Positions 1-64,000 of a DNA stretch of 64,000 nucleotides are shown here, piece by piece. The first letter of the stretch is position 1. Every line of letters starts with the position of its first letter. The translations under genes were made by a program, and so were the position numbers. Source of the DNA: Pseudoflavitalea sp. G-6-1-2. Lineage in GTDB: Bacteria; Bacteroidota; Bacteroidia; Chitinophagales; Chitinophagaceae. Location: NCBI RefSeq assembly GCF_012927185.1, contig NZ_JABBGB010000003.1, forward strand, positions 186,001 through 250,000, read 5' to 3'. The notes under the pieces were generated by a model. The model saw only the letters and a program-made list of their open reading frames with translations, did not search any database and was not told the origin of the DNA.

Positions 1-369
1 ACTCCGCGCATGAACATTACGTTTCGTGCAAGACACTTCTGGAACAAACTGAACAATACCAATCTCTACAATATCAAGGAAGACGGTTACTGGACGGAAA
101 GAACAGATCTCGATCCCAGTGAATACAATGTAAACTACAATGTGTTCAATCTCGATGTATTCTTCACATGGGATTTCAGGCTGGGAAGCCGCATCGTTGC
201 TGGCTGGAAGAACTGGCTCGGAAGAGATTTCGAAGATGCCATCGATGGATCGCGCTACAGGCGTTACCCGAACAACCTGAGTAAAGTGTTTGCTACTCCA
301 CACGGCAATGAATTAACCCTTCGGTTTATTTATTTTCTGAATTATGAGCAATTGAGGAAGCGAAAATGA
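1..369 (+). CDS. DUF5916-type protein, C-terminal fragment
   Basis: The reading frame is open from the first base of the window, so this is the 3' end of a gene that starts outside it; the first in-frame ATG at position 10 is unlikely to be the true start. The visible 122 residues are rich in aromatic residues and alternate in a way that suits transmembrane beta strands (for example DVFFTWDFRLGSRIVAGWKN), and they end in a basic tail. This resembles the C-terminal beta-barrel-like portion of DUF5916 proteins, which in Bacteroidota carry an N-terminal family 9-like carbohydrate-binding domain and are predicted to sit at the outer membrane. The assignment rests on resemblance of the tail only. 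The next gene follows after 26 bp on the same strand. Confidence 0.6.
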   Translation, partial: TPRMNITFRARHFWNKLNNTNLYNIKEDGYWTERTDLDPSEYNVNYNVFNLDVFFTWDFRLGSRIVAGWKNWLGRDFEDAIDGSRYRRYPNNLSKVFATPHGNELTLRFIYFLNYEQLRKRK

Positions 370-395
370 GTTAGTATACTCCTAACCCCACCATC

Positions 396-830
396 ATGAA
401 AAAATCGATGAAGTTCTTCCTGATCTATTTGGGATTTTCCTTTCTATCAGTACTGGGAATAATTAAGTTCAGCGCCATGAAACCAGAGCTCCTTGGTTAT
501 TATTTCTGGCTTAATAATCTCGCATATATTTTTGAACTGATTGTGTTCTTCCCGGTTGTAGCAATACTCAGGAATTTTGAAAAAGATACCTGGTGGCGAT
601 ATGCATTAGTGATGCTTGCATTGCTCTTTGCTCTAAATCTTTTTGGATTCTATGCAGTTGGCCTATGGCCGATAGCTTATTTAACTTACGGGTTGTTCTC
701 AAATAACGCAATAGAAGCTGCAATGACAGCTTTGCACGTTAACGCATTGATTGGCTTTATTGGAGCTATGCTTATGGGTAGAAAGTTTCTTGGGTTTTCT
801 CCAGAGAATGATATTGGAGATGAAGATTGA
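396..830 (+). CDS. Small four-helix membrane protein, unknown function
   Basis: A 144-residue protein that I do not recognise. It has four hydrophobic stretches, roughly residues 6-25, 38-58, 67-90 and 108-128, followed by a short acidic tail ending in GDED, which suggests a four-pass inner-membrane protein. The lysine-rich start (MKKSMK) fits an inside-positive N terminus. It lies 26 bp after the DUF5916 gene and could be cotranscribed with it, and it runs tail to tail into the HDAC-like gene with 12 bp between stops. Base composition is more AT-rich than that of the large neighbouring genes. No catalytic motif is visible. Confidence 0.6.
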   Translation: MKKSMKFFLIYLGFSFLSVLGIIKFSAMKPELLGYYFWLNNLAYIFELIVFFPVVAILRNFEKDTWWRYALVMLALLFALNLFGFYAVGLWPIAYLTYGLFSNNAIEAAMTALHVNALIGFIGAMLMGRKFLGFSPENDIGDED

Positions 831-842
831 TCCGCTCGGGCA

Positions 843-1763
843 TCAATGCAACCCATAAATATCTTTCGCAACCCTGAACGTGTTGCAATGTGCTTCCACA
901 ATGGTTTTTACATCAGGCGAATATCCTCCTCCCATTGCCACTGTGCAGGGAATATTGTTTTGCTTCATCGCATTGAATACAATCTCATCTCTTTGTTTGC
1001 ATCCCTGCATCGTCACTTTCAGTTTTCCGAATTTATCCGTTTCGAGAATATCCACGCCTGAGAGATAAAACACAAAATCAGGTTGCACCTGATGCAGCAA
1101 TGTTTGCAGGTTGGATTGCAGCAATTCGAGATAAAGATCATCTGCAGTTCCATCTTTCAGTCCGATATCGAGATCGCTTTGTTCTTTATGGAAAGGATAA
1201 TTGTGTGCGCCATGCATGCTGAAAGTAAATACACGCGGTTCGTGTTGAAAGATGCTTGCAGTGCCATTTCCCTGATGAACATCCAGATCAACTATGAGTA
1301 TCTGCTTAGCCAGTTTTTCCTGCAACAGATAATTGGCAGCCACAGCAAAATCGTTCAGCAGACAAAATCCTTCTCCATGATCTGCATATGCATGATGCGT
1401 GCCTCCGGCAACATTGAGCGAAACACCCTGCTTCAATGCGTGCAGGCTGCAATCGATGGTTCCCTGCGCAATCACCAGTTCCCGTTTGGTCAGTTGCGGC
1501 GATTGCGCAAAACCAATATGCCGCTGCTCTTTAGCTGACAGCGTTTGCTGATGCAGTCTTTGCAGGTAAGCGGCATCATGCGTTTGCAGCACAATTTCAT
1601 CAGGACAAACTGCCGGAGCAAATAAAGCCGATGATGTAATGGTGCCTTCGTACAGCAATTGCTCAGGAATGAGTTCGTACTTCAGCATCGGAAAGCGATG
1701 CCCTTCGGGTAGCGGATGTGCATAGATCGGATCGAATGCAATATGAAGTGAACCTGCTGACAT
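843..1763 (-). CDS. Histone deacetylase-superfamily (AcuC/HdaH-like) deacetylase
   Basis: A 306-residue member of the arginase/deacetylase fold family, predicted to be a cytoplasmic zinc-dependent hydrolase that removes acetyl groups from acetyl-lysine or related small amides. The catalytic tandem histidine is at 123-124 in GGTHHAYADHGEG, zinc ligands D161 and H163 lie in DLDVHQGNG, a further acidic ligand is in SGVDILETDKFG, and the C-terminal GGGYSP loop is present, so an active enzyme is expected. The length is normal for the bacterial family. It follows pdeM on the same strand with a 9-bp gap and is probably cotranscribed with it. The physiological substrate cannot be told from sequence; reversal of metabolic enzyme acetylation, as for AcuC, is one possibility. 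Confidence 0.88.
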   Translation of the reverse strand: MSAGSLHIAFDPIYAHPLPEGHRFPMLKYELIPEQLLYEGTITSSALFAPAVCPDEIVLQTHDAAYLQRLHQQTLSAKEQRHIGFAQSPQLTKRELVIAQGTIDCSLHALKQGVSLNVAGGTHHAYADHGEGFCLLNDFAVAANYLLQEKLAKQILIVDLDVHQGNGTASIFQHEPRVFTFSMHGAHNYPFHKEQSDLDIGLKDGTADDLYLELLQSNLQTLLHQVQPDFVFYLSGVDILETDKFGKLKVTMQGCKQRDEIVFNAMKQNNIPCTVAMGGGYSPDVKTIVEAHCNTFRVAKDIYGLH

Positions 1764-1772
1764 TGGAATATT

Positions 1773-2438
1773 TTAATGTAACTGCATTACTTTATTGGCC
1801 ACTATCGCAAATACATTTTCTCCCTTTGCAGGGTTCACCATCGCCAGACCGGTGAATTCACTGAATGCCGGAAGTATGCAATGCGTTTGCGTGAAATAAA
1901 AACAGGGGAAGGAGAGAGATTGTTTTCCTTGTCCGGATATTCTGATTCCCGGATGCAAATGCCCTGTAAAAAAATAATGATCGTTGTACTGCTCCAGATC
2001 AGTTTCTTCCGGATCGTGCACAAATCCGAAAAGGTTATTCAATGCCAGGATATTTTCCGTAACGGTGATGCCGCTTTGTGCGTACCACTGATCGTGAAGA
2101 ATATCGTGGTTGCCGCGGATCAGCTGAATGTCTATATGCCCCAGATCGTGCCGCCATTTGCGGAACAGCTCCAGTTCCTTGTTTTCGCGGCTATGGAAAA
2201 GATCACCTACTACAATTAATTTCTTCGGTTGAAAATGCTGCAGCTGATGAATGAGCCGCTGCAGATCTTTTTTGTAAACAGCCTGCGGAACAGGGATGCC
2301 ATGTTTTCTGAAATGTCCTGTTTTGCCGAAATGAAGATCGGCCAGTATCAGGGCACGTTCTTCTTCCCAGTATATGCAACGGTCGGAGCTCAGCCATAAC
2401 TGCTGTTGCTGAATGGAATATGAAACAGGGGCGAACAT
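1773..2438 (-). CDS. pdeM: Ligase-associated DNA damage response endonuclease PdeM
   Basis: A 221-residue calcineurin-like metallophosphoesterase. All metal-binding motifs are present in order: D34 and H36 in DLHFGK, GDLFH at 78-82, GNHD at 109-112 and GHLH at 159-162. The family is called PdeM because it is usually encoded with an ATP-dependent DNA ligase, an MBL-fold exonuclease and a DEXH helicase, a set inferred to process damaged DNA. The partner helicase is in this window (3499-6003), but the two are separated by a two-gene unit on the opposite strand, and neither ligase nor exonuclease is seen. A TAACTTTG box 8 bp before the ATG suggests a very short or absent leader. The HDAC-like gene follows after 9 bp. 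Confidence 0.88.
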   Translation of the reverse strand: MFAPVSYSIQQQQLWLSSDRCIYWEEERALILADLHFGKTGHFRKHGIPVPQAVYKKDLQRLIHQLQHFQPKKLIVVGDLFHSRENKELELFRKWRHDLGHIDIQLIRGNHDILHDQWYAQSGITVTENILALNNLFGFVHDPEETDLEQYNDHYFFTGHLHPGIRISGQGKQSLSFPCFYFTQTHCILPAFSEFTGLAMVNPAKGENVFAIVANKVMQLH

Positions 2439-2445
2439 CGGGGAG

Positions 2446-2453
2446 CAAAGTTA
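2446..2453 (-). promoter_or_regulatory. Putative -7 box of pdeM
   Basis: On the minus strand this reads TAACTTTG, a full match to the Bacteroidota TAnnTTTG -7 element. It ends 7 nt before the ATG of pdeM, so transcription would begin at or within a few bases of the start codon. No convincing TTTG -33 element was found at 17-23 nt upstream. Confidence 0.45.
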
Positions 2454-2651
2454 AGGGAAAATAGGAGTGGAGCAGGGGAAATCGGGTGCCTGAATTGTGG
2501 CCTCCGATGAAGTGTTCAAGGGTTACAAAATCTGCGTCTGTGCCGGAATATAAGGGTTTCCGGCCGAATAGAAAGGGGAAAAAACCCGCTGCTTTTGAGA
2601 AACTGCTTTTTCAGATCCGCCGTATATGCATGCCACTAAAAATTTTCGCTT

Positions 2652-3188
2652 ATGCATAGTGGTGGATTTATCATTGATAAGATTACAGATTGCATTATTG
2701 AAGTAAAATCTGGTAAGAAATTCGAGACTGAGATTTCAAGGGTTACGAATGCTGATTTGAAAACGGTGCTGAAGAAGAATGGATGGAATTTTAACTGGAG
2801 GAAGGAGTTTAATGATCCGGAGAAACAGGTGTACAAATTGAAAGCGGAAGAAGGTGATGACAGGATTCAGGGACTGATCAGTGTAATTCCCAGACCAGAG
2901 AATCTTGCATATGAAATGATCCTGGTTGAAACAGCGCCTCATAATTTCGGAAGAAGAAAACTATATGATGGTGTTCTTGGAAATCTGGTTGCTTATGTTT
3001 GTAAAATGAGCTTTGAAATGAAGTTTGGTGGTGTAGTATATTTTATTCCTAAAAACTCTTTAATTCAACATTACCGGGTAAAATTGCGTGCAGAAGTAAT
3101 TCACCAAAATCGGATGGCCATTTATCCGGAAGATGCCATGTTTTTAAAAAATTCGTATTTTAAAAATTTCGATTATGATCGTACTTGA
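2652..3188 (+). CDS. Unknown protein with GNAT-like C-terminal half, first gene of a two-gene unit
   Basis: A 178-residue protein I cannot name. The first 60 residues are basic and mixed (many K and D) and could be a small separate domain. From about residue 75 the pattern of strands and helices, IQGLISVI, YEMILVETAPHNFG, a helix with LGNLVAYVCKMSFE, VVYFIPK and a final AMFLKNSYF, looks like a degenerate GNAT acyltransferase fold. The usual R/QxxGxG/A loop is not evident, so acetyl-CoA binding is uncertain. The start at 2652 is the first ATG. It overlaps the next gene by 14 nt, which points to translational coupling. The pair lies between pdeM and the helicase and is visibly AT-richer than both, suggesting acquisition. 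A toxin-antitoxin-like pair is one possibility, not shown. Confidence 0.65.
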   Translation: MHSGGFIIDKITDCIIEVKSGKKFETEISRVTNADLKTVLKKNGWNFNWRKEFNDPEKQVYKLKAEEGDDRIQGLISVIPRPENLAYEMILVETAPHNFGRRKLYDGVLGNLVAYVCKMSFEMKFGGVVYFIPKNSLIQHYRVKLRAEVIHQNRMAIYPEDAMFLKNSYFKNFDYDRT

Positions 3189-3489
3189 TGATGCATTCTG
3201 GACTCTGGCAGAGAGCACAGTTGATCTCAGCCAACTCACTGAAAAGGAAAAGAAGGAACTACTAAAGAACTCAAGAATGAATTACAGGGAAGATGTGCGG
3301 AAAAGAACCTTACCCCCACCGACGCAGGAGGAACTGATAAGAGGATACCACTCCTTGCCTGATATCATTGGAAGTCAGAAAAAAATCAGCAAGAAGCAGC
3401 AGGAAAGAGATTCCTTATGTTTTCGTGCGTATATGGCTGTACGCAAAGCCTATCAAAAAACAGAAGCCGAGTTACTTCAACCAGCTTAA
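3175..3489 (+). CDS. Small partner protein of the two-gene unit, unknown function
   Basis: A 104-residue highly charged, probably alpha-helical protein with no signal peptide or membrane segment. It opens with MIVLDDAFWTLAESTVDLSQ, followed by a lysine/glutamate-rich helix (LTEKEKKELLKNS), a proline-containing linker (TLPPPTQEEL) and a basic C-terminal helix. It begins inside the end of the preceding gene (14-nt overlap), so the two products are very likely made together and may bind each other. I know of no function. Size and charge would suit an antitoxin or adaptor, but no DNA-binding motif is recognisable. The gene ends 9 bp from the stop of the convergently transcribed helicase. Confidence 0.62.
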   Translation: MIVLDDAFWTLAESTVDLSQLTEKEKKELLKNSRMNYREDVRKRTLPPPTQEELIRGYHSLPDIIGSQKKISKKQQERDSLCFRAYMAVRKAYQKTEAELLQPA

Positions 3490-3498
3490 TCGTAACCC

Positions 3499-6003
3499 CT
3501 AACCCCCTAACTCTCCCTGCATCCTTCTCACCCTATCCTCCAGTTTCTCCGACGTTAAACTTTCCCTCAAACTATCCACCTTTATCGGAAAACAAAACGG
3601 TGTCAACTGCTCCGGAAACTTAATCACCACCTTCGATTGCTGAATCCGCTCCAGCATATTCCTCAACCTCACTTCCTCCATCTCTCTGTCGAACACTTCC
3701 TGATAAGCCTGCCTGATCAGCAGATTATTTCTGTCGTACTCCGAAAACACATTGAACAGCAATCCAGCCGATGCCTGCAAATGCCTCGCCTTCTTTTGCT
3801 CACCGGGATATCCTTGAAATATCAATCCACCAATCACCGCTATATCCCTGAATTTTCGTTTCGCCATTTCTGTTGAATTGGCGCTTCGCTGAATATCGGC
3901 GAGCAAGTTATCCGGACTGAACAACTCATACACATTGCTGTCATCCACCGGAATTGGCTGATCGCTCAGCAATTCAAATCCATAATCATTCATGGCAAAT
4001 GAAAACGTGATCGGTGTAATGCGGCTGATCCTGAAAGCCAGCACAGCAGCCATCGCTTCATGCACCAGTCTTCCTTCAAAAGGATATACGAAAAGATGAT
4101 AGCCATCTTTTGTTTCGATATGTTCTATCAGTAATTCATTCGCGCGCGGTACATGCGAAAGCGCTTCCTGCAATGCAAACAATGGTTGCAGTGCACGCAT
4201 CTCGATATCTTTTGTTTTTGCCAGTACAGGATTGCCTGCTGCATCGTATGTGAAAACGCGGTTCAGCTGCTCGCGCAATTTCTTTCCGAGATTGGCGGAA
4301 AGCGGCATCCTGCCTCCCTGCCAGCTGGGCACGATGGATTTGGTGGCATTGGATTTCTTCACCAGTACCGTCATGTCTTTGATGCCTACGAGTTCGAGAT
4401 TACGACCAGAAAGTGTGAACACTTCTCCGGGTGTTAAGCGGCTGATGAACCATTCTTCGATCATGCCGATGAATCCTCCGTGAACGAATTTCACTTTCAG
4501 CATCGACTCACTTACGATGGTGCCGATATGCATGCGGTGCCGCATCGCAATTCTTCTGCTGGTGATGCGGAAGAGCCCGTCGATCACTTCTACTTTTTTG
4601 TATTCGTCGTATTGCTGCAGTGCAGAACCTCCGGTGGTAACGAAATCCAGCACGGCATACCAATCATCTTCCGTCATTTCGCGGTAACACCAGGTGCTCA
4701 CAACTTCGCGATACAATTCATCTGGGTTGAATCCATCCGAAATAGCGAGCGTGCAGAGGTACTGGATGAGCACATCGTAGCAGAGGATCATCGGATCGCG
4801 GTTCTCGATGTAATTCTCTGCTATGGCCGATTTCAGCGCGGCCACTTCTATCAGTTCAAGCGAATGGGTAGGCAAAAAATAAATGGTGCTCACTTCGCCG
4901 GGGCGGTGGCCGCTTCTTCCTGCGCGTTGCAGAAATCTTGCAACGCCTTTGGGAGAGCCAACCTGTATCACGGTTTCAACCGGGCGGAAATCCACGCCCA
5001 GATCGAGACTGGCAGTACAAACTACTGCTTTCAGTTTCGCGGCATGCAATGCTTCTTCCACCCAGATGCGCAGCTCCTGTTCGATGCTTCCGTGATGCAA
5101 GGCAATTGCTCCTGCCAGGTCAGGAGACGCTGTGAGCAGGCTCTGGTACCATCTTTCAGCCATACCACGGGTATTGATGAAGATGAGTGTGGTCTTACTC
5201 TGATCGAGAACAGGCAATACCTTATCAACGAGTTTGAGGCCGAGATGTCCGGCCCACGGATAATTTTCTATTTCATCGGGAAGGATGGATTCTATCCGCA
5301 CTTTTTTATCGAGATGTGCTTTCACCTTCACGCTTTCTTTGCCGGTGAGGGATTGAACCGAGCTCAGCAGCACATCCTGCGCTTCCTGCATATTGCCGAT
5401 GGTTGCGCTGATACCCCATACTGTAGTGGTGGCATTGAAATGCGATTGCTGCACATGCACAATGCGACTGATGGCCAGCTCCACCTGCACACCGCGTTTG
5501 CTTCCGATCAGCTCATGCCATTCGTCCACAGCAATGATGCGAAGCGATTTGAAGAGATCGGCATATCCTTTCTGTGCCAGCAGCAGGTGCATGCTTTCGG
5601 GTGTAATGATCAGCACTTCGGGCATCTGCCTTTTCTGTTTCTGCCGCTCACTGGTTTCGGTATCGCCATTGCGGATGCCTACTTTCCAACTCATGCCTAA
5701 CTCTTCGATGGCTTCTTCCATGGCACGGCCAATGTCTTTGGCCAGTGCACGGAGTGGTGTGATCCATAACAACTGCAATCCGTTCTTCGATTTTGTACGG
5801 TAATCTTTCGGATGCCTGTTGATGAAATCGATCAGTGCACCCACAAACACAGAATATGTTTTTCCGAATCCGGTTGGTGCATTTACGAGGCCGCTATCAC
5901 CATTGATGATATGCTGCCAGGCCTCCTCCTGAAAGGGAAACGGCTCAAATTGTTTGGCATCAAGCCACTGCCTGATCACCTGATATCCTATGGTGGAATG
6001 CAA
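3499..6003 (-). CDS. Ligase-associated DNA damage response DEXH helicase (Lhr-like)
   Basis: An 834-residue superfamily 2 helicase. Visible motifs are Walker A APTGFGKT at 42-49, a DEWH box at 160-163, the motif III-like SATIGN, and the motif VI signature QRAGRSGHR in the second RecA domain, followed by the long C-terminal part (winged-helix and beta-sheet domains) typical of Lhr-core proteins. The length is normal for the family. These helicases are encoded with PdeM, an ATP-dependent ligase and an exonuclease and are inferred to act in DNA repair; Lhr enzymes translocate 3' to 5' on single-stranded DNA. It starts 7 bp after the cytochrome gene ends on the same strand, so cotranscription is plausible. 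It converges on the two-gene unit at 2652-3489. Confidence 0.9.
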   Translation of the reverse strand: MHSTIGYQVIRQWLDAKQFEPFPFQEEAWQHIINGDSGLVNAPTGFGKTYSVFVGALIDFINRHPKDYRTKSKNGLQLLWITPLRALAKDIGRAMEEAIEELGMSWKVGIRNGDTETSERQKQKRQMPEVLIITPESMHLLLAQKGYADLFKSLRIIAVDEWHELIGSKRGVQVELAISRIVHVQQSHFNATTTVWGISATIGNMQEAQDVLLSSVQSLTGKESVKVKAHLDKKVRIESILPDEIENYPWAGHLGLKLVDKVLPVLDQSKTTLIFINTRGMAERWYQSLLTASPDLAGAIALHHGSIEQELRIWVEEALHAAKLKAVVCTASLDLGVDFRPVETVIQVGSPKGVARFLQRAGRSGHRPGEVSTIYFLPTHSLELIEVAALKSAIAENYIENRDPMILCYDVLIQYLCTLAISDGFNPDELYREVVSTWCYREMTEDDWYAVLDFVTTGGSALQQYDEYKKVEVIDGLFRITSRRIAMRHRMHIGTIVSESMLKVKFVHGGFIGMIEEWFISRLTPGEVFTLSGRNLELVGIKDMTVLVKKSNATKSIVPSWQGGRMPLSANLGKKLREQLNRVFTYDAAGNPVLAKTKDIEMRALQPLFALQEALSHVPRANELLIEHIETKDGYHLFVYPFEGRLVHEAMAAVLAFRISRITPITFSFAMNDYGFELLSDQPIPVDDSNVYELFSPDNLLADIQRSANSTEMAKRKFRDIAVIGGLIFQGYPGEQKKARHLQASAGLLFNVFSEYDRNNLLIRQAYQEVFDREMEEVRLRNMLERIQQSKVVIKFPEQLTPFCFPIKVDSLRESLTSEKLEDRVRRMQGELGG

Positions 6004-6010
6004 TAACAGT

Positions 6011-7393
6011 TTACAGTGTTTTCAGATATTCGATCAATGCCCTGCGTTCTTCATTGGAGAATTTATCTCCGAAGTAATGTCCCTTGTTGCTGTATCCGGG
6101 AAGATCGGTGTTGTAAATGTTTTTCTTTCCGGGTCTGGACTCGCGGGTGTACGTCCAGCCGGGTATGTCTTTATGATAGATGGGATTGTCGAAGTCGCGG
6201 CTCCAGTATTGTGGACGGAGCTTGCTGTTGAGCAACGATTCGAGATCGGGAACCGATCCGTTATGAAGATAAGGAGCGGTGATCCAGATGCCATCGAGCG
6301 GCGGCGCAATGTAACCTGCAAACGGCTCAAGCTTTGCAGGATGATCGCCGGTAGTAAACCAACTCTTATTGAACCATTCCACAAACTGCGGATTGGAATA
6401 ATTGCTGGTGTACAACATCGAATCGGTTTTGATGATATGCTGCGGAACCAGCAGATTAGGATAGGTTGCCGAATCGCCATATGTGCCGTGGCATTTGGCG
6501 CAATTGTTCACAAAGATCGATTCGCCTTTTCGTGCAAGCGGCTGATCGATGGTGCCAGGATATTTCGGCGCCTGCAATCCATAAATGAATGCAAGTACAT
6601 CGGGCATATGTGCATCCACTTCGCGCGATTCAGCTGTATCGTTCACGGTAAGCAGGTTCGATGCCATAAGAAATCTGCCGAAATCACCACGACCGAATCC
6701 ATTGTAGAACATCGCATTTTTTTTCTTCAGCAACCACCATGCAGGAACATCAGTTGGGATCACCTGTGCAGGGATTTCGAGTGCAGGCGTGCCTGTCCAT
6801 TTGAATGTTACAGGATCGCGATGCGCAGCCAGCAAAGCTGCCAGCCGGTCCGCTGCATTCACACCCTTCACTTCCGTTTCGAGATAAGGACCGATTGCTT
6901 TTGTTACTTCGATAAAAGATTTCGCTGCTTCGTATTTGCGGGGAGCAGTGAGTTTCAGCAAGGCTTCCAGTTTTTTGAGCTTGCCGATATTGAGTTTTTC
7001 GTTGTGCGTGAAATCGATGAGTGAATTGCCGAGGCCTACATAAAGCTGATTATCGAGCACCTGTGCATGACATTGCAGGCAATTCGGCGCCACAAGCACT
7101 TCGCCGTTAGGAGCAGTGATGGCAGTGTATTCGTGAGACAGCTTTTCATTTTTGCCTTCGCGTTGAAGCAGATTGCGGCTGTCTTTTCCCATGCCGAGCA
7201 GAAAAAGGTTGAAGGGGATGCCGCCCTTTACATAATCGCCATTGGTGAGGTATTGGAATCCTTTGGCGGAATCGCCACCGAGCCGTTGTGTGCTGGGCGG
7301 AATATGCACCAGCTCAAATGGAACAAGGTCCAGTGCGCGGGTGAATACTGCACCGCAAATGATGATAAGGATAACTACTAACCACTTCTTCAT
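6011..7393 (-). CDS. Di-haem c-type cytochrome, RoxA/peroxidase-like family
   Basis: A 460-residue exported protein with an N-terminal hydrophobic segment (residues 4-17) that acts as signal anchor or uncleaved signal. Two haem c sites are present, CLQCH at 105-109 and CAKCH at 298-302, and the C-terminal motif PYLHNGSVPDLESLL matches the family of di-haem proteins that includes rubber oxygenase RoxA and di-haem peroxidase-like enzymes. The product should be attached to or free in the periplasm and take part in electron transfer or an oxidase/peroxidase reaction; the substrate cannot be inferred. It depends on cytochrome c maturation, for which ccmB, ccmC and ccmD lie at the far end of the window. 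The helicase gene follows after only 7 bp, although no functional link is obvious. Confidence 0.8.
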   Translation of the reverse strand: MKKWLVVILIIICGAVFTRALDLVPFELVHIPPSTQRLGGDSAKGFQYLTNGDYVKGGIPFNLFLLGMGKDSRNLLQREGKNEKLSHEYTAITAPNGEVLVAPNCLQCHAQVLDNQLYVGLGNSLIDFTHNEKLNIGKLKKLEALLKLTAPRKYEAAKSFIEVTKAIGPYLETEVKGVNAADRLAALLAAHRDPVTFKWTGTPALEIPAQVIPTDVPAWWLLKKKNAMFYNGFGRGDFGRFLMASNLLTVNDTAESREVDAHMPDVLAFIYGLQAPKYPGTIDQPLARKGESIFVNNCAKCHGTYGDSATYPNLLVPQHIIKTDSMLYTSNYSNPQFVEWFNKSWFTTGDHPAKLEPFAGYIAPPLDGIWITAPYLHNGSVPDLESLLNSKLRPQYWSRDFDNPIYHKDIPGWTYTRESRPGKKNIYNTDLPGYSNKGHYFGDKFSNEERRALIEYLKTL

Positions 7394-7477
7394 TTGGAGG
7401 AATTCTGGTAATAAAGTTAGGTAAAATAATAAGAGGGGACCCAGGACAGAATAGTTGGATCGGTGACCGAAAAAAAG

Positions 7478-7516
7478 AAACCCGGTCGCCCATTTGCAGC
7501 GGGTGACCGGGTTTTA
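7478..7516 (-). terminator. Intrinsic terminator of the 7534-8736 gene
   Basis: A 14-bp stem (7478-7491 with 7501-7514, one G-T wobble) closed by a 9-nt loop. Read on the minus strand it is followed by a T-rich tract (7470-7480 is A-rich on the plus strand). It lies 20 bp after the stop codon of the gene at 7534-8736. Confidence 0.85.
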
Positions 7517-7533
7517 TCCTGATAAAATGATTT

Positions 7534-8736
7534 TTAATAAATAGCCTTCACCACACCGTCCACCTTCTTCACGAAGTACAGCTTCTTATTCTCGAAATAT
7601 TCCAGCGTCATGGTCGATTTATCCAGCACTGGCTGAATATCCATTTCGCTGAACAGACTGTATTTCTTATCTCCGAGACTCGATCCGAGATTGGCTCCAT
7701 GCAATTGCAGCAGATGTGCAAAATGGTACACCGTTTCGTATCCGCGGTACAGCATATCAGATGGACGTGAGTAGAATGTTCTTCTGAAATGATCCTGTGT
7801 AGCCGACACCAGTCTGCTGTCTGGATTGATATAAAAAGGCGTACTGTAAATGATCTCGATTCCTTTGTAGATGGTCTTCTGGAAATCCAGCACATCCCAT
7901 GTTGGCATACCAAAGAGGGTAGTGGTATAGCTGCTGCTCAGTGTGGCGAGCTGCTGTGCCAGATTGAGGCCGAAACCCGCATCCAGACTGCCTGAGAGCA
8001 CTACATTGGTTTTGTTGCTGTCGAGATAGGGTTGCAGTTGTGCTGCTGTGAAATTATCTGTGAGATCGATGTATTTCAGTTTCAGCGGAATGGCAGCGGT
8101 GTTCTTTTCTACTTCGGTGAAGTAAGTTTTCAGCCTGTCTTCCTGTATTCCTTTTTTGCGGAACACAATGATATTCGAAACGGAATAATTGCGCTGAAGG
8201 AATTTATAAATGCCTGTGCAATGCGTCATGAGCGTAGAGCTCAGCATCACGTAGTTGGGATTATTTGAAACGCCTGCTTCGTTGGGAAGATTTACATTGA
8301 TGAACGGCACATTCATCTGTGATGCGAGCTGTGCCAGCTGTGCAGATTCATTGATGTTTACATGGCCGATCAGCAGGTGCATGCTGCGCACTTCGGGCGA
8401 ATTGATTACCTCTGGAAAAGGTTTGCGCGATGCGCGGGTATCATATACGAATACCTCAGCTTTGAGTCCTTCTTTGCGAAGGGAGTCGATGGCCAGTTGT
8501 GCGCCTTCCCAGAATTCCAGTCCGGAATTGATGAACTTGGGAAAGGACTTCGCATACCTGTAATTGCCTGAAGCGTCGAATGCGGAATCGAGATAGAGCG
8601 GCGTGAAGATCGCAATACGTTTCCGTTCGGGCATTGAATCCTGGGTTGCAAATACAGTATCGACCTGTGCGGCAGATACCAATGCCTGCAATAATGCACA
8701 TACGGTGAGTAATGCAAAGATGCCTGTTCTTTTCAT
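7534..8736 (-). CDS. Periplasmic-binding-protein fold (type I) exported protein
   Basis: A 400-residue protein with a signal peptide (MKRTGIFALLTVCALLQALVSAAQ, cleavage after about residue 22). The mature part has alternating strand/helix motifs of the type I periplasmic-binding fold: KRIAIFTPLYLDSAF, GAQLAIDSLRKEGLKAEVFVYDTR, MHLLIGHVN and SNIIVFRKKGIQEDRL. In Bacteroidota such proteins are annotated as amino-acid ABC transporter substrate-binding or LysM-associated proteins. No permease or ATPase lies beside it, so a transport role is not supported by context; a sensor or peptidoglycan-associated role is equally possible. It follows guaA on the same strand after 55 bp and ends in a strong terminator. 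Confidence 0.7.
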   Translation of the reverse strand: MKRTGIFALLTVCALLQALVSAAQVDTVFATQDSMPERKRIAIFTPLYLDSAFDASGNYRYAKSFPKFINSGLEFWEGAQLAIDSLRKEGLKAEVFVYDTRASRKPFPEVINSPEVRSMHLLIGHVNINESAQLAQLASQMNVPFINVNLPNEAGVSNNPNYVMLSSTLMTHCTGIYKFLQRNYSVSNIIVFRKKGIQEDRLKTYFTEVEKNTAAIPLKLKYIDLTDNFTAAQLQPYLDSNKTNVVLSGSLDAGFGLNLAQQLATLSSSYTTTLFGMPTWDVLDFQKTIYKGIEIIYSTPFYINPDSRLVSATQDHFRRTFYSRPSDMLYRGYETVYHFAHLLQLHGANLGSSLGDKKYSLFSEMDIQPVLDKSTMTLEYFENKKLYFVKKVDGVVKAIY

Positions 8737-8791
8737 CTGAGATCGGTTTGTTTTTCAAGGAGTCCGCAGTTCTCCGTTCATCATAGATGGG

Positions 8792-10324
8792 TTATTCCCA
8801 TTCGATGGTTGCAGGAGGCTTACTGCTGATATCATACACCACACGATTGATTCCTCTCACATTATTGATGATATCATTGGATATGAATGCCATGAACTCG
8901 TAAGGTAAATGTGCCCAGTCTGCCGTCATGCCGTCTACGGATGTCACTGCACGAAGTGCAACGGTGAATTCGTAAGTTCTTTCGTCGCCCATCACGCCTA
9001 CACTCTTCACTGGCAGCAAGATAGCGCCTGCCTGCCATACCTGGTTGTACAGGTTATGGTCTTTCAGTCCTTGCACGTAACGGTGATCAGCATCCTGCAA
9101 TAATTGTACCTTTTCGGGAGTGATCTCGCCCAGGATCCTGATGGCCAGTCCCGGACCGGGGAAAGGATGTCTGTTCAGGAGGTCGTCGGGGATGCCGAGT
9201 TCTCGTCCTACTCTGCGTACTTCATCCTTGAAAAGAAAGCGAAGTGGTTCTACCAATTCCAGTTTCATGGTATCGGGAAGACCGCCTACGTTGTGGTGGC
9301 TCTTGATGGTCACTGATGGTCCGTGTACAGAAACGCTTTCTATCACATCGGGATAGATGGTTCCCTGGCCCAGCAGTTCCACTCCTTCGATATGTTTCGC
9401 TTCTTCCTGGAAAACATCGATGAAGAGTTTTCCGATGGTTTTGCGTTTTGCTTCAGGATCGGTTTTGCCGGCAAGATTGCTGTAGAACAGTTCTTTGGCA
9501 TCCACTCCTTTTACATTCAGACCGATGGATTTATAGATATCGAGTACCTGTTGGAATTCATTTTTGCGAAGCACGCCGTTGTCCACGAAAATACCGAAAA
9601 GTCTGTCTCCGATAGCGCGATGGATGAGGGTTGCAGCCACTGTGCTGTCCACACCACCACTGAGGGCCATGATCACTTTTCTGTTGCCGATCTGTGCTTT
9701 GAGGGCGTTCACGGTATCTGTTACGAAGTGAGCCGAAGTCCAGTCGTGGCTGCATCCGCAGATAGTGAGGAAGTTTTTGAGGAACTTCTTGCCTTCGATG
9801 CTATGGTACACTTCGGGGTGGAACTGTACGCAATAGAGAGGATGACCCTCTGTTGCATCTTTTTTGAAGGCTGCGTATGGGATATCTTCAGTTACTCCCA
9901 GTACGGAATATCCTGCAGGAAGTTCGAGTACGGAGTCGCTATGGCTCATCCATACCTGAGAATTGTCTGCAAAATCTTTGAAAATAACGTCGTCTGCTTT
10001 TTTCTGGAAAATGGCACGGCCGTATTCACGTTTATCACTCTTCGCTACTTTGCCGCCGAATTTTTTGGCGGTGAGCTGTGCACCATAACATACTCCGAGA
10101 ACGGGTACCTGTGCATTCATCGCTGCAATGTCCACGTCAGGGGCATTGGGATCATTCACAGAAAAAGGCGATCCTGAAAGAATAATGCCCTTCAGAGAGG
10201 CATCATATTGGATCGTTTTATTGAAAGGAACAATTTCACAATAAACATTTGCCTCACGTATTGCTCTGGCTATCAATTGGGTATACTGGCTCCCGAAATC
10301 TAAAATGAGTATCTTTTCCGTCAT
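8792..10324 (-). CDS. guaA: GMP synthase (glutamine-hydrolysing)
   Basis: A 510-residue cytoplasmic enzyme that converts XMP to GMP with ATP and glutamine. The N-terminal class I glutamine amidotransferase domain has the nucleophile C79 in GVCYGAQL and the catalytic H169 and E171 in FHPEVYHS. The ATP pyrophosphatase domain carries the PP-loop [12 protein letters not shown] at about 219-230, and the dimerisation domain ends in the family-typical PPATIEWE. The length is normal. The start codon is the first ATG of the strongly conserved opening [21 protein letters not shown] near-consensus -7 box (TACCTTCG on the minus strand, 10332-10339) lies just upstream. Confidence 0.97.
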
Positions 10325-10449
10325 GGTGACGCGAAGGTAAGAAAAGGGCCGGAGCTTTCAAGCGCTGTAACATTTTCTGAAAGCCTGCGTCAAATGGTTT
10401 GAAAGGCGGATTTATTTCGTCAATTTTGAATGGCTAAACCAACTGACAC

Positions 10450-11169
10450 ATGAAAAAACTAGTATTGCTGCTGTTACCCGCCCTCCTTATCCTCGGTTCG
10501 TGCAATTTTATCGGAGGAAAGAAAATCCGCGGAAAAGGACAGATCAGCACAGACAGCCGCTCCATCGGAAGCTTTAATGGAGTAAGCTCCAGCGGATCAT
10601 TTGACATTTATGTTTCTTCGGGCCCCAACTCCGTGAAAATCGAAGCGGAAGAGAACCTGCTTCAGTACATCGAAACTTATGTGGATGGCAATACCCTCCG
10701 CATCGGTACCAAAGATGGCTACTGGCTCCGTCCGAGCAGAGACATTAAAATATATGTATCGGCTCCTTCATTCAATAAGATACATTCTTCAGGTTCGGGA
10801 AATATCATTGGTCAGGGACTGATCACTTCAGCCGAAAAGATCGATGTGAGTGTAAGTGGTGCAGCCGATATCAAACTCGAAGTAGATGCGCCTGAAGTTG
10901 AATCAGAGATCACCGGAAGCGGAAGTGCCGACCTGAAAGGCAACACCAAAAAATTCACTTCGCGAATCAGCGGCAGCGGAAACGTGGAAGCCTTCGATCT
11001 GAAATCTGAAGAAACTGAAGTGCGTGTTTCAGGAAGTGGCGATGTGGCGGTGTTCGCCAGTGTAAAACTCAAAGTGAAAGTGAGCGGAAGCGGTGATGTG
11101 AGATACAAAGGAAATCCGAAGGTGGAATCGCAGATCACTGGTGGTGGCGGTGTAACCAAGGTTGATTAA
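10450..11169 (+). CDS. Head-GIN (DUF2807) lipoprotein, putative auto-transporter adhesin
   Basis: A 239-residue lipoprotein. The signal ends in LILGSC, so C18 would be lipidated. The mature protein is a repetitive beta structure with many SGSG/SGSGD motifs (for example VSGSGDVAVFASVKLKVKVSGSGDVRY) and matches DUF2807, also called the head-GIN domain, whose repeats form a beta helix. It is expected at the cell surface or periplasmic face of the outer membrane; function in the family is not established beyond the label of putative auto-transporter adhesin. It stands alone between divergent guaA and convergent pbpC and has its own terminator at 11207-11240. Confidence 0.88.
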   Translation: MKKLVLLLLPALLILGSCNFIGGKKIRGKGQISTDSRSIGSFNGVSSSGSFDIYVSSGPNSVKIEAEENLLQYIETYVDGNTLRIGTKDGYWLRPSRDIKIYVSAPSFNKIHSSGSGNIIGQGLITSAEKIDVSVSGAADIKLEVDAPEVESEITGSGSADLKGNTKKFTSRISGSGNVEAFDLKSEETEVRVSGSGDVAVFASVKLKVKVSGSGDVRYKGNPKVESQITGGGGVTKVD

Positions 11170-11206
11170 TGATCAGCGGCTTCGCAGTCGCAGAAAAATA
11201 TAAGGA

Positions 11207-11240
11207 GATCCCCGATCACGACTGTGGTCGGGGATTTTTA
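11207..11240 (+). terminator. Intrinsic terminator of the head-GIN gene
   Basis: A 12-bp stem (11208-11219 with 11224-11235, one G-T wobble) with loop GACT, followed by TTTTT at 11235-11239. It lies 38 bp after the stop codon. On the other strand it has only a weak T tract, so its use for convergent pbpC is doubtful. Confidence 0.85.
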
Positions 11241-11247
11241 TTGCCGG

Positions 11248-13575
11248 TTACATATTCACGTATTTCACACGGATCCAGATATTGCGGTTCCTGCCTTTAT
11301 CATCCGTACAACTGATCTTAACCGGACCTTCATCCGGCATAAAGAACTGCTTCGACTTCGCATCCGTTGTTTTGTAAAACTGATCGTTGATATACCAGAA
11401 GACCTTCGATACATCATTGCCCACATTGCAGGTGAGCTGCAATGGCTCCGGATGTTTTTTGCTGATGAGGTACTCTGCTCCGTTCTTCGGAAAAGTGATC
11501 ACGGGAGCGCCTGTGGTGAAAAGCCTTTCGCAGTTTGGGTTATGCGGAGGGATCTGTTTGTAAATGATATGATGCTCTTCAAAGTACTGCTGCATCTCAG
11601 GAGAAACAATCGTGTACCATTTCTTTTTGAAGCCGCTTGCAGGCTGGCAGGTTTTGCAGTAAGAGATCTTTTCATCGCCTGATACGGCCAGCTCTTCCTG
11701 ATTGTTGCAGGGCTGTGTGCCCGAAATCAACGGGATGAAATAATCGGTTACTGTGTTTGCGCAATGATCGCCGGGAGGCATGCCGGTTTCGGAGCACACC
11801 ATGCGGATATCGCAGTCTTTGGGTTGTGAAAACCACTCCTGATCGCTATCGTAATCGACGGTATTGAAAATGCGGAAAAGCAATGGGGTAGCCACATTGG
11901 CGCCACTCAGTTCGGGTATGCCCAGTGCGGAGAAGTTGCCTACCCATACGCCCACTGTGTAGTTCTTGTTGTAGCCGATGCTCCAGGCATCGCGTCTTCC
12001 GTAGGAGGTGCCGGTTTTCCAGGCGATCTTGGGCATGCGCTCCGTGCTTTGCCAGTTGAGCGGAAAATCCGGACGGTTAACCTTGCTCAGCGTTTCGTTG
12101 ATCATATAGGTTGCCGCCGGAGACAGGATGGCTTTTGAATAAGCGGCGCCACGTGTAGTATCGGGTTTGGTATAGTTGGGGCGATAGTATCTTCCGTCCT
12201 GTGCAAAGAGGCTGTACATGCCGGTGAGTTCTTCGAGGGTTGATCCGCAACCACCCAGAATGAGGCTGAGGCCAAGTTTCTTCTGATCTTTCTTTACCTG
12301 CTGGAAGTCGCAACCGGAGAGGGTTTGAATAAATTTATCTTTTCCCAGCAATTGCAATCCTTTCACTGCGGGGATATTGAGTGAATGCTCCAGCGCGTAT
12401 TCCATTGTTACGAATCCGTTGAACTGCTTGTCGTAGTTTTCGGGTGCGTAGCCGGCGTAATTGACAGCCACATCCGTCATCATAGTTTTTGGGGTGAGCA
12501 TGCCTTCGTCGATGCACATGCCGTAGAGCAGGGGCTTCAGCGTACTGCCGGGCTGGCGGATGGCATGAGCTCCGTTTACCTGGCCGCCATCGGTGGTGTC
12601 GTAGAAATTGGCGCTGCCCACATAAGTGATTACGTTGTGCGTGCGATTGTCGATGATCACTACCGCAGCGTTTCGAATATTCTTCAGGGTTAAGGACCGG
12701 CTGTAATCTTCTACGATCTTTTCGATCTTCAGCTGCGTATTGAGTTCAATATTGGTATGGATGATATCGTGGCCGCTTTTCTGCAACTGATAGGCGAGGT
12801 GCGGAATGAGACGTGGTACCTGGTTTCGGGTAGCAGTGAGCGGTTCTTCCAATGCATCTTCAATCTCTTTGGGCGTGAATACTTTGTCGTCGGCAAATTT
12901 CTTCAGCCAACGGTTGCGTTCTTCAATAATCCGGTCGTTGTTTCTACCCATAACCAGGGAGCTTGGGCGATTGGGTATTATTGAAAGCGCTGTGATCTCC
13001 GCGAGTGAAAGGTGATCGGGGTTTTTCTTAAAATACAGGGTGGACGCTGATTTTACGCCCTGAATATTTCCCCCGTAGGGAATGAGGTTGAGGTATAGTT
13101 GCAGAATTTCTTTCTTGCTGTACTTCCATTCGAGTTGGAAAGCGCGGAACATTTCCACGAATTTATTGAGGTAGGTGCGTCGCTTGGGTTCCAGCGCACG
13201 CGCCACTTGCATGGTAATGGTAGATGCGCCGGAGGTTCTTTTCATGTGCAGCACATTCTTTACCATGGCTCTGAAAATGGCCATACCATTGACTCCGGGG
13301 TGAATGTAGAAGTATTTGTCCTCTTTTTCCACAATGGTTTTGGCAAGCAGGGGAGAGATCTCGTCCAGCTCGGTTTTCATTCTCCATTGCTGATCGTGTG
13401 TAAGGTAGGCGTGTATCACTTCGTCTTTGCTGTCGGTGATGATAGTGGAGTAATCGACCCTGTCGGGAACAGGAAAGATCCAGTTCAGCAGCAGAAAAAG
13501 TACAAACACCGCAAAACCGCTCACAGAAAGCACTTTGGCCCATTTTAATATCCGTCGGAAGATGCTATTTTTCAT
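11248..13575 (-). CDS. pbpC: Penicillin-binding protein 1C
   Basis: A 775-residue bifunctional peptidoglycan synthase anchored by one membrane helix (about residues 17-33). The GT51 glycosyltransferase domain shows the catalytic E85 in EKEDKYFYIHPG and the motif TITMQVARALEP. The transpeptidase domain has SxxK at 344-347 (STLK), SLN at 398-400 and KTGTS at 520-524. The C-terminal region is cysteine-rich and matches the BiPBP C-terminal domain that marks PBP1C. It is divergently transcribed from an alpha-2-macroglobulin gene; the same two families are neighbours in E. coli (pbpC-yfhM), where A2M is thought to protect the cell when the wall is damaged. Start chosen at the first ATG of MKNSIFRR. 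Confidence 0.94.
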   Translation of the reverse strand: MKNSIFRRILKWAKVLSVSGFAVFVLFLLLNWIFPVPDRVDYSTIITDSKDEVIHAYLTHDQQWRMKTELDEISPLLAKTIVEKEDKYFYIHPGVNGMAIFRAMVKNVLHMKRTSGASTITMQVARALEPKRRTYLNKFVEMFRAFQLEWKYSKKEILQLYLNLIPYGGNIQGVKSASTLYFKKNPDHLSLAEITALSIIPNRPSSLVMGRNNDRIIEERNRWLKKFADDKVFTPKEIEDALEEPLTATRNQVPRLIPHLAYQLQKSGHDIIHTNIELNTQLKIEKIVEDYSRSLTLKNIRNAAVVIIDNRTHNVITYVGSANFYDTTDGGQVNGAHAIRQPGSTLKPLLYGMCIDEGMLTPKTMMTDVAVNYAGYAPENYDKQFNGFVTMEYALEHSLNIPAVKGLQLLGKDKFIQTLSGCDFQQVKKDQKKLGLSLILGGCGSTLEELTGMYSLFAQDGRYYRPNYTKPDTTRGAAYSKAILSPAATYMINETLSKVNRPDFPLNWQSTERMPKIAWKTGTSYGRRDAWSIGYNKNYTVGVWVGNFSALGIPELSGANVATPLLFRIFNTVDYDSDQEWFSQPKDCDIRMVCSETGMPPGDHCANTVTDYFIPLISGTQPCNNQEELAVSGDEKISYCKTCQPASGFKKKWYTIVSPEMQQYFEEHHIIYKQIPPHNPNCERLFTTGAPVITFPKNGAEYLISKKHPEPLQLTCNVGNDVSKVFWYINDQFYKTTDAKSKQFFMPDEGPVKISCTDDKGRNRNIWIRVKYVNM

Positions 13576-13753
13576 GTAGAATATGCTGTGTGCTGGTACA
13601 GACGCAAGTTATCACCATTTGCGTACTTTCTTTTCATGAATTAACAAATACTTATATGGAAACATTTGCACCTGCCTGTCTCCGTTATGTAAATTCGGGG
13701 AGAGAGTTATACACATCCATACTGCACTACTTTTTATCCCGCTAACAAAAACA

Positions 13754-13761
13754 TATTTTTG
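13754..13761 (+). promoter_or_regulatory. Putative -7 box of the A2M gene
   Basis: TATTTTTG matches TAnnTTTG and would place transcription start near 13768, about 15 nt before the ATG at 13783. No clear TTTG -33 box is seen, only a T-run at 13731-13735. The box overlaps the TTG at 13759, which argues against that TTG being the start codon. Confidence 0.5.
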
Positions 13762-13782
13762 GCCCATATTAATCTTCCCTAT

Positions 13783-16700
13783 ATGCGTAACCTCCTGTCA
13801 GCTGTTACCACCCTGCTGCTTGTAACATTACTTGCAGCCTGTAACAGAAGTATCGTGAACCTCGATTACACCAATGCCAAAGACGAAGTACAACCGCTTG
13901 GCAATCTGGTATTCCGTTTCGATAAATCGCTGGTTCCGGATTCCCTGCTCAACCGCTGGGATTCTACCGAATACATTTCTTTCTCTCCAAAGATACCCGG
14001 ACGATTCCGCTGGGAATCCCCGGATCAACTGGTGTTCTCTCCTTCACAACCGCTTCCTCCTGCTACCAGCTTCAACGCATCACTGCAAAGTGATCTGCTG
14101 CAGTTCAGCAAATTCGGGAAGATCGGGAAGTCGGATGTGAAATTCGCAACACCATCTCTGAAATTAGATAATACCAACGTTACATGGGTACTCGCCGATG
14201 AGCGCTCCACCAATGCAGTTCCGCAGGTGGATCTCTATTTCAACTATCCGGTGAACCCCAATACCATCAAGGATAAGCTGAAGCTCACTCTGGGTGGCCA
14301 ACCCGTGAACTTCAACATCATCACCCTCTCTTCCGATTCTAAAGTGAGTCTGAAACTGCAGGGTGTGAAGATGGAAGACAAAGACCTCGAAGTAAGCGCC
14401 ACCATCGATAAAGGACTGGTGCCCGAAGGCGGAACCAACGGTACGGCCGCTGCTATCGAGAACAAATTGTTCGTTCCTTCTCCATTCAATCTTACCATCA
14501 ACGATGTAAGCGCTGAGCACGACGGTGCAGGCGGTATCGTATACGTGCGTACCAGCCAGCAGGTGCAGCTCGCCAATATATCCACCTACATCAAATTCAA
14601 TCCCGCTGTGAAATTCACGGTGGCTCAAACCGATGATGGATTCTCTATCAGCAGCGATCAGTTCGATGCAGATAAATCCTACGAGCTTACGCTCACCAAA
14701 GGAATGCGTGGCCGCATCGGCGGAACTCTCCGTGAAGAATTCAATGGCAATGTGGCTTTCGGAGAACTCGAACCGAGTATCGGTTTCGCCAATAAGAAAG
14801 GCATGTACCTCTCTCTGAAAGGTGCGCAGAATATCGAAGTGAAAATCACCAATGTTCCGAAAGTGAAAGTGATCATCTCCAAGATCTATGAGAGCAATAT
14901 CCTGGTAGCACAGCGCTATGGCTATTCTCCCAAAACTTCCAGCGGATACAGCGACGATGAATATTACTATTCCGATTACACCAATGATCTCACACTCGGT
15001 GATATCATCTACGAAAAAGAGATCGAAACGAGATCACTGCCCAAGTACGGAAACAGCCGCCTCTTCAATATGAATATCGAAGACCGTCTGCCCGAATTGA
15101 AAGGCATCTATCATATCATGATCCGCTCCGAAACCGATTACTGGGTGCGCGACAGCCGTCTGATCTCCAAATCGGATCTTGGTCTGATTGCCAAGGAAGG
15201 TGCAGGGAAGATCCTCGTATTCGCAAACTCCATTCAAACTGCACAGGCGCTGAATGGTGTTAATGTGGTGGCTTACGGCAACAACAATCAGGTTCTCGGA
15301 ACCGGCGCTACCAATGCAGAAGGTGTAGCAGAAATTGCACTCACCAGAAAAGAGTTTGCAGGTTTCAAGCCGGCCATGATCATTGCAAAAACAGCGGAGG
15401 ATTTCAACTTCCTTCCATTCAATAGCACATCTGTGAATACTTCCCGCTTCGAAGTGGGTGGCAAACGCAGCAACAGCACTGGTTTAGATGCTTTCATCTA
15501 TCCTGAACGCGATATTTACCGTCCGGGTGAGAAAGTGAATTTCTCGGTGATCATCCGCGACAAACTGTGGAAATCTCCCGGCGAGCTTCCGGTGAAACTG
15601 AAATTCCTGATGCCGAATGGTAAAGAGATGAAGAGCTTCCGTAAATCGCTCAATGCACAGGGATCGCTGGAAGGTGATATCGATATCGCTACATCTGCCA
15701 TCACCGGTAACTATGTGCTGGAAGTGTATACCTCCAACGATGTGTTGTTAGGAAGCAAAACATTCAATATCGAAGAGTTTGTTCCGGACAGAATAAAAGT
15801 GAGCACCAAACTGGATAAACCCACGCTTGCTCCCGGCGAAACCGGAACCCTCGAAATAAATGCGGTGAATTTCTTCGGCCCACCGGCAGCCAACAGAAAA
15901 TACGAATCTGAGATTCAGGTGAAATCGGTGTACTACAATCCGAAGAAGTATCCGCGATATAATTTCAGTCTGGAAAACATCGGCGTATCGCTCGATAAGG
16001 CAGTGAAAGATGGAACTACTGATGCGAATGGTAATGCCAGCGTTTCTTATTCGGTTCCTTCAGAATTCGCCAATGCCGGACAATTGCAGGCAACCTTCTA
16101 CTCAACGGTGTTCGATGAAACAGGAAGACCTGTAAGCCGCGCTACCACTGCAAATATCTTCACACAAAATCAGTTCTTCGGAATCGGTGGCGATGGCTAC
16201 TGGTACTATCCGCTGAATCAGTCTGTGAAGTTCCCGCTGATTGCGCTCGATAAGAATGAGAATGTGCTCAGTGGTGCAAAAGCCAATGTAACGGTGATCA
16301 AACGCGAATACAGAACGGTGCTCACCAAAGACGGCAGTTATTTCCGTTATCAGTCGCAGCGCGATGACAAGATAATGATTCAGCAACAGGTATCAGTAAC
16401 CGGAGAGCAGACTTCGTTCAGCTATGTTCCGCGTTCGCCCGGTACTTATGAATTGCGGGTTGGCATTCCAGGTGCCACAGCATACGTTAGCAAAGAATTC
16501 TACAGCTACGGATACTGGGGCGGAGACAATACTTCCTTCGAGGTAGATCAGGAAGGCAATATCGATATCGCACTCGATAAAACCAGTTACAAATCGGGTG
16601 AGAGCGCGAAGGTGTTGTTCAAAACACCATTCAGCGGCCGCATGCTGGTGACCATGGAAACCGATCATGTGGTATCGCATCAGTATGTGAATGTAGAGAA

Positions 16701-19182
16701 CCGTACAGCTTCAGTTGACCTGAAACTAACATCAGAACATCTTCCCAACGTATACGTAACGGCCACGCTGATAAAACCGCACGATGTAAGTGATATGCCG
16801 CTCACAGTGGCACATGGCTTCCAGAGCATCCGTGTGGAAGAAGACAGCCGCAAGATCCCTGTGAAGATCGAAGCGCCTCAATCCGTTCGTTCGCGCACGC
16901 ACCAGAAGATTACGGTGAAAGCTGCACCCGGTAGCTTCGTAACACTCTCTGCTGTTGATAATGGTGTATTGCAGGTAAGCGATTTCAAAACGCCTGATCC
17001 ATACAATTACTTCTATGCACAACGTGCGCTGGAAGTAAATGCATTCGATATGTATCCATTGCTGCTTCCTGAGCTTCGTGCAAGACTCAGCAGCACTGGT
17101 GGTGACGGTGCACTCGACATGGCAAAACGCACCAACCCCATGCCGGCCAAACGCGTGAAGATCGTTTCTTACTGGAGCGGTATTCTGCAGGCCAATGGAA
17201 GTGGAGAAGCCACCTTCGAATTCGATCTGCCACAGTTCAGCGGAGAAGTTCGCCTGATGGCAGTAGCCTATAAAAATGAAAGCTTCGGCAGCGGAGAAAC
17301 AAATATGAAAGTGGCCGATCCGATTGTGCTGAGCACAGCACTGCCACGTTTCTTATCTCCACGCGATACCGTGAATGTTCCGGTGATCATCACCAACACA
17401 ACCGCTAAATCAACTTCAGCCACTGCAACACTCAGCGTAAGCGGACCATTGCAGGTGGTGGGAGAGAAAACGCAGACTGTTTCACTCGGTGCCAACAGCG
17501 AGAACAAAGCGCTGTTCCAGGTGGTGGCTGCTCCTTCAGTGAACGTAGGTAAAGTGAAAGTAGATGTATCAGGCCTGGGAGAGAAATTCTCCGACGAAAC
17601 AGAGATCAGTGTACGTCCGGCTTCACCATTGCAGTTTGTAACAGGAAGCGGTTCCATCCAGAACGCAGGCGTGCAGCGCATCAATATTCCGCTGAACGAT
17701 TTCATGCCCGGAAGCACCGACTACCAGCTGGTGATCAATCGCTCACCGGCGCTGGATCTCGGCAAACAGTTCCGCTACCTGATCCAATACCCTTACGGAT
17801 GTACCGAGCAAACGATCTCTGCTGCCTTCCCGCAACTTTACTACAGCGATCTCGCTGAGCAGATGCAAAAGAAGAACAGCATTCAGAGCTCCAATGCCAA
17901 CTACAACGTACTCGAAGCGCTCCGCAAGATCAAGCTTCGTCAGCTCTACTCCGGTGCAGTAACACTGTGGGATGGAGAAGGAACCGAAAACTGGTGGACG
18001 AGCGTATATGCCGCGCACTTCCTCATCGAAGCACAGAAAGCCGGATTTGAAGTGAACAAGAACACCCTCAATGGCGTACTCGCATTCATCAACAACAAAC
18101 TGAAGAACCGCGAAACCATCGAGTACTACTATAATCAGAAAGAGAAGAAGAAGATCGCTCCGAAAGAAGTGGCTTACACGCTCTATGTGCTGGCCCTCGC
18201 CGGTAAAGCAAACGTTCCGGTGATGAACTATTACAAAGCCAATCCGCAACTGCTGAGTCTCGACTCCAAATACCTGCTCAGTGTGGCTTACGGCCTCGCA
18301 GGTGATAAGGCAAGATTCAAGGAAGTGCTCCCGGGATCATTCTCCGGAGAAGTATCGGTAGCACAAACGGGTGGCAGCTTCTACTCCGATATCCGCGACG
18401 AAGCCATTGCACTGAGTGCATTGATCGATGCAGATCCCGGCAATCAGCAGATCGGAACCATGGCAGGGCATGTAGCCAGCCTGATGAAGCAACGCAGCTG
18501 GTACAGCACACAGGAGTGCGCATTCAGTTTCATCGCATTGGGCAAGATGGCCAAAGCAGCCAACAAAGCCACAGTGGTAGCAGAAGTGAAAGTGAACGGA
18601 AAAACAGTAGGCAAAACTAACGAGAACGGAGCCATCAAACTCACCGCTGCACAACTTACCGGAACCAATGTTGAGATTGTAACAAAAGGTGAAGGAAGAT
18701 TGTATTACTTCTGGCAGAGCGAAGGTATCAGTGTAAGCGGAAGCTATAAAGAAGAAGACAATTTCATCCGCGTTCGCCGCAGCTTCTTCGACAGATATGG
18801 CCGTGCGATAACAGGCAATACTTTCAAACAGAACGATCTGGTGGTGGTGAAGATCACACTCGATAAATCGTACGCAGGCAGTATCGAAAACATTGCCGTG
18901 TCCGATCTGCTTCCTGCAGGTTTCGAGATCGAGAACCCACGCACCAAAGAGATCCCCGGAATGGATTGGATCAAAGATGCCTCTACGCCAACATCATTGG
19001 ATGTGCGGGACGACAGGATCAATCTTTTTGTGGATCTTTACAGCAGCAGACAAACCTATTATTATGCAGTACGTGCCGTATCACCGGGCGTATTCCAGAT
19101 GGGACCTGTAAGTGCAGATGCTATGTATAATGGAGAGTTCCATTCTTATAACGGCGCTGGCACAATCAGGATCGTGCAATAA
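13783..19182 (+). CDS. Bacterial alpha-2-macroglobulin lipoprotein
   Basis: A very large (1799-residue) protease-trapping protein. The ATG at 13783 gives a lipoprotein signal ending in TLLAAC, better than the upstream TTG at 13759. The body contains repeated macroglobulin (MG) beta domains, the bait/ANA-like region, and the thioester motif GCTEQ with C1340, which in the family forms a covalent bond with attacking proteases; the terpenoid-toroid-like domain follows and a C-terminal receptor-like domain closes the protein. It should be anchored to a membrane and act in the periplasm. It is divergent from pbpC, as expected for A2M/PBP1C pairs. The ECF sigma gene begins 9 bp after its stop, so readthrough coexpression is likely. 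Length is in the normal range for the family. Confidence 0.93.
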   Translation: MRNLLSAVTTLLLVTLLAACNRSIVNLDYTNAKDEVQPLGNLVFRFDKSLVPDSLLNRWDSTEYISFSPKIPGRFRWESPDQLVFSPSQPLPPATSFNASLQSDLLQFSKFGKIGKSDVKFATPSLKLDNTNVTWVLADERSTNAVPQVDLYFNYPVNPNTIKDKLKLTLGGQPVNFNIITLSSDSKVSLKLQGVKMEDKDLEVSATIDKGLVPEGGTNGTAAAIENKLFVPSPFNLTINDVSAEHDGAGGIVYVRTSQQVQLANISTYIKFNPAVKFTVAQTDDGFSISSDQFDADKSYELTLTKGMRGRIGGTLREEFNGNVAFGELEPSIGFANKKGMYLSLKGAQNIEVKITNVPKVKVIISKIYESNILVAQRYGYSPKTSSGYSDDEYYYSDYTNDLTLGDIIYEKEIETRSLPKYGNSRLFNMNIEDRLPELKGIYHIMIRSETDYWVRDSRLISKSDLGLIAKEGAGKILVFANSIQTAQALNGVNVVAYGNNNQVLGTGATNAEGVAEIALTRKEFAGFKPAMIIAKTAEDFNFLPFNSTSVNTSRFEVGGKRSNSTGLDAFIYPERDIYRPGEKVNFSVIIRDKLWKSPGELPVKLKFLMPNGKEMKSFRKSLNAQGSLEGDIDIATSAITGNYVLEVYTSNDVLLGSKTFNIEEFVPDRIKVSTKLDKPTLAPGETGTLEINAVNFFGPPAANRKYESEIQVKSVYYNPKKYPRYNFSLENIGVSLDKAVKDGTTDANGNASVSYSVPSEFANAGQLQATFYSTVFDETGRPVSRATTANIFTQNQFFGIGGDGYWYYPLNQSVKFPLIALDKNENVLSGAKANVTVIKREYRTVLTKDGSYFRYQSQRDDKIMIQQQVSVTGEQTSFSYVPRSPGTYELRVGIPGATAYVSKEFYSYGYWGGDNTSFEVDQEGNIDIALDKTSYKSGESAKVLFKTPFSGRMLVTMETDHVVSHQYVNVENRTASVDLKLTSEHLPNVYVTATLIKPHDVSDMPLTVAHGFQSIRVEEDSRKIPVKIEAPQSVRSRTHQKITVKAAPGSFVTLSAVDNGVLQVSDFKTPDPYNYFYAQRALEVNAFDMYPLLLPELRARLSSTGGDGALDMAKRTNPMPAKRVKIVSYWSGILQANGSGEATFEFDLPQFSGEVRLMAVAYKNESFGSGETNMKVADPIVLSTALPRFLSPRDTVNVPVIITNTTAKSTSATATLSVSGPLQVVGEKTQTVSLGANSENKALFQVVAAPSVNVGKVKVDVSGLGEKFSDETEISVRPASPLQFVTGSGSIQNAGVQRINIPLNDFMPGSTDYQLVINRSPALDLGKQFRYLIQYPYGCTEQTISAAFPQLYYSDLAEQMQKKNSIQSSNANYNVLEALRKIKLRQLYSGAVTLWDGEGTENWWTSVYAAHFLIEAQKAGFEVNKNTLNGVLAFINNKLKNRETIEYYYNQKEKKKIAPKEVAYTLYVLALAGKANVPVMNYYKANPQLLSLDSKYLLSVAYGLAGDKARFKEVLPGSFSGEVSVAQTGGSFYSDIRDEAIALSALIDADPGNQQIGTMAGHVASLMKQRSWYSTQECAFSFIALGKMAKAANKATVVAEVKVNGKTVGKTNENGAIKLTAAQLTGTNVEIVTKGEGRLYYFWQSEGISVSGSYKEEDNFIRVRRSFFDRYGRAITGNTFKQNDLVVVKITLDKSYAGSIENIAVSDLLPAGFEIENPRTKEIPGMDWIKDASTPTSLDVRDDRINLFVDLYSSRQTYYYAVRAVSPGVFQMGPVSADAMYNGEFHSYNGAGTIRIVQ

Positions 19183-19191
19183 GCAAGATCG

Positions 19192-20028
19192 ATGGATAAT
19201 CTCAGACCGTTATTAACCACTTACGCGTACAATATCACAGGCAGCCTGGAAGATTCGAAAGACATCGTCCAGGATGCCTTTCTCAAATTCATGCAGATTG
19301 ACACGGAGCGCATAGAGAACAAGAAAGCGTATCTCGTGCGCACCGTGATCAACCTCGCAATAAATCAGAAGAACCGCCAGCAGAAGCTGGTGGATTCCTA
19401 CCCCGGACACTGGCTTCCGGAGCCGGTTGCAACAGAGTCGGCAGATACCATCCTCAACAGAAAAGAGGTACTCAGTTACTCGCTGATGGTACTGCTCGAA
19501 AAGCTCAATCCCAAAGAGCGTGCAGTATTCATTCTCAAAGAAGCATTCGATTACGATCACGAAGAAATAGCAGAAGTGCTGGAGCTCTCCATCGAGAACA
19601 GCAGAAAACTGCTCAGCCGTGCCAAATCGAAATTGCACGAACCCACCCCTGAAGTGGAAAAAGCTGTGCCTGCAAACTTCCTCTCAAAATACCTCGATGT
19701 GATCCGGAACGGAGATACTTCCAGGCTGGAGCAATTGCTTCACGACGATATCTTCGTGATCTCCGACGGTGGAGGCAAAGCCGTTGCCTTCCGCAAGATG
19801 GTTTCCGGCATCTCCCGTGTATTCAGGCTGATGTCTGGCCTTATGCAGAAGTACTATATCGGCAAAAGGATCGAACTGGGCGTTGTTAATCATCAACCTG
19901 CACTCTTCGTGTACGAAAATGAAAAACTGGCTACTGTTCAGGTGATTATCATCGAAGATGGCAAGGTTGCGAAGCTCTATTTCATGCGTAATCCCGACAA
20001 ACTGAAAAATCTGAAAGAAAATTCCTGA
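19192..20028 (+). CDS. ECF sigma factor with fused SnoaL-like domain (ECF41/SigJ type)
   Basis: A 278-residue RNA polymerase sigma factor. Region 2 is visible in LRPLLTTYAYNITGSLEDSKDIVQDAFLKFM and region 4 in LEKLNPKERAVFILKEAFDYDHEEIAEVLELSIENSRKLLSRAKSKL; from about residue 160 there is a SnoaL/NTF2-like extension. This architecture defines the ECF41 group, in which the C-terminal domain replaces a separate anti-sigma factor and modulates activity. ECF41 genes are typically next to a carboxymuconolactone decarboxylase, oxidoreductase or epimerase gene that they control, and here an AhpD-like gene follows. The first ATG is only 9 bp after the A2M gene, so the sigma factor may be transcribed from the A2M promoter. 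Confidence 0.88.
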   Translation: MDNLRPLLTTYAYNITGSLEDSKDIVQDAFLKFMQIDTERIENKKAYLVRTVINLAINQKNRQQKLVDSYPGHWLPEPVATESADTILNRKEVLSYSLMVLLEKLNPKERAVFILKEAFDYDHEEIAEVLELSIENSRKLLSRAKSKLHEPTPEVEKAVPANFLSKYLDVIRNGDTSRLEQLLHDDIFVISDGGGKAVAFRKMVSGISRVFRLMSGLMQKYYIGKRIELGVVNHQPALFVYENEKLATVQVIIIEDGKVAKLYFMRNPDKLKNLKENS

Positions 20029-20032
20029 TAGT

Positions 20033-20039
20033 TGTCACG
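20033..20039 (+). promoter_or_regulatory. TGTCACG motif, possible ECF41 -35 element
   Basis: TGTCACG lies between the sigma gene and the AhpD-like gene, 50 bp before the latter's ATG. From memory, ECF41 sigma factors characterised in other phyla use a TGTCACA-like -35 element, so this is a candidate target site. The matching CGTC -10 element is not visible at the usual spacing, which keeps confidence low. Confidence 0.3.
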
Positions 20040-20049
20040 TTTCGGAATG

Positions 20050-20074
20050 CTTGTTTGTTATTATATCAAACAAG
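20050..20074 (+). repeat. Short inverted repeat upstream of the AhpD-like gene
   Basis: CTTGTTTG (20050-20057) and CAAACAAG (20067-20074) form a perfect 8-bp inverted repeat with a 9-bp AT-rich spacer, ending 14 bp before the ATG at 20089. It could be an operator or a leader hairpin. No factor can be assigned. Confidence 0.4.
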
Positions 20075-20088
20075 TAAATTTTCATACT

Positions 20089-20547
20089 ATGGAACGTATA
20101 GGATTCAACGAATTACCACAGGGATTATATCCGGCAATGAAAGGAATGCAGGATTTTGTAGATCATTCAGGACTTCCTCATTCAATTATCTCACTCATTA
20201 AATTGCGTGCGTCATATATCAATAGTTGTGCTTATTGCATCGATATGCACTACAAAGATGCCATTGCAGAAGGAGAGAATCCGCAGCGGTTGTATTCGCT
20301 TCCAGCATGGAGGGAAACTCCTTATTACACTCCTGAAGAGCAGGCTGTGCTTGCATTTACCGAAGAACTCACTTACCTGCGTGCAGATGTGAACGCAGAT
20401 CATATTCATGACGAACTGAAGAAGTTTTACAGCAAGGATGAAATTGCAAAACTTACCATGACGGTAATTGCAATCAATGGATGGAACAGGTTTGTTCGTT
20501 CATTCGGCCCAACTGTAGGCGGATACAAGCCTGGCGCACATAAGTAA
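20089..20547 (+). CDS. Carboxymuconolactone decarboxylase-family (AhpD-like) protein
   Basis: A 152-residue protein; the ATG at 20089 is preferred to the in-frame TTG at 20032 because conserved sequence begins at MERIGFNELPQGLYPAM. It contains the AhpD-type redox motif in SYINSCAYCIDMHYKDA (CxxC with a downstream histidine), so a peroxidase or disulfide reductase activity is likely. It follows the ECF41-like sigma gene, the standard partnership for that sigma group, and is the best candidate for its target. Between the two genes lie a TGTCACG motif and a perfect 8-bp inverted repeat. A strong terminator at 20567-20602 ends the unit. Confidence 0.88.
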   Translation: MERIGFNELPQGLYPAMKGMQDFVDHSGLPHSIISLIKLRASYINSCAYCIDMHYKDAIAEGENPQRLYSLPAWRETPYYTPEEQAVLAFTEELTYLRADVNADHIHDELKKFYSKDEIAKLTMTVIAINGWNRFVRSFGPTVGGYKPGAHK

Positions 20548-20566
20548 ATTAAGATACGCTGTAATT

Positions 20567-20602
20567 GGGGCTGTCCTGAAAGGGGCAGCCCCTATTTATT
20601 TT
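20567..20602 (+). terminator. Intrinsic terminator of the sigma/AhpD-like unit
   Basis: A 10-bp stem (20567-20576 with 20583-20592, one T-G wobble) rich in G+C, followed by TATTTATTTT. It lies 20 bp after the AhpD-like stop codon. Confidence 0.85.
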
Positions 20603-20659
20603 GCAGTGCTTCTGAGTAATTGTAACAAGCTTCTGTGTGATGATACTTTTGCCTCAACT

Positions 20660-22390
20660 TTATTTCATTACTCTGAATACCGGATACTGCATATGTCCCG
20701 GTTCGTAGTAGGGAGAGTTCTTGTAAATGAAATCTAGTTGAGCATATCCGTTCTTTGCAAAGGCGGAATCCGATGCACGTTTTTCTTCGAGCTTTGCTTT
20801 TAGTTCAGGATGTTCTTTCAGGTAAGCGGCTGCCTTATCTTCATACGCGTAGCTGCTGAAGCCTTCTTTCTGGGCCAGTATGGCATCGAAATAATTCCAT
20901 GCGAAGTAAGAATCGGGCGCCTGTGGTTCCAGGGTTTCAATGAGGAAACGATTGGCAATCTGATCGAGCGGAATATAGTAATCTCCTTTTCTGAAGGTTT
21001 TGGAGATTTTTTGTGTGCTCACTTTCACATCGCTGTTGATATGATGCGATTCGTAGGGGCGGGGAGAAGCGGTGTAGCTTTCGATGCGATAGGCGTCCAC
21101 TTCAACAGTGCTGTCTTTGGTGAGGCGGCGCATCTTCACATTGTTGTTCTTCAGCAGATCGATCACTTTCCACCATCCTTGAGGAATGATGTAAGCCACA
21201 GGTTTTTCCACTGAAGTCTTCACATTGTACTGATGGAAGTAAGGGATCTCTTTTACGTATGGTTTGCTGCGATCGTAAAACAGCCTGGGTTGTCCGGAGA
21301 TCTCACTGGGTTTTGTTCCTGATTCAAATCCTTTGTAAGTAACAGGAACGGATTCTTTTTTGTCGGCCTCCCATGCGATGGGGAAACTGTTTTGTGTGAT
21401 CACAGATTTTTTGGTCTGTTCGCGTACTGCGTGGATCTGCGCACTTTGTTTGGAGGTAAAATCGATAAAACATTGCATGAGTGCATAAGTAGCGTCAACA
21501 CGTTGAGGATACGATTTCAGCATATGTGTTTCAGGAACGAATGCGAATGTATGGAAGAGAGAGGCGTAGCCGCTGCTGTAGCGTGGGCCATCAAAGTAGG
21601 CTGCGAGCCCTTCTTCAGGTGTTTTTCCGTTGAAGTCAACATACGGAACGAGGTCGTAGCCTTTATCTTTCATCTGTTTGTACAATGCAGGCTCGAAAGT
21701 TTTGTTGAGGTATTCTCCCATCACGCCGCCGAGTTTGTTGTGCTGGCTGGTGAGAAGCGTCATGATGAACTGGTAGTCGGCTCCGTTGCTTACGTGGTTG
21801 TCTACAAACACATCGGGATCGAGCATTTGAAATATGGCAGCGAAGGAGCGTGCTTCTTTGGAATCGTTCTTGATGAAATCGCGATTGAGATCGAGGTTTT
21901 GTGAGTTGCCGCGTGAGCCGAATTCGTCGGGGCCATCCTGATCGATTCGATAGTAGGGGCTGCGGTTGAGGCATCCGCCGATATTGTACACGGGTATGAT
22001 GGCGAGAACGATATTGTCGGGAAGCTGGTGCTTGCCGGTAAGGAAGTCGCGTACGAGCATCATAGTGGCATCGATGCCGTCGGGTTCGCCGGGATGGATG
22101 CCGTTATTGATGAAGATGATGCGTTTGTTCTTTTTGCGGGCGCTGGCGATATCGGTGTCTTTGTCTTTGGAAACGATGATGAGGTGCAAGGGAAATCCGG
22201 CATCAGTGGGGCCCATGGTGAGCATTTTCACTTCAGCGAATTGTTTGTCGAGGGCTTGCCACCAGGCGACGATTTCGTGGTAGGTGGGCGTTTCCTTGCC
22301 TTTGGTTTGCTCGTAGCGGGTGGTGATTGTCTGGCTCATGGTGAATATGGGAATTACACATGAAAGAATCAATACAACAGTTTTGCGCAT
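20660..22390 (-). CDS. Secreted M14-family metallocarboxypeptidase
   Basis: A 576-residue exported protein (signal MRKTVVLILSCVIPIFTMSQ). The zinc-binding HxxE of the M14 family is in NNGIHPGEPDGIDATMM, a later histidine in DVFVDNHVSNGADY fits the third ligand, and substrate-binding arginine/asparagine residues are in the NLDLNRDFIK motif. It is therefore a predicted periplasmic or extracellular zinc carboxypeptidase, perhaps acting on peptides or peptidoglycan stems. The C-terminal 250 residues form an accessory domain I do not recognise. No coupled gene: convergent with the AhpD-like gene and followed upstream by a 370-bp gap before rpsT. It is only distantly similar to the second M14 protein at 33083-35662. 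Confidence 0.85.
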   Translation of the reverse strand: MRKTVVLILSCVIPIFTMSQTITTRYEQTKGKETPTYHEIVAWWQALDKQFAEVKMLTMGPTDAGFPLHLIIVSKDKDTDIASARKKNKRIIFINNGIHPGEPDGIDATMMLVRDFLTGKHQLPDNIVLAIIPVYNIGGCLNRSPYYRIDQDGPDEFGSRGNSQNLDLNRDFIKNDSKEARSFAAIFQMLDPDVFVDNHVSNGADYQFIMTLLTSQHNKLGGVMGEYLNKTFEPALYKQMKDKGYDLVPYVDFNGKTPEEGLAAYFDGPRYSSGYASLFHTFAFVPETHMLKSYPQRVDATYALMQCFIDFTSKQSAQIHAVREQTKKSVITQNSFPIAWEADKKESVPVTYKGFESGTKPSEISGQPRLFYDRSKPYVKEIPYFHQYNVKTSVEKPVAYIIPQGWWKVIDLLKNNNVKMRRLTKDSTVEVDAYRIESYTASPRPYESHHINSDVKVSTQKISKTFRKGDYYIPLDQIANRFLIETLEPQAPDSYFAWNYFDAILAQKEGFSSYAYEDKAAAYLKEHPELKAKLEEKRASDSAFAKNGYAQLDFIYKNSPYYEPGHMQYPVFRVMK

Positions 22391-22541
22391 AGTTAGCTTG
22401 GTTGGTAGGGTAAATGTAGGAAAGCGGAGATTTTTAGGGTGAAGAATTTACATAAATAGTGTACCGCTAATAGAAACGGTAAAATCATATTAAATAAATC
22501 TTCTGAAAGCGAAACTGTTTGGGGCAAACTGGCTGAAGATT

Positions 22542-22568
22542 CAGTATGTTCAATTTTGGAACATACTG
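22542..22568. repeat. 10-bp perfect inverted repeat
   Basis: CAGTATGTTC (22542-22551) and GAACATACTG (22559-22568) with a 7-nt spacer. It could be an operator or part of a decayed gene. It shares the TGTTC/GAACA core with a second hairpin 63 bp further on (22631-22655). Confidence 0.5.
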
Positions 22569-22630
22569 CCGTAGGTGGTAAGATTTATGAAGTGAGGTAT
22601 TACAATTTAGCCGCAATACTGCGGATGTTT

Positions 22631-22655
22631 AACTGTTCGGGAAATCCGAACAGTT
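22631..22655. repeat. 10-bp perfect inverted repeat
   Basis: AACTGTTCGG (22631-22640) and CCGAACAGTT (22646-22655) with a 5-nt spacer GAAAT. There is no T tract, so a terminator is unlikely. It shares TGTTC/GAACA with the hairpin at 22542-22568. Confidence 0.5.
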
Positions 22656-22703
22656 GGAAGAAAGGTAAAAAGGAAGGCTTAGCTATTTCGGAAAGCTACA
22701 GAA

Positions 22704-22734
22704 AACAAAAAAAGTCCCGCCTTTTCAGGGGGAC
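22704..22734 (-). terminator. Intrinsic terminator of rpsT
   Basis: On the minus strand a GTCCCCC...GGCGGGAC hairpin (5 contiguous pairs plus further pairs across a mismatch, loop TGAAAA) is followed by TTTTTTTG. It lies 26 bp after the rpsT stop codon. Confidence 0.8.
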
Positions 22735-22760
22735 TAATATATTGTAAATAAGTTAATCGC

Positions 22761-23024
22761 TTACTTAGCTGCAGCCAGTGCGTTCACCTTCTTAGCCAGC
22801 TTGCTCTTCAGATTAGCTGCTTTGTTACGGTGAATAACACCTCTTTTAGCGAGCTTGTCGATCATTGATGCCACTTCAGGCATTTGTTCGCCAGCTTCTT
22901 TACCAGTTTTAATTGCCTTCAGATCGCGGATAGCATTGCGGGTAGTCTTTCCGTAATATTTATTTCTTTCGCGACGCTTTGCGGCCTGACGCACATCTTT
23001 TTTGGTAGCCTTATGATTTGCCAT
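22761..23024 (-). CDS. rpsT: 30S ribosomal protein S20
   Basis: An 87-residue, strongly basic protein of the small ribosomal subunit, a primary binder of 16S rRNA. It opens with MANHKATKKDVRQAAKRRERN and ends in an alanine-rich KKVNALAAAK tail, both typical of S20, and its length is normal. It is monocistronic: a consensus Bacteroidota promoter sits just upstream (23047-23078) and an intrinsic terminator just downstream (22704-22734). The deduced leader is only about 16 nt, leaving little room for the autoregulatory structure used in E. coli. Confidence 0.97.
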   Translation of the reverse strand: MANHKATKKDVRQAAKRRERNKYYGKTTRNAIRDLKAIKTGKEAGEQMPEVASMIDKLAKRGVIHRNKAANLKSKLAKKVNALAAAK

Positions 23025-23046
23025 TTCGTTTCTAAAATTAGGACGG

Positions 23047-23078
23047 CAAAGGTAAGAGTGAGTGGAGATATCTCCAAA
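23047..23078 (-). promoter_or_regulatory. rpsT promoter
   Basis: On the minus strand TTTG (23075-23078) is followed after 20 nt by TACCTTTG (23047-23054), an ideal match to the Bacteroidota primary sigma consensus. Transcription should begin near 23040. Confidence 0.8.
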
Positions 23079-23085
23079 TAGTTTT

Positions 23086-23540
23086 CGAAAAAAGTTCCGG
23101 CCGCCGTGAGGTGCTGACCTGAATATCCTTTCTTAAACTTCACGCCCTGAGTACTTTACCAGAGTGAAATAAGGCTGCAAATGTAAGGAATGTTTTTGGA
23201 GGAATATTCAAAAAATCCAATCCGGGCTGCTCCGGAGCCACTACAGGGCTTCTTTCCCTCTGAACTCAATTCCCCCGCATCCCTGCAAACACCCCCCGGA
23301 TCGGCCACTCCTCAATGGCTCCCGATTCTTTTTCAAAAGTCCATTTCATCTTCCCGATCCGGGCTATTGCACAATCCGCGGCCCCATAAACCCTCTCCAA
23401 AACCTTCCAGCCCCATTTTTGTTAATATTCCATGGCTCAATTCTCCACACCGGAATCTGCTGAAATGTCACCCCAGCGGCCCTTTCAGCCCCCGGCCTGA
23501 TTATTGCCACATACTTTAATGCAAAAAATAACCTCATCCC
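23086..23540. other. C-rich gene-free stretch between rpsT and sucA
   Basis: About 455 bp without a credible gene on either strand. The plus strand is strikingly C-rich and T-rich, with many CCC and CCCC runs and few G runs (for example 23265-23300 and 23380-23510), so the minus strand is purine-rich. I recognise no tRNA, tmRNA, RNase P, SRP or 6S signature. A promoter-like pair on the minus strand (23178-23212) points back toward rpsT. Confidence 0.4.
23178..23212 (-). promoter_or_regulatory. Second promoter-like site upstream of rpsT
   Basis: On the minus strand TTTG (23209-23212) and TACATTTG (23178-23185) are separated by 23 nt, at the long edge of the accepted spacing. It would give rpsT a longer leader of about 150 nt or drive an unannotated RNA. 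Confidence 0.35.
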
Positions 23541-23563
23541 CTGTTAATCAGACCAATCGTGGT

Positions 23564-23571
23564 TATATTTG
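23564..23571 (+). promoter_or_regulatory. Putative -7 box of sucA
   Basis: TATATTTG matches TAnnTTTG and would place transcription start near 23578, about 33 nt before the sucA ATG. No TTTG is seen at 17-23 nt upstream. Confidence 0.5.
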
Positions 23572-23610
23572 TAGCCCGAATTTTAAACATTTAGATTCAA
23601 CCGCTTCTTC

Positions 23611-26373
23611 ATGAAGGACTTTTCGTACATCACTAACTCTCATCCTGCCTTTATTGAGAACCTGTACCAGGATTTTGTGAAAAACCCAGACAGTGTAGAT
23701 CCCGAATTCAGAAAATTTTTTGAAGGTTTCGACTTTGCTGTCGCTGAAGGAAAAGCCTCTGCCAATGGCAATGGTGCCTCCAACGGCGTAGCTGCAGAAA
23801 CTGTGTCCGCCTCCGGAATCGACTGGAAAAAAGAAGTGAGTGCCTACCGCCTCATTCTTGGGTATCGCAATAAGGGACACCTCATTGCCAAAACAAATCC
23901 TATCCGTACCAGAAAAGACCGTGGCGCCAACCTCGATCTCTCTTTCTTCGGATTCACAGATGCTGATCTCGACAAGTCTTTCCAGGCCGGTAACCTCATC
24001 GGTCTCGGTACAACCTCACTCAGAAACATCCTCACCCATCTGCAGCAAACCTATGCTGCGCATGTAGGTCTGGAGTTCAAATACATCAGCGACCAGAAAA
24101 AAGTAGACTGGCTCACCAACGAAATGGAAAGGAATTTTGCGAAACCTCTCGGTCTTCCGCAAAAGCGCCGCATCCTGGAGAAACTCAACCAGGGTGTGAT
24201 GTTTGAAGAATTCCTCCATAAAAAATATGTTGGTCAGAAAAGGTTCTCACTCGAAGGTGGCGAAACAACCATCGCGGCACTCGATGCCATCATCAATACC
24301 TCCGCCAACGAAGGCGTGCAGGAAGTGGTGATCGGAATGGCGCACCGCGGCCGTCTCAACGTACTGGCCAATGTGATGGGCAAAACCTACGAGCAGATCT
24401 TCAGCGAATTCGAAGGCTCTGCAAGAATGGATCAGACCATGGGCAGCGGCGACGTGAAATATCACCTTGGCTACGGCTCTGAGCTGAACACACCCGATGG
24501 CAAAACCATCCACCTCAAACTGATGCCCAACCCTTCGCACCTCGAAGCAGTGGACCCTGTTGTGGTAGGTTTCGCACGTGCAAAAGCTGATGTACTCTAT
24601 CAAAGCGATTACGACAAAATTCTTCCGATCCTGATCCACGGCGATGCATCGATCGCAGGTCAGGGTATCGTATACGAAGTGGCGCAGATGAGCGACCTTA
24701 AAGGTTACTACACCGGCGGTACGCTTCACTTTGTGATCAATAACCAGATCGGTTTCACCACCGACTTCGACGACGCCCGCAGCTCGGATTACTGTACTTC
24801 ACTCGCAGCCATGATTCAGGCTCCCGTATTCCACGTGAACGGAGACGATGCAGAAGCTGTAGTGAAATGCGTGGAGATCGCTACCCGCTACCGTCAGGAG
24901 TTCAATGAAGATTTCTTCATCGATATGGTGTGCTACCGCAAACACGGTCACAACGAAGGTGATGATCCGAAATTCACTCAGCCTGGTCTCTATGCATTGA
25001 TCGAAAAACACGCCAACCCACGCGAAGTATATACCAACTATCTTCTCGAAAATGGCGAAGCCGATGCAAAAGAACTGGCCAAAGAAATGGAGAAGAAGTT
25101 CTGGAGCGATCTTCAGGACAGACTGGATGAAGTAAAACAACATCCGCTCCCTTACCATTATCAGCAGCCTGAGATCTCCTGGAAGAGCCTCCGCAAGGCC
25201 ACTGCAGAAGATTTCGATCAGAGCCCTGCTACAGGAATCAAAGAAGCCGACTTCAAAAAAATATTCGACGCTCTCATGGCATGGCCCGCAGATTTCAAAC
25301 CACTGAAAAAAGTGGAGAAGATCCTGCAGGACAAAATCAAACTCTACACTGAAGAGCAAAAGATCGACTGGGCAACTGCTGAGCTTCTTGCTTACGGCAG
25401 TCTTCTCCTCGATGGTAACGATGTTCGCATGAGTGGTCAGGATGTTTGCAGAGGAACATTCTCTCACCGCCACGCAGTACTGCGCGATGAGAACACCGAC
25501 AAGGCTTACAGCCGCCTCAGCAATATCCCCGGAGCAACCGGACAATTCAGAATCTACAACTCACTCCTCAGTGAGTACGCAGTACTCGGTTTCGAGTACG
25601 GATATGCCCTCGCCAATCCCAACAGCCTGGTGCTCTGGGAAGCGCAGTTCGGCGACTTCAGCAATGGCGCACAAACCATGATCGATCAGTTCATCTCTGC
25701 CGGTGAGCAGAAATGGAGCAGAATGACTGGTGTGGGCATGCTGCTTCCGCACGGATACGAAGGGCAGGGACCAGAGCACAGCTCAGCCCGCCTCGAACGT
25801 TTTCTGCAGATGTGTGCTGAACTGAATATGGTGGTAACCAACATCACATCATCTTCCAACTTCTTCCACGCGCTGCGCAGACAACTGGCATGGCCGTTCC
25901 GCAAGCCATGGATCAATATGGCGCCGAAGGCGAACCTTCGTCACCCAGGCACTTATTCCAAAACGGAAGAATTCCTCAACGGAAGTTTCAAAGAAGTGAT
26001 CGACGACAGCTTTGTGCAGAATGCAGCCGATGTGAAGAAAGTACTGTTCTGCTCAGGAAAGATCTATTTCGATCTCGCAGACCGTCAGCAAAAAGAGAAC
26101 AGAACCGATACAGCCATCATCCGCGTAGAGCAACTGTATCCGCTGCCACAGAAACAACTGGAAGCGCTGGCTGCGAAGTACAGCAATGCTACCTGGTTCT
26201 GGGTGCAGGAAGAGCCGATGAATATGGGCGCTGCAAGCTTCCTTAAAATGAATCTGCTCACCATCAACTATGGAGTGATCAGCCGTCAGCCAAGCGCTGC
26301 CACAGCAACAGGTTACGCCAAAGTACATGCGCAGGAGCAATCGGAGATCATCGATACTGCATTTTCCATTTGA
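23611..26373 (+). CDS. sucA: 2-oxoglutarate dehydrogenase E1 component
   Basis: A 920-residue thiamine-diphosphate enzyme that decarboxylates 2-oxoglutarate and passes the succinyl group to the E2 lipoyl domain in the TCA cycle. Diagnostic parts are the N-terminal FIENLYQDFVKNPDSVDPEFRKFF helix that binds E2, the AHRGRLNVLANVMGK motif, the ThDP-binding segment GDASIAGQGIVYE to FVINNQIGFTT, HNEGDDPKFTQP, and the C-terminal VEQLYPLP. There is a short Gly/Asn/Ala-rich linker near residues 50-65 (SANGNGASNG). sucB follows after 35 bp on the same strand, as is usual; E3 is not in the window. Length is normal for the family. Confidence 0.97.
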   Translation: MKDFSYITNSHPAFIENLYQDFVKNPDSVDPEFRKFFEGFDFAVAEGKASANGNGASNGVAAETVSASGIDWKKEVSAYRLILGYRNKGHLIAKTNPIRTRKDRGANLDLSFFGFTDADLDKSFQAGNLIGLGTTSLRNILTHLQQTYAAHVGLEFKYISDQKKVDWLTNEMERNFAKPLGLPQKRRILEKLNQGVMFEEFLHKKYVGQKRFSLEGGETTIAALDAIINTSANEGVQEVVIGMAHRGRLNVLANVMGKTYEQIFSEFEGSARMDQTMGSGDVKYHLGYGSELNTPDGKTIHLKLMPNPSHLEAVDPVVVGFARAKADVLYQSDYDKILPILIHGDASIAGQGIVYEVAQMSDLKGYYTGGTLHFVINNQIGFTTDFDDARSSDYCTSLAAMIQAPVFHVNGDDAEAVVKCVEIATRYRQEFNEDFFIDMVCYRKHGHNEGDDPKFTQPGLYALIEKHANPREVYTNYLLENGEADAKELAKEMEKKFWSDLQDRLDEVKQHPLPYHYQQPEISWKSLRKATAEDFDQSPATGIKEADFKKIFDALMAWPADFKPLKKVEKILQDKIKLYTEEQKIDWATAELLAYGSLLLDGNDVRMSGQDVCRGTFSHRHAVLRDENTDKAYSRLSNIPGATGQFRIYNSLLSEYAVLGFEYGYALANPNSLVLWEAQFGDFSNGAQTMIDQFISAGEQKWSRMTGVGMLLPHGYEGQGPEHSSARLERFLQMCAELNMVVTNITSSSNFFHALRRQLAWPFRKPWINMAPKANLRHPGTYSKTEEFLNGSFKEVIDDSFVQNAADVKKVLFCSGKIYFDLADRQQKENRTDTAIIRVEQLYPLPQKQLEALAAKYSNATWFWVQEEPMNMGAASFLKMNLLTINYGVISRQPSAATATGYAKVHAQEQSEIIDTAFSI

Positions 26374-26408
26374 TCAGATCAAAACTCAGATAATACGAAA
26401 CAAATTTT

Positions 26409-27656
26409 ATGATCGATATTAAAGTTCCTACAGTAGGCGAATCTATCAGTGAAGTAACCCTTTTGAAATGGGTGAAGAAAGACGGGGAATATGTAGAGCG
26501 TGACGAAGTGATCGCAGAACTGGAAAGCGAGAAAGCTACTTTTGAAGTAAATGCAGAGAAAGCGGGTATACTGAAACTGGAGGCAATCGCCGAAGGCGAT
26601 ACCATCAAGATCGGTGATGTACTGGCAAAGATTGATGAAACAGCTGCAAAGCCAGAGAAAGCAGCAGCGCCGGCCGCCGCTGCAACCAACGGAAAGGCAG
26701 AAGCCGCTCCCGCAGTGAAAGAAGCAGCTCCCGTTGCTACTGCAGCGCCTGTTACTTCTGTTCCCAATGATATCAAAGCAACACCCGTTGCAGCCGCTAT
26801 CATTGCCGACAAAAAAGTTGATCCCAAGTCTGTAACGCCTACAGGATTCCACGGCAAGATCATAAAAGACGATGTACTCGCAGCCCTCAGCAACCCCGGC
26901 AAAGTAACCGGAGGCAAAGCGCTGTTCAACCGCGAGACAAGAAGAGAAAAAATGAGCCAGCTGCGCAAGACCATCTCCCGCAGACTGGTGGAAGCCAAGA
27001 ATACTACGGCCATGCTCACTACTTTCAACGAAGTAGACATGACCAATATCATGGCCATCCGCAACAAGTATAAAGACAAGTTCAAAGAAATGCACGGCGT
27101 AGGCCTTGGTTTCATGAGCTTCTTCGGAAAAGCATGTGCCATTGCATTGCAGGAATGGCCTGCAGTGAATGCCTACATCGACGGCGACCAGCTCGTTTAC
27201 CACGATTACGCTGATATCTCCATCGCTGTATCCACTCCACGTGGTCTCACGGTACCGGTTATCCGCAACGTGGAAAGCCTGAGCATGGCCGACTTTGAGA
27301 AGAAAGTGATCGAAATGGCCAACAAAGCCAAAGACAACAAACTCAGCATGGAAGAGCTGCAGGGCGGTACCTTCACCATCACCAACGGTGGTGTGTTTGG
27401 TAGCCTCATGAGCACTCCGATCATCAATATTCCTCAGTCCGCTATTCTGGGTATGCACAAGATCCAGGAGCGTCCGATGGCTATCAATGGTCAGGTGGTG
27501 ATCCGTCCGATGATGTATCTGGCACTCAGCTACGACCACAGAATTATCGACGGTCGTGAGTCTGTAAGCTTCCTGGTACGTGTGAAAGAGTTACTGGAAA
27601 ATCCTGAGCAGCTGCTCATCGGAAAAGATCCGGTGAAGAGCCTGCTTGAATTATAA
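26409..27656 (+). CDS. sucB: Dihydrolipoyllysine-residue succinyltransferase (E2 of 2-oxoglutarate dehydrogenase)
   Basis: A 415-residue E2 subunit. The lipoyl domain occupies about residues 1-80 with the lipoylated lysine K42 in ESEKATF; an Ala/Pro-rich flexible linker (about 80-140) follows; the peripheral-subunit-binding domain is at about 125-165 ([19 protein letters not shown]), though its first half is poorly conserved; and the catalytic domain ends with the HxxxDG motif H377-D381 in [12 protein letters not shown]. It transfers succinyl to CoA in the complex with SucA. Cotranscription with sucA is expected from the 35-bp spacing, and a terminator follows at 27746-27776. Confidence 0.97.
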
Positions 27657-27745
27657 GCAACATATTTCCGGCTTTACCGCAATAGATCGGTGATTGTGCA
27701 GAAAGGTAATGTGAGGTAAAGTTTAGTAAAGTTTAGATTTTTCTG

Positions 27746-27776
27746 AAGGCGGAGCAATGGCTCCGCTTTCTTTTTC
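27746..27776 (+). terminator. Intrinsic terminator of sucAB
   Basis: A 7-bp GC-rich stem (27749-27755 with 27760-27766, loop AATG), extended by A-T pairs, followed by TTTCTTTTT. It lies 90 bp after the sucB stop and 22 bp before the next start. Confidence 0.85.
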
Positions 27777-27797
27777 AGCCATAGTCAGTTTACCAGT

Positions 27798-28979
27798 ATG
27801 AAGCATTATTCGCATATTCAATCCGCAAAGCAGATCATCGAAGGTTATAATGGAAAGGAACCTTTCCATCGATACATCCGTTCATTTTTTGCGCAGCACA
27901 AGAAGTACGGCAGCAGAGACAGACGGCAGATCAGCGGATTGTGTTATGCTTACTGGAGGCTGGGAGCCGCACTGGATGGGCTTTCTGTGGAAGATCGAAT
28001 TCTTGCCGGGCATTTTCTCTGTACAACAGGAGATACCGATCCGGTTCTCGAAAACATCAAACCCGAATGGAATGCAGCGTTGAAAACAGGACTGGCAGAA
28101 AAATTCACGCTCATCACCGGAGATCAGCAGGCATATGAAAAGGAGCTGCCAAAAGTATTCTCCTGGCTCGAAGAGTGCAGCATCGACATCGATCGCAAAG
28201 CATTTGCGGATTCTTTCTTCATTCAACCCGATCTCTTTCTGCGTCTCCGTCCCGGAAAGGAAAAACAGGTGAAAGATAAACTCTCCAAAGCAGGCGTGAG
28301 TTTCCATGAAATAACGGCCGGTTCTTTGAGCATGCCCAACAGCACAAAGATCGATGAGTTGATCACACTCAATACCGAAGCGGTAGTGCAGGATCTCAGT
28401 TCGCAGCAGGTAGGGGAGTTGATGGAGCTGATGCAATCCACAGCAACCACCATTAGGCTCTGGGATTGCTGTGCAGGGAGCGGCGGCAAAACCATCCTCG
28501 CATCCGATAAATTCAAAAAGCTCAGCATAACTGTATCGGATAAGCGCGAGCAGATACTCACCAACCTCAACAAAAGATTCAGGGAAGCCGGCATTGCGCA
28601 GTTTCAATCTTTTCTGGTAGATATGGCTGTAGGCAGTGGCCGATTGCCTGCAAAATACAATTACGATCTCATCATTGCTGATGTGCCATGCAGCGGATCA
28701 GGTACCTGGGGACGCTCGCCCGAATGGCTTCGTTTCTTCGATGCAAAGGAAATCGAGACCTACAGTGCATTGCAGAAGAAGATCGTGGCCAACGCTATTC
28801 CGCACGTAGCAGAAGGCGGCTATTTTCTCTACATCACCTGCTCGGTATTCAAAAAGGAAAATGAAGAAGTGGTGGAATATATTCAGTCGAACTCCGCGCT
28901 TCAGTTGGTGAAGTCTGCTGTGATCAAAGGCTACGACAGAAAGGCCGATACCATGTTTGCAGCGTTGTTCCAACGTTAA
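27798..28979 (+). CDS. RsmB/NOP2-family RNA (cytosine-5)-methyltransferase
   Basis: A 393-residue S-adenosylmethionine-dependent methyltransferase. The N-terminal 80 residues look like the NusB-like RNA-binding domain of RsmB (HRYIRSFFAQHKKYGSRDRRQ, then CYAYWRLG). The SAM-binding motif is CCAGSGGKTILASDKF at about 219-234, the motif IV cysteine is in ADVPCSGSGTWGRSPEW and the motif VI catalytic cysteine in YITCSVFKKENEE, so both cysteines of the mechanism are present. It should methylate C5 of a cytosine in rRNA or tRNA; the exact target is not deducible, hence no symbol. The sequence around motif I is compact compared with E. coli RsmB. Confidence 0.88.
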   Translation: MKHYSHIQSAKQIIEGYNGKEPFHRYIRSFFAQHKKYGSRDRRQISGLCYAYWRLGAALDGLSVEDRILAGHFLCTTGDTDPVLENIKPEWNAALKTGLAEKFTLITGDQQAYEKELPKVFSWLEECSIDIDRKAFADSFFIQPDLFLRLRPGKEKQVKDKLSKAGVSFHEITAGSLSMPNSTKIDELITLNTEAVVQDLSSQQVGELMELMQSTATTIRLWDCCAGSGGKTILASDKFKKLSITVSDKREQILTNLNKRFREAGIAQFQSFLVDMAVGSGRLPAKYNYDLIIADVPCSGSGTWGRSPEWLRFFDAKEIETYSALQKKIVANAIPHVAEGGYFLYITCSVFKKENEEVVEYIQSNSALQLVKSAVIKGYDRKADTMFAALFQR

Positions 28980-29020
28980 TAAATACCTGAAAGACATAAA
29001 TCATATTCTTTGGCCGGAAG

Positions 29021-29051
29021 TTGGTAAAACTGTCTGCAACCATTACTTTTG
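29021..29051 (+). promoter_or_regulatory. Promoter of the tandem paralogous genes
   Basis: TTG (29021-29023), 20 nt, then TACTTTTG (29044-29051) match the Bacteroidota consensus. Transcription should begin near 29058, about 26 nt before the ATG at 29084. Confidence 0.65.
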
Positions 29052-29083
29052 GCTACCAGCCCGCCCCCTAAACTAACTTCCCC

Positions 29084-29806
29084 ATGGATCGTTTGAAATT
29101 TTGCGCGCTGTTACTTTTAGTTTTCATTGCTACTGATGCATTTAGTCAGCGTATTCTTCACCGGAGAGACCGCCCATTCAGATCAATATCAGCTAAACCA
29201 ATAATCAACGACTACAAATATGTGATCTCTATCGCTCCAATGGCCGCACTTGATATTGTAGATTTCCCTTCGCTTCGGATTAGCGGTGAAGCTAAAATCT
29301 ATAAGAATATTTCTCTCTCTGCCGAATATGGTTACATGCCATTATGGAACGACAGGAATAATGATAACATGAAAGGTTTTCTGGTGAAACCTGCCATAAA
29401 ATACTACCTGAATAAAGAAGAGAAAACGGGAGGCAAATACATTGCCCTCGAATATATGTACAAGGAGAAAAAGTATGATGAAGCTGATAGTCTCCCCTTA
29501 AGCGATGATAAACGTTACCGCAGAAATTACCGCATGAGCCGCTACGTTAATTGCATCAATATCAAGTATGGTGAATTGGTGGAGATTGCCCCTGACAGCA
29601 GATGGACAATGGAGTGGTATGCCGGGGTAGGCGTCAGGTTTATCGAAGCTTCCAATAATCTCGAAGACTGGGAAACTCATTATATCAAAGAAGATAGAAC
29701 CAATAAGCCAAGACATCCTAACGTATACGAAGGCCGGAATAAAGTGTTCAGCAATGCTCTGTTTAACGTAACCCTTGGAATCAAAATAGGTTTCAGAATA
29801 CAATAA
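29084..29806 (+). CDS. Exported beta-rich protein, first of two tandem paralogues
   Basis: A 240-residue protein with a cleavable signal (MDRLKFCALLLLVFIATDAFSQ). The mature part has alternating strands with aromatic residues and an outer-membrane-protein-like ending (NVTLGIKIGFRIQ), suggesting a small beta barrel or a DUF3575-like envelope protein; I cannot name the family. The motifs LDIVDFPSLRISGEAKIYKN, VKPAIKYYLN, GGKYIALEYMYK and YVNCINIKYGEL all recur in the next gene, so the two arose by tandem duplication. The second gene starts 6 bp after this stop, which implies one transcript from the promoter at 29021-29051. Basic residues after the signal (HRRDRPFR) are unique to this copy. Confidence 0.75.
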   Translation: MDRLKFCALLLLVFIATDAFSQRILHRRDRPFRSISAKPIINDYKYVISIAPMAALDIVDFPSLRISGEAKIYKNISLSAEYGYMPLWNDRNNDNMKGFLVKPAIKYYLNKEEKTGGKYIALEYMYKEKKYDEADSLPLSDDKRYRRNYRMSRYVNCINIKYGELVEIAPDSRWTMEWYAGVGVRFIEASNNLEDWETHYIKEDRTNKPRHPNVYEGRNKVFSNALFNVTLGIKIGFRIQ

Positions 29807-29812
29807 GCTGTC

Positions 29813-30496
29813 ATGAACCGATGGAAATTTGCCGTACTGCTTCTTCTGCTGAACATCAGCAGCAACGCATTCTGCCAGCAAGCCCGCAACAATGCTGACA
29901 GTATCGACAACAAGCTTTTTGTTGCGCTGTCCCCCGCAGGGCTGATCGATATTTTTGATTACCCTTCCTTGCGAATAAGCGCCGAAGCAAAAATTTACAG
30001 AAACCTCTCCTTTTCTGTAGAACAGGTTTTATATCCGATTAACAGCTTTAAAATGCATAAAGCGAATGTATCGGGGTATGCAGTGAAACCTGCCATTAAA
30101 GTGTATCTGAACAAAAAAGGAATTATTGGAGGGAAATACATCGCACTGGAATATCAGTACAAGCAGCAGGCATATGATTTAAGTGATAGCATAAAATTTT
30201 ATGGTGGTGCGCCTTTCCCGAAAGATTATCAGATGACCCGCTACATCAACTGCATCAATGTAAAATATGGTGAGCTCACTCAGCTCCACAAAAGATGGAT
30301 CATCGAATGGTTTGCGGGAGTCGGCATCAGGTCTACGAATTCAATGAGTAGTTTGTCTGAACAGGAATATAATAGAATCATCAAAGATGAAGAGCATAAA
30401 AATTCCCTCGGCCCCGGAGGCTTCGTAAGAGAAATCGGGCTCCGCTCTTATCCCAATATCACACTGGGCTTCAAAATCGGTTACAGAATTCTCTGA
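29813..30496 (+). CDS. Exported beta-rich protein, second tandem paralogue
   Basis: A 227-residue protein with a signal peptide (MNRWKFAVLLLLLNISSNAFCQ) and the same series of motifs as the preceding gene: IDIFDYPSLRISAEAKIYRN, VKPAIKVYLN, GGKYIALEYQYK, YINCINVKYGEL and EWFAGVGIR, ending in ITLGFKIGYRIL. Between motifs the two differ strongly, so the duplication is not recent. A small outer-membrane barrel is the likeliest structure; the function is unknown. It starts 6 bp after the first copy and is expected to be cotranscribed. No terminator is evident before the SRPBCC gene 115 bp further on. Confidence 0.75.
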   Translation: MNRWKFAVLLLLLNISSNAFCQQARNNADSIDNKLFVALSPAGLIDIFDYPSLRISAEAKIYRNLSFSVEQVLYPINSFKMHKANVSGYAVKPAIKVYLNKKGIIGGKYIALEYQYKQQAYDLSDSIKFYGGAPFPKDYQMTRYINCINVKYGELTQLHKRWIIEWFAGVGIRSTNSMSSLSEQEYNRIIKDEEHKNSLGPGGFVREIGLRSYPNITLGFKIGYRIL

Positions 30497-30611
30497 GCCT
30501 TCTTCCCAAATTGATGGCACCTGAATTGCAGCAACTCTTCACCTAAGCATGAAACTCTCCCGACTGCGTTTTATTCTGTAATTTTCTTATCACCATTAAA
30601 AAGTTACAACA

Positions 30612-31049
30612 ATGAATCAGCAAGCTGCAACAGCACAACTTATCCGGTCCATTCAAATCGATGCGGATCCGCAAACCATCTGGAAAATTGTTACCGATCC
30701 TAATCAATACTGGGGTGCAGCGTTTGGCGAAGGCACACGCGCCGAATCCGACTGGCAGGAAGGGGCACGCATTCTATGGAAAGATGGCAATAACAATATC
30801 GGCGCTTACGGAAAAGTAGAAGTGAATCAACCTGCACAATACCTGCAACTGCATTACACAGATAATCCCGAAGCAGGGCCAGACGCACCTCTAGGCGGAT
30901 ATTTTGAAAAATTCAGGTTGTCGGAAAAGAATAACAATAGTGCCATGCTTACCATTGAAGCAGGTAAAATTGAAGAAGTGCATCTTCCCAACCATCAGGA
31001 GATGTGGGACAGAGCGCTTGAAATGATCAAGAAAGCTGCTGAAGCCTGA
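30612..31049 (+). CDS. SRPBCC-superfamily (AHSA1/PYR-like) protein
   Basis: A 145-residue cytoplasmic protein of the START/SRPBCC fold, which forms a deep hydrophobic cavity for small ligands. Family features are the opening RSIQIDADPQTIWKIVTDPNQYWG, where the strand leads into the helix that caps the cavity, and the C-terminal long helix MWDRALEMIKKAAEA. Such proteins act in binding or transformation of lipids, polyketides or hormones, or as Hsp90-co-chaperone-like proteins; nothing here picks one. It stands alone and ends 4 bp from the stop of a convergent lipoprotein gene. Confidence 0.8.
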   Translation: MNQQAATAQLIRSIQIDADPQTIWKIVTDPNQYWGAAFGEGTRAESDWQEGARILWKDGNNNIGAYGKVEVNQPAQYLQLHYTDNPEAGPDAPLGGYFEKFRLSEKNNNSAMLTIEAGKIEEVHLPNHQEMWDRALEMIKKAAEA

Positions 31050-31053
31050 GTGA

Positions 31054-31821
31054 TTAATTGTGATCGATCGCTGTCAGCTGAATGCCGAAACCTGTTTTGT
31101 AAGGTTCCTTATCTCCGTTCTTCGGCTGATACTCCCACATCCTGAAATCTTTGTACACAAGGCCAATGCCTTTTGCATAGATCTCAGAAGAGTAGTTTCT
31201 GTATCCGATAAGATCGGGTTGGGTTATAGGCGCATTCTGCGAATCGGCCACGTGGTGAATGGTAACTGTGTTCTCGTACGATTTATCGCCAACAGTAACG
31301 GATTCGCCTACTTCGTCGTAATTGTATTCCCATTCGCGCATATCTCCGTCGTTGCTGAACTGATAACGCGGAGCAAGCGGATGTACGGGAAGAAATGCAT
31401 TGCCCAGCCAGTTGGTACCGAACTTAATGGGCAGCTTCATTTTTACGTAGGTGAGATTGTCTTCCAGCACTTTTACCTGATCGAAGCTGAGACTTACACT
31501 GTAGGCGATCTGAGGAAGCCAGTCCGCCTCATTGGTACTGCCCCAGGGGCGGTAATAGCGGATGATGCGGTGCGAGTTGGCGCCAAGCACATCGATTGGC
31601 CCATCCACCACATCCTTTGCCTCATAACTAACAGTGATTTCGCCCTGACCGAATTCAGTAAAGCGCAGAGAGTCAAGTCTGTAACGGATAAACTTACCTG
31701 GCGTAGTAATAAAATAATCCGAAATCGAATCAGACTTGAAATCATCTTTCTTATTGCAGCTTACAAAGAGAATGCCTGTTAAAGCAGTGAGTGCGGTGAG
31801 CAGAATGATGCTTCTTTTCAT
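31054..31821 (-). CDS. Lipoprotein of unknown function
   Basis: A 255-residue protein with a lipoprotein signal ending in ILFVSC (C22 lipidated). The mature part begins with a basic stretch (NKKDDFKSD) and continues as beta-rich sequence with many aromatic residues (for example HRIIRYYRPWGSTNEADWLPQIAYSVSL). No catalytic motif is apparent and I do not recognise the family; similar single-domain lipoproteins are frequent in Bacteroidota. It lies downstream of mnmA on the same strand in the direction of transcription after 61 bp, and tail to tail with the SRPBCC gene. Confidence 0.72.
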   Translation of the reverse strand: MKRSIILLTALTALTGILFVSCNKKDDFKSDSISDYFITTPGKFIRYRLDSLRFTEFGQGEITVSYEAKDVVDGPIDVLGANSHRIIRYYRPWGSTNEADWLPQIAYSVSLSFDQVKVLEDNLTYVKMKLPIKFGTNWLGNAFLPVHPLAPRYQFSNDGDMREWEYNYDEVGESVTVGDKSYENTVTIHHVADSQNAPITQPDLIGYRNYSSEIYAKGIGLVYKDFRMWEYQPKNGDKEPYKTGFGIQLTAIDHN

Positions 31822-31882
31822 GTAGATCCAGTTAGTTACTGATTTTATTCCAACGTATTTACGTAGCTTTTATTGCTTTGGA

Positions 31883-32986
31883 TCAGAGCAGATGACTTCT
31901 TTGGATGATGCCGCCGCCAATTACATCATCACCTTCATAGAACACCGCACTTTGGCCTGGGGCAACGCCCTTCGCATCTTCATAAAAACGTACCAGCACA
32001 CCATTTTCATGGGCATAGAGATTGCTCACTGTACCGCGGTCTTTGTACCGGATACGCGTATTGGCTTCCATGCCTTCCGTAACACCGTCGTATTTGAGCC
32101 AGTTGATCTTGCTTACGATCATTTCCTGGCGATTGAGATCTTCTTCTTCACCCAGCATCACCGTATTGGTTTCTGGGATGATATTGGTTACGTACATCGG
32201 CTTGCCGAATGTGATATCAAGCCCCTTTCTCTGACCGATGGTGTAGAAAGGATAACCCTTGTGCTGACCCAGCACTTTACCTGATTTGTCGATGAAGTTT
32301 CCGCCGGCTACCTGCTCTTCGAGCCCGTCTATTCTGCGTTTGAGGAAACCACGGTAATCGTTGTCGGGCACAAAACAGATCTCGTAGCTCTCTGCTTTTT
32401 TTGCCAGTTCGGGATAACCGAAATCGTGCGCCATCTGACGGATCTCCGTTTTGCGGTAACCGCCGAGGGGCAGGAGGGTGCGGGCCATCAGATCCTGCTG
32501 AAGCCCCCAGAGCACATAACTCTGGTCTTTCGTATCGTCGATTCCTTTGCGGATGAAATATCTTCCATTATCGTGCTGGTGAATCTGACCGTAGTGACCG
32601 GTTGCGATGAAATCGCATTCCAGGGCATCAGCACGTTTCAGCAGCGCGCGCCATTTGATATGCGTATTGCACATGATACATGGATTGGGTGTACGCCCTG
32701 CCAGGTACTCATCTACAAAATTGTCGATCACCGATTCTCCGAATTCTTCGCGGATATCCAGTACGAAATGCGGAAATCCATGATGCACCGCAGCCATGCG
32801 GGCATCGTTGAAAGAGTCGAGGTTGCAGCATCCGGTTTCTTTCTTTCCACCGCCACTGCTGCTGTAATCCCATGTTTTCATGGTGATCCCTACAACTTCG
32901 TATCCTTCATGATGGAGCATGAGGGCTGCTACGGTACTGTCGATACCGCCACTCATTGCCACCAAAACTTTTCCTTTCCTGCTCAT
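31883..32986 (-). CDS. mnmA: tRNA-specific 2-thiouridylase
   Basis: A 367-residue enzyme that puts sulfur on C2 of the wobble uridine U34 in tRNAs for Lys, Glu and Gln. The PP-loop SGGIDS is at 12-17, the first catalytic cysteine is in GRTPNPCIMCN and the second in ESYEICFVPDND; the C-terminal beta-barrel domain follows (GQRKGLDITFGKP). The ATG at 32986 is chosen because MSRKGKVLVAMSGGIDS is the conserved opening; a longer frame to 33076 would run into the divergent promoter region. A TATCTTTG box at 33007-33014 gives a leader of about 14 nt. Divergent from the M14 peptidase at 33083. Confidence 0.96.
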   Translation of the reverse strand: MSRKGKVLVAMSGGIDSTVAALMLHHEGYEVVGITMKTWDYSSSGGGKKETGCCNLDSFNDARMAAVHHGFPHFVLDIREEFGESVIDNFVDEYLAGRTPNPCIMCNTHIKWRALLKRADALECDFIATGHYGQIHQHDNGRYFIRKGIDDTKDQSYVLWGLQQDLMARTLLPLGGYRKTEIRQMAHDFGYPELAKKAESYEICFVPDNDYRGFLKRRIDGLEEQVAGGNFIDKSGKVLGQHKGYPFYTIGQRKGLDITFGKPMYVTNIIPETNTVMLGEEEDLNRQEMIVSKINWLKYDGVTEGMEANTRIRYKDRGTVSNLYAHENGVLVRFYEDAKGVAPGQSAVFYEGDDVIGGGIIQRSHLL

Positions 32987-33006
32987 AATTGTAAAAATAG
33001 AACGTG

Positions 33007-33014
33007 CAAAGATA
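33007..33014 (-). promoter_or_regulatory. Putative -7 box of mnmA
   Basis: TATCTTTG on the minus strand matches TAnnTTTG and ends 20 nt before the mnmA ATG at 32986. A -33 TTTG was not found. The box also supports the shorter start of mnmA. Confidence 0.55.
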
Positions 33015-33082
33015 CAAAGGCTGGAGGAGCAGGTTGTGAACTTTTCTGTAATTTCCGGGCTGTTCCCCAAAACCAATTGTAT

Positions 33083-35662
33083 ATGAGAAATTTACTATCT
33101 GTTTTGCTGATAGCTGCAATTGCCTTTTTACCCGGAAAAGGTCAATCTCAGTCACTCAGCTATTATCTTCCGGATTCGGTGCAGTACAACCCTGCCATCC
33201 CCAAACCGAAAGATGTAATTTACCATGAACCCGGCGAATGGCATGTGACCCACGACCGCCTTGTGAATTACATGAAGGCCCTGGCCACTGCTGCCCCGGA
33301 ACGTATCAAACTGGAAACCATGGGACTAAGCTACGAAGCACGTCCACAGGTACTCCTTATTATCACATCTCCCAAAAATCATAAGAATCTGGAGAGCATC
33401 CGCCAGCAGCATGTGCAGCTGACCGATCCGGCCAGGTCGGCATCATTAAACACCGATGATATGCCGATTGTTGTGTATGTGGGGCATTCCATCCATGGAA
33501 ATGAACCCAGCGGCGCCAATGCCGCGCTGATCAGCGCTTATTATCTCGCTGCTGCGCAGGGCCGCCAGATCGATGAACTGCTCGATAATGTAGTGATTTT
33601 GTTCGATCCCAGTTTCAACCCCGATGGACTGCAACGTTTTTCCACCTGGGTGAACCAGCACAAAAGCAAGAACCTCGTTACCGATCCCAATAGCCGCGAG
33701 TTCAACGAAGTTTGGCCCGGCGGAAGATTCAATCACTACTGGTTCGATCTCAACCGCGACTGGCTGCCGGCCGTTCATGTGGAAAGTCAGAACCGTCTCG
33801 GATGGTTCCATGCATGGAAGCCGAATATCCTTACCGATCACCATGAGCAGGGAAGCAATGCATCATTCTTTTTTCAGCCCGGCGTTCCGAGCCGTGTGAA
33901 TCCGCTCACGCCCGCGAAGAATCAGGAACTCACTGCCAAACTCGGCAAGTTCCATGCTGCTTATCTCGACAGGATCGGCAGCCTCTACTTCACCAAAGAG
34001 AGCTACGATGATTATTATTATGGAAAAGGATCTACCTATCCTGATGTGCAGGGATGCATCGGCATTCTGTTCGAACAGGGATCATCGCGCGGGCATGCGC
34101 AGCAGACCATCAACGGTGTGCTCACATTTCCTTTCACTATCAGAAATCAGTTTGTAACCACACTGTCCACACTTGAAGGAGCGAAAACGCTCCGCAAAGA
34201 ATTCCTCAATTATCAGCGTGACTTTTATAAAAGTGCCGTTGCAGAAGCAGCAGTTGCTCCTGTGAAAGCCTATGTGTTCGGCGATGCAGAAGACCAGACA
34301 CGTGCAGCCATCTTTGCTGAAATGCTGCTGCGTCATCAGATCGAAGTGTACAGCCTCAACAACGATTTGAGTGCCGACGGATATAAATTCGAGAAAGGCA
34401 AAGCCTATGTGGTTCCGGCAACGCAGCCGCAGAGCAGGCTGATCCATGGCATCTTCGACAAAACACTCACGTACAAGGACAGTCTTTTTTACGATATCAC
34501 TGCCTGGACCATGCCGCTTGCATTCGGACTTCCATACGCAGAACTCGATGCCGCGAAATCTGCCACTGCGCAACGCGGAGCGCGCATCACCACTTCAGAA
34601 GCGCCCAAAGGCATTGTCAATGGCGGACTCAGCAACTATGCTTATCTCTTTGCCTGGGACGGATTCTATGCGCCCCGTGCATTGTACGAGTTGCAGCAGG
34701 CCGGCATTCTCGCAAAAGTAAGCACCACCAATTTCGACATCGAAACCGATGGGGGAGTGAAGAAATTCCGTTACGGAACCATTATTATTCCTGTTGGGTT
34801 ACAACAGCAAAATGCCCAACAGGTGTATGCGCTGATGAAGTCGGTGGCTGAGCGCAACAATCTTGAGATAACAGCAGTTCGTACCGCCAATGTGGTAAAC
34901 GGAAGCGATCTCGGCAGCGGCAAAATGGCGCCGGTGGCCAAACCCAGCATTGCCATGATCACCGGCAACGGCGTAAGTGCAACAGATGCCGGCGAGATAT
35001 GGCATCTGCTCGATCAGCGATTCAATATCCCTGCCACACATCTCGAGATCGGCACATTCAACAGAGCGGACCTCGAAAAATACAATACCATCATCATGCC
35101 TCCCGGCACTTATCCCGATCTCAACAAAGAGAAACTGAAACAGTGGGTGATGGGTGGTGGCACACTCATCCTTACCGAAGAGGCAGTGCAGTGGGCATCG
35201 CAGAATGGGCTTACCAATGTGAGTTTCAAGAAAGGGAAAGATGATACCCTCAAAAATGGCGTGTATGCGGAAAGAGAATTCCGTCAGGGTGCACAGCGCA
35301 TGGCGGGGGCTATTTTCAGAACCAATGTAGACCTTACCAATCCGCTCGCTTACGGTTATCATTACCCGAATGTGGATCTTTTTAAATCAAATGGCGTTTT
35401 TCCTGAGAAAAATAAGAACCCTTATGCCAATCCTTTCGTATATGGAGACAAACCATTGCAAAGTGGCTTTATTACAAAGGAGAACTATGAGCTCCTTAAG
35501 AACTCCGGTGCGGTACTGGTCAATTCTGCAGGAAGCGGACGCATCATCTCCATTGCCGATAACCCGGTGTTCAGGGCTTACTGGCTGGGAGGGACAAAAT
35601 TGTTCATGAATGCGATCTTCTTCGGAAGGAATATCGACGCAGGCGCTGCGCGTAACGAATAG
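33083..35662 (+). CDS. Secreted M14-family zinc carboxypeptidase with C-terminal extension
   Basis: An 859-residue exported protein; ATG 33083 gives the signal MRNLLSVLLIAAIAFLPGKGQSQ. The frame remains open upstream inside mnmA (to 32426) but that part is antisense. The M14 zinc motif is in GHSIHGNEPSGANAALIS, the region HYWFDLNRDWLPAVHVESQ and the third-ligand histidine in TDHHEQGSNASFFFQPG are all present, so an active metallopeptidase is expected. After the catalytic domain (about residues 50-400) comes a GATase1-like or DUF4350-like domain (around 560-750: GSGRIISIADN, IIMPPGTYPDLNKEKLKQW, MGGGTLILTEEA). It should act in the periplasm or outside the cell on peptides; no partner gene is nearby. 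Confidence 0.88.
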   Translation: MRNLLSVLLIAAIAFLPGKGQSQSLSYYLPDSVQYNPAIPKPKDVIYHEPGEWHVTHDRLVNYMKALATAAPERIKLETMGLSYEARPQVLLIITSPKNHKNLESIRQQHVQLTDPARSASLNTDDMPIVVYVGHSIHGNEPSGANAALISAYYLAAAQGRQIDELLDNVVILFDPSFNPDGLQRFSTWVNQHKSKNLVTDPNSREFNEVWPGGRFNHYWFDLNRDWLPAVHVESQNRLGWFHAWKPNILTDHHEQGSNASFFFQPGVPSRVNPLTPAKNQELTAKLGKFHAAYLDRIGSLYFTKESYDDYYYGKGSTYPDVQGCIGILFEQGSSRGHAQQTINGVLTFPFTIRNQFVTTLSTLEGAKTLRKEFLNYQRDFYKSAVAEAAVAPVKAYVFGDAEDQTRAAIFAEMLLRHQIEVYSLNNDLSADGYKFEKGKAYVVPATQPQSRLIHGIFDKTLTYKDSLFYDITAWTMPLAFGLPYAELDAAKSATAQRGARITTSEAPKGIVNGGLSNYAYLFAWDGFYAPRALYELQQAGILAKVSTTNFDIETDGGVKKFRYGTIIIPVGLQQQNAQQVYALMKSVAERNNLEITAVRTANVVNGSDLGSGKMAPVAKPSIAMITGNGVSATDAGEIWHLLDQRFNIPATHLEIGTFNRADLEKYNTIIMPPGTYPDLNKEKLKQWVMGGGTLILTEEAVQWASQNGLTNVSFKKGKDDTLKNGVYAEREFRQGAQRMAGAIFRTNVDLTNPLAYGYHYPNVDLFKSNGVFPEKNKNPYANPFVYGDKPLQSGFITKENYELLKNSGAVLVNSAGSGRIISIADNPVFRAYWLGGTKLFMNAIFFGRNIDAGAARNE

Positions 35663-35762
35663 TTTTCCCCACAGCATTTACCTGTATTGCTGCGCAGGGG
35701 AGATGACGTAAATTGCCGCTTTAAATGACTAACTATTTAAGTACGCAGCTAAACTCATCATT

Positions 35763-36224
35763 ATGATCAAACTTCAGGTAATTGGCAATCTTGGAAAAGA
35801 TTGCGTGACGAACACAGTGAACGGGAAAAATGTAATCAACTTCAACGTAGCGCATACAGAGAAATTCAGAGATGCCCAGGGCAATCAGAAAGATAAGACC
35901 ATCTGGGTAGAGTGTGCATACTGGACTGAGCGTGTAGGCATTGCACCTTACCTCCGCAAAGGCACACAGGTGTATGTAGAAGGTACTCCCGAAGTGCGCA
36001 CGTATCCGAAGAATGATGGCACTACCGGCGCTTCACTCACACTCCGTGTACTGAGTGTGCAATTGCTGGGACAACGTACCGAAGGTGGAGACAATACAGG
36101 AGGCGGCTACCAGTCTGGTGGCAACTACAATTCCGGAGGAAATTATAACAGTGCGGCTCCGGCACCCGTTCAGGCAGCTCCGGCTGGCAACAGCGGAGAA
36201 TCTTATGATGATTTACCGTTCTAA
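35763..36224 (+). CDS. ssb: Single-stranded DNA-binding protein
   Basis: A 153-residue cytoplasmic protein with one OB fold (residues 1-105, opening MIKLQVIGNLGKDCVTNTVNGKNVINFNVAH), a glycine/asparagine-rich linker (about 108-135, GGGYQSGGNYNSGGNYN) and the acidic partner-binding tip SYDDLPF. It coats single-stranded DNA in replication and repair and recruits partners by the C-terminal tip. Many Bacteroidota carry several SSB paralogues, and this short form may not be the main one. A terminator follows at 36244-36274. No promoter box was seen in the 100-bp gap after the M14 peptidase. Confidence 0.95.
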   Translation: MIKLQVIGNLGKDCVTNTVNGKNVINFNVAHTEKFRDAQGNQKDKTIWVECAYWTERVGIAPYLRKGTQVYVEGTPEVRTYPKNDGTTGASLTLRVLSVQLLGQRTEGGDNTGGGYQSGGNYNSGGNYNSAAPAPVQAAPAGNSGESYDDLPF

Positions 36225-36243
36225 GTAAATATTATCGAAGTAG

Positions 36244-36274
36244 AAAAGCCCTGGCGATTTGCCGGGGCTTTTTG
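36244..36274 (+). terminator. Intrinsic terminator of ssb
   Basis: Stem of 8 GC-rich pairs (36248-36255 with 36261-36268, one T-G wobble) extended by four A-T pairs, then TTTTT at 36269-36273. It starts 19 bp after the ssb stop. Confidence 0.88.
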
Positions 36275-36289
36275 TTGATAATACTTTTG
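36258..36289 (+). promoter_or_regulatory. Promoter-like site at the edge of palindromic element 1
   Basis: TTTG (36258-36261), 20 nt, TACTTTTG (36282-36289) match the consensus exactly and would start a plus-strand RNA near 36296, just before the element at 36301. Its -33 part lies in the loop of the ssb terminator, and the element core is on the other strand, so chance is a real possibility. Confidence 0.35.
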
Positions 36290-36300
36290 TTAGTGCTGGT

Positions 36301-36447
36301 GCACAAGGGATCTATGAAACGGGACGAAAAATCTGCCCGGCAGTGCAGAATGATATTTGGGCTGGAGCAAGGAGGATGAAGCAATAGATCTGCTCCGGAC
36401 TTTGGTGCAACAGATTTTAAGGCCCCTTTTTCATAGATCCCTTGTGC
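36301..36447 (-). repeat. Palindromic element, copy 1
   Basis: A 147-bp element between the convergent ssb and YkuD-like genes. Its ends are a perfect 19-bp inverted repeat: 36301-36319 (GCACAAGGGATCTATGAAA) and 36429-36447. The 31-bp core lies on the minus strand at 36394-36424, begins GGCCTTAAAATCTGTTGCAC and ends AAAGTCCGGA. The opposed box CTGCCGGGCAGATTTTT is at 36327-36343 (minus strand). The inner stem AAAATCTG/CAGATTTT (36411-36418 with 36328-36335) continues the fold. It resembles copies 2 and 3 in core but not in outer arms. There is no ORF. Confidence 0.85.
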
Positions 36448-36480
36448 CCGGATCGCTGGAGGTGCAACGGGTGGGAGGAT

Positions 36481-37773
36481 TTATTCCTTCTCGAATCTTC
36501 GAACGGTTTCTTCCAAATCCGCGCGGGTAACAGGCTTATGCTGATGATCGATATTTATCACAAAAAGAAACCCCTTACTGCCGGGTGTAGCCGAAAACGC
36601 ACTCACGAGATTGAACTGTTCGCTGACAAGTAATCTGCCATTGGTGGTATTCCAGAGTTCCTTCGCAGCGAGACATCCCATGGTAGGTGTGAGAGGATAG
36701 TATGGTTTGTTTTTGAAATATTCCGGATCGATGGCCGTGCCATGCGCAATGATCTCCGTTCGCCCGATCTGGCCTGCATTGAACACTTCCTGCATCGGCG
36801 CGTACTGTGCCCACGCTGAAGGAAGCAACAGGTTGTAAAGTTGCTGCACATTCTGCGAGCTATCCCACGGAATAGAATCAGGCTGCTGAAAGTATTGCTG
36901 CCAGCGGCTTTCAAAAGGCATCACCAGTTGCAGGTTCGGTGTAGGGCCAATCAGCTGACTTTTTGAAACCGCTATTCCCTGAATGCTGTACACGCCCTGC
37001 GGTGTACTGCCATTGGTAATAAAATAAGGAAGATCGGAAGCGGAGCGGGCGAGTTGTTCAAAGATCATCAGTCGCCCATCGGCATGCCGCGCGAAACGCC
37101 CATCTGCATTTTGCACGATTGCGATGCCCGGCTGATCTCTGTCCCATCGTTGTATCGAGTAAATGGATTTGCGTTTTGCATTTCTGTTATGGCGAAACAA
37201 CACAGCCAGATCAGGGGTAGATGATCTTATCTGCGCCGCATGATTGTTGAGGAACTTCTCCAGCTCCAGCAGAATCGGGTTGCTGTCGTATTCCGGAAAC
37301 TGATCGATCATGGCAATCTTCAGCATGTTTGCGTTGCTGATACTGCTGTCCTTCCTGAAAAGATAGGCAGCAGCCATGGCGAAGAGTTTGGGAACGGTAT
37401 CGGTAGTGAGGGCGGCGCTCACCTCGCCCACGAATTCATCGGGATATACCGCGTAAGTGGCTTCAAGCAATGCGCGGCGGGTATCGTACTCCAGCAGTGG
37501 ATATCGGTTGAAGAGGTGTTGCAGTCCAGCTTTGATGGTATCGTTGCGCAACTGAAACTGCGAAATGGCATTGCAGGCCGATTCGAATTTGTATTCATTG
37601 AGGCTGTCGGGTTGCATAGCAAAAGTGTAAGCAACCACGCGCTGACGCAGTTCAAAATCGAACTGTTGCTTTTTGCCATAGAGTACAAAACTGCTGTAAA
37701 TATCATCGCGACGCTGCTGGGCAATGCCTTCGCAGCAAATCAATACCAACAGAATGAACGCCCATATTTTCAT
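36481..37773 (-). CDS. Exported protein with divergent YkuD (L,D-transpeptidase-like) motifs
   Basis: A 430-residue protein with signal peptide MKIWAFILLVLICCEGIAQ. I do not recognise the whole, but the second half carries the motif series of YkuD domains: TPQGVYSI at 257-264 (compare TPxGxF/Y), HGT at 344-346 and a cysteine C367 in TPTMGC, equivalent to the S-x-G-C of the family. The distance between HGT and C367 (about 20 residues) is right for YkuD. The arginine that usually follows the cysteine (GCIR) is replaced (GCLAAKEL), so activity is uncertain. The N-terminal half (residues 20-200) is helical and unknown. An enzyme linking or editing peptidoglycan peptides in the periplasm is the best guess. 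It is monocistronic by context. Confidence 0.6.
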   Translation of the reverse strand: MKIWAFILLVLICCEGIAQQRRDDIYSSFVLYGKKQQFDFELRQRVVAYTFAMQPDSLNEYKFESACNAISQFQLRNDTIKAGLQHLFNRYPLLEYDTRRALLEATYAVYPDEFVGEVSAALTTDTVPKLFAMAAAYLFRKDSSISNANMLKIAMIDQFPEYDSNPILLELEKFLNNHAAQIRSSTPDLAVLFRHNRNAKRKSIYSIQRWDRDQPGIAIVQNADGRFARHADGRLMIFEQLARSASDLPYFITNGSTPQGVYSIQGIAVSKSQLIGPTPNLQLVMPFESRWQQYFQQPDSIPWDSSQNVQQLYNLLLPSAWAQYAPMQEVFNAGQIGRTEIIAHGTAIDPEYFKNKPYYPLTPTMGCLAAKELWNTTNGRLLVSEQFNLVSAFSATPGSKGFLFVINIDHQHKPVTRADLEETVRRFEKE

Positions 37774-37868
37774 GCTACAAATGTAATGATGTTGCCTTCA
37801 TTGCAGGAATGCCATAAAATCGCCGTATCTTTTTGCCTCTTTTCATTAAAACTAAACCGATTTAGCCC

Positions 37869-38753
37869 ATGCGAAGAATATTTGTTGCCATCGCGCTCTG
37901 CGCCGGATTATCCACGCTGATCAGCAGCTGCGGTAATCAGACAGCCAAAACCGACGAGGTGGCTGCACAAACAAACGCCGCGGATTCCTCCGTTACATCC
38001 CAATGGAAACTGGGTGTACAATTCTGGACCTTCCATATGTTCCCTTTTACCACTGCGCTGGAAAAAGCGGACAGTGCCGGCATCAAAAATATCGAAGCCT
38101 ATCTGGGGCAACCCATCGGCGGCGATTCGAAAGATACTTTCAACCTTCGTCTCTCAGCCGAAGGAAGACAAAAACTGAAAGCCCTGCTTCAGTCGAAAGG
38201 CATCACCATGGTGGCTTTCGGAGTAGTACAGCCCGGCAACGATGTCGAGTGGAAGCAAACATTCGATCTCGCGCGCGATATGGGCGTAAGCTACATCACA
38301 GCCGAACCGAAAAAAGAACACTGGCATATTGCGGACAGCCTTGCGGGTGTTTACAATATTCCTATTGCCATTCATGATCACCCATATCCGAATGCATATG
38401 CGCATCCTGATTCTGTGATTGCCGCGATGAAGGGCCATCCCAATCTTTATGCCTGTGCAGATCTTGGTCACTGGGCACGCAACGGGCTCGATGTAAAAGA
38501 GTGCCTGCAGAAACTGGAAGGCCGCATCATCGGATCGCATCTGAAGGATATCGTTACATTCAACGATACCAAGGCTGCGGATACCATTCCCGGCAAAGGC
38601 GTGATCAAATTCCCTGAAGTGTTTGCCGAGTTCAAACGTCAGGGTTTTAAAGGCATGTTCTCCATCGAACATGAGAGCAACTGGTACAACAACGTACCGG
38701 ACGTAAAAGAAATAGTAGGTTACTACAATGAGCAGGTGAAAGCATTGAAATAA
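37869..38753 (+). CDS. Sugar phosphate isomerase/epimerase-like (xylose isomerase TIM-barrel) lipoprotein
   Basis: A 294-residue protein with a lipoprotein signal ending in TLISSC (C21) and a Ser/Thr/Ala-rich spacer, so it should be an exported lipid-anchored enzyme. The barrel is of the xylose-isomerase-like/AP-endonuclease 2 family: WKLGVQFWTFHMFPF near the start, GVSYITAEPKKEHWH, PIAIHDHPYPN, ACADLGHWARNGLDV, IIGSHLKDI and FSIEHESNW, which supply the metal-binding E, D, H and E residues of the family. Such lipoproteins are common in Bacteroidota beside sugar-utilisation genes; the substrate is unknown and no partner is adjacent. A strong terminator follows at 38779-38815. Confidence 0.82.
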   Translation: MRRIFVAIALCAGLSTLISSCGNQTAKTDEVAAQTNAADSSVTSQWKLGVQFWTFHMFPFTTALEKADSAGIKNIEAYLGQPIGGDSKDTFNLRLSAEGRQKLKALLQSKGITMVAFGVVQPGNDVEWKQTFDLARDMGVSYITAEPKKEHWHIADSLAGVYNIPIAIHDHPYPNAYAHPDSVIAAMKGHPNLYACADLGHWARNGLDVKECLQKLEGRIIGSHLKDIVTFNDTKAADTIPGKGVIKFPEVFAEFKRQGFKGMFSIEHESNWYNNVPDVKEIVGYYNEQVKALK

Positions 38754-38778
38754 GAAAGAAGAAATCATCAATACATTG

Positions 38779-38815
38779 AATGGTGCAGCCCAGGTTTGGG
38801 TTGCACCATTTTCAT
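38779..38815 (+). terminator. Intrinsic terminator of the TIM-barrel lipoprotein gene
   Basis: A 14-bp stem (38779-38792 with 38797-38810, one G-T wobble, loop GGTT) followed by TTCATTT. It lies 25 bp after the stop codon and 18 bp before palindromic element 2. Confidence 0.88.
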
Positions 38816-38832
38816 TTCGAAGCATCAGCGAT

Positions 38833-38990
38833 GGTCTGAGCCGGGGGAGCTCCTGCAACGGCCTTCAAATATGTTGCACGAAAGTCCGGAAGTCTTACTG
38901 CCGCCCAATCCTGCCCACTACAGTCTTATCGGAGTTACAACCCTGCCCGGCATATTTGGCGACGGCGCAGGAGCGCCCCCGGCTCAGACC
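38833..38990 (+). repeat. Palindromic element, copy 2
   Basis: A 158-bp element between the TIM-barrel lipoprotein and the Ldh-type gene. Its ends are a 24-bp inverted repeat matching at 23 positions: 38833-38856 and 38967-38990. The core at 38860-38890 begins GGCCTTCAAATATGTTGCAC and ends AAAGTCCGGA, identical to copy 1 at 28 of 31 positions. A second box AATCCTGCCCAC is at 38907-38918 and the opposed box CTGCCCGGCATATTT at 38943-38957. The outer arms have no sequence similarity to copy 1 beyond a GGGA centre. The remaining gap to 39072 shows nothing else. Confidence 0.85.
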
Positions 38991-39071
38991 TGCCCACTGC
39001 ACAAACAACGCAATTGATTTTCCCAATAATCAGTAGCTTGCCCTTCTTTTTACAGCACCAATCTATCCAAT

Positions 39072-40157
39072 ATGGCAGACAGGATCTATTCTTACCAGCA
39101 GCTCAAAGCCTTCACGGAAAACGTATTCAAAAAGATCGGATGCAGTGACGAACAATCCGCCACTGCCGCAAAAGTATTGTTGTCCGCAGATCTCCGCGGC
39201 ATCGACTCTCATGGCGTTGCCCGCCTCAGCGGCTACGTTCGCCTCTGGGAAGTGAAGCGTGTGAATGCGACTCCCAATATCCGCATCGTGCACGAAACGC
39301 CCTCCACTGCTGTTGTTGATGGTGATAGTGGTCTCGGATTGGTAGTGGCTCCTTATGCCATGCAGGTAGCGATCGAAAAAGCGAAGAATGTAGGATCGGG
39401 ATGGGTGAGTGTAGAAAACAGCAACCACTTCGGCATTGCAGGTTATCATGGCATGATGGCCCTCGAACACGATATGATCGGCATTGCCATGACCAACGCT
39501 AGTCCGCTTGTGTCGCCGACCTTCTCTCAGGAAAAACTGCTCGGCACCAATCCCATCTGCGTAGCAGTGCCTGCAGGAACTGAACAACCTTTTGTTGCCG
39601 ATCTGGCTACCACCACAGCAGCCAACGGAAAACTCGAAATACTCCAGCGCAAGAATCTCGATGCACCACTCGGATGGGTGCAGGATGCCAATGGTCAGTC
39701 CACTACCGATGCACATGCCGTAAAATCAGGCGGGGCGCTGCTTCCGCTTGGTGGCGATCGTGAGCACGGCAGCCACAAAGGGTATGCGCTCGGCGCCATG
39801 GTAGACATTTTCTGCGGTGTTCTCAGCGGAGCGAATTACGGTCCATGGGTGCCGCCATTCCCGGCCTATGTGCCCATGCCGCCCACCATGCCGGGCAAGG
39901 GGATCGGACATTTCTTCGGAGCCATGCGCATCGATGCATTCCGACCAGCTTCCGAATTCAAAGACAATATGGATAACTGGCTTCGCCGTTTCAGATCTGC
40001 CAAAGCCATTCCCGGCGAAGAACGCGTGCTGGTTCCCGGCGATCCCGAAAGAGAAACGGAAGCCATCAGAATGAAGGAAGGCATTCCGCTGATAGAGCCC
40101 GTAGATGCAGACCTGAAACAACTGGCAGAGAAACTGGGCATCGCTTTTATCAGCTGA
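39072..40157 (+). CDS. Ldh-family (malate/L-lactate/ureidoglycolate-type) NAD(P)-dependent dehydrogenase
   Basis: A 361-residue cytoplasmic oxidoreductase of the Ldh/YlbC family, which has a fold distinct from classic lactate dehydrogenases. Diagnostic parts are DSHGVARLSGYVRLWE near residue 45, the SNHFGIAGYHGMMAL segment with the catalytic histidine, LLGTNPICVAVP, and the conserved GSHKGYALG loop at about 235. The reaction is 2-hydroxyacid to 2-oxoacid with NAD(P); substrates in the family include malate, lactate and ureidoglycolate, and this one cannot be fixed. It is preceded by palindromic element 2 and followed by a 300-bp gap before lysC. The start is MADRIYSYQQL at the only good ATG. 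Confidence 0.9.
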   Translation: MADRIYSYQQLKAFTENVFKKIGCSDEQSATAAKVLLSADLRGIDSHGVARLSGYVRLWEVKRVNATPNIRIVHETPSTAVVDGDSGLGLVVAPYAMQVAIEKAKNVGSGWVSVENSNHFGIAGYHGMMALEHDMIGIAMTNASPLVSPTFSQEKLLGTNPICVAVPAGTEQPFVADLATTTAANGKLEILQRKNLDAPLGWVQDANGQSTTDAHAVKSGGALLPLGGDREHGSHKGYALGAMVDIFCGVLSGANYGPWVPPFPAYVPMPPTMPGKGIGHFFGAMRIDAFRPASEFKDNMDNWLRRFRSAKAIPGEERVLVPGDPERETEAIRMKEGIPLIEPVDADLKQLAEKLGIAFIS

Positions 40158-40457
40158 TCATTCAGCCGCAATACCATTTTTCCGGCGGGCGAAAAACATC
40201 CTTCCCCAAACAAAAAAGCAATAGCATTACACCATAATGCCCATCTGCTGCGGGTTACAGCCCATCCGCTGTACCATGCGCCAATACTGCATTTGAGTGT
40301 TGCGGGTAATACTAATGTCTGTTAGCTACTTAAATACTACTGAACTGATAGGATTTTGTTGATTGAGCTTTATCTTTGCGCCTGCCTGATTTTCAGGTTG
40401 GGCACATAACTAATTATCAACCAAAACCCGTGTAAAAGCGGAACAAGAGAGGGTAAC
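40158..40457. other. Gap between the Ldh-type gene and aspartate kinase
   Basis: No ORF is credible here. Near 40240-40271 CCCATCTGCTG is repeated as CCCATCCGCTG with a 21-bp period. A TATCTTTG -7 box at 40371-40378 precedes lysC, leaving a leader of about 70 nt. I see no known riboswitch (no lysine-riboswitch pattern). Confidence 0.5.
40371..40378 (+). promoter_or_regulatory. Putative -7 box of the aspartate kinase gene
   Basis: TATCTTTG matches TAnnTTTG, and transcription would begin near 40385, about 70 nt before the ATG at 40458. No TTTG is at the usual spacing; the nearest (40355-40358) is only 12 nt away. Confidence 0.45.
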
Positions 40458-41780
40458 ATGAAAGTAATGAAGTTTGGTGGTACATCAGTTGGCAAACCGG
40501 AGCGCATGCACCAGGTTGCTCAGCTGGTTACAAAACACGAAGAACCCACCATCGTTGTACTGAGCGCGCTCAGTGGAACTACCAATGCGTTGGTAGGTAT
40601 CGGAGAAGCAATGGCAGCCGGAAACAGAGAGCTGGCCAAGCAGCAGATCGATACACTCGAAGCACATTACAAGCAATTCATTCCTTCTCTTGTCAAGACC
40701 ACCGCTGCGCAAACCAAAGCGCAGCAGATTGTAGGTGAGCATTTCGAGTTCCTCAATATCATTTTAAAGATCTCTTTCAGCGAAGCACTGAGCAAAGACA
40801 TTCTTGCGCAGGGTGAGCTGCTCAGCACCAAACTCTTCAGTGTGTTTCTCGAAGAGCAGGGTATTCAGCATGCATTGCTTCCTGCACTGGAGTTCATGAG
40901 CATCGATATTCACGAAGAGCCGCAGATCAGTGCTATCCGCCCGAAGCTGAACGCGATTCTTCAACAGCATACAGATAAAAGACTGTTCATCACACAAGGT
41001 TATATCTGCCGCAACGCAAGAGGCGAAGTAGATAACCTCAAACGTGGTGGAAGCGATTATACGGCTTCACTCGTAGCAGCTGCAGTGAATGCATCTGTTT
41101 GCGAAATCTGGACGGACATCGACGGCATGCACAACAACGATCCGCGCGTGGTGAAGAAAACAGTGGCCATCGAGCAACTGAGCTTCGAAGAAGCAGCAGA
41201 GCTGGCCTACTTCGGCGCCAAGATTCTGCATCCTACCTGCATCTGGCCTGCACAACAGGAGAAAGTGCCTGTGAAGCTGCTCAATACCATGCAGCCCGAA
41301 GCGGCAGGTACCGTTATCATGGAAGATGCAGGTTCCGTAGGCGTGAAAGCAGTAGCTGCCAAAGACGGCATCATTGCCATCAATATCAAGAGCAGCCGCA
41401 TGTTGCTGGCGTATGGCTTCCTCCGCAAGATCTTTGAAGTGTTCGAGAAATACCGCACACCTATCGATATGATCACCACATCGGAAGTGGCAGTATCGGT
41501 TACCATCGACAGTGGCGCTCACCTGAAAGCCATTGTGAAAGAGCTGGAACCATTCGGAACCATCGAGGTAGAAACCGATCACACCATTATTTCAGTAGTT
41601 GGCAATGAGATTGCGCAGACTAAGGATATTCTTAGTAAATTGTTCGACGCACTCACGCCCGTTCCTGTACGTATGGTGAGCTATGGCGGAAGCAAGCACA
41701 ACGTATCGCTGCTGCTGCCATCATCTTACAAAACCCAAACCCTGCAATTGCTGAATAAAGGACTGTTTGGGCTGGAATAG
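40458..41780 (+). CDS. lysC: Aspartate kinase (monofunctional)
   Basis: A 440-residue enzyme phosphorylating aspartate, the first step to lysine, methionine, threonine and diaminopimelate. The kinase domain opens with KVMKFGGTSVGKPERM; the substrate-binding LKRGGSDYTASLVAAAV is at about 193-209 and WTDIDGMHNNDPR follows. Two ACT-type regulatory segments are at the C terminus (about 305-440, including INIKSSRMLLAYGFLRKIFEVFEKYRTPIDMITTSEV written here only in part as KIFEVFEKYRTPIDM), so feedback inhibition by lysine or threonine is expected. There is no homoserine dehydrogenase domain, so it is the monofunctional type. The next gene starts 30 bp downstream on the same strand. Confidence 0.93.
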   Translation: MKVMKFGGTSVGKPERMHQVAQLVTKHEEPTIVVLSALSGTTNALVGIGEAMAAGNRELAKQQIDTLEAHYKQFIPSLVKTTAAQTKAQQIVGEHFEFLNIILKISFSEALSKDILAQGELLSTKLFSVFLEEQGIQHALLPALEFMSIDIHEEPQISAIRPKLNAILQQHTDKRLFITQGYICRNARGEVDNLKRGGSDYTASLVAAAVNASVCEIWTDIDGMHNNDPRVVKKTVAIEQLSFEEAAELAYFGAKILHPTCIWPAQQEKVPVKLLNTMQPEAAGTVIMEDAGSVGVKAVAAKDGIIAINIKSSRMLLAYGFLRKIFEVFEKYRTPIDMITTSEVAVSVTIDSGAHLKAIVKELEPFGTIEVETDHTIISVVGNEIAQTKDILSKLFDALTPVPVRMVSYGGSKHNVSLLLPSSYKTQTLQLLNKGLFGLE

Positions 41781-41810
41781 CGATAAAAGCATTGTTCACT
41801 CAACAGCCGT

Positions 41811-43040
41811 ATGAAATTAACTGCTCTCCTTGCAAGCCTATGCCTTGTTCTGTCCGCCTTTTCTCAGGAAAGGAACCGCATTCTCGGAACCGTTTCCAAT
41901 GCAGTAACAGGAGTAAGGATACCCAATGCCAGCGTGTTTATCAATGGCACTTCCAGAGGGAGCATTTCAAAAGCAGACGGCAGTTTCGAGCTCAATGATA
42001 TTCCAAAGGGAACATATGAGTTGGTAGTTTCTTCAGTAGGCTATCAAACCATAGTGTTCCCTTTTTCTTCTGATTCGCTTCCCATGATGCTGCACATGAA
42101 GCTCGATGCAAAAGCCGAAGAGCTCGAAGCAGTAACGGTAATTCCATTCGAAAAGAACGGATGGAGAAAATGGGGGAGGGTCTTTACCGAGAACTTCATC
42201 GGTACTTCTGCAGCCGCGAAGGATTGCACTATCAAAAACACCAAAACACTGAAGTTCCGGTATTCTGCTTCGCGCAAAACGCTGGAAGTAACAGCCGACG
42301 AGCCACTCATTATCGAGAACAAAGCGCTGGGGTACCGTATCACTTATCAGCTCGAAGGATTTCTTCACAGCTGGAAGGAGCGCTCTGTAGTGTTTGTGGG
42401 ATATTCGCTTTTTGAAGACCTGTCGGAGAATAAAAAAGACATTCCTTCAAAATGGATCAAACGCCGCAAAGCCGCTTACACCGGCTCTCTCATGCACTTC
42501 GTGCGAAGCCTTTACAACAACCGTCTGGCAGAGAATAATTTCGAAGTGCGCCGCCTCATCAAAGTGCCCAACCTCGAAAAGCAACGGGTTAGGAAGATCT
42601 ATGAGCTCGAAAAGAAGCAGCAACTGAAAGAGGGAGGCCGCATCAGTTTCGAACTGAAGAGTAGTTCTGCCAACAAAGACAGTGTTGGATATTTTCAGGG
42701 CATACTGATGCAGGAAGATTCGCTGGCGCTGATCAGTCGTACCACGCTCACTGCCGACAGCATACTCACTACCGGGGCAGACTCCACGAAAACGCTTTTC
42801 TTCCCCAATTATCTTCAGATCATTTCCAAAGGACTGCCGGAAGAAAAGGAGTTTCTGTATCATTTCCGCATCTTCCGCGAACCGGCCTGGCAGCGATCGC
42901 TGATTATGCTCACGCCACTCGCGCCCGTGGTGATTGAAAAAAGCGGGCTGATGTTTCCGCCTCAGAACATTCTAAGCTCCGAATACTGGGGCTGGAGCGA
43001 AAAGATCTCGCATATGCTTCCCCTCGATTATCAACCCTGA
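41811..43040 (+). CDS. Exported protein with CarboxypepD_reg-like domain
   Basis: A 409-residue exported protein (signal MKLTALLASLCLVLSAFSQ). Residues 24-105 form a CarboxypepD_reg-like beta sandwich (ILGTVSNAVTGVRIPNASVFI, ISKADGSFELNDIPKGTYEL), the domain that starts many SusC/TonB-linked proteins, but no plug or barrel follows. Residues 110-409 are unknown, with the charged segment NKKDIPSKWIKRRKAAYTGS in the middle, and may fold as an outer-membrane or periplasmic domain. It may be cotranscribed with lysC (30 bp apart). Function is unknown; the family is widespread in Bacteroidota. Confidence 0.8.
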   Translation: MKLTALLASLCLVLSAFSQERNRILGTVSNAVTGVRIPNASVFINGTSRGSISKADGSFELNDIPKGTYELVVSSVGYQTIVFPFSSDSLPMMLHMKLDAKAEELEAVTVIPFEKNGWRKWGRVFTENFIGTSAAAKDCTIKNTKTLKFRYSASRKTLEVTADEPLIIENKALGYRITYQLEGFLHSWKERSVVFVGYSLFEDLSENKKDIPSKWIKRRKAAYTGSLMHFVRSLYNNRLAENNFEVRRLIKVPNLEKQRVRKIYELEKKQQLKEGGRISFELKSSSANKDSVGYFQGILMQEDSLALISRTTLTADSILTTGADSTKTLFFPNYLQIISKGLPEEKEFLYHFRIFREPAWQRSLIMLTPLAPVVIEKSGLMFPPQNILSSEYWGWSEKISHMLPLDYQP

Positions 43041-43094
43041 CAGGCACGCAGGCAACTGCGGCTTTTTTGTATTTTGCGCTCATAATTAACCCTT

Positions 43095-43880
43095 ATGCGC
43101 AACCTCCGTTCATTTGTTTTGCTTTCTATCGTCCTTGGCCTTGCCGCCTGTTCCGGGCGTCAGGGACTGCTGACCAAGGTCTGGTTCTATTCTTATGCCG
43201 AGGATACCGATACGCAGGATCCGGCGGACTCCGTACTCACTCCCGTTAACTTCATCAACCTTGAGAGCAGAGGAAAATATACGGCCAGCCTCGACAAATT
43301 CGAACACGGCACATGGACGTTGAAAGATAGAGAGATCGTACTTACGCCGGCATCCGGCAAATCGCGCACCATCATCATCAGAAAGCTCGGAGAGAAAGAA
43401 ATGATTGCAGATGTGAATGCTGCCAATGGCGCCAGCAGCTGGCATCATTTCGAGGGGCTCGATAATCCGGTGGACGATGAAAAAGACAGTCCATTTTCCG
43501 TTACCAATAACAAATGGCGGGTGAAAGCCACGCAGAAAGAAACGCCTCAGCAGGTAACTGAGCGGCTCATCAACTATTTCAGATTCTGGGAAAAATACTT
43601 CGGGTGGGGATTGGAATCGGATAAGAATTCACTCGATGTAAGAAGCCTGCCTGGTCCGCTCAAAATGTACGGCAACGGCTTTGCGTTGATCCCTGTAGAT
43701 CAGTGGCCGGCCGAATGGAGCAATTACTTCTTCGATCAGGAAGATCGTCAGGTAGCCTTCGATAAGATCCGTTGGGTGCTTCGCAACAAGAAAGTTGCAT
43801 GGCCCGAAACCGGCCACCGCTTCAAGCAATTCATGAGTGTGTTTCAGCAAATGCAAAACAACATCAAAGCAGCTCCATAA
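43095..43880 (+). CDS. Lipoprotein of unknown function
   Basis: A 261-residue lipoprotein with signal ending in GLAAC (C19). Residues 20-130 resemble a lipocalin-like strand pattern (VNFINLESRGKYTASLDKFEHGTWTLKDREIVL style, in which a new line of the sheet is GTWTLKDREIVLTP), and residues 150-261 form a helical second domain with many aromatic residues (LINYFRFWEKYFGWGLESD). I do not recognise the family. It follows the CarboxypepD_reg-like gene after 54 bp and ends 2 bp from the stop of the convergent esterase gene. Confidence 0.72.
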   Translation: MRNLRSFVLLSIVLGLAACSGRQGLLTKVWFYSYAEDTDTQDPADSVLTPVNFINLESRGKYTASLDKFEHGTWTLKDREIVLTPASGKSRTIIIRKLGEKEMIADVNAANGASSWHHFEGLDNPVDDEKDSPFSVTNNKWRVKATQKETPQQVTERLINYFRFWEKYFGWGLESDKNSLDVRSLPGPLKMYGNGFALIPVDQWPAEWSNYFFDQEDRQVAFDKIRWVLRNKKVAWPETGHRFKQFMSVFQQMQNNIKAAP

Positions 43881-43882
43881 AA

Positions 43883-44809
43883 CTATTTGCCTCTGATGCC
43901 TGGTTTGCCATCGAACACACGGCCAAGCCAGGCATTCATGGCATCCATCCACTTCACGGAACTGGTGGGATTGTTCATCCCAAAACCATGTCCGCCATTC
44001 GGATATTCAAATATCTCCACAGGCACTCTATTCTCCTTGCAGGCGGCATAGAACTGACGGCTGTTCTGAACTGCCACCGATTTATCGTCCACTGCATGCA
44101 CTAAAAATGTAGGAGGTGTTTCACTGGTCACCTGCTGATCGTTGGAGAACTCTTTGATCTCTTCAGCAGTGATTTCCGGACCAACAAGATTATTGCGCGA
44201 TTGCTTATGTGTAAGGCTGTCTTCAAAACTGATCACCGGATAAACCAGCACCATAAAATCAGGACGCAGATTTGAGCCCTTTGCACCGGGAATGAAAGCC
44301 TGCTTGAAATGCGTTCCGGCAGTAGAAGCGAGGTGACCTCCGGCTGAGAAGCCCATAATGCCTACCCGATCTTTTTTGATACCATATGATCTCGCTTTTT
44401 CCCGAACCAGCTGAATGGCGCGTTGCGCATCTTGTACTGGCCCGATCGATTTATTAGGCATCGTATGTTCATCCGGCAATCTGTAATTAAGTACAAAAGC
44501 GGCAATGCCCATTTCGTTGAGTGCTTTGGCTACATCATGTCCTTCGTGTTTTACAGCGAGTAGTCCATACCCTCCACCCGGACAAATCACCACGGCCTTG
44601 CCATTGCCTTTTCCTTTGGGAGGAAGATAAGCAGTGATCACAGGTTTCGACACCTTGTACGTTCTCACGATGCCTTTATCATCTGCAACGGATTTTTCTT
44701 CATTCACGCCGGGTATGGAATTGGGTATCGTTTTGTAAAGTGGAATTTCTGTTTGTGCGTGTGCCGATAAAGCAGCGCTGCTGAACAGTGCAAGTGTGAA
44801 AGATTTCAT
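43883..44809 (-). CDS. Secreted alpha/beta hydrolase (BD-FAE/acetyl-xylan-esterase-like)
   Basis: A 308-residue exported hydrolase (signal MKSFTLALFSSAALSAHAQ). The oxyanion-hole glycines are in VVICPGGGYGLLAVKHEG, the nucleophile is S155 in GFSAGGHLA, D242 lies in HAVDDKSVAV and H274 in NGGHGFGM, a complete catalytic triad. This pattern matches the BD-FAE/xylanase-lipase-like esterases that remove acetyl or feruloyl groups from plant polysaccharides and are common in polysaccharide-degrading Bacteroidota. No glycoside hydrolase or SusCD pair is adjacent. A consensus promoter lies at 44860-44891. Confidence 0.9.
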   Translation of the reverse strand: MKSFTLALFSSAALSAHAQTEIPLYKTIPNSIPGVNEEKSVADDKGIVRTYKVSKPVITAYLPPKGKGNGKAVVICPGGGYGLLAVKHEGHDVAKALNEMGIAAFVLNYRLPDEHTMPNKSIGPVQDAQRAIQLVREKARSYGIKKDRVGIMGFSAGGHLASTAGTHFKQAFIPGAKGSNLRPDFMVLVYPVISFEDSLTHKQSRNNLVGPEITAEEIKEFSNDQQVTSETPPTFLVHAVDDKSVAVQNSRQFYAACKENRVPVEIFEYPNGGHGFGMNNPTSSVKWMDAMNAWLGRVFDGKPGIRGK

Positions 44810-44859
44810 AATCGATTAAGCTAAAACGTTACAAAATAGCCGCCCGGCAAGGGCTTCTT

Positions 44860-44891
44860 CAAAAATAATGGCTGCTTTCGTCTTTACCAAA
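44860..44891 (-). promoter_or_regulatory. Promoter of the esterase gene
   Basis: On the minus strand TTTG (44888-44891), 20 nt, TATTTTTG (44860-44867) match the Bacteroidota consensus. The leader would be about 45 nt. Confidence 0.7.
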
Positions 44892-44989
44892 AGGGCTTTC
44901 ACAGAATATTAAGTTAAATGGATCTGAATATCGATAAGTTCTGTAACAAAGGCATCCCTTTTGAACGTCTAACTATCAAACGACAGTTT

Positions 44990-45415
44990 ATGAAATACTT
45001 ATACTCCTTCTCTTTACTCGTAGCAGTAACACTCATCTTCACCAGTTGCAGTAAAGATGTATTCAGACCTTATGAAGACAGAATCGAAGGTACCTGGGAA
45101 CTCACCGATGTAGATAAGTTCGGTCCCGGAAGCTCTTACATTGCATTCGACGGTGGTTTGTTTACCTTCTACGGTTCAGGCCGATTGGCATATCAGGATG
45201 GCTATGGCGGTTACTACGAAGGCGACTGGGATGTGCGCCGTATCAACACAAACGACGGAACTATCAAAACCCTCAAAGTAAGTTGTGTTGACTATCACAC
45301 AAAAGATCAGCTCTCTGAATATTTCGATGAAATGATCTTCACCAGCACCAACCGTTTCAAAGCCTTCATCTACGACGGCCCCAGAACGTATACCTTCTAT
45401 TTCAGCAGACGTTAA
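44990..45415 (+). CDS. Small lipoprotein with a lipocalin-like domain
   Basis: A 141-residue lipoprotein; the ATG at 44990 gives signal MKYLYSFSLLVAVTLIFTSC (C20), better than an upstream in-frame start at 44918. The mature part has the pattern of short lipocalin-like/DUF proteins: IEGTWELTDVDKFG, then strands ending in YEGDWDVRRI and RTYTFYFSR, forming a small beta barrel. The GxW motif of lipocalins is visible in GTWEL. The ligand is unknown. It stands alone, with a terminator at 45471-45504 and palindromic element 3 beyond. Confidence 0.78.
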   Translation: MKYLYSFSLLVAVTLIFTSCSKDVFRPYEDRIEGTWELTDVDKFGPGSSYIAFDGGLFTFYGSGRLAYQDGYGGYYEGDWDVRRINTNDGTIKTLKVSCVDYHTKDQLSEYFDEMIFTSTNRFKAFIYDGPRTYTFYFSRR

Positions 45416-45470
45416 ACTCGCTGCGAATATTAGTGAAGAAGTATTGCGATCAACATAAATCAACAGCATA

Positions 45471-45504
45471 ACAAAAGCCGCAGCGATGCGGCTTTTGTGT
45501 TTTC
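45471..45504 (+). terminator. Intrinsic terminator of the small lipoprotein gene
   Basis: A perfect 12-bp stem (45471-45482 with 45487-45498, loop GCGA) followed by GTTTT. It lies 55 bp after the stop codon. Confidence 0.88.
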
Positions 45505-45538
45505 AACAAGTTCGTAAAACCTGCAAAAATAACCTGCA

Positions 45539-45694
45539 GTGTTGCGACGAGGGGATACGCAAATCTGGCCTTAAAATGTGTTGCGCAAAACCTCAAAAAT
45601 ATTCCACCCCTCAATCCTGCGCACAAAAGTTCATCTGTGATTCTATACTGGCCGGCACATTTTTCAGCTAATTTGTGTATCCCCCGCGCAACAC
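45539..45694 (+). repeat. Palindromic element, copy 3
   Basis: A 156-bp element in the convergent gap before the glycosyltransferase gene. The arms 45539-45564 and 45671-45694 pair over about 24 positions with two one-base bulges and one G-to-A change; the first arm starts GTGTTGCG and ends ACGCAAAT. The core at 45567-45597 begins GGCCTTAAAATGTGTTGCGC and matches copy 1 at 21 of the first 24 positions; AATCCTGCGCAC is at 45613-45624, at nearly the same offset as in copy 2. The opposed box CTGGCCGGCACATTTTT is at 45648-45664. The outer arms again differ in sequence from copies 1 and 2. Confidence 0.85.
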
Positions 45695-45705
45695 GGTATA
45701 ATCAA

Positions 45706-46839
45706 TTAAGTATTCTGCCCTAACAATTTCAAATAGATCGCTTCAATCTCCCTCGTCATATTCGCCGCACTATATGTTGCACTGATTGTCGCCTGTGCAG
45801 CGGCACCCAACTTCTCGCGAAGCGATACATCTTCAGCAAGCACTCCGAGAGCCGCAGCCAGATTAACTTCCAGCCCATCCGTTGAAATCAGCAATCCGTT
45901 GTGTTCGTGCCTGATCACTTCCGATGTTCCATCTACCTGCGTTCCGATAATGGCCTTACCCATTGCCATCGCTTCGAGTAATCCGATCGGTAATCCTTCC
46001 CAGAGCGAAGGCAATACAAAAATATCCGCAGCTGCCAGCACATCCGGTACATCCTGACGGAAGGGTTGAAATATCACTTTGTCTTCGATGCCGAGTTCGC
46101 GTACCAGTTGCAATGCAGCTGGTTTCTCATCGCCATCACCCACCATCAGCAACTGCAGCTGAGGGTGATGAGGCAATGCCTTTGCAAATGCCTCCAGCAA
46201 TTTCAGCGGCTGCTTCTGATGAATAAAACGTGCTACAAACAGCACCAGCACTGCATTATCAGCGATACCCAATTCCTGTCTGATATTCTTGAACGATCGG
46301 CCCGGATCGAACTTACGCTGATCGATTCCGTTGTTCACCACTACCGAGTTGAAATTATTGAAGTATCGTTTTCCTGTCTGCTGATTGGAAGCAGACACCG
46401 AAATATTTACGTCTGATTTTTTCGTGAGCAGCTGTTCTCCCATCACGCGCACTTTGCGAAGCAGCGCCTGCTGATCGTCGTGAAAGCTCCATCCGTGAAT
46501 GGTGTATACCAGCGGCAGTTTCAGTTTACGCGTAGCCCAGAATACGTTTGAATTGGCGCGTGTACCATGTGCATGCACCAATTGTATCTGCTGTTGTTGT
46601 ATGAACTGCTTTACACGTTTCCACTTGCTTATGTCGAAAGGCTTTTCGGTATAGATCACTTCGGTGGTGATGCCCATTTGTTTGAGACGATCTACCATCG
46701 GACCATCCGTAAAGCTGAGCACTACCGGCTCAAAGCGGCTCCTGTCGAGGTTTTCAACGAGACTCAATAAATGACTTTCTCCGCCACCGATCTGTCCCTG
46801 ACGGATTGTTTCCAGTATCCTGAACTTTTGATTGCTCAT
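45706..46839 (-). CDS. GT4-type glycosyltransferase
   Basis: A 377-residue cytoplasmic or membrane-associated glycosyltransferase of the GT-B fold. The N-terminal domain starts with the IRQGQIGGGESHLLSLVENL loop that binds acceptor or donor phosphate, and the C-terminal domain carries the E-x7-E motif in PSLWEGLPIGLLEAMAMGK that binds the sugar nucleotide. It transfers a sugar from an activated nucleotide donor, probably in lipopolysaccharide, capsule or exopolysaccharide assembly; donor and acceptor are unknown. No other glycan gene is nearby. The gene is downstream of queA in the same direction after a 117-bp gap that holds a terminator. Confidence 0.9.
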   Translation of the reverse strand: MSNQKFRILETIRQGQIGGGESHLLSLVENLDRSRFEPVVLSFTDGPMVDRLKQMGITTEVIYTEKPFDISKWKRVKQFIQQQQIQLVHAHGTRANSNVFWATRKLKLPLVYTIHGWSFHDDQQALLRKVRVMGEQLLTKKSDVNISVSASNQQTGKRYFNNFNSVVVNNGIDQRKFDPGRSFKNIRQELGIADNAVLVLFVARFIHQKQPLKLLEAFAKALPHHPQLQLLMVGDGDEKPAALQLVRELGIEDKVIFQPFRQDVPDVLAAADIFVLPSLWEGLPIGLLEAMAMGKAIIGTQVDGTSEVIRHEHNGLLISTDGLEVNLAAALGVLAEDVSLREKLGAAAQATISATYSAANMTREIEAIYLKLLGQNT

Positions 46840-46892
46840 TGTTTTATTGTACGCGGGTTAATGAAATACGGATACCGGATCGAGTGGTGCTT

Positions 46893-46922
46893 CAATAAAA
46901 AACTCCGCGATGGGCGGAGTTT
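46893..46922 (-). terminator. Intrinsic terminator of queA
   Basis: On the minus strand ACTCCGC pairs with GCGGAGT (46902-46908 with 46914-46920, loop of 5) flanked by A-T pairs, and the downstream tract reads TTTTTTATT. It lies 35 bp after the queA stop codon. Confidence 0.85.
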
Positions 46923-46956
46923 CTATAGGGATTTTGAATTGTATGGATGGTTGTAC

Positions 46957-48006
46957 TTAGATCACCAGCATGGCATCGCCATAGCTGAAGAAACGGTACT
47001 TGTCTTTGATCGCTTTCTTGTACGCTTCCATCGCCAGTTCATAACCGGCAAATGCGCAGGTCATAATCAGAAGGCTTGTTTTAGGAAGGTGCAGGTTAGT
47101 GATCAGGCTATCAGCGATGTTGAACTGATAAGGAGGGTGGATGAAAATATTCGTCCAGCCTTCAGATGGTTTCAACAGTTTCTCTGCAGTGTAAGAAGAT
47201 TCCAGTGCACGCATAGTAGTGGTACCAACAGAGCAGATGCGGTTGCCCTTCTCGATGGCTTTGTTCACGATCTTGCAGGCAGTGTCTTCGATCTTGTAAT
47301 ACTCAGCATCCATTTTGTGTTTGCTGAGATCTTCCACTTCGATAGGGCGGAAGGTACCGAGGCCGGTATGCAGCGTTACTTCTGCAAAGCGGATACCTTT
47401 GATCTCAAGGCGTTTTATCAGCTCGATGCTGAAGTGCAGGCCCGCAGTTGGAGCGGCTACCGCGCCTTCGTGCTTTGCATAAACGGTTTGGTATCTTTCT
47501 TTGTCTTCTGCTTCAGGCTTGCGCTTGATATATTTTGGAAGTGGCGTTTCGCCGAGGAATTCGAGCATCTGGCGGAACTCTTCGTCGGTTCCGTCCCAGA
47601 GGAAACGGATGGTACGGCCGCGGGAAGTAGTGTTGTCGATTACTTCTGCTACCAGTTCATCATTCTCTCCGAAATACAATTTGTTACCTACGCGGATCTT
47701 ACGGGCAGGATCAACGATCACGTCCCAGAGACGGTTTGGCTTGTTCAGCTCACGCAGCAGGAAAACTTCGATTTTTGCACCGGTTTTCTCTTTGCGGCCA
47801 TACATGCGCGCGGGAAACACTTTGGTATTATTCACTACAAATACATCCTTGTCGTCGAAGTATTCCATTACATCACGGAAATACCTGTTCTCAATCTGGC
47901 CTGTCTTTCTGTGAACCACCATCAAACGGGCATCTTCACGTTTCTTCGTAGGATGTTGTGCAATAAGGTTGAGCGGTAGATCAAATCTGAACTGTGAAAG
48001 TTTCAT
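46957..48006 (-). CDS. queA: S-adenosylmethionine:tRNA ribosyltransferase-isomerase
   Basis: A 349-residue enzyme that transfers the ribosyl group of SAM to 7-aminomethyl-7-deazaguanine in tRNA, giving epoxyqueuosine. The opening [19 protein letters not shown] and motifs [22 protein letters not shown] (given here in part as [14 protein letters not shown]), [10 protein letters not shown] and the C-terminal [17 protein letters not shown] are diagnostic for QueA. Length is normal. It is followed by a terminator (46893-46922). The upstream gap 48007-48294 contains a likely -7 box and two direct repeats, implying an unusually long leader of about 140 nt. Confidence 0.95.
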
Positions 48007-48041
48007 GCAGCTGATTAAATTATTTTATTTGAGCACCACAT

Positions 48042-48101
48042 GGTACAAACGAGGAGGGGGGTAAGAAACGGGTACATCGGGGGGGACCGGTACAAACGAG
48101 G
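48042..48101. repeat. Direct repeats in the queA leader
   Basis: GGTACAAACGAGG occurs at 48042-48054 and 48089-48101, 47 bp apart, with a GGTACATCGG fragment between them (48071-48080). They lie between the queA start and its putative promoter, so on the minus strand they would be CCTCGTTTGTACC in the mRNA leader. Another GGTACAAAG is at 48169-48177. G runs (GGGGGG, GGGGGGG) separate the copies. Confidence 0.5.
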
Positions 48102-48150
48102 TCTTACGGCACCAGGTTTGAAATCATGTTTTGCGTCATTTTCAAGCGGG

Positions 48151-48158
48151 CAAAGGTA
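48151..48158 (-). promoter_or_regulatory. Putative -7 box of queA
   Basis: TACCTTTG on the minus strand matches TAnnTTTG. A TTTG lies at 48173-48176, but only 14 nt away, which is short for this promoter class. If used, the queA leader is about 140 nt. Confidence 0.4.
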
Positions 48159-48236
48159 TAAAAAAATTGGTACAAAGAAAAAAATTATGTAAAGTGGAAC
48201 CCTGCGGGTGCCCGCATCTAATGGGCTAAAACGCCC

Positions 48237-48266
48237 TTGCGTGCTTTATCAGTAAGCGTATCTTTG
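48237..48266 (+). promoter_or_regulatory. Promoter of the TraB/GumN gene
   Basis: TTG (48237-48239), 19 nt, TATCTTTG (48259-48266) fit the Bacteroidota consensus. Transcription start near 48273 gives a leader of about 22 nt. Confidence 0.65.
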
Positions 48267-48294
48267 ATTCACAAATCCCCTTCAGTACTTATTT

Positions 48295-51200
48295 ATGAAA
48301 AGAATCCTGTACGTTCCTCTTCTCTGTATGCTGCTCTCCTCCCAGCTCATAGGGCAGTCTGGCAAACCCACTTCAACCAAACCTGTGTCCAAACCGGCTA
48401 CTGCCATCGGATTCGCTGCCGGTAAGAAATACCCCAGCCTCCTTTGGGAGATCAGTGGTAACGGACTAAAGAAGTCCAGCTGGTTATTTGGTACCATGCA
48501 CGTGAGCAATAAACTGGCCTTCAAACTCGGCGATCCCTTTTACAATGCTATCCGGAGCGCTGATGTTGTAGCATTGGAAACCAACCCTGAGACCTGGCAG
48601 GACGATTACAGCCGCAGTGCAGAATACCGCGGATCTTATTCCTCAGACCCTGATTTAATGCCATCCCGTTTCAGTTACAGCAGTTATGGCATGCCCCGCC
48701 AGAACATGAGCATCACTTCGTTTGCCATAGACAGTTATGAAGAGCTGGCCAGGGCATCCCTTGCCATCGAACCATCACTCATCAACGGCATGCTCTATCG
48801 CACCTACGGATCTGCTACCAACGATTTTGAAGAGAATACATTCCTCGACATGCATATTTTTCAGGTAGGCAGAAAACTCGGCAAAAGAGTGAGTGGAGTG
48901 GAGAATTTTGAAGAGAGTGAACGACTGGTGGCCGAAGCTTATCACGATGCGAGTAAAGACAAGAACAAAAAGAAGAAAAGCTATAGCTACGATGGCGTAT
49001 TCCAGAGTCCTAAAAAACTGGAAGACGCTTACCGGGACGGGGATCTCGATCTGCTCGATTCCATCGAAATGCAGAATGTACAATCAGATGCATTTCAGGA
49101 GAAGTTCATGTTCAGAAGAAACGAGATACAGGCAAAATCGATAGACAGCATCATACGTAAGGCATCCCTGTTTGTTGGAGTGGGAGCAGCGCATCTGCCC
49201 GGCAACCGTGGTGTGATAGAATTGTTGCGTAAGATGGGCTATACGCTTCGTCCCGTAAACATGGGAGCGCGCAGTAGCGAACAGAAAGAGCAGCTGGAGA
49301 AGATGCGCGTGGAGCACAGCTTTCAGCAACAAACATCTTCTGATGGCTTTTACAAAGTAAGCATCCCCGGAAAGAAATTCTATGAGTTCGGAAAAACCGG
49401 TGGCATCAACGTGGTACAGTTTGCCGATCTGGTGAACGGTGCCTACTATCTCGTAACCAGAGTGAAAACAAACAGCTCTGTATGGGGAGATGATCTTACC
49501 AAAACAGCAGAAAAGATCGATGCAGGTCTCTACGAAAATGTTCCCGGCAAGATCATTAAGAAAACTGCCATCACAAAGAACGGCTATCCTGGTTTTGATG
49601 TAACCACACGCACGCGTCGTGGCGACCTGCAGCGTTATCAGGTATTCGTTACTCCATTTGAGATGATCTTCTTCAAAATGAGTGGTAATGGCGATTACGT
49701 GGGCACCGGAACGGATGCTTCAAAATTCTTCAGTTCCATTTCGTTCAAAGAATACATTCCCACCCCTGAATGGAGCACCTGGCAACCAGCAACAGGAGGG
49801 TTCAGTGTGCTGATGCCATATGCGCCCAGCATGCTGAAAGATGAAATGTGGGGCAACAACCGGCTTGAATATGCAGCCACCGAAAAGAATGGCAACAGTT
49901 ATCTGGTGATGAAGGGCAACCTGCAGAACTACACGGCGTTTGCCGAAGACAGTTTTGAACTGAACCTGATGGATGAAAGCTATCAGTACTCAGGCTTCAT
50001 CGAAAAACAAACCAGCAGAAAGCTCGGATCACTCAAAGGTTATCCTATGCTGGATGCCACTTACAATCACAAAGATGGCAGCCACAGTACAGCGAGGTTC
50101 CTCATTCAGGGGCCCAACTACTACGTGGTGCTTGCGCGATACAAACAGGAAACCCCTGCAGTGAAGAAGTTCATCAACTCCTTCAGCATTACACCTTTTA
50201 TTTATCCGGCGGCAACTGTGCAGACAGATACTGCCATGCATTACACTGTAAAGAGCCCTGTGCCGCTGAACCATATTGACTCTGCATCGGCTGCTATGCG
50301 TGCCTTTCTGCAGAATCTGAAAAAAGACGAAGAGGACGATCCGGATAGTGAAGGGTTGAATTTCAGCTCATCTTTCATCGGCAATGATACACTGGGTGAA
50401 AAGATCTTTGTTAACTGGATGCAGATCAGCCGTAAATCTTACAGCAAAGACAGTATCGATCTAGCTAAGAAAATTGCAGGTGAGCGGATAGACGACGACA
50501 GTATGCTGATCTACCGTTCAAGATCATTCAAACGTCTTCCGAACGGAGCTGATCAATACGATTTCACTATTTCCGATACCGGCAGCAGCCGCATGGTGAT
50601 CTCCCGAATGGTCTACAGAGATGGGCATCTGTTCTCTCTCAGTGCTCTTACTGATACCATCACCCGAAAAAGTGCTTTGCTTGAAAACTTCTTCGATACC
50701 TTTACACCTGCAGATACACTCAAAGCCAGTGCATTTCTCAACAAAATGGCCGGTGAATACGTAAATGAACTCTTCAGCAAAGATTCTGTGATCGCCAAAC
50801 GCGGAGCAAAGAAGATACAGCAGGCCGAATTCGATTCAACAGATGTGCCGCTGCTGAAGCGATCCATCGAAGCCATCAACTGGAATGTGCGGAATTATCT
50901 TTCCAACAAAGAATATTTTATTGGTGAACTGGGTAAATTGAAAGATCCATCCATCACGGGCTACCTCACCGATCTGTACTGGAAAGTAAAAGATACATCC
51001 GACCTGCAGCGCGCTATACTCGAAGCGCTGCTCGATCAGAAAACGGCGGCTTCCTTCAAATCGTTCAAAGACCTGATCTTACAGGAACCTCCGATTCTGG
51101 AAATAAGCAGTACAGATTATTCGCGGCAGGTAAGAAGAGTTACCAGGGGATTTGAGCCTCCTGTCATTACCGGCGGAGTAGCCGATTATGAATTCTCAGA

Positions 51201-52212
51201 AGATTTCAGTTCTTCCGGCGGAACCTGGAGCCAGCTCTACGATACACTCGCTCTCACCAAAACGCTGTTCCCCGATATGCTGCAGTTTCTCAATATCGAT
51301 GATTTCAAAAGCGAAACCCTCGATCTGCTGCACACACTCATAGACAGCGGTTATCTCAAAGGGGCAGACTACGAATCCCAGCTCAGCAAATTATATCTCG
51401 ATGGAAGAATGCTGCTGAAGAAACAGATCGCCAAAGAGAATAAAGTGAAGATGGCAAAAGTGGCAAAGAAAGATATGTCTACGCTGTACAGCAACAATAG
51501 TGATGATGATGAGAAAGAAGATGAAGACCTCAATAACGGCAACATCGCCGTAGATCAGTATTCCGTACTGCTGCTGCCTTTCCGCGATAAACATCCCGGC
51601 ATACAGAACTACTTCAAACAACTGATGACCACCACCGACACAAGATTGCTCTACAACAGTTTCATTCTGTTGCTGCGCAACAATCAGCCGGTGGCTGATT
51701 CCCTCTTCACCAAATTTGCTTCTTCAGACAAATACAGATATGAGTTCTATACCGATCTCAAAAAAATAAAGAAACTGGATAAATTTCCAGATGCAGAAAA
51801 GAAACCTGAGCTATTGGCAAGAAGTTTTCTGCTGGATCAGTTAGGCAGTTATTCCAAACCCGATACACTCGTGTATCTCAAGGCCCTTGCTGCTACCCAT
51901 AAACAGAAAGAAAGTTTCATCTACTTTTTCAAGTACAAGAAAATGCGTGACGATGATAACTGGGCGCTTGCTACCTGCGGCATTCAGTCTGCCAATAAAG
52001 ATTCGTTGGTGATCAGCAGATCGGGCTTCACGAAGGTTGCCGGCCGTACACTCGAAAATGATAAACCCGAAGGTGAGCAGCTGGAAAAGATCAAACGCGA
52101 GATGGTTATCACTACAAATCCCATTGCTTACAGCTTCTACGAAGCAAGGCAATTCGCCAATTACAAAAGCATGTTATCTGAGATGGTGAAACGCAGAAGA
52201 TACCAGGATTAA
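48295..52212 (+). CDS. Very large TraB/GumN-family protein
   Basis: A 1305-residue exported protein (signal MKRILYVPLLCMLLSSQLIGQ). Residues about 40-330 form a TraB/GumN domain: SWLFGTMHVSN with the conserved histidine, VVALETNPETW, and near the end FVGVGAAHLPGNRGVIELLRKMGY. The family is predicted to be metal-dependent peptidases or hydrolases related to TIKI proteins, with unproven activity in bacteria. The remaining 970 residues are not recognised: about 330-630 contains two similar segments (KFYEFGKTGGINVVQFADLV region and FSVLMPYAPSMLKDEMWG region), and 700-1305 is mixed helical with an acidic stretch (NNSDDDEKEDEDLNNG). Normal GumN proteins are about 300 residues, so this is a large fusion. 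It is monocistronic. Confidence 0.82.
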   Translation: MKRILYVPLLCMLLSSQLIGQSGKPTSTKPVSKPATAIGFAAGKKYPSLLWEISGNGLKKSSWLFGTMHVSNKLAFKLGDPFYNAIRSADVVALETNPETWQDDYSRSAEYRGSYSSDPDLMPSRFSYSSYGMPRQNMSITSFAIDSYEELARASLAIEPSLINGMLYRTYGSATNDFEENTFLDMHIFQVGRKLGKRVSGVENFEESERLVAEAYHDASKDKNKKKKSYSYDGVFQSPKKLEDAYRDGDLDLLDSIEMQNVQSDAFQEKFMFRRNEIQAKSIDSIIRKASLFVGVGAAHLPGNRGVIELLRKMGYTLRPVNMGARSSEQKEQLEKMRVEHSFQQQTSSDGFYKVSIPGKKFYEFGKTGGINVVQFADLVNGAYYLVTRVKTNSSVWGDDLTKTAEKIDAGLYENVPGKIIKKTAITKNGYPGFDVTTRTRRGDLQRYQVFVTPFEMIFFKMSGNGDYVGTGTDASKFFSSISFKEYIPTPEWSTWQPATGGFSVLMPYAPSMLKDEMWGNNRLEYAATEKNGNSYLVMKGNLQNYTAFAEDSFELNLMDESYQYSGFIEKQTSRKLGSLKGYPMLDATYNHKDGSHSTARFLIQGPNYYVVLARYKQETPAVKKFINSFSITPFIYPAATVQTDTAMHYTVKSPVPLNHIDSASAAMRAFLQNLKKDEEDDPDSEGLNFSSSFIGNDTLGEKIFVNWMQISRKSYSKDSIDLAKKIAGERIDDDSMLIYRSRSFKRLPNGADQYDFTISDTGSSRMVISRMVYRDGHLFSLSALTDTITRKSALLENFFDTFTPADTLKASAFLNKMAGEYVNELFSKDSVIAKRGAKKIQQAEFDSTDVPLLKRSIEAINWNVRNYLSNKEYFIGELGKLKDPSITGYLTDLYWKVKDTSDLQRAILEALLDQKTAASFKSFKDLILQEPPILEISSTDYSRQVRRVTRGFEPPVITGGVADYEFSEDFSSSGGTWSQLYDTLALTKTLFPDMLQFLNIDDFKSETLDLLHTLIDSGYLKGADYESQLSKLYLDGRMLLKKQIAKENKVKMAKVAKKDMSTLYSNNSDDDEKEDEDLNNGNIAVDQYSVLLLPFRDKHPGIQNYFKQLMTTTDTRLLYNSFILLLRNNQPVADSLFTKFASSDKYRYEFYTDLKKIKKLDKFPDAEKKPELLARSFLLDQLGSYSKPDTLVYLKALAATHKQKESFIYFFKYKKMRDDDNWALATCGIQSANKDSLVISRSGFTKVAGRTLENDKPEGEQLEKIKREMVITTNPIAYSFYEARQFANYKSMLSEMVKRRRYQD

Positions 52213-52233
52213 GCAATATGTTTACAGATATGC

Positions 52234-52265
52234 GAACGGGGCTGTTAGGGCCCCGTTTGTTTTTA
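52234..52265 (+). terminator. Intrinsic terminator of the TraB/GumN gene
   Basis: Stem AACGGGGC/GCCCCGTT (52235-52242 with 52250-52257, loop of 7), followed by TTTGTTTTTA. It ends just before the stop codon of the convergent ABC ATPase gene. Confidence 0.85.
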
Positions 52266-53978
52266 TCAGACCATTGCTTTCGGAATACTCGCAATCAGCT
52301 GTCTGGTGTATTCGCTTTTCGGATGCAGATATACCTGTTCTGCATCACCCATTTCTTCGATGCTGCCTTTGTTCATCACCATAATGCGGTCGCTGATATA
52401 ACGAACCACCGACAGATCGTGTGAAATGAAAATAGTGGTGAATCCGAATTCGCGCTTGAGATCGTTGAGCAGGTTGAGCACCTGTGCCTGTACGCTCACG
52501 TCGAGTGCAGAAACAGATTCGTCGCAGACGATGAATTCGGGGCCGAGAGAAAGCGCGCGTGCAATTACGATGCGTTGTCTTTGTCCACCGGAGAACTCAT
52601 GCGGATAACGATAGAAATGTTCGGGTTTGAGATCTACTTTCTCCAGCAGTTCCATCACCCTTTCTTTTCGCTGCGAAGCAGTTGGCAGGATGCCGTGAAC
52701 GCGCATGGGTTCTGCAATGGCATGTCCAATGGTGATGCGCGGATTGAGTGAAGAATAAGGATCCTGAAATACGATCTGAATATCTTTTCTGAGTTGTTTC
52801 AGATTGTCGCGTTTGGTAGCGGTGAGATCCATTCCATTGTAAAGAATGGATCCGCCGGTTGGCTCGATGAGCCGGAGCAGGCTTCGGCCCAGCGTGGTTT
52901 TGCCGCATCCCGATTCGCCTACAAGGCCGAGCGTTTCACCTTTGTACACTTCAAAGCTTACATCGTTTACAGCCTTTGTGTAATCGAGTGTTTTGCCGAA
53001 GAAAGTTTTATGGGATGGAAACCAAACCCTGAGATTCTTTACACTGATGAGTGTTTCAGAATGGTTGGCGGTTGGTTGCTCATTTTTTACTGAGTTGCTG
53101 GAAACCGCTGCAGGCGCTTGTTCCGGCTTGTTCAGAAAATCGCTCACTACCGGCAGTCTTGTTCCTTTCGGATGCAGAATGGGTCTGCAGGCCAGCAATC
53201 CTTTTGTGTAAGGATGTTGCGGATTTCTGAATAATTCGGTTGTGCTGCCCTGTTCAACGATGGCTCCTTTGTACATCACAATAGCCCGGTCGGCTACTTC
53301 TGCCACTACGCCAAGGTCGTGAGTGATGAAGATCACGCCCATCTGTTCTGTCTCCTGCAATGAGCGGATCAGTTGAAGGATGGTTTTCTGAACGGATACA
53401 TCGAGTGCGGTGGTTGGTTCGTCGCAGATGAGCAGGCTGGGATTGCAGCTCATGGCCATTGCGATCATCACGCGTTGTTTTTGTCCTCCGCTGAGCTGAT
53501 GCGGATAGCGATCCATCAGCAGTTCCGGATTGGGCAGTTTAACTTTTTGAAACAGTTCGAGGGTACGTGCCTTCGCTTCGGTTTTGGATACACGTTGGTG
53601 TTGGAGAATGGCTTCCATTACCTGATCGCCGCAGGTGAATACGGGGTTGAGGCTGGTCATCGGTTCCTGAAAGATCATGGCAATGCGGTGTCCACGCAAA
53701 GCGCGCAACTGATCGGCGGACTGATGCAGCATATCAACCTGTGATGATCCATCGGCAGAGAAGAGGATGGATCCTGTAACGTATCGTGCGGGAGGGGAGG
53801 GCAGCAGTTGCAGAATGCTGAGCGAGGTAACGGATTTTCCTGATCCTGATTCGCCCACGATGGCTACAATCTCGCCGCGGTTCACGTGCAGTGAAATGCC
53901 TTTCACGGCAGTGGCAGAGCCGATTTCGTTCACGAAATCGACCTGCAGATCCCTGATCTGTAATAAGGGGTATGCCAT
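52266..53978 (-). CDS. Fused DppD-DppF-type ABC transporter ATPase
   Basis: A 570-residue protein made of two ABC ATPase domains in one chain. The first has Walker A GESGSGKS at 42-49, signature LSGGQKQR at 162-169 and Walker B LLICDEP at 182-188; the second has Walker A GESGCGKT at 354-361, signature FSGGQRQR and Walker B FIVCDES. Both carry the extra C-terminal segments ([16 protein letters not shown]) typical of oligopeptide/dipeptide ATPases. The Walker B of the second domain ends in DES instead of DEP, a common variant. It should energise peptide import, but no permease or binding-protein genes lie nearby, so the complex is encoded elsewhere. It sits 10 bp downstream of the AMP nucleosidase gene on the same strand. 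Confidence 0.92.
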
Positions 53979-53988
53979 GTTTGGAGAA

Positions 53989-54759
53989 TCAGAATTTCAG
54001 GTGGCGAACGGTGAGGCCATCATTGATCAGTTGCTTCAGTGAGTCGATGCCGATCTTGATATGCCTTTCCACGAAATTGGTGGTCACTTTTTTGTCGCTC
54101 TCTTCCGTTTTCACTCCTTCGGGTACCATCGGAGAATCGGATACCAGCAGCAGCGCTCCGGTGGGGATCTTGTTGTAGAATCCTACGGAGAAGATGGTAG
54201 CTGTTTCCATGTCGATGGCATAGGCGCGGATGCGCTGGAGGTACTCCTTGAAAGTTTCATCGTGTTCCCACACGCGGCGGTTGGTGGTGTACACGGTGCC
54301 CGTCCAGTAATCCACTCCATAATCACGGATGGTGGTGGATACCGCTTTCTGCAATGCGAATGCAGGCAGGGCAGGCACTTCGGGAGGGAAGTAATCATTG
54401 GAGGTACCCTCTCCGCGGATGGCCGCGATCGGCAGAATGAGGTCGCCGATATTGTTGCGCTTTTTCAGTCCTCCGCATTTGCCGAGAAAGAGTACGGCGC
54501 TCGGCTCGATGGCGGTGAGCAAATCCATTATGGTGGCCGCACCCGGACTGCCCATACCGAAATTGATGATGGTGATATTCTCAGCCGTTGCACATTGCAT
54601 GGGCCTTCCTTCACCAATAACGGGTACGTTGTTCCATTGAGCAAAGAGTGTTACATAATTACTGAAATTGGTAAGCAGAATGTACTTGCCGAAATTCTCC
54701 AGCTTTTCCCCGGTGTAGCGGGGCAGCCAGTTTTTAACGATGTCTTCTTTGGTCTTCAT
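53989..54759 (-). CDS. amn: AMP nucleosidase (short Bacteroidota type)
   Basis: A 256-residue enzyme predicted to split AMP into adenine and ribose 5-phosphate. It is of the short type found in Bacteroidota, matching only the catalytic nucleoside-phosphorylase-like domain of the 480-residue E. coli enzyme. Visible parts are the phosphate/ribose-binding GSPGAATIMDLL, FLGKCGGLKKR, RVWEHDE, and the purine-binding AIDMETATIFSVGFYNKIP followed by LLVSDSP with the catalytic aspartate. The fused ABC ATPase starts 10 bp downstream, so they may be cotranscribed. Divergent from the HsdR-N-like gene at 54830. Confidence 0.88.
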   Translation of the reverse strand: MKTKEDIVKNWLPRYTGEKLENFGKYILLTNFSNYVTLFAQWNNVPVIGEGRPMQCATAENITIINFGMGSPGAATIMDLLTAIEPSAVLFLGKCGGLKKRNNIGDLILPIAAIRGEGTSNDYFPPEVPALPAFALQKAVSTTIRDYGVDYWTGTVYTTNRRVWEHDETFKEYLQRIRAYAIDMETATIFSVGFYNKIPTGALLLVSDSPMVPEGVKTEESDKKVTTNFVERHIKIGIDSLKQLINDGLTVRHLKF

Positions 54760-54817
54760 AATTTATAAATTTCGTGTATTTATTGCAAATCAGGAGAAAA
54801 TTATGGCGGCAGGAGTG

Positions 54818-54825
54818 TAGATTTG
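54818..54825 (+). promoter_or_regulatory. TAGATTTG box before the HsdR-N-like gene
   Basis: The sequence matches TAnnTTTG but ends only 4 nt before the ATG at 54830, so a transcript starting 6-7 nt downstream would begin inside the start codon. Either translation is leaderless or this box is not used. Confidence 0.3.
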
Positions 54826-54829
54826 GCGC

Positions 54830-55267
54830 ATGCTGCGCATAGAGTTTCCCGAACATCCGTTCCGTTTCAAAAAGGTGGAAGAGAAAGAATTCATCTTCGA
54901 TGAGTTCAGAAAGGCCTGGGTACGCCTCACCCCGGAAGAATGGGTGCGTCAGAATTTTCTGCAATACCTGTTGCAGCGCATGCAATATCCCGCATCGATG
55001 ATCGCAGTGGAGCGCGAACTGAAACTGGGCGAACTGAAAAAGCGGTTCGACATACTGGTGTACGACCGTCAGCACAAACCATGGCTGATGGTGGAATGCA
55101 AAGCCATGGGCGTTCCGCTCGAAGAAGCAGTGCTGATGCAGGTGCTTCGGTACAATATCGCTATCCCCGTTCCTTATCTGGTGATCACCAATGGCGAGTT
55201 CTCTGCGGGTTTCGTTAAAAATGAACAGACATTGAATCCGTTGGTCGAATTACCGCCATTCATCTGA
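54830..55267 (+). CDS. Small HsdR N-terminal-domain-like (PD-(D/E)xK fold) protein
   Basis: A 145-residue cytoplasmic protein that corresponds to the N-terminal nuclease-fold domain of type I restriction HsdR. The catalytic series is visible as E in RELKLGELKKRFD, D in FDILVYDRQHKPW and the E-x-K in LMVECKAMG, followed by a helix, so metal-dependent DNA cleavage is possible. It has no helicase domain and no HsdM or HsdS neighbour, and such stand-alone proteins are common in Bacteroidota genomes as housekeeping-type genes of unknown role. The first ATG is used. It is divergent from amn with 70 bp between them and lies 58 bp before the DUF2339 gene. Confidence 0.82.
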   Translation: MLRIEFPEHPFRFKKVEEKEFIFDEFRKAWVRLTPEEWVRQNFLQYLLQRMQYPASMIAVERELKLGELKKRFDILVYDRQHKPWLMVECKAMGVPLEEAVLMQVLRYNIAIPVPYLVITNGEFSAGFVKNEQTLNPLVELPPFI

Positions 55268-55325
55268 GGCCTTACTCGCTTATTCCGGTTTTTTATTGTT
55301 TCTTTAGTTGAATTAACTGCATTCT

Positions 55326-57707
55326 ATGAATAGCATACAGGAGCAAATTGCCTTGCTTACCGTGCGCATCCAGGATCTGGCTGCGCAGCAGGATGTTTTC
55401 AAAGCAAAGCTGATGGAACTGAACCGCGAACTGGATCAGCTGAAGGCGAAGGCCGCAGCGGAGAACCTGAAACCGGTACAGGAAAACATCATACAACCGG
55501 TTGCGGAAGAAAAACAACCGGTTACGCCTGTAACCGCTGTTAAGGAAGTGCAACCTCCTGTAATACCTTTGATCACTGCGCCGCAGGCTGAAGAGAAAAG
55601 AATTTTCGTTCCTCCCAAAAGAGCGGAAAAACCTGCCAGTGAAAAATCCGGTGGACTCGAAGAATTCCTCGGAAAGAATCTTGCCAGCAAAGTTGGGATA
55701 CTGGTTACCGTTATCGGCATCTTTATCGGAGCCAAATACGCATTAGAGCACGATCTCATCAGTGAGAAGGTGCGCATCATACTGGGCTATCTTTGCGGAG
55801 CCACGCTGATTGGCCTTGCATACAGACTGAAAAATAAATATGCCGGTTACAGTGCAGTGCTGATGGGAGGCGGATTATGCGTACTGTACTTCATCACCTA
55901 TATCGCATGGTCTTATTACAATCTCTTCCCAAGAATGGTGGCATTCGGGGTTATGGTGGGTGTTACGGTAGCCACAGTGTATGCAGCAACGATGTACAAT
56001 CGCGTGATCATTGCACACCTGGCATTGATAGGAGCGTATGCGATTCCGTTTTTGCTGAGCAATAATTCCGGGAACTATATTGCGCTCTTCTCTTATATCG
56101 CCATCATCAATGCAGGCATTGTGGTAGTAGCGTTTTTGCGAAACTGGAAATCGCTTACCTGGGCTGCGTTTGTGATCACCTGGTTCATCTTTGCTTTCTG
56201 GGCGCTGCTGGTGCACGATGAGCCGAACTTCAAAACCATCGCATGGATTTTCCTGAGCATATTTGCTGCGCTCTTTTATGTGGCACTGCTGGCTTACAAA
56301 CTGGTAAGGAAAGAAGTATTTCAGCTGGCTGATACTCTGCTGTTCTTCCCCAACTCTTTTATTTTCTATATCGGAGGCATGCAATTGCTCGATGCAGCCA
56401 ATGCACCAGACTGGAAAAAAGGATGTTTCACTTTACTGAATGCAGCGATCCATTTTGCAGTAGCAGTTGTTGTAAAGAAAATGGTGGGATCAGCTACTCC
56501 GTTGTTTCAAATACTCAAAGGGATGGTGATCAGTTTTCTGGCGATCGCTGTGCCGGTGTTCTTCGATAGTTACGCTATTCCGCTGGTGTGGATGGCACAG
56601 GCAATGATACTGTATGTGATGGCTAGAAGCCAGAAAATAAGGCTCTATCTGCATTTCAGCATGATACTGACCTTGCTGGTTTGGATGAATCTCTTTGGAC
56701 TTTATTCCGGCATTCTGAGTGACGCCTATAATCAGAGCGACTTTACAGCTGCATTTGCCAACAAAAGATTTCTCACTGTAATGGTTGTACTGGCAGCTGC
56801 TGCAGTTATGCTCTGGCTGAATCGCAACAAATATCAGCAGGAAGCAAAACATGATATTGGCATAGTGGAGTTCTTCTATAAGCCCTTCTTGCCTGCATTG
56901 GTAATTTTTACATTGTATGGCAGTATTTTTTGGGAGATCTGGCGTTGGTTCGACAATATTTCAACAGTACTGAGAAAATCAGATGGCAGTTTCGGTCTCT
57001 GGTTAGACGAAGTAGAACTCACTGGCTATGTAACATTGCTGTTGTACACATTTGCATTTCTGTTAGCCCTGGTGCTGGTGAATCAACGTCGCTTCAAAAT
57101 GCAGACGCTTCATTGGATATTGCTGGTTACTTTTATATTGACAGCACTGGTTTGGATGATCAGCGGATTGCAGGTGCTCAATTACCTCGCAAAGAATTAT
57201 TTCGACAAAGGCAGAACAGGCGTGTATTTCGGCGCAAGGGGATTTCTGAGCCGTTATGTGATTGCTGCGGTGATCACTGCACTGATGCTCCGCTTCCAAC
57301 CGAAATTCAGTGATGAGGCCAACAGAGAAACCATGAAAACGCTTTGGTCGATATTGCTGGTGTTGCTGATGGTGGTATTCCTCAGTTTCGAATACCTGCT
57401 CTGGACTTCGGTAAGCGGCGCCAACCGGCAATACACGTATGGGCTTAGTGTGGTATGGGGATTGTTTGCATTGGCACTCATCATCTATGGCATCTGGAAG
57501 AAACACCGCATATTCCGCATTACAGCCATGATATTACTGGTAGTAACACTGATAAAGCTGGTGTTCTTCGATCTCAGCCATGCCAATACATTAACGCGCA
57601 CCATCACGTATATCGCGCTGGGAGGAATTCTGCTGTTGATCTCCTATCTCTACAACAGATATAAAGAGCTGCTCTTCGGTGAAGATCAGAAACCGGAGGC
57701 GGATTGA
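55326..57707 (+). CDS. DUF2339 multi-pass membrane protein
   Basis: A 793-residue membrane protein of the DUF2339 family. Residues 1-45 form a coiled coil (QEQIALLTVRIQDLAAQQDV and following heptads), residues 46-110 are a Pro/Lys/Val-rich linker, and from about residue 115 there are more than 20 hydrophobic helices through to the C terminus, with a first conserved segment ENLGKNLASKVGILVTVIG (here LEEFLGKNLASKVGILVTV). The protein should lie in the inner membrane with the coiled coil in the cytoplasm. Function is unknown in the family, and no catalytic residue is evident. Its stop codon is adjacent to that of the convergent GNAT gene with no spacer. Confidence 0.9.
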   Translation: MNSIQEQIALLTVRIQDLAAQQDVFKAKLMELNRELDQLKAKAAAENLKPVQENIIQPVAEEKQPVTPVTAVKEVQPPVIPLITAPQAEEKRIFVPPKRAEKPASEKSGGLEEFLGKNLASKVGILVTVIGIFIGAKYALEHDLISEKVRIILGYLCGATLIGLAYRLKNKYAGYSAVLMGGGLCVLYFITYIAWSYYNLFPRMVAFGVMVGVTVATVYAATMYNRVIIAHLALIGAYAIPFLLSNNSGNYIALFSYIAIINAGIVVVAFLRNWKSLTWAAFVITWFIFAFWALLVHDEPNFKTIAWIFLSIFAALFYVALLAYKLVRKEVFQLADTLLFFPNSFIFYIGGMQLLDAANAPDWKKGCFTLLNAAIHFAVAVVVKKMVGSATPLFQILKGMVISFLAIAVPVFFDSYAIPLVWMAQAMILYVMARSQKIRLYLHFSMILTLLVWMNLFGLYSGILSDAYNQSDFTAAFANKRFLTVMVVLAAAAVMLWLNRNKYQQEAKHDIGIVEFFYKPFLPALVIFTLYGSIFWEIWRWFDNISTVLRKSDGSFGLWLDEVELTGYVTLLLYTFAFLLALVLVNQRRFKMQTLHWILLVTFILTALVWMISGLQVLNYLAKNYFDKGRTGVYFGARGFLSRYVIAAVITALMLRFQPKFSDEANRETMKTLWSILLVLLMVVFLSFEYLLWTSVSGANRQYTYGLSVVWGLFALALIIYGIWKKHRIFRITAMILLVVTLIKLVFFDLSHANTLTRTITYIALGGILLLISYLYNRYKELLFGEDQKPEAD

Positions 57708-58199
57708 TTATTTCAGTTTTTTGCCGAGTATCAGTACGCCTCTGTGCACCCCGTCGAGTATGCATACATCGGGGAGGGTGCCCCATACTTCAAATCCGAA
57801 TTTCTCAAAGAGGCGGATGCTGGGTTCGTTGTGAGCAAAGATCTTTCCCAGCAGTACTTCAATGCCGAGATCGGGGGCCTGCTTCACGCCGTGCAGCATC
57901 ATGATATTGCCTAACCCCTGGCCGCGATGTGCTGCATCGATATAAATGCTGATCTCCGCCGTGATATCATAGGCGGCCCTTTCGGAGAAATTGGAAAAGC
58001 TCATCCATGCAATTACCTGTCCACCGTTTATCACCACCCATAATGGCCTGCGTGCAGGAGTATGATCGTTGAACCAGGCCAGTTTCTTTTCAACAGTAAC
58101 CGGTTCGAGATCGGCGGTGGCCAGCCGCGTAGGAATGGTGGAATTGTAAATGGATACAATGGCCGGCAGATCTTCTAAAGTGGCGTCGCGGATTACCAT
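57708..58199 (-). CDS. GNAT acetyltransferase, phosphinothricin-N-acetyltransferase-like
   Basis: A 163-residue GNAT-fold enzyme. It opens with the phosphinothricin acetyltransferase-like IRDATLEDLPAIVSIYNSTI, and the acetyl-CoA loop is in AHRGQGLGNIMMLHG (RGQGLG matches R/QxxGxG/A). The C-terminal NEPSIRLFEKFGFEVWG is the conserved fourth motif. It should acetylate an amine-bearing small molecule with acetyl-CoA; the substrate is not known. It starts 3 bp after the stop of the second GNAT gene, so the two form one operon. Zero bases separate its stop codon from that of DUF2339. Confidence 0.88.
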   Translation of the reverse strand: MVIRDATLEDLPAIVSIYNSTIPTRLATADLEPVTVEKKLAWFNDHTPARRPLWVVINGGQVIAWMSFSNFSERAAYDITAEISIYIDAAHRGQGLGNIMMLHGVKQAPDLGIEVLLGKIFAHNEPSIRLFEKFGFEVWGTLPDVCILDGVHRGVLILGKKLK

Positions 58200-58202
58200 A
58201 TG

Positions 58203-58625
58203 CTAGAGTTTTTTATGGAAGTGAAAACCGAGGATTTTGTATCCCTGATTGATCCAGAACCGGATGCCTTTATCATTGATTACATAGGCATTGAGTTCGG
58301 AGGCGATGCATCCCTGTGAGCGGCCGTAATCGTGCACCCAATTCATCATCAGCTCGCCGATCTTCTGGCTGCGGTATTCGGGCAGTACCATCACATTGTC
58401 TGGTTCAATATGTTTGCCGTTGTAGAATTTGTTGAGTATCCAGATGCCGGTGATGCCGATGAGTTTCTCACCGTCGTATACGCCGATGCATTTGTAGGAG
58501 TGGTTTTTCATTTCATCGAGGCGCTCCTGCAGCACTTCCATGGAGATAGTATGATTATTCAGAATATCTAGCAAAGGAAGTATCGACTGCCATTCCTCAG
58601 GTGGTATGAACCTAATATCGTACAT
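58203..58625 (-). CDS. GNAT acetyltransferase, small
   Basis: A 140-residue GNAT-fold protein. The acetyl-CoA binding segment is VLPEYRSQKIGELMMNWVHDY, where the usual glycine-rich loop reads RSQKIG, a common variant. The N terminus (MYDIRFIPPEEWQSILPLLDILN) and the C-terminal GIRFWINQGYKILGFHF are typical of the family. The substrate is unknown. It is the first gene of a two-gene operon with the phosphinothricin-type GNAT (3-bp spacing). No promoter box is clear upstream, but the gap to 58816 is short (190 bp) and shared with the divergent NACHT gene. Confidence 0.85.
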   Translation of the reverse strand: MYDIRFIPPEEWQSILPLLDILNNHTISMEVLQERLDEMKNHSYKCIGVYDGEKLIGITGIWILNKFYNGKHIEPDNVMVLPEYRSQKIGELMMNWVHDYGRSQGCIASELNAYVINDKGIRFWINQGYKILGFHFHKKL

Positions 58626-58815
58626 AATTATGGGTATTTAGGAGGAATAACGGAACCGAAGACCGTTTGGTTGATAAATTTAAAAAGAATGAATGGGATT
58701 GGATAATTTTTGTAATAACTTCGGCTACCCGGCCAAATCGATTGCCCAGCTCACTTCAGGCAATGCAGTTACACGAGAAATCTACCGTTGAAACTTTAAT
58801 AAAAACGATGCTGTC

Positions 58816-60576
58816 ATGTTGGAAAAAGCCACTATGTCTACGCTGCTGGGCGATAGGATGAAAGATCTGTTCAGCGGATTTGTAAAAGAGTTCAATGCAG
58901 AGGTGCTGCACCTTGTAAAAAATCAATTGCTCGAATATCAGGTAGAGGAATATAACCGGAATGCGATGGTGAAAACCTTGTTGCATCGGGTGCATCCGAT
59001 GAGGTTGAAAGATATTTATCAGCCTTTGTTTATTCAAAGAGGAAGGAAAGAACTGTACAGTATTTCCGACATACCCAAAATTGAAAGACGGATCGATACG
59101 GAGCATGCCAAAGAGCTGTTTCTGTATTCACAATGCATTACACTTATCGGAGATGCAGGCTGCGGCAAAAGTACCATCGTGCGCCACCTGTTTCTGGATT
59201 GCATCGATGCCTCTTTCAAAATTCCCATTAAGATAGAACTCCGGTACCTGAACGATTTTGAAGGAAGCCTGATCGACTACATCAAAGAAAAGGTTTTCAG
59301 GTTTCAGAAACTGGCTACCAATGAACGGATCATCGAACGATTGATGAGTTCTGGTGATTTTGTGTTTTTCCTTGATGGATTCGACGAAATAAAAAGCAGC
59401 ATCAGGGAAAAAGCTTCCAAAGAAATAGATGATCTGGTGAAGCTGTACAGCAAGAATTGCTTCCTGCTCACAACAAGGCCGTACACCAATGTTGAAATGA
59501 TGCCCATGTTCATCAATTTCGACGTTTGCGAAATGCAGGGAGATGAGATCATCACCTTCATCAGAAAGCAATTTCCGGTTGCGGAAAGTGAGTTGGCTGA
59601 ACGTATCATCGAAACAGTGAAACAAAGGGATAAGGCAGCTTATACCAGTTTTCTCAGCAATCCTTTACTGCTTTCCATGTTCATTCTTTCGTATCAATCC
59701 AATGCAGAGATCCCCAACAGGAAAAGTGGGTTTTACAATCAGGTATTTGATACGTTATATTCCATGCACGATAGTCTCAGTAAGCTAGGATACGTAAGAG
59801 AAAAGGAAAGTGAGCTCTCGAAAGACCAGATTGTTGAAGTACTGAAATTGTTCTCTTTTCTGAGTTACAATGATGAGAAGTTTCTGTTCAGTGTACTGTA
59901 TGCGAATGGAAGGTTGAATTTCATCAAAGAAAAGAAAGACAGTCTTGCATTCGATAACAGCAAACTGTTGTATGATCTGCAGGTAAATCTCGGAATTCTG
60001 AAGGCAGAAGGAGTGGATCTTGCTTTTCCGCACAGAGCATTGCAGGAATATTTTTCGGCATTGTATATTGCTTCGCTCCTCGAACCCAACAAGCAGCGCA
60101 TCTATGAAAAACTGCAGGAGAAATACAACGATTGGGGCTTGCTGCCTGCACATGCCAATTACTACGAACTCCTGTATGAGCTGGATCAGAAATGCTTTCT
60201 GGAGTATCTTGCCATACCGGTTTTTGAAAAGCTTCAACAGATGCTGGAGCCCGATCAGGCACTACTGCTGTTATCTGATGGTGCACTCAGGGAAGAATTT
60301 TATTCGGTGATAATGAAAGTAGCTTTTGAGCTTCATCATATTATTACCATTCCTGCTTATCTGACCATTACCAAACTGAGAACACTGGTTACACAGGGAG
60401 CGCAAATAAATCCGGAGGATGTGAGTCATCATAAGTTAATGAGGAAAGCTTTCGATGTGGAATTAAACAGGTCGAGAGAGGCGTTGAATGAGCGATTGCA
60501 GTTCTTCCGTGATTTCATCGAAACAGAAAAGCAAACCGAATCAGCCATTGTTTCCTATATGGATATTCCAGGTTGA
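58816..60576 (+). CDS. Free-standing NACHT-domain NTPase
   Basis: A 586-residue cytoplasmic STAND-class ATPase. Walker A GDAGCGKST is at 112-120, Walker B FVFFLDGFDEI at 182-192, and the sensor-like arginine is in LLTTRPY (R221). The N-terminal 95 residues form a short helical region (MLEKATMSTLLGDRMKDLF) without a recognised effector domain, and residues 330-586 are helical, with HRALQEYFSALYIAS (about 415) typical of the NACHT C-terminal winged-helix/helical part. There are no LRR, TPR or WD40 repeats. Bacterial NACHT proteins (bNACHT) include anti-phage factors, but this copy sits among housekeeping genes. Alternative start M7 is possible. Terminator hairpin at 60585-60624. Confidence 0.87.
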   Translation: MLEKATMSTLLGDRMKDLFSGFVKEFNAEVLHLVKNQLLEYQVEEYNRNAMVKTLLHRVHPMRLKDIYQPLFIQRGRKELYSISDIPKIERRIDTEHAKELFLYSQCITLIGDAGCGKSTIVRHLFLDCIDASFKIPIKIELRYLNDFEGSLIDYIKEKVFRFQKLATNERIIERLMSSGDFVFFLDGFDEIKSSIREKASKEIDDLVKLYSKNCFLLTTRPYTNVEMMPMFINFDVCEMQGDEIITFIRKQFPVAESELAERIIETVKQRDKAAYTSFLSNPLLLSMFILSYQSNAEIPNRKSGFYNQVFDTLYSMHDSLSKLGYVREKESELSKDQIVEVLKLFSFLSYNDEKFLFSVLYANGRLNFIKEKKDSLAFDNSKLLYDLQVNLGILKAEGVDLAFPHRALQEYFSALYIASLLEPNKQRIYEKLQEKYNDWGLLPAHANYYELLYELDQKCFLEYLAIPVFEKLQQMLEPDQALLLLSDGALREEFYSVIMKVAFELHHIITIPAYLTITKLRTLVTQGAQINPEDVSHHKLMRKAFDVELNRSREALNERLQFFRDFIETEKQTESAIVSYMDIPG

Positions 60577-60584
60577 GCCTGAAC

Positions 60585-60624
60585 TAAAAAAAGAACGTCC
60601 CGATGTGCATCGGGACGTTCTTCT
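60585..60624 (-). terminator. Bidirectional terminator between NACHT and glutamate dehydrogenase genes
   Basis: A perfect 14-bp stem (60592-60605 with 60608-60621, 2-nt loop TG). On the minus strand it is followed by CTTTTTTTAG, a good T tract for gdhA, lying 22 bp after its stop. On the plus strand the tract TTCTTCTA is weaker. Confidence 0.9.
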
Positions 60625-60646
60625 ATTGTAAAACAAGCATAAACAA

Positions 60647-62056
60647 CTATGGGAAGATACCCAGTTCAGCATAGCTGGTTCCTACCTTGTTGATCGCAAC
60701 CAGGTAAGCGGCAGTACGCATATCAGGAATCTCCGGATTTGCTTTCCATGCGTCCATGATCTCGCGGGTAGCGGTGATCATAGTTTCTTCCAGACCGCTG
60801 CGAACGAGGTCAACCTCTTCTGGTCCGTGCATGATCAGCTCTTTTTCACGGTCACCTACTTTCTTACCAGTGAGACCTTCGATTTGTCCGAGGATCTGTC
60901 CGTTCAGGTTTTCAGTGAAACGTTTTTCCATACGTCCGTAACGAACGTGGCTGAGGTTTTTCAACCATTCGAAGTAAGATACAGTTACGCCACCTGCATT
61001 GAGGTACATATCCGGAACAACCAGTGCACCTTTCTTAGCGAGGATCTCATCCGCTTCGGGAGTGAGAGGTCCGTTGGCAGCTTCACCGATGATCTTTGCT
61101 TTTACGCGTGGAGCATTCTCTCCGTTGATCACGTTCTCGAGTGCAGCAGGGATCAGGAGATCACACTCCATTTCCAGTGCATCTGTATTTTTAGCGAAGT
61201 TGGTAGCGCCGGGGAAGTTGAGGATAGAACCGGTTTTTTTACGGTGTTCAACTACTGCGTCTACATCGAGGCCATCATTGTTGAAGATAGCGCCTTCGTA
61301 TTCTGCGAGGGCAACCACTTTAGAACCTGCTTCGGTGAAGAATTTAGCAGTGTGGTAGCCTACGTTACCGAGACCTTGCACTACTACTTTTTTACCTTCA
61401 ACGCCGGTTGTTAAACCGAGTCTGTCCATTACGTCTTTCATGTTGCACACTTCGCGCAGACCATAGAAAACACCGAGACCGGTAGCTTCACGACGACCGC
61501 GAACACCACCCTGTGTTACGGGTTTACCGGTTACGCAACCAAGTGCATCGATTTCACCAGGACGCATGCTCTGGTAAGTATCAACGATCCATGCCATCTC
61601 ACGCTCGCCTGTACCGTAGTCAGGAGCAGGAACGTCGATGCCAGGTCCGATGAAGTTCTTCTTGATCAGCTCAGACGTATAACGACGGGTGATCTTCTCT
61701 AATTCGTATGGAGTGTATTTTTTCGGGTCGATTGTGATACCACCTTTTGCGCCTGCGAATGGTACGTTCACGATGGCACATTTGTAGGTCATGAGCGCTG
61801 CGAGTGCCATTACCTCATCGAGGTTAACGCTCATAGCGAAACGGATACCACCTTTACAAGGCAGTTTGTGATGTGAGTGCTGAACGCGGTAAGCTTTAAC
61901 AACCTCGATCTTGTCTCCGATTTTCACGGGAAAGTGCATACGGTAAACTGCGTTACACTGTTTGATCTGTTCAAGGATACCTGGATCCCATTTTGTGAAC
62001 TTAGCGGCTTTGTCAAAACTTTTCTCCACCGCTCCAAAAAAACTGTACTCTGACAT
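60647..62056 (-). CDS. Glu/Leu/Phe/Val-family dehydrogenase (glutamate dehydrogenase)
   Basis: A 469-residue amino-acid dehydrogenase. Active-site elements are in [19 protein letters not shown], the lysine motif of [13 protein letters not shown], and [20 protein letters not shown]; the nucleotide-binding Rossmann fold has [13 protein letters not shown]. The enzyme most likely interconverts glutamate and 2-oxoglutarate with NAD(H) or NADP(H), linking nitrogen assimilation to the TCA cycle (sucAB in this window). The cofactor cannot be fixed from sequence. Size is in the normal range (about 420-475). The start is the first ATG in [15 protein letters not shown]. Downstream of ccmD on the same strand after 54 bp. 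Confidence 0.93.
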
Positions 62057-62110
62057 GATTAAGCTATTTAAAAGTGAATGGGTGAATGTGGATGCAATAA
62101 CGCAATCTTG

Positions 62111-62329
62111 CTACGAATGTTTTTCGAGCTTCGAAATCTTCCTGTCTAACCGTATGATGTATACGTACAGACCGAGAAGAATGGTTACTATCACAGCCAC
62201 AACCACATATATTTTTCCATCGGCCCGCAATCCGGTAGACTGAGCGGTTGCCGTATCGTTAGCAGTATCCTGTGCTGTGGCGATAAACACCAGCAGCATG
62301 GACAACAAGGTTGTGATAAATTTCTTCAT
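62111..62329 (-). CDS. ccmD: CcmD-family small membrane protein
   Basis: A 72-residue protein with an N-terminal signal-like hydrophobic segment (residues 2-18), a Thr/Ala-rich spacer, and one membrane helix (about 39-59, KIYVVVAVIVTILLGLYVY) followed by a basic/acidic helix (IRLDRKISKLEKHS). This is the pattern of CcmD, which in the System I cytochrome c maturation pathway helps release haem-bound CcmE from CcmC. It is 6 bp downstream of ccmC on the same strand, which supports the assignment strongly. The family's usual length is 50-75. Confidence 0.85.
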   Translation of the reverse strand: MKKFITTLLSMLLVFIATAQDTANDTATAQSTGLRADGKIYVVVAVIVTILLGLYVYIIRLDRKISKLEKHS

Positions 62330-62335
62330 GAGTAA

Positions 62336-63046
62336 TTAGCTGAAATGTTTTTTGTCTTCGAGGGTTTTAATGCGCACATTCAATGTGCTGATCCAGGTTC
62401 CAAGGAGGGTCCAGCCCAATACTGCAGGCCAGAATACCACACGCATGGTGGGATCGAGTGAGTCGCCGCCGAAGCCGGGATTGCCTTCTACGCCTTTACC
62501 GCCTGGATGCAGTGATTCTACCATGCGCGGCAATACCATGATCATTGGTATGTAAATGAAATACGCGAAAATATTGTACACTGCTGCAACACGACCTCTC
62601 TTATCCAGATCGGTCATCGAATTGCGCAGCACGAAATAGGCTAAATAGATCAGCAGTGCGATGGCTGCACCCAGCTGTTTGGGATCGTTGTTCCATGGCG
62701 CTCCCCAGGTGTAGTTGGCCCAGATCATTCCGGTTATCAATCCCAGTACACCCATTACAGAACCGGTTCTTGCAAACTCGGTAGCCATAATATCATAATG
62801 AGGTTTTGGCTTGCGGAGGTACATAATAGAATATACCAGCGACACTGTTACCAGTATCAGCTGACCAAACCACATGGGTACATGGAAGAACAGGTTGCGG
62901 ATGGTTTCATACAAATTACCAATGGTTGGCACTTTGATGAGAAGACCTGCAATGAAAGTGTAGAGCAGTAAAACGATACTTAGTATTTTCCACCAGTACT
63001 GGCGCATAGATTCCGGTTCAATTAGAATTATCGGATCGTTGGCCAT
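62336..63046 (-). CDS. ccmC: Cytochrome c biogenesis protein CcmC
   Basis: A 236-residue inner-membrane protein with six predicted helices. The WWD-like signature is visible in WANYTWGAPWNNDPK, a conserved histidine lies in FFHVPMWFGQL and another in ESLHPGGKG; these coordinate haem, which CcmC loads on CcmE. It functions with CcmAB in System I maturation, needed for the di-haem cytochrome at 6011-7393. ccmD follows at 6 bp. A TAATTTTG box at 63099-63106 would be its own promoter in the 228-bp gap after ccmB. Confidence 0.92.
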   Translation of the reverse strand: MANDPIILIEPESMRQYWWKILSIVLLLYTFIAGLLIKVPTIGNLYETIRNLFFHVPMWFGQLILVTVSLVYSIMYLRKPKPHYDIMATEFARTGSVMGVLGLITGMIWANYTWGAPWNNDPKQLGAAIALLIYLAYFVLRNSMTDLDKRGRVAAVYNIFAYFIYIPMIMVLPRMVESLHPGGKGVEGNPGFGGDSLDPTMRVVFWPAVLGWTLLGTWISTLNVRIKTLEDKKHFS

Positions 63047-63098
63047 TGTGCATCATATACGCGTTTAGGGTAATCGCCAACTACCTGATTAGGTGGGG

Positions 63099-63106
63099 CA
63101 AAATTA
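63099..63106 (-). promoter_or_regulatory. Putative -7 box of ccmC
   Basis: TAATTTTG on the minus strand matches TAnnTTTG and would start transcription near 63092, about 46 nt before the ATG at 63046. A near-match TTTCG lies about 19 nt upstream. The rest of the gap to ccmB (63107-63274) shows nothing recognisable. Confidence 0.45.
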
Positions 63107-63274
63107 GGGGATGAGATAGTAAATGCGAAATAATGACTGCTAAAACACGAAAAATGAACAAACCGGCTGATTTTGGGAAAATGATTGACGATAAACCCTG
63201 TAAATGCCGGATTTGCTGAACGATAAGTTCAAAAAGTTGAAAAAAATTGAATGGAATCGAGTGTAAAGAATACG

Positions 63275-63967
63275 CTAATCTTTCCAGAGGAAGGGGAAAA
63301 GTATCACTGCAAGCACAATTACCAGCACATCCAGGCCCGTCAGCAGCATTATTAATTGGCCGAGTCCGGACTGAATTACATCTGCAAACGCCACCGAAGA
63401 GATCTTCATCAGCAGCATCAGTTGCGGAATGATGAGGGGAAAACCCATGATGGCCATCATCGCTGCATTCTGCTGCGCCCTCGCGGCAATGGCTGCGAGA
63501 AAGGTAAAAACCAGGCTGATGCTGAATCCGCCGAGGCAAACGATACCGGTAAATCTCCAGGGGTTGGAAATGGGGTTACCCAGCAGTAAAAAGAAAAGGC
63601 CCATGCTCACGAGGCTCATCACAATCATCAGTACCGCATTGAAAAGGAGTTTGGAAAGCACAAAGTCGCGCGCGCCTGCGATGGTGTAGAAGTAGAGCAT
63701 CCTTCCGCGGCTCTCTGCCAGAAAGCTTTTGGCTACTGCATTTACGCAGATGAAAAGCTGAATCATCCAGAAAAGGCCGTTCCAGACTTTATCTTCCGGG
63801 TGTTCCATGGCCAGGTTCAGTACAAAGATGGTGCTGGCCACGTAAAGGATCACTCCATAAAAAGTGTATTGCTGCCTTACTTCGAGCAGCAGGTCTTTTT
63901 TGAAGAGGGTGAGTATGGAATGCAATGAGTTGATAACCGACAGATTGATGTTGCGCGAAATTAACAT
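63275..63967 (-). CDS. ccmB: Haem exporter subunit CcmB
   Basis: A 230-residue inner-membrane protein with six hydrophobic helices. The sequence opening HSILTLFKKDLLLEVRQQYT and FLAESRGRMLYFYTIAGARD, where the conserved polar loop joins helices, matches CcmB, the membrane subunit of the CcmAB ABC complex. The ATG at 63967 is preferred to an in-frame TTG at 63979, since MLISRNINLSV begins the better-fitting N terminus; the true start could lie slightly downstream (M further in is not evident). The expected ccmA gene is not in the window and may lie beyond the right edge. Confidence 0.88.
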   Translation of the reverse strand: MLISRNINLSVINSLHSILTLFKKDLLLEVRQQYTFYGVILYVASTIFVLNLAMEHPEDKVWNGLFWMIQLFICVNAVAKSFLAESRGRMLYFYTIAGARDFVLSKLLFNAVLMIVMSLVSMGLFFLLLGNPISNPWRFTGIVCLGGFSISLVFTFLAAIAARAQQNAAMMAIMGFPLIIPQLMLLMKISSVAFADVIQSGLGQLIMLLTGLDVLVIVLAVILFPFLWKD

Positions 63968-64000
63968 TAAAGCGGTCAACTGCTGATTATTTCCTTACTT

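Follow-up and report, generated by a model that had tools for sequence, protein, structure and literature searches.

Long hairpins behind genes in Pseudoflavitalea: a genus-restricted repeat family with a possible role at transcript 3' ends

Results

Three hairpins in the window belong to a larger family

The window, a 64-kb stretch of the genome of the soil bacterium Pseudoflavitalea sp. G-6-1-2 (here denoted the host), carries three copies of a genus-restricted family of long hairpins found at gene 3' ends; that the family works as a transcript 3'-end element is a reading to which we give slightly less than an even chance. The three elements, a small part of the family, lie at the positions proposed for them in an earlier note on this DNA. 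The first (e1) occupies 36301-36447 on the minus strand (match to covariance model R1 at C3:222304-222451:-, 106.4 bits); its outer stem P1 pairs 36301-36319 with 36429-36447 and its inner stem P2 pairs 36409-36418 with 36328-36337. On the plus strand, e2 at 38833-38990 (C3:224834-224982:+, 130.7 bits) is formed by P1 of 38833-38856 with 38967-38990 and P2 of 38866-38875 with 38949-38958, and e3 at 45539-45694 (C3:231541-231687:+, 124.5 bits) by P1 of 45539-45564 with 45671-45694 and P2 of 45573-45582 with 45654-45663. All three fold far better than their own shuffles (z of -5.7, -6.0 and -6.7 for e1, e2 and e3).

Each copy contains a 5' box, GGCCTTMAAATNTGTTGCRC (36405-36424 in e1, 38860-38879 in e2, 45567-45586 in e3), and a 3' box, CTGSCSGGCANATTT (36329-36343, 38943-38957 and 45648-45662). 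At up to three mismatches the window holds exactly three matches to the 5' box, where shuffles lead one to expect 0.08. For the 3' box there are three exact matches, and seven at up to two mismatches against 2.1 expected. Counted by eye, the cores of copies 1 and 2 agree at 28 of 31 positions, as the earlier note had it. The AATCCTGC box that it described as shared is exact in copies 2 and 3, whereas copy 1 reads CATCCTCC. Outside the hairpin of e1, a 5' flank motif, GTTGCACCTCCA (36457-36468, minus strand; C3:222457-222468:-), recurs across family copies and is by itself too short for tracing the family.

The claim that no ORF is present holds in substance, since indels of 1-3 bases break any common frame, even though mechanically an 86-aa ORF starting with TTG spans copy 2. 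We rejected a coding reading on these indels; against it also stands that pairing accounts for the positions at which the inner stem varies.

A search with covariance model R1 detected 59 copies in the host genome at E <= 0.001. Sister species carry at least 113 copies (G001) and at least 106 (another species), both lower bounds because only 53, 7 or 150 candidates per genome were scored, depending on the search, and among the candidates so scored no elements were detected in G003 and G005, which belong to the same genus. The exact sister-type pattern, searched in 84,980 species, matched only in Pseudoflavitalea rhizosphaerae and one Chitinophagaceae MAG. Rfam 15 gave no match above the gathering threshold in the window, and searches with E limits of 1 or 5 gave only sub-threshold matches. 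Two core types, each represented by one exact pattern, found no match in viral_contigs, and e2 had none in plasmid and phage records. A literature search returned no paper treating these repeats, judged by title or the start of the abstract. Neither of the outcomes that the earlier note had named as refuting it was observed, the family having further copies in the genome and in relatives and no Rfam match. Leaving aside one 3-kb duplication, which ends within a few bases of one element's 3' end, the most similar copies in the host are about 85% alike, against an average of 59%.

Stems stay paired while their sequence changes

Each copy forms a hairpin of about 150 nt, in which the outer stem spans 24 bp, the inner stem covaries and the apical loop is rich in C. 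The arms of the outer stem vary between copies and yet stay self-complementary within each copy. Covariation was measured in two alignments. From the 30 loci supplied for the host, of which six duplicate another and two lack the structure, 30 elements were left and 29 were aligned; the sister alignment holds 37 of the 43 elements that are not the host's own, omitting four with the host-type core and two others. In the 29 host copies, 83.8% of pair cells are standard and 24 of 30 pairs changed on both sides, with a covariation score of 0.525, compared with 0.095-0.156 when the partners were slid. The 37 sister-species copies scored 0.454 against at most 0.220 with partners slid, and in this alignment shuffles reached two of five covariation measures (28 and 8 of 500). 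The compensatory changes thus exceed those of the controls, as expected of a structured RNA.

Mismatches in 102 stems comprise 36 G.T and 11 A.C (p 0.0003). The bias is found in the host stems alone (27 versus 8, p 0.002; 33 versus 16 under a laxer alignment) and reads 9 versus 3 in the sister species alone (p 0.15). This excess indicates that one strand, that of the 5' box, is favoured, as RNA or as single-stranded DNA. Wobbles are rare beside 2,181 Watson-Crick matches (1,274 and 907), so that the arms are near-perfect. Arms kept paired by DNA-level correction of one from the other would look alike.

The apical loop is rich in C and poor in G (C.31 and G.16 in the host, C.39 and G.10 in the others), which is only suggestive of a Rho (rut) site. 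A third stem in the apical part has competing alternative pairings in both alignments. A minus-strand G-quadruplex of the loop is enriched over shuffles and occurs in 14 of 59 and 27 of 66 copies; being absent from most copies, it was dropped as a feature of the family. A U-tract follows the stem at five of 250 ends, namely four of 125 on the plus strand and one of 125 on the minus strand.

Elements mostly stand at the 3' ends of genes

Placement was examined with a purpose-written hexamer gene caller and a purpose-written terminator rule, and G001 was counted over the stretches of its genome that were examined, which hold 66 of its 113 or more copies (70 matches minus 4 of G179). For 43 of 59 host copies and 50 of 65 in G001, the gene on the element's 3' side runs towards it; in G001 one of the 66 copies had no gene called on that side. 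Convergent junctions account for 40 of 77 element places, whereas 49 of the 270 pairs of adjacent genes at the G001 loci are convergent. In 50 of 86 cases (20/41 and 30/45) the stop codon falls no more than 25 nt from the stem and no terminator intervenes, and among the remaining 36 an intrinsic terminator stands between stop and stem in 30 (17/21, or 16 under slightly different ends, and 13/15). Beyond the element, a terminator was found for 14 of the 50 abutting genes, compared with 8 of the 30 genes already terminated. Last genes without an element have a terminator in 20 of 35 cases, more often than the abutting genes (p 0.013); the other 15 have none detected. Sixteen of 59 host copies and 15 of 65 in G001 lie outside the 3'-end geometry.

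Close neighbours are always arranged back to back: all 47 pairs point outward (20/20 in the host, 27/27 in G001), and the partners of a pair often come from different subfamilies. A single copy was detected at 31 of 78 places.

The window illustrates these arrangements. The 3' end of a single-stranded DNA-binding protein (SSB) gene (35763-36224, plus strand; PF00436, E 2.5e-18) faces the 3' end of e1 across an intrinsic terminator at about 36247-36274, and a gene of 430 aa without a Pfam match (36481-37773, minus strand) runs into the 5' side. At e3, the stop codon of a glycosyltransferase gene (45706-46839, minus strand; PF00534) abuts the 3' end with no terminator between, an arrangement identical in three sister species. 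A gene of 165 aa (44918-45415, plus strand) converges on e3 from the other side and has its own intrinsic terminator in the host; on that side three sister species carry a second element.

Several sites are retained between species

For both e1 and e3, site and orientation are kept in all three element-bearing sister species, with another core type, while the e2 site has no family element in G002 or G004. Seven of 20 G001 loci are syntenic with a host element locus (two of them on one side only), compared with about 3% expected by area, and a RibD_C gene lies between the two copies of one pair in each of G001, G002 and G004. Positions and orientation are thus retained at several loci where the core belongs to a different subfamily. 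Elements sharing a site are little closer in sequence than random copies, being best matches in 2 of 11 comparisons, so that a hot spot may have been hit twice.

Discussion

Our best reading is that an old palindromic repeat family is now used as a transcript 3'-end element, read by a putative factor. A close rival is that the family is a selfish palindrome of the REP/REPIN or MITE type, mobilised by a transposase in trans that recognises hairpin and core, tolerated only in harmless places, behind genes and between convergent ones, and without host function; we regard this as a serious possibility, somewhat below even. It would account for the number of dispersed copies, from 59 to 113 or more, and for their patchy distribution within one genus, and doublets are typical of REP-like repeats. 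Other REP-like palindromes abound in the genus, with 689 exact copies of a 13-mer in G004 and 139 of a 14-mer in G003. REPs likewise lie mostly between unidirectional and convergent genes, according to passages of PMC3733652.

Several observations argue against it. Y1_Tnp genes occur in all six genomes of the genus, including G003 and G005 without detected elements, and in nine loci of about 3 kb around Y1_Tnp matches in these genomes no match to models R1 or R2 was found up to E 1. A RAYT-like ORF is present in the host and in the element-free G003, and G001 has a stop-bearing match. A GT[AG]G foot within 8 nt of the stem foot was seen in 4 of 125 copies, compared with 17 for the reversed letters. 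A Y1/RAYT partner is thus not supported: no copies adjoin the tested genes, the foot is wrong and the genes are also present in element-free genomes. The host shows no recent copies outside the 3-kb duplication, arms differ between copies and sites are kept between species. Direct repeats of the kind left by target duplication are not clear: 8-mers common to both sides occur in 10 of 125 copies (permuted 5.1, sd 2.2), and 6-, 7- and 9-mers across the element stay within 2 sd of permuted. Pair partners often differ in subfamily, and none of the six ORFs that five wide pairs enclose is a transposase (three are RibD_C, one is HI0933-like, one is ASCH and one has no match), so that an autonomous transposon is unsupported for these five.

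Like REP/REPIN elements with their RAYT (TnpA_REP), the family consists of multi-copy extragenic hairpins, with inverted doublets, behind genes, and the host has a RAYT-like ORF; passages of PMC6006769 give REPs 21-65 nt, against about 150 nt here, and our elements lack the GT[AG]G foot, vary in their arms from copy to copy and never stand beside the RAYT-like ORF. That paper ascribes 'atypical secondary structures' to the Bacteroidetes RAYT subclass 2.6, with which our elements may be identical. Passages of PMC2229807 describe NEMIS/Correia repeats of Neisseria as similar in length (about 107-155 bp), with a terminal-inverted-repeat (TIR) stem and as proposed RNase III substrates; there the TIRs have TA ends and target duplications, whereas our elements have arms particular to each copy and show no clear duplication. 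With such arms they lack what defines MITEs of the Correia or ERIC type, TIRs common to all copies. ERIC/IRU of Enterobacteria come close as intergenic repeats of 127 bp whose effect on mRNA stability depends on their orientation; in the description of PMC2229807, what sets them apart is a 7-bp TIR, TA ends and target duplications. The intrinsic terminators, bidirectional ones included, that lie between convergent genes share position and hairpin with our elements, which apparently stand in for a terminator after the stop codon; but they have a U-tract, while our elements have none, are much larger and hold a long conserved internal core.

Two other explanations fare worse. Independent small RNA genes transcribed divergently from the spacer between paired copies would fit the strong structure and strand bias, and back-to-back pairs resemble divergent transcription units. 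We consider this improbable, as the Bacteroidota -7 promoter box TANNTTTG occurs once in 43 spacers (10.5 kb; 43 of 47, four being too short), the lowest of 30 letter permutations with a mean of 10, and 31 of 78 places have a single detected copy. A DNA-level site, in which a cruciform or single-stranded hairpin is bound by a chromosome-organising or recombination protein and its arms are kept by template switching, is about as improbable: near-perfect Watson-Crick arms and the duplication ending at an element agree with it, while the preference for gene 3' ends and the G.T excess, which favours one strand (albeit RNA or single-stranded DNA), do not.

The earlier note took the layout as a sign of a functional RNA or a mobile palindrome and not of chance. 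Chance can be ruled out and the structure is conserved, which supports this view in part; between its two readings, retained sites, strand-biased wobbles and 3'-end geometry argue for function, and the dispersed high copy number for a mobile past.

Under the 3'-end reading, the family probably first spread as a mobile palindrome, and its hairpin would act as RNA. When the abutting gene reads it in antisense, it would close and protect the message of that gene; transcripts from the far side, reading it in sense, would be stopped or marked before continuing antisense into the gene. As no U-tract follows the stem, such action should need a factor, candidates being Rho, an RNase (RNase III, for example) and an RNA-binding protein reading the internal loop of P2. 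A changed factor would explain why most copies of a genome share one core type. A more far-reaching proposal, which we find rather unlikely, is that these are an undescribed class of factor-dependent transcript-end elements, whose internal-loop motif has changed throughout the genome from one sister species to another while their positions were kept, with dozens of sites co-evolving with one RNA-binding factor and pairs insulating convergent genes from read-through.

To our knowledge, the ending of transcripts between convergent genes has been little described in Bacteroidota. A structure-conserved, countable element where a terminator should stand offers a direct test of transcript ends in this phylum, and the lineage-specific core types a handle for finding the reading factor. 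Should the elements be only a tolerated repeat, they would still be a family for which we found no paper, with stems that stay paired while their sequence drifts; otherwise these hairpins may mark or protect the ends of messages.

Three hairpins of one repeat family

The three elements of the window belong to a family of structured, strand-biased and partly site-retained repeats at gene 3' ends. An earlier note had described them by their shared boxes, and all three were confirmed where it placed them: e1 at 36301-36447 on the minus strand, e2 at 38833-38990 and e3 at 45539-45694, both on the plus strand. The conserved 5' box has three matches with up to 3 mismatches in the 64 kb, where 0.08 would be expected; the 3' box has three exact matches. 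On folding, each element forms a single long hairpin (z-scores -5.7 to -6.7). With up to 2 mismatches, the 5' box matched the 6.1-Mb host genome 46 times versus 8 for the reversed control. The covariance-model search for further copies that the note had proposed returned 59 in the host genome at E <= 0.001, including the window's three; the model (R1; 148 positions, 30 pairs) was built from 29 host copies. These 59 copies occupy 39 places, as 20 pairs and 19 singles.

Distribution and core types

R1 matched 3 of 58 relatives, all of the host genus; with 53 candidates scored in each, the sister species G001, G002 and G004 hold at least 50, 44 and 50 copies, and no genome among the 53 from other genera was matched. 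A second model, R2, built from sister-species copies, found at least 113 copies in G001 and at least 106 in G004, and detected no element in the sister genomes G003 and G005. It also found 4 copies in one genome of another genus (G179), which are provisional because that assembly is 84% complete with 4% contamination. Counting the host, matches occur in at least 5 of 394 Chitinophagaceae genomes, at 7 candidates scored per genome. A scan of genome_contigs with an exact sister-type pattern of two boxes, which may omit records near the host genome, yielded 63 stretches, all from Pseudoflavitalea rhizosphaerae KACC 18655 or a single Chitinophagaceae MAG. The queries tried had 0 matches among viral contigs, phage records and plasmid records.

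By eye, at least three core types can be told apart. UGUUGCAC...CUGCCCGGCA dominates in the host, a second type reads GGGUUGGGC...UUAACCCC, and UAAGCGAAGAAGC...GCGYYGGU dominates among the sister copies seen and has two clear host copies. Partners within a pair are of two sorts: some are near relatives (in 9 of 40 rankings the partner was the closest of 58), and others belong to distant subfamilies. This indicates that inverted duplication is not the sole origin of pairs.

Stem pairing and covariation

The outer stem, P1, has a median length of 24 bp in the 59 host copies and 23 bp in 43 others; its sequence varies between copies, and its arms stay complementary within each. In the inner stem, P2, AAATNTG pairs with CANATTT, followed by UU/GG invariant in 29 copies. 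P2 carries compensatory changes in the 29 host copies, GC/CG/AU at one pair and GC/AU/CG at another. The host alignment had a covariation score of 0.525; shuffling its letters gave 0.163, and sliding the partners gave 0.095-0.156. Aligned separately, 37 copies of the three sister species scored 0.454, compared with 0.188 after shuffling and no more than 0.220 after sliding; in that alignment some shuffles reached two of the five covariation measures (28/500 and 8/500).

Mismatches in P1 are more often G.T than A.C (36 vs 11 over all copies, p 0.0003; host 27 vs 8, p 0.002; others 9 vs 3, p 0.15), and a laxer alignment of host stems gave 33 vs 16. Since mutation alone should, we argue, produce equal numbers, this excess indicates that the GGCCTT...CCGGCA strand is held in pairing, whether as single-stranded DNA or as RNA. 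Compared with 2,181 Watson-Crick pairs, however, wobbles are rare, so one arm may instead be corrected from the other at the DNA level. Within the apical 60-70 nt, rival pairings compete in the host and sister alignments alike. On its minus strand, the apical loop carries a two-tetrad G-quadruplex-like motif in 14 of 59 host and 27 of 66 G001 copies, more often than in shuffles.

Retention and change at fixed sites

Each of the three sister species with elements has one at the e1 site, placed and oriented as in the host but with a UAAGCG-type core. At the e3 site the same species carry a back-to-back UAAGCG-type pair behind the same gene; the host retains e3 alone, and there an intrinsic terminator follows the 165-aa gene in place of the second element. 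No element was found in the e1- and e3-site stretches of G003 and G005. At the e2 site, G002 and G004 have no element of this family but do have another long hairpin; in G001, gene order differs there. Of the 20 element loci in G001, 7 show synteny with an element locus of the host (two of these 7 on a single side), whereas area alone predicts about 3%. A RibD_C gene has one pair around it in G001, G002 and G004. Site-mates of host and G001 resemble each other in sequence hardly more than random pairs do (best match in 2 of 11), so it is on position rather than sequence that the inference of descent rests.

The genus has other palindromic repeats. By eye, TCGCCTCCGGCGA is part of the hairpin at the e2-orthologous sites of G002 and G004 (L125, about 364-544; L124, about 372-544); exact copies number 689 in G004, 62 in G003, 46 in G001, 17 in G002, 5 in the host and 0 in G005. 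G003 has 139 copies of TTTTGGGACGAACC, and the other five genus genomes have 0; four copies or near-copies lie, by eye, at the e1-orthologous site (L127, about 2800-3250).

Search for a mobilizing enzyme

Host copies share a mean identity of 59%, none above about 85% except in a 3-kb segment present twice at 91% identity (L122:12652-15634 and L123:2839-5826). Its right end lies within a few bases of an element's 3' end, and it encodes a 288-aa ORF that matches no family and a 128-aa ORF that matches SymE weakly, below the cut-off. Direct repeats around elements were not clearly above permutation, a GT[AG]G foot was present at the hairpin in only 4 of 125 copies, and the 6 ORFs inside five wide pairs included no transposase. 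No element lies near the Y1 transposase-like genes tested, and such genes also occur in both species without detected elements. A RAYT-like ORF of the host matches NF047646 at 57.9 bits (cut-off 80), and a similar one in element-free G003 at 58.2 bits; the G001 match has in-frame stops. Both ORFs (L120:1198-1794 and L119:1219-1830, minus strand) keep NHLH and, by eye, have HIHENP where subclass 2.6 has YIH[QN]NP; judged from these residues, they perhaps lack the catalytic Tyr.

A Y1_Tnp-like 142-aa ORF (L115:1468-1896, plus strand; host contig C3, about 744.6-745.0 kb) lies between DAHP synthase/chorismate mutase-like and aroB-like genes in the three genomes inspected (host, G003 and G004; neighbours by eye). 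By eye it has an apparent Phe (DFIGRQEEYH) at the position of the catalytic Tyr in the motif of PMC6006769.

Placement behind genes

Close neighbours point outward in 47 of 47 cases (20 host, 27 G001). With genes called by our own simple hexamer caller, 40 of 77 element places lie between convergent genes, versus 49 of 270 adjacent gene pairs in G001 loci, a baseline that takes in element-bearing pairs. The 3'-side gene is directed at the element in 43 of 59 host and 50 of 65 G001 cases; these geometry counts are interdependent, being mostly products of outward pairs between convergent genes. The box TANNTTTG, the consensus of the Bacteroidota promoter -7 box, occurs once in the 43 spacers between paired copies (host and G001; 10.5 kb), the lowest count among 30 letter permutations (mean 10).

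Distances between stop codon and stem show two peaks. The stop lies within 25 nt of the stem, no terminator intervening, in 20 of 41 host and 30 of 45 G001 cases; in the remaining ones an intrinsic terminator stands between them in 17 of 21 and 13 of 15. Beyond the element, a terminator follows 14 of 50 abutting genes, like the 8 of 30 genes already having one, and 20 of 35 element-free last genes have one, a larger share than the abutting genes. The stems themselves are followed by a U-tract in just 4 of 125 copies on the plus strand and 1 of 125 on the minus strand.

We tentatively suggest, at close to an even chance, that the hairpins function at transcript ends, aided by a factor. That they are REP-like selfish repeats, simply tolerated behind genes, has somewhat less than an even chance: this would account for position and copy number almost as well as a function at transcript ends, but less well for the two peaks in stop distance, for site retention and for core types that are specific to lineages. 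Intergenic palindromic repeats are already known as a kind, and what is new here is a distinct form within them.
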